Assembly: GCA_001797815.1 (NCBI GenBank)
Contig: MGQK01000066.1
Coordinates: 11,264-19,673 of the forward strand
Direction: 5' to 3'
DNA: 8,410 nt
Source of the DNA: Deltaproteobacteria bacterium RBG_13_61_14
GTDB lineage: Bacteria > RBG-13-61-14
Shown here in pieces: positions 1-8,410 of the stretch (position 1 is its first letter; every line of letters starts with the position of its first letter). The notes under the pieces are model-generated. The model was not told where the DNA came from, made no database searches, and saw nothing but the letters and a program-made list of their open reading frames with translations. The position numbers and the translations under genes are program-made.

Positions 1-238
1 CCTGCACGTGGCCGGGCTGGTCAACTACCAGGAAGAGGAGCGGAGGTTGCTCAAGGAGATCGGGAAGGTGGAGCTGGAGCTGGAAAAGGTGGAGAAGAAG
101 CTGGGCAACCCCGGCTTCCGCGACAAAGCGCCGGAGGAGATCGTGGCCAAGCAGGAGGCGATCCGGGAAGAATTGCAGGAGCGGCAGGCGATCCTGGAGG
201 CCAACCTCGAGCGAGTGCAGAAGCTCTTGAAACGCTAA
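1..238 (+). CDS. valS: Valine--tRNA ligase, C-terminal end (partial)
   Basis: This is the last 78 residues of a protein whose start lies outside the window; the reading frame is open from base 2 and ends with TAA at 236-238. The visible part is an almost uninterrupted charged coiled coil with the pattern AGLVNYQEEERRLLKEI, then KKLGNPGFRDKAPEEIV, then a second helix ending in LLKR. This matches the C-terminal tRNA-binding arm of bacterial ValRS, which has the typical GL(I/V)D..EE..RL.KE and L.N..F..KAP..VV blocks. ValRS charges tRNA-Val with valine in the cytoplasm; the arm contacts the tRNA elbow, while the catalytic and editing domains are upstream of the window. The gene ends before a hairpin-type terminator and faces the tail of the minus-strand lipoprotein gene, so it is a separate transcription unit. 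Only the identity of the arm is seen; the full gene is inferred. Confidence 0.9.
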   Translation, partial: LHVAGLVNYQEEERRLLKEIGKVELELEKVEKKLGNPGFRDKAPEEIVAKQEAIREELQERQAILEANLERVQKLLKR

Positions 239-256
239 TCCAGATTCTCTAATTGA

Positions 257-291
257 GCAGGGGCATGGCATGCCCTGCCCCTACTTTTTTT
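257..291 (+). terminator. Intrinsic terminator after valS
   Basis: A GC-rich hairpin starts 18 bases after the valS stop and is followed by seven T at 285-291. Two folds compete. In the first, AGGGGCA (259-265) pairs with TGCCCCT (276-282). In the second, GCAGGG and CAT pair with ATG and CCCTGC (257-278, one bulged G, loop GGC). The T-run is only on the side that serves plus-strand transcription. The convergent minus-strand gene ending at 302 would make the hairpin without a U-tract, so termination there would be weak. Confidence 0.75.
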
Positions 292-301
292 CATTCCTCA
301 G

Positions 302-2053
302 TTAGCGGGCCGGATACTTTTGCAGTTCCTTGGGCACATACCAGTCCTCGAACTTGAAACAGGGGCGGAGGGGATAGGTGAGCACGTTGTGGAAACGCTT
401 ATCCATCACCGAGAGCCACTTGGGCGCGAAGAGGAAGGTATAAGGCTGTTCCTGGTGGAGGATGCGGTGGACCTGGCGGGCATACTCGATCCGCTTTTGC
501 TTGTCGAACTCCCGGCGGTTGAGCTCGATCAGCTTATCCACTTCCGCATGCTTAAAGCCGACGTGGTTGGAGCTGCCCTTGATATCGGCCTGGGAAGAGT
601 CCCAGAGCTGGTAAAAGTCAGGGTTGGCGTCGAGCGCCCAGGCCAGGGTGCAGGCGTCGAAGTCCCAGTTCTGGATCTGCTCCAGGAAGACCGCCCACTC
701 CAACTGCCGGATGCTCATGTCCACCCCGATCTTTTTCAGGTCTTCCTTGAAGATGGTGGCGATCATCTCCGCGGTGCTGCTGCCCGAAGAATACAAGAAC
801 TCGAAGCGGAAGGGCTTGCCGTCCCGGTCGCGCCAGCCGTCCCGGTCGTGATCGCCCCAGCCGGCCTCGTCCAGAAGCTGCTTGGCCCGTTCCGGGTCAT
901 AGGGCCAGGGTTTGATCGTCTGATCGTAATAAGGGGTCTTGACGTAGGAATTGCCGCTGATCACCGAGCCCATACAGGAGTGGACCGTTTTCAAGATCGC
1001 TTCGCGGTTCAGGGCCAGGGTCATGGCCAGGCGGACGCGGCGGTCGTCAAAGGGCGGCTGGCGCAGGTTCCAGCCGATGTAGTTGAAGTAAGGATAATCG
1101 TAATAGAGCTTATGGGCGTGGGCGAGGAAGCTCGGGGAGTTGGTCTGCTCGTTCCATTGCACCGCGGTCAGCCGTTCCAGGAAATCAATTCCGCCCTGCT
1201 TGAAGACTTGGAGCGCCACGGTGTCGTCAATAATGATCTTGAACACGATCCGATCCAGGTGGGGCTGAGTTCCCCAATAGTCGGGGTTGCGCTCGATCAC
1301 GATCTCCTGGCCGGTCTTCCATTCCTTGAACCGGTAAGGCCCGGTGAAGATCGGGCGCCGGCCAAAAGGATGGGAGTTAAAGTCAGCGCCGTTGTCCAGG
1401 ATGTGCTTGGGCACAATGTACATTCCGCCGGAGAATTCCAGGGCCTTGAAATAGGGTTTCTTCCAGCGGAATTGGACCGTGTAATCATCGAGCGCAGTGA
1501 CTGATTCACAATCGGTGTAATAGGTGCGAAGCGGAGCCGCGTCCACCTTGGGGTCCAGGATCCGCTGGAAGGAATAGACCACGTCCTTTGCGGTCAAGGG
1601 CACCCGGTCGTGCCATTTCACGTCATGGCGCAGCCAGAAGGTGAAAGTGAGCTTGTCCTCCGAGACCTCCCAGCGCTCGGCCAGCTTGGGCTTGAACTCC
1701 TGAGTCCCAATGTCCTGGTCGAGCAGCGTCTCCTGCATAAAACCGTTAATGATTTGCTCATAGTTATCCGTGGCGATGAGCGGATTCAGGGTCGCCGGTT
1801 CCGCCTCGAACCGATAAATCAGCCAGTCGCCATCCTCAGGCTTTTCTCCGGCCGGCGCCGGCAGCGAGTTCACTGCGGGGCGGAAATCAACCTGGCCGCA
1901 TCCTGGCTCGGCGCCGGCCGGGGCGGGAGACTCGGGCCGGCGGGTGCAGGATAAGAACCCGATGGCCAGCAGCAGCAAAAGCAAGAAAGGACGCGCAAGT
2001 GCGTCGCCCGCGTTCCAGAACGGCTTGTGCAAGTAACGACGGCTCATGGACAT
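302..2053 (-). CDS. ABC transporter substrate-binding lipoprotein, family 5 (peptide/nickel type)
   Basis: A 583-residue extracytoplasmic solute-binding protein of the SBP_bac_5 (DppA/OppA/NikA) family, which delivers oligopeptides or similar ligands to an ABC permease. The N-terminus has basic residues, a run of leucines (24-29) and a lipobox FLSC with the lipidated Cys at 36, so it should be membrane-anchored and face the periplasm. Family blocks are visible: LAERWEVSEDKLTFTFWLR, then W.D..PLTAKDVVYSFQRI, TGPYRF.EW..GQEI..ERNPDYW and, near the middle, FDDRRVRLAMTLALNREAI. Length is normal or slightly long for the family. Two starts are possible: ATG at 2053, or ATG at 2047, which makes an ATGA overlap with the TPR gene stop; the second is equally credible. 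No permease or ATPase gene is in the window, so it is an orphan here and its ligand cannot be named. It is probably translationally coupled to the TPR gene. Confidence 0.9.
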   Translation of the reverse strand: MSMSRRYLHKPFWNAGDALARPFLLLLLLAIGFLSCTRRPESPAPAGAEPGCGQVDFRPAVNSLPAPAGEKPEDGDWLIYRFEAEPATLNPLIATDNYEQIINGFMQETLLDQDIGTQEFKPKLAERWEVSEDKLTFTFWLRHDVKWHDRVPLTAKDVVYSFQRILDPKVDAAPLRTYYTDCESVTALDDYTVQFRWKKPYFKALEFSGGMYIVPKHILDNGADFNSHPFGRRPIFTGPYRFKEWKTGQEIVIERNPDYWGTQPHLDRIVFKIIIDDTVALQVFKQGGIDFLERLTAVQWNEQTNSPSFLAHAHKLYYDYPYFNYIGWNLRQPPFDDRRVRLAMTLALNREAILKTVHSCMGSVISGNSYVKTPYYDQTIKPWPYDPERAKQLLDEAGWGDHDRDGWRDRDGKPFRFEFLYSSGSSTAEMIATIFKEDLKKIGVDMSIRQLEWAVFLEQIQNWDFDACTLAWALDANPDFYQLWDSSQADIKGSSNHVGFKHAEVDKLIELNRREFDKQKRIEYARQVHRILHQEQPYTFLFAPKWLSVMDKRFHNVLTYPLRPCFKFEDWYVPKELQKYPAR

Positions 2054-3789
2054 TGCGAGTTTTCGAGCTTGTCCGTGATTTTCTCGGCCAGACCCTGACG
2101 CGGGTTTTCTTTCAGAGCTTCGAGCGCCTGGTGGTAGTATTCCACCGCTTTTTTCTTTCGGCCCTGAGCGCAGTAGGCATCGCCGAGGTGGGCGGAGATC
2201 TCGGGATCATCCGGGATTTTCTCGATCGCCTGGTTGAGCCACTTCAAGGCCTCGGCATACTGGCGGCGCTGGAAAAAGACCCAGCCCAGGCTGTCAATGA
2301 TGGCGCCGTTGTCCGGCTCCAGCTCCAGAGCATGGCGAATGAGCTTTTCCGCCTCGTCCAGCCGGATGCCGCGGTCGGCCCAGGAATAGCCGATAAAGTT
2401 GAGGGCGCGGGCGCTCTTCGGGTTTTGGGCGAGGATCTTTTGCATCTGGGCCACGGCCAGGTCGTGGTCGCCCATCAGGTCGTAGAGGGCGCCCACCTGG
2501 TAAAGGAGGTCTTCATCGTGGGGGTTGTTTTCCAGGCCTTGCATGAGCACGCCCAGGGCCAGGTCCAGCTTCCCGGCCTCCTGGTAGAGCGCGGCCCGAT
2601 CCAGGTAGTAGGGGATAACCTTGGGCATATTCTGGTTCAGGTCCTTCAAGTATTGCAGGGCCCGGTCGCCCTCCCCTTCTTCCTGGTAACTCCAGGCGAT
2701 GCGCCGTTGCGCGTCCGCATAGCGCGGCGAATCCTGGGGGATTTTCTCGAACCAGCTCCGGGCCGCGGCCGGCTGCTTTTCCATTTGGGCCACCACTCCG
2801 AGGTAAAAAGGAGCGTCGGGGTTCTTCGCGTCGCGGGCCAGGAGCTCGGTGAACTCGGCCCGGGCCGCGGCATAGTTCTGGCGGCGCATCTCGATGTAGC
2901 CGCTCTGCAACCACCACTCCGCCATGCTCTCGTCCTCGGCCTTGCCCTGGGCCAACACGGCCAGGGCCTGGTCCCAGCGCTCGAGCTCGATCAAGGTCGA
3001 GGCCAAGACGCTGCGGGAATCATTGTCGCCAGGATAGTAAGCAAGCAGGCGGGAATAGGCCTGGATGCCCTTATCCTTGTCCCCGGCCAGCATGTAGCTC
3101 TGGGCCAGCTCCTGCAGGGAATAGTAATACCCCGGTTGGAGCCGCAGCGCTTCCTCATATTCCGGCGCCGCCTCCTGATACTGGCCGAGCCGGAAAAAGA
3201 TCTGGCCCAAAAAATAATGCCCGTCCGCGGAGTTGGGTTGCCGCTTCAGGAAGCTGCGCATGGTCTCGACCGCGGGACCGGGCAGGCCTGAATTCAGGTA
3301 AGCCATGGCCAGGTGCATATTGGTATCTGGGTTGTTCGGGTCGAGCTTCAGCGCGGACTGAAGCAGGGACACGCCCTCCGGCACGCGGTTGGTGTTCAGG
3401 TAAACCAGGGCCAGCAGGTTGAACGGCTCCGCCGATTCCGGGGCCAACTGGCGGGCGGCTTCGGCTTCGCTCTCCGCCTGGGCGATCTTGCCGTCCTGCA
3501 AATACAGGCCGGCCAGCTTGAGATGGAGGTAGGCCGATCCCGGGTCAAAACTGAGGGCTTTCTCCAGCTCGGCGATGGCCCCCTCCCGGTCGCCGGAATT
3601 TTGTTTGAGCTCGCCGGCCGAAAAGTGGTAAAGCGCCTGGCCCTCGGGCGAGAGGCCCTCGCCGGAGGGGATTTCGGGAGTGGAGGAGGAGCTGCGCTTC
3701 CAGTTTTTCGAGGCTTGGCAGGCGGCCAGGCCGAGCGAGAGCAAAAGGCAAGTGAGGCCCAGCCCGCGGACCAGCCGGCGACGCTTCAT
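2044..3789 (-). CDS. TPR-repeat lipoprotein, PA4667/LbcA-like
   Basis: A 581-residue protein starting at the ATG at 3789. The frame is open further upstream to 3966, but that stretch runs through the MITE-like element, and the 3789 start gives a proper lipoprotein signal: KRRR, hydrophobic core, lipobox LAAC with Cys24. From about residue 50 to 562 it is a continuous array of roughly 14-15 tetratricopeptide repeats (A..YL..G....A...Y..AL.L.P pattern). Near the C-terminus the block LNFIGYSWADRGIRLDEAE, then DSLGWVFF, then PDDPEISAHLGDAY is the signature of the conserved proteobacterial TPR lipoproteins that include Pseudomonas PA4667/LbcA. From established knowledge LbcA is an adaptor for the periplasmic protease CtpA; that function here is only an inference. 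It is the fourth gene of the likely minus-strand operon, and its stop overlaps the next gene. No strong Shine-Dalgarno is visible, which fits coupling to upstream translation or weak initiation. Confidence 0.85.
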   Translation of the reverse strand: MKRRRLVRGLGLTCLLLSLGLAACQASKNWKRSSSSTPEIPSGEGLSPEGQALYHFSAGELKQNSGDREGAIAELEKALSFDPGSAYLHLKLAGLYLQDGKIAQAESEAEAARQLAPESAEPFNLLALVYLNTNRVPEGVSLLQSALKLDPNNPDTNMHLAMAYLNSGLPGPAVETMRSFLKRQPNSADGHYFLGQIFFRLGQYQEAAPEYEEALRLQPGYYYSLQELAQSYMLAGDKDKGIQAYSRLLAYYPGDNDSRSVLASTLIELERWDQALAVLAQGKAEDESMAEWWLQSGYIEMRRQNYAAARAEFTELLARDAKNPDAPFYLGVVAQMEKQPAAARSWFEKIPQDSPRYADAQRRIAWSYQEEGEGDRALQYLKDLNQNMPKVIPYYLDRAALYQEAGKLDLALGVLMQGLENNPHDEDLLYQVGALYDLMGDHDLAVAQMQKILAQNPKSARALNFIGYSWADRGIRLDEAEKLIRHALELEPDNGAIIDSLGWVFFQRRQYAEALKWLNQAIEKIPDDPEISAHLGDAYCAQGRKKKAVEYYHQALEALKENPRQGLAEKITDKLENSQCP

Positions 3790-3832
3790 AATCGGAATGG
3801 TAACACACGCCTCTCGGCCGGTCAAACCCAGG

Positions 3833-3849
3833 CGGCTAGTGCTCCGTCC
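3833..3849 (+). repeat. Left terminal inverted repeat of the MITE-like element
   Basis: CGGCTAGTGCTCCGTCC is the exact reverse complement of 3969-3985. The inner 11 bases (3839-3849) belong to the element; TA is the likely duplication and CGGC is host flank that happens to be palindromic with the other side. Confidence 0.85.
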
Positions 3850-3890
3850 ATTTTGTAATGATGAATAGAACGGTCTGATGCTGGGGTAGA

Positions 3891-3909
3891 GGCGATCCTG
3901 GTGATCGCC
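3891..3909. repeat. Internal hairpin 1 of the MITE-like element
   Basis: GGCGATC (3891-3897) and GATCGCC (3903-3909) form a perfect 7-bp stem with a five-base loop. There is no T-run on either side, so it is not a standard intrinsic terminator. Confidence 0.7.
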
Positions 3910-3920
3910 CCTTCGATCTT

Positions 3921-3941
3921 GGGCGAATACGAGATTCGCCC
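3921..3941. repeat. Internal hairpin 2 of the MITE-like element
   Basis: GGGCGAAT (3921-3928) and ATTCGCCC (3934-3941) form a perfect 8-bp stem around the loop ACGAG. Together with hairpin 1 it would give a structured spacer in the minus-strand mRNA between the receiver and TPR genes. Confidence 0.75.
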
Positions 3942-3968
3942 CGACCAACCCATCTATCAAAACCAAAG

Positions 3969-3985
3969 GGACGGAGCACTAGCCG
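3969..3985 (-). repeat. Right terminal inverted repeat of the MITE-like element
   Basis: This is the exact mirror of the left repeat. It overlaps the final codons and the TAG stop (3979-3981, read on the minus strand) of the receiver gene, with the G of the stop coming from the element and TA from the target duplication. Confidence 0.85.
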
Positions 3986-4371
3986 GAGGAATCGGTCGGG
4001 TTTCGCTTTTGCATATGCTCGCTGACCTTGCGGAGGATGGCGGCCGGCCCCTGAATCTTGGGCAGGAAGTCATCGGCCAGGACCCGCTGGGCCATTTGGC
4101 GGAGTTCATCCTCGGACTTGTTGGAGAACAGAATAATCTGCGGCCGGCTCTTGACCCCCTGGCGCAAAAGCCGGATGAACTTGTCGCCGGTGAGCGTCGG
4201 CATCATCACGTCCAGCAGCACCACGTCGGGCGAAAACTCGTTGATGGCGGAAGTGGTCCCGATCACCCGGGTGGTGGTCTGGACCTCGTAGCCGGCTTTT
4301 TCCAGGATGCGCTGGCCCAAACGCAAAGCGTTCTCATCGTCGTCAATGATAAAGACTTTTCCCAGACTCAT
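3979..4371 (-). CDS. Stand-alone response regulator receiver (second of pair)
   Basis: A 130-residue single receiver domain with no output domain. It carries the acidic pair D10/D11, phosphoacceptor D54 in VVLLDVMMP, switch Ser83 and the conserved Lys105 in DDFLPK. The usual Pro after this Lys is missing (LPKIQG), a mild divergence. It should be phosphorylated on Asp54, presumably by the kinase encoded two genes upstream, and act by binding a partner protein in the cytoplasm. The start at 4371 overlaps the stop of the first receiver by ATGA and has a strong ribosome binding site, GGGAGGAG (4375-4382). Its TAG stop lies on the end of the MITE-like element; because the target was CTAG, the stop would have been TAG before insertion too, so the protein was probably not shortened. 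The short Ser/Gly-rich tail after the domain looks like normal linker sequence. Confidence 0.9.
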   Translation of the reverse strand: MSLGKVFIIDDDENALRLGQRILEKAGYEVQTTTRVIGTTSAINEFSPDVVLLDVMMPTLTGDKFIRLLRQGVKSRPQIILFSNKSEDELRQMAQRVLADDFLPKIQGPAAILRKVSEHMQKRNPTDSSG

Positions 4372-4757
4372 GCGCTCCTCCCTTTTTCCCGGAGCAGGAG
4401 CTTGACCTGGTCCAGGAATTGTTTGGGACTGAAGGGTTTGGCGATAAAGATATTGGCTCCCGCCTGGAGGCAGCGGTCGGTTTCCTTGCGCTTGTCCGCC
4501 GCGCTCATCATGACAATGATCAATCCCTGGAAGCGGGGGTCGGCGCGCACCCGGCGACAGACCTCGACCCCGTCAAAATCTCCGGGCATCCAGATATCCA
4601 GCACCATCAGTTCCGGGTGAAAGTCCTGGATCACTTCCAGGGCCTGGTCCCCGTTCTCGGCGTGGGCGGTGACAAAGCCGGCCCGGGACAGGGTCCGATC
4701 CAGCACGGCCCGGAACACGCGGTCGTCGTCCACAATCAAGGCGCGCCGTCGGTTCAT
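4368..4757 (-). CDS. Stand-alone response regulator receiver (first of pair)
   Basis: A 129-residue CheY-like single receiver domain. Visible key residues are the acidic pair D10/D11 in LIVDDD, phosphoacceptor D54 in LMVLDIWMP, Ser85 in VMMSAAD and Lys107 in the classical AKPF motif, so all residues needed for phosphorylation are present. There is no DNA-binding or enzymatic output. The start (ATG at 4757) overlaps the kinase stop by four bases and its stop overlaps the next receiver by four bases, which shows tight co-expression of kinase and two receivers. The two receivers are only moderately alike (different lengths after alpha-4, different Lys motif), so they are not a recent duplication. 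It could be a phosphate shuttle, a phosphate sink or a regulator of protein partners; the sequence does not decide between these. Confidence 0.92.
   Translation of the reverse strand: MNRRRALIVDDDRVFRAVLDRTLSRAGFVTAHAENGDQALEVIQDFHPELMVLDIWMPGDFDGVEVCRRVRADPRFQGLIIVMMSAADKRKETDRCLQAGANIFIAKPFSPKQFLDQVKLLLREKGRSA
4375..4382 (-). promoter_or_regulatory. Strong ribosome binding site of the second receiver gene
   Basis: GGGAGGAG lies three bases before the ATG at 4371, inside the end of the upstream receiver gene. It allows initiation independent of the ATGA overlap, unlike the weak sites of the neighbouring genes. Confidence 0.6.
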
Positions 4758-6301
4758 ACCCGCTTCGCCTGGGGCAGGATGAAATAAAAGGTGCAGCCGT
4801 GACCGAGACCCGCGCTGGAAAAGCCGATGGTGCCGCCATGACCGTCCTCGATGATCAACTTGGCAATGGGCATGCCCAGACCCGCGCCTACCGAATGCTT
4901 GCGCACGTCCTCGATCTGCTCGAACTTGCTGAACACCTTGGCCGCGTTCTCCGGCGCGATCCCGATCCCCTCGTCCACGACCTCCACCCGGGCCCCGCCG
5001 GCCTCGGCCTTGGTCACCGCCCGGATCCGGCGCTCCTCGGGACTGTATTTGCTGGCGTTGGTCACCATGTTCACCACCACCTGCTGAATCCGGTCCGGGT
5101 CAAACTGAAGCTCCGGGAGCCGCGGGTCCAGCTTCACTTCCAGGCGCTGGCGCTTGGCCTGGATGTCGCTCGAGCAGGCCTGCACCGCGGTTTCCACCAC
5201 CCGGTTGAGTTGATAGAGCACATAATGATAGACCAGCTTGCCCGCCTCCATCCGGCTCAGATCCAGGATGTCATTGACCAGCCGGGCCAGGCGCTGGCTC
5301 TCCTGGTGGATGATCCGGCTGAACTGTTTCACCTCCCCCGTCGGAAGGGCATCCTCGGTCAGGAACTCGGCATACCCGAGAATATTGGACAGGGGCGCGC
5401 GCAGCTCGTGGCCGACCAGGCCCATCAGGTCGTCCTTCAGCCCGTCCACCTTCTGCAGCTCCTGGTAAGCCAGCTCCAGCTCCCGGTTCTTGCGGGCCAG
5501 CTCCCGCACCAACTTATTCTGGCGCAGGTCCCGGATCACCGCCACCACTCCCAGGAGTTCGTTGCTCGCGCTCCGGATGACCGACCCGGAAAAGCTGACC
5601 GGGATCTTTTCCCCGGCTTTGTTCAACACCTTGAGATCCACTTCTCGGACTTTGCCGAATTTCATGATCCGGGCGAAACGGGCCGAGGATTTGGCCACTT
5701 CCTCCGTCGTGGCCCCAAAGACAATGCCTACCGGCATGCCCACCACTTCAAACCGGCGCCGGCCCAACAGCTCCAGCAAGCCGTCGTTGACCTGGATGAT
5801 GCGCCCCTCCACGCTGACGATCAAGACCGCGTCCAACAGGCTCTCGATCACGCCCGAGGCGGTGGCCAGAAACCGGTCCAGTTCGTCGGCCTGATCCCGG
5901 TCCAGGAACTGGGCCGGGTCAAAGTCCCGGAAGAACAAGAGCAAGGAGCGGACCTCGCCGTTTTCACGGACCGGCTCGATCTGCACTTCCACCGGGATGA
6001 TGCGACCCCCCGCGTCCAGCAGACGGAAAACCCCCCGGGAGTGCTCCTGGGTCTGATTGAGGTGCTTGCGGAAGAACTGGCGGAATTCGACCAGATCCTC
6101 GGGATGGATGATCGCCTCGATTTCCGGAGGAGGTTGTGTCCCTTCCTTCCAGCCGATCAGTTCCTGAAAGGCCGGGGTAAAGGCGAGGGGTTGACCTTGA
6201 CGGCCAACCCGGCAGAGGCTAAGAATCCGCGAGTCCCACAGAATGTCGGAAACAGCGCTTATATTAGCTCCTGCCTTGGCTCTGGGTTCAGGCTCTGGCA
6301 T
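4754..6301 (-). CDS. Soluble PAS-PAS sensor histidine kinase
   Basis: A 515-residue kinase without membrane segments or signal peptide, so cytosolic. Order of domains: PAS 1 (about 20-128), PAS 2 (about 150-260), a short coiled coil (262-290), dimerisation/phosphoacceptor HisKA with His298 in GLVGHELRAPLSN, then the HATPase domain. ATP-binding boxes are intact: N box NMVTNASKYSP (Asn415), G1 box DEGIGIAPE (443-451), F box FSKFEQIE, and G2 box GAGLGMPIAK. It autophosphorylates on His298 and is the obvious donor for the two receivers encoded directly downstream with ATGA overlaps. The PAS domains may bind a ligand or cofactor, but no cofactor-specific motif is recognised, so the signal is unknown. 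The ATG at 6301 is supported by the ribosome binding site AAGGGG (6308-6313) and an upstream sigma-70-like promoter. Confidence 0.95.
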   Translation of the reverse strand: MPEPEPRAKAGANISAVSDILWDSRILSLCRVGRQGQPLAFTPAFQELIGWKEGTQPPPEIEAIIHPEDLVEFRQFFRKHLNQTQEHSRGVFRLLDAGGRIIPVEVQIEPVRENGEVRSLLLFFRDFDPAQFLDRDQADELDRFLATASGVIESLLDAVLIVSVEGRIIQVNDGLLELLGRRRFEVVGMPVGIVFGATTEEVAKSSARFARIMKFGKVREVDLKVLNKAGEKIPVSFSGSVIRSASNELLGVVAVIRDLRQNKLVRELARKNRELELAYQELQKVDGLKDDLMGLVGHELRAPLSNILGYAEFLTEDALPTGEVKQFSRIIHQESQRLARLVNDILDLSRMEAGKLVYHYVLYQLNRVVETAVQACSSDIQAKRQRLEVKLDPRLPELQFDPDRIQQVVVNMVTNASKYSPEERRIRAVTKAEAGGARVEVVDEGIGIAPENAAKVFSKFEQIEDVRKHSVGAGLGMPIAKLIIEDGHGGTIGFSSAGLGHGCTFYFILPQAKRV

Positions 6302-6324
6302 TCAAGTCCCCTTGTGCGCTTTAT

Positions 6325-6352
6325 TTTATACGTTTTTTTGAAACCATGTCAA
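6325..6352 (-). promoter_or_regulatory. Sigma-70-type promoter for the kinase operon
   Basis: On the minus strand a perfect -35 TTGACA (6347-6352) is followed after 16 bases by TATAAA (6325-6330); an alternative -10, TAAAAT, lies two bases further on. The expected start is about 16-18 bases before the kinase ATG, leaving a short leader that holds only the AAGGGG ribosome binding site. Confidence 0.65.
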
Positions 6353-6444
6353 GAGCGGGCTGACCGCGACTGCTTCGGCCTCCCGCCGGCACGGTCGTTC
6401 ACCCGGGCGGTGCAGGCTCTTGCCGAGGGTCTCTGGTAATCAGT

Positions 6445-6470
6445 TCCCTGCCTAAAATAATTATCAGGGA
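6445..6470. repeat. Small inverted repeat, possible operator
   Basis: TCCCTG (6445-6450) and CAGGGA (6465-6470) are perfect mirror halves around a 14-base AT-rich centre. The repeat lies just upstream of the first nuo promoter candidate, a position compatible with a regulator site, but it is short and no family is recognised. Confidence 0.3.
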
Positions 6471-6488
6471 TGAAATTTGACCAAGGGC

Positions 6489-6517
6489 TTTACAACTCTT
6501 GATCCCAATGGTATATA
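6489..6517 (+). promoter_or_regulatory. Candidate upstream promoter for the nuo operon
   Basis: TTTACA (6489-6494), a 17-base spacer and TATATA (6512-6517) resemble a sigma-70 promoter. Transcripts would carry a leader of about 150 bases before nuoA. Confidence 0.45.
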
Positions 6518-6586
6518 GTTAGGGCCAGAGCGACGCGGTAACGACAAGGGGTTAATGGATCTTTAGATCTCGGTTTCATTTTTTTC

Positions 6587-6616
6587 TTGACAACCCCCGC
6601 CTTCTTTGTGTATAAA
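6587..6616 (+). promoter_or_regulatory. Main promoter for the nuo operon
   Basis: A perfect TTGACA (6587-6592) preceded by a T-rich stretch, an 18-base spacer, then TATAAA (6611-6616) preceded by TGTG. The predicted start near 6622-6624 leaves a leader of about 50 bases before nuoA. It is the stronger of the two candidates by match to consensus. Confidence 0.65.
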
Positions 6617-6674
6617 GAAACGCCACGTCGTAACGAACTCTGGACTAATCCTCAGCGGTTGTGAGTGAGAATCC

Positions 6675-7052
6675 ATGTTACTTGATTACATTCCGGTCTT
6701 AGCGTTGATGGCCGCGGCCGCGGGGCTGGCGCTCGCCTTCACCCTCATGTCCGAGTTGCTCGGGCCCAAGCGCCGCTCGGCCGAAAAGCAGATGCCCTTC
6801 GAGTGCGGCAACCCGAGCTCGGGCAATCCCAAACGCCGCTTCTCGGTCAAGTTCTACCCCCTGGCCGTGCTTTTCCTGCTCCTCGATATCGAGGCCGTCT
6901 TCCTCTACCCCTGGGCCACCATTTACCGTGAGCTGAGCCAGGGCAAGGGCTGGATGATGCTCTTCGGTTTTGCCGAGATGGGGCTTTTCATCGCGCTGTT
7001 GGCCCTGGCCCTCTTCTACGCCTGGAAAAAAGGAGCCTTGGAATGGGACTAG
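6675..7052 (+). CDS. nuoA: NADH-quinone oxidoreductase subunit A
   Basis: A 125-residue membrane subunit of respiratory complex I, equivalent to mitochondrial ND3. Three transmembrane helices are visible (about 5-27, 60-80, 93-117). The hallmark loop is present: FECG (42-45), then RFSVKFYPLAVLF, then LDIEAVFLYPWA, with the conserved acidic residues of helix 2 (Asp71, Glu73). The FECG cysteine belongs to the loop near the quinone site that changes exposure between active and deactive enzyme in mitochondria. Length is normal. It is the first gene of the operon, about 50 bases behind a good promoter; the site before the ATG (GTGAGTGAGA) is weak. Its end overlaps nuoB by ten bases, the usual nuoA-nuoB order. 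Confidence 0.96.
   Translation: MLLDYIPVLALMAAAAGLALAFTLMSELLGPKRRSAEKQMPFECGNPSSGNPKRRFSVKFYPLAVLFLLLDIEAVFLYPWATIYRELSQGKGWMMLFGFAEMGLFIALLALALFYAWKKGALEWD
7030..7035 (+). promoter_or_regulatory. Ribosome binding site of nuoB
   Basis: AAGGAG lies inside the 3' end of nuoA, seven bases before the ATG at 7043. It fixes the nuoB start and explains how the overlapping gene is initiated. Confidence 0.75.
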
Positions 7053-7612
7053 AAGAAAAACTCGGCTCCGGCTTCCTGGCCACCAAGCTCGAGTTCTTCG
7101 TCAACTGGGCGCGCAAGTTCTCGCTCTTCCAGTATCCCTTTATCACCGCCTGCTGCGGCATGGAATTCATGAGCACCATGTGCGCGCACTACGACCTGGC
7201 CCGCTTCGGCGCCGAATTTCCCCGCTTCACCCCCCGGCAGGCCGACTTCCTGATCGTGGTCGGCACCATCTCCCATAAACTGGCCCCGGTGCTGCGCCGG
7301 GTTTACGAGCAGATGTGCGAGCCCAAGTGGGTGATCGCCTTCGGCGGCTGCGCCTCCTGCGGCGGGCCTTACGATAACTATGCCACCCTGCAGGGGGTGG
7401 ACCGGATCATCCCGGTGGACGTGTATATCCCGGGTTGCCCGCCCCGGCCGGAGATGGTGCTGGACGGGTTGATCCGGCTGCAGGAAAAGATCCAGAAGTC
7501 GAAGCTCGGCGACGACAGCCGGCAGCGGCAATACGAAGAAGCCTTGGCCCAGGCGATCCGGGAATGGAAAGGGCCGAAAGTGGAGGTTCCCAATCTTCGT
7601 CCGGGGTGGTAG
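7043..7612 (+). CDS. nuoB: NADH-quinone oxidoreductase subunit B (cluster N2 subunit)
   Basis: A 189-residue peripheral-arm subunit of complex I that holds the last iron-sulfur cluster, N2, and passes electrons to quinone. The four N2 ligands can be seen: the adjacent Cys37-Cys38 in TACCGMEFM, Cys103 in GGCASCGG and Cys132 in PGCPPRPE. The blocks YDLARFGAE, RQADFLIVVGTISHKLAP and QGVDRIIPVDVYIPGC are standard. Extra cysteines (47, 92, 106) are outside the ligand set; the CGMEFM and MCEPKWV forms resemble Desulfobacterota-type NuoB rather than the E. coli type, judged from memory. The tail after residue 150 is a charged helix. The gene overlaps nuoA by ten bases and has a strong AAGGAG site. 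Normally nuoC follows directly; here 305 bases intervene, containing two small reading frames. Confidence 0.97.
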   Translation: MGLEEKLGSGFLATKLEFFVNWARKFSLFQYPFITACCGMEFMSTMCAHYDLARFGAEFPRFTPRQADFLIVVGTISHKLAPVLRRVYEQMCEPKWVIAFGGCASCGGPYDNYATLQGVDRIIPVDVYIPGCPPRPEMVLDGLIRLQEKIQKSKLGDDSRQRQYEEALAQAIREWKGPKVEVPNLRPGW

Positions 7613-7618
7613 GGTCGA

Positions 7619-7626
7619 GGGAAGGG
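7619..7626 (+). promoter_or_regulatory. Ribosome binding site in front of the NuoC-like leader frame
   Basis: GGGAAGGG eight bases before the TTG at 7635. The two genes that follow (small lysine-rich gene, nuoC) have no comparable site and start by ATGA overlap, so this may be the entry point for ribosomes for all three frames. Confidence 0.5.
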
Positions 7627-7634
7627 TTTTAATT

Positions 7635-7697
7635 TTGAGCAAGGAAGCTCTGGATAAGCTATTAAATAAAGTGATCTCAAGTGGTGGCCGGCCATGA
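7635..7697 (+). CDS. 20-codon frame repeating the start of NuoC (leader or remnant)
   Basis: A TTG start at 7635 opens a 20-codon frame ending in TGA at 7695-7697. Its first residues, SKEALDKLLNK after the start, match NuoC's SKEVLDKLLAK at nine of eleven positions, then similarity stops (VISSGGRP against FPDAVVSH). Several of the matching codons differ synonymously, which suggests an old duplication or selection on the peptide rather than a fresh copy. A good ribosome binding site, GGGAAGGG (7619-7626), lies eight bases upstream, better than that of the present nuoC. The stop overlaps the ATG of the following small gene (ATGA). It may be the original nuoC 5' end cut off by arrival of the small gene, or a leader peptide that couples translation. 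Whether it is translated is not known. Confidence 0.55.
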   Translation: MSKEALDKLLNKVISSGGRP

Positions 7698-7699
7698 GC
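7691..7699 (+). repeat. Direct repeat copy 1 at the small-gene start
   Basis: GCCATGAGC is repeated exactly at 7915-7923, 224 bases on. The two copies bracket the small gene at its start and at the nuoC start. They may be an insertion footprint or simply two similar ATG contexts. Confidence 0.5.
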
Positions 7700-7921
7700 G
7701 TCAAAGCCGTTGAGATGGTGCGGAAAATTCGGGATCAAATTTACGAGGAGATCAAAGACCTCTCGGTAGAAGAACAGATGGAGTTTTATCGAAAGGGGTC
7801 AGAAGAACTCCAAAAATTATTGAAAAAAAAAGGGATGGCTGAAGAAGCCAGCAAAAAGACGTCCCAAGAAGATGGAAAACAAAAAAGCGAAATCAGCGCG
7901 CGCGAGCGAAAAGCGCCATGA
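7694..7921 (+). CDS. Small charged hypothetical protein inside the nuo operon
   Basis: A 75-residue protein, cytosolic by composition, with no membrane segment. The N-terminal part (VEMVRKIRDQIYEEIKDLS, then VEEQMEFYRKGSEELQKLL) looks like two amphipathic helices; the C-terminal third is lysine/glutamate/serine-rich and probably disordered. The first half resembles, from memory, a group of short proteins of the pattern MVR.IRD.IYEE.K..S.EE...Y....E found near toxin-antitoxin loci, but no partner toxin is present, so no function is assigned. It starts at an ATGA overlap with the 20-codon NuoC-like frame and ends at an ATGA overlap with nuoC. It is visibly richer in A than its neighbours (runs of A around 7820-7890), which fits recent acquisition. 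It is not a known complex I subunit. Confidence 0.65.
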   Translation: MSVKAVEMVRKIRDQIYEEIKDLSVEEQMEFYRKGSEELQKLLKKKGMAEEASKKTSQEDGKQKSEISARERKAP

Positions 7922-7923
7922 GC
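7915..7923 (+). repeat. Direct repeat copy 2 at the nuoC start
   Basis: Second GCCATGAGC, spanning the ATGA overlap of the small gene stop and the nuoC start. Confidence 0.5.
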
Positions 7924-8410
7924 AAAGAAGTTCTCGATAAATTGTTGGCCAAGTTCCCGGACGCGGTGGTGAGCCACCACGCTCACCACGGCGACGAGAC
8001 CGCCTTGATCAAGCGCGAGCGCCTGCTCGAGGTGATGCGCTGGCTGCGGGACGAGTGCGCCTTTGAGATGCTCATGGACCTGACCGCGGTGGACTACTTG
8101 GGGGAGACCCCCCGTTTTGAGGTGGTCTATCACCTGAAGAGCCTGTCCAAAAACTACCGGCTTCGGGTCAAGGCGCGGGTGCCGGAGGACGACCCGACCC
8201 TTGCTTCGCTGACCCCGCTCTGGAAGGGGGCCAACTGGTTCGAGCGCGAATGCCACGAGTTTTACGGGATCCGGTTCCAGGGGCATCCGGACCTGCGTCC
8301 GTTGCTGTTGTATCCCGAGTTCAAGGGTTATCCGTTGCGCAAAGATTATCCGCTCGATGGCCGCCAGCCCCGGCTCCCGCTGATCGCGCCGGAAGGGAAG
8401 CGGTTTCCGC
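7918..8410 (+). CDS. nuoC: NADH-quinone oxidoreductase subunit C (partial, 3' end outside)
   Basis: The first 164 residues of the 30-kDa peripheral-arm subunit of complex I, which packs against NuoD and NuoB; it holds no cluster itself. Family blocks: DLTAVDYLG, PRFEVVYHL, SKNYRLRVKARVPEDDP, then SLTPLWKGANWFERE and YGIRFQGHPDLRPLLL, ending in GYPLRKDYP. In the ERE..D..G signature the usual Asp is Glu here (ERECHEFYGI), a small departure. The frame is open to the window edge, so one cannot tell whether it ends soon, as a separate NuoC, or continues as a NuoCD fusion. The ATG at 7918 overlaps the small gene stop (ATGA), and no clear ribosome binding site precedes it, so translation probably depends on ribosomes leaving the upstream frame. 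The N-terminus is repeated in the 20-codon frame at 7635-7697. Confidence 0.93.
   Translation, partial: MSKEVLDKLLAKFPDAVVSHHAHHGDETALIKRERLLEVMRWLRDECAFEMLMDLTAVDYLGETPRFEVVYHLKSLSKNYRLRVKARVPEDDPTLASLTPLWKGANWFERECHEFYGIRFQGHPDLRPLLLYPEFKGYPLRKDYPLDGRQPRLPLIAPEGKRFP

Follow-up and report, generated by a model that had tools for sequence, protein, structure and literature searches.

An orphan antitoxin-type gene between two copies of the nuoC start in a deltaproteobacterial complex I operon

In the window (the whole 8,410-nucleotide stretch of DNA analysed here), the start of nuoC is present twice, and a small antitoxin-type gene without a partner lies between the two copies (Table 1). The explanation that we favour, with a probability of roughly two in three, is that a PIN-type toxin-antitoxin cassette, or the antitoxin gene alone, inserted into the nuoC 5' end in this lineage, that a second start kept nuoC working and that the old start, now a short leader frame, probably loads ribosomes. 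Such an insertion would have left two nuoC starts. The original, with its ribosome site, start codon and approximately 11-20 codons, would remain upstream as a truncated and partly frameshifted remnant, and the second, joined by an ATGA overlap to the end of the antitoxin gene, would yield the complete nuoC. We infer both this direction of events and the loss of the toxin. The second start may have come from a large duplication when the insert arrived, from recombination with a diverged donor or from an element directed at the nuoC 5' end.

Table 1. Features at the nuoB-nuoC junction (window positions)
Feature	Position	Strand	Evidence or remark
nuoB (complex I subunit B), intact, 189 aa	7043-7612	+	Pfam PF01058 (E-value: 9e-27), NCBIfam nuoB
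Ribosome-binding site GAGGGAAGGG before leader	7617-7626	+	sequence; predicted pairing -6.7 kcal/mol
Leader frame, 20 codons	7635-7697	+	its initial 11-12 codons repeat the nuoC start in diverged form
Probable extension of the nuoC repeat, out of frame	7669-7693	+	matches 7951-7975
Orphan antitoxin-type gene, 75 aa	7694-7921	+	homologues immediately follow PIN toxin genes
Second (working) copy of the nuoC start	7918-7953	+	ATG overlaps antitoxin stop; predicted pairing -2.2 kcal/mol
nuoC, running beyond the window	7918-8409	+	Pfam PF00329 (E-value: 3e-46)

Beyond the window, nuoC is followed by nuoD and further nuo genes whose frames, as read from their translations, are open. The same genome carries a second, diverged nuo set (L091, G000:C53:85500-91500), the NuoB of which is 52% identical to that of the window. 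The C-terminus of the window's NuoB (7510-7612) is approximately 30 residues longer than that of a relative from the same order (G001).

The leader frame begins with a TTG codon at 7635 and ends with a TGA codon at 7695-7697. Its residues SKEALDKLLNK correspond to SKEVLDKLLAK at the start of nuoC, with nine of 11 identical (BLOSUM62 score 40), and when the two start codons are aligned 24 of the first 36 bases match. The base differences are distributed as 2, 2 and 7 over the first, second and third codon positions (7/11 at the third), and six of the nine shared residues are written with different codons. The copies are offset by 283 bases. In random DNA of the local composition, the exact chance of at least nine matches in 11 at this register is 4e-10, and among 10,949 candidate gene starts taken from other loci not one had as many as six. 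A pattern fitting both copies with up to three mismatches was found at only two sites in the 4.7 Mb genome, which are these two copies. The duplication of the nuoC start described in the initial annotation is thereby confirmed, and the coordinates it gave for the leader, the small gene and nuoC are all correct. Short helices rich in K, E and L are frequent at N-termini, and there is a weak resemblance between the sequence just upstream of the antitoxin gene and a toxin gene 3' end; it could accordingly be argued that two K/L-rich N-termini are alike by chance and that the leader is spurious or belongs to the antitoxin cassette. This is very improbable given the in-register probability and the control starts, on which we reject it, and intact cassettes have a PIN gene at that place and no such peptide. 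The leader was also considered as a copy from the genome's second nuoC (on C53), but that NuoC begins MATPAEIAERVQAQF and the pattern search returned no third site.

The protein likeness between leader and nuoC ends at codon 11. At the DNA level the repeat probably runs on, out of frame, for approximately 25 bases up to the ATG of the small gene: after a one-base indel, 15 of 25 bases match the corresponding nuoC bases, which is moderate evidence (P = 0.005 by shuffling and 0.010 against real 25-mers), and read in nuoC's frame the stretch carries a TGA. If this continuation is accepted, the upstream copy would be a frameshifted fragment of approximately 20 codons reaching the antitoxin ATG. 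The competing proposal that the 20 bases before this ATG are a remnant of a toxin gene 3' end is weak (P = 0.03-0.24 with the closest loci) and is the poorer of the two readings; no statistically secure trace of a toxin gene was found in the window.

The 75-aa protein has no significant match in Pfam, NCBIfam, PADLOC or PHROGs. Searches of genomes did identify homologues (E-values: 1e-11 to 1e-5), a profile search added more, and at most of the loci the gene lies directly behind a PIN-domain gene, usually overlapping it. Such a PIN gene is directly upstream in L086, L087, L088, L104, L105, L108, L111, L112, L114 and L117; the assignment is based on sub-threshold matches to Pfam PIN_3/PIN (E-values: 3.5e-5 to 6e-3) together with the typical start IYxDTSVxGG. 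An intact PIN-antitoxin pair whose second gene is homologous to the 75-aa protein is also present elsewhere in the same genome (C109). The window's small gene thus resembles the second gene of PIN (VapC-like) type II modules, in which the toxin gene comes first, but it differs from them in having no adjoining toxin and in lying within the nuo operon, with a remnant nuoC start before it and nuoC behind it. No PIN reading frame was found beside it, where it is preceded by nuoB and the 20-codon frame. Because it is homologous to second genes and lacks an adjacent PIN toxin, we classify it as an orphan antitoxin-type gene rather than a module, the putative antitoxin activity being suggested by gene order. 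Orphan antitoxins are partnerless genes that have been proposed to be decayed modules or anti-addiction genes (review, PMC7354431). The absence of a partner is common to these and to the gene described here, which is unlike them in being embedded in a housekeeping operon, at the translation start of a core gene.

The small gene looks foreign: its GC3 is 0.49 (0.43 for the leader) versus 0.84-0.85 for nuoA, nuoB and nuoC, and a profile along the sequence shows a break in base composition at the insert. No homologues of the protein were found in plasmids, phages or viral contigs. Derivation of the gene from a duplicated nuoC is ruled out by its homology to the PIN-linked antitoxins.

Loss of the toxin appears to be recurrent in this antitoxin family. 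In L085 (1450-1665) the toxin is cut to its first 14 codons, MKQRIYIDTSVVGG, ahead of a retained antitoxin, in L106 (1460-1662) to a short tail comprising its last codons, again with the antitoxin retained, and in L118 (1122-1662) an N-terminal toxin fragment accompanies the antitoxin. At L115 no detectable PIN match remains. The family shows other arrangements as well. L086 (791-1692) has a single PIN toxin gene followed by two tandem, differing antitoxin-type genes that are approximately 51% identical. In L104 and L105, at the 3' end of the PIN gene (approximately 1480-1500), CCAAGGGAGGTG has a dual use: it codes for SPREV, the conserved C-terminus of the toxin, and it serves the overlapping antitoxin gene as a strong ribosome site.

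Comparison within the order covered two other genomes (G001 and G002), none being available from the family or genus. As the nuoB and nuoC matches in G002 are too distant for an orthologous copy, G001 (NuoB 65% identity) is the only informative same-order relative. In G001 the small gene is absent and nuoC has one start: nuoB ends in ...QKYRVLEQK, and the TGA stop that follows overlaps ATGAGCCAGG to give MSQAVLDQLKGRFGEAV, an ATGA joint. At approximately 60 other nuoB-nuoC loci from many phyla, the gap between the two genes is nearly always less than 100 bases. Because G001 lacks the insert and nuoB-nuoC gaps are tight elsewhere, we regard the insert as derived in this lineage. No second genome carrying the insertion was found among the relatives compared, and a search of the literature for inserts at the nuoB-nuoC junction returned nothing relevant. 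The initial annotation had proposed that the small gene arrived by insertion, and the empty site in G001, the approximately 60 tight junctions and the foreign-looking gene of a toxin-antitoxin family support this account. It had further expected relatives without the small gene to have one nuoC start behind a ribosome site of the GGGAAGGG type; the single start was found in G001, but the ribosome site there is GGAG, inside the end of nuoB.

Antitoxin genes are frequent island cargo, and the arrangement could be the trace of an integrative element with the nuoC 5' end as its target, in the way that dusA islands target dusA, with most of the element later deleted and the antitoxin gene left behind. 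The incoming, recoded nuoC start would then have replaced the original, which would be the left-hand remnant. This would account for imperfect repeats and synonymous differences even if the copies are not very old and the peptide is not selected, and it fits a repeat matching at 24/36 bases with 7/11 differences at third codon positions. In dusA islands, whose flanking repeats are imperfect, island sequence replaces the 5' end of the gene and the original end remains at the opposite side (PMC4482086). The locus described here bears the same imprint, in that the insert, at the 5' end of a gene, lies between imperfect direct repeats and a leftover original end stands beside a replaced one, but it differs in that there is no integrase or island and the copies are only 283 bases apart. 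Between the copies there is just the antitoxin gene, with no integrase or other cargo, and no element was found at nuoC in the approximately 60 other nuoB-nuoC loci. Since no integrase remains, we retain an element targeting the nuoC 5' end as an alternative to the favoured explanation, although we consider it unlikely.

In the favoured explanation, entry of a cassette or a lone antitoxin gene, the leader would also have a role in translation, for which the ribosome sites and overlaps make a plausible case. Predicted anti-Shine-Dalgarno pairing was -6.7 kcal/mol for the leader TTG, -6.0 kcal/mol for the antitoxin gene and -2.2 kcal/mol for nuoC, so the leader has the strongest ribosome site of the three starts (core GGGAAGGG, 7619-7626) and nuoC has no good one. 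These energies bear out the earlier observation that the first copy keeps a good ribosome site and the real nuoC does not. The leader TGA overlaps the ATG of the small gene (7694), and the TGA of the small gene (7919-7921) overlaps the ATG of nuoC (7918), each as ATGA; the reported linkage of the three frames by such overlaps therefore holds, and nuoB is separated from the leader by 22 bases with no ATGA link. A ribosome site, overlapping stop and start codons and a weak downstream site are thus all found, as in coupled leaders. Translational coupling works best over short distances (PMC12548453). The present arrangement is like the coupled overlapping genes of that study in its short distance or overlap and weak downstream ribosome site, and unlike them in that the first frame is itself a piece of the start of the last gene. 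Ribosomes would load at GAGGGAAGGG and the TTG, terminate at the first ATGA and re-initiate on the antitoxin gene, whose own moderate ribosome site may be an additional entry point; they would end the antitoxin gene at the second ATGA and then re-initiate on nuoC. The displaced old start would in this way probably feed ribosomes to both the antitoxin gene and nuoC, as judged from sequence features. A TTG is a weaker start than ATG, which counts against the favoured explanation. A search for an RNA element, promoter or unusual fold gave no Rfam match, no promoter-like site and a fold z of -1.5. The suggestion that the ribosome site was duplicated before nuoC as well is unsupported (local match P = 0.5-0.66).

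The initial annotation also raised the possibility that the peptide itself is kept, and this was not established. Under such a proposal the leader would be selected, for example as a ribosome-pausing or regulatory peptide, and function would maintain its likeness to the NuoC N-terminus. The use of different codons at six of the nine conserved residues agrees with this, as does a likelihood ratio of 4.2 for constraint on both copies in a two-rate model, but we consider it rather improbable for four reasons. First, the ratio is weak, as it concerns 11 codons that were noticed for looking conserved. Second, 7/11 third-position differences are unremarkable (P = 0.38) if half of the changes fall to the constrained nuoC. 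Third, the likeness stops at codon 11 and the remainder of the copy appears to be frameshifted, with a stop in nuoC's frame. Fourth, if an incoming element brought a recoded 5' end, the same pattern would be expected without selection on the leader. A more far-reaching scenario, in which a mobile PIN-antitoxin element is specific for the 5' end of a complex I gene and brings a recoded nuoC start with it, so that a selected leader is left behind and NuoC synthesis is coupled to antitoxin synthesis, is speculative and in our view highly doubtful.

The locus is an evolutionary scar with an identified inserted gene and not a new kind of system. It can be read as a fossil of a foreign gene entering a core respiratory operon without breaking it, and the cell seems to have kept nuoC working through a rebuilt second start. 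The likely route is that a second start was made while the old one stayed, with its ribosome site, ahead of the foreign gene, which translation can cross by way of the overlaps. The locus also points to a small antitoxin-type family that lies behind PIN toxins in several lineages, has no significant match in the family libraries searched and appears to have lost its toxin repeatedly.
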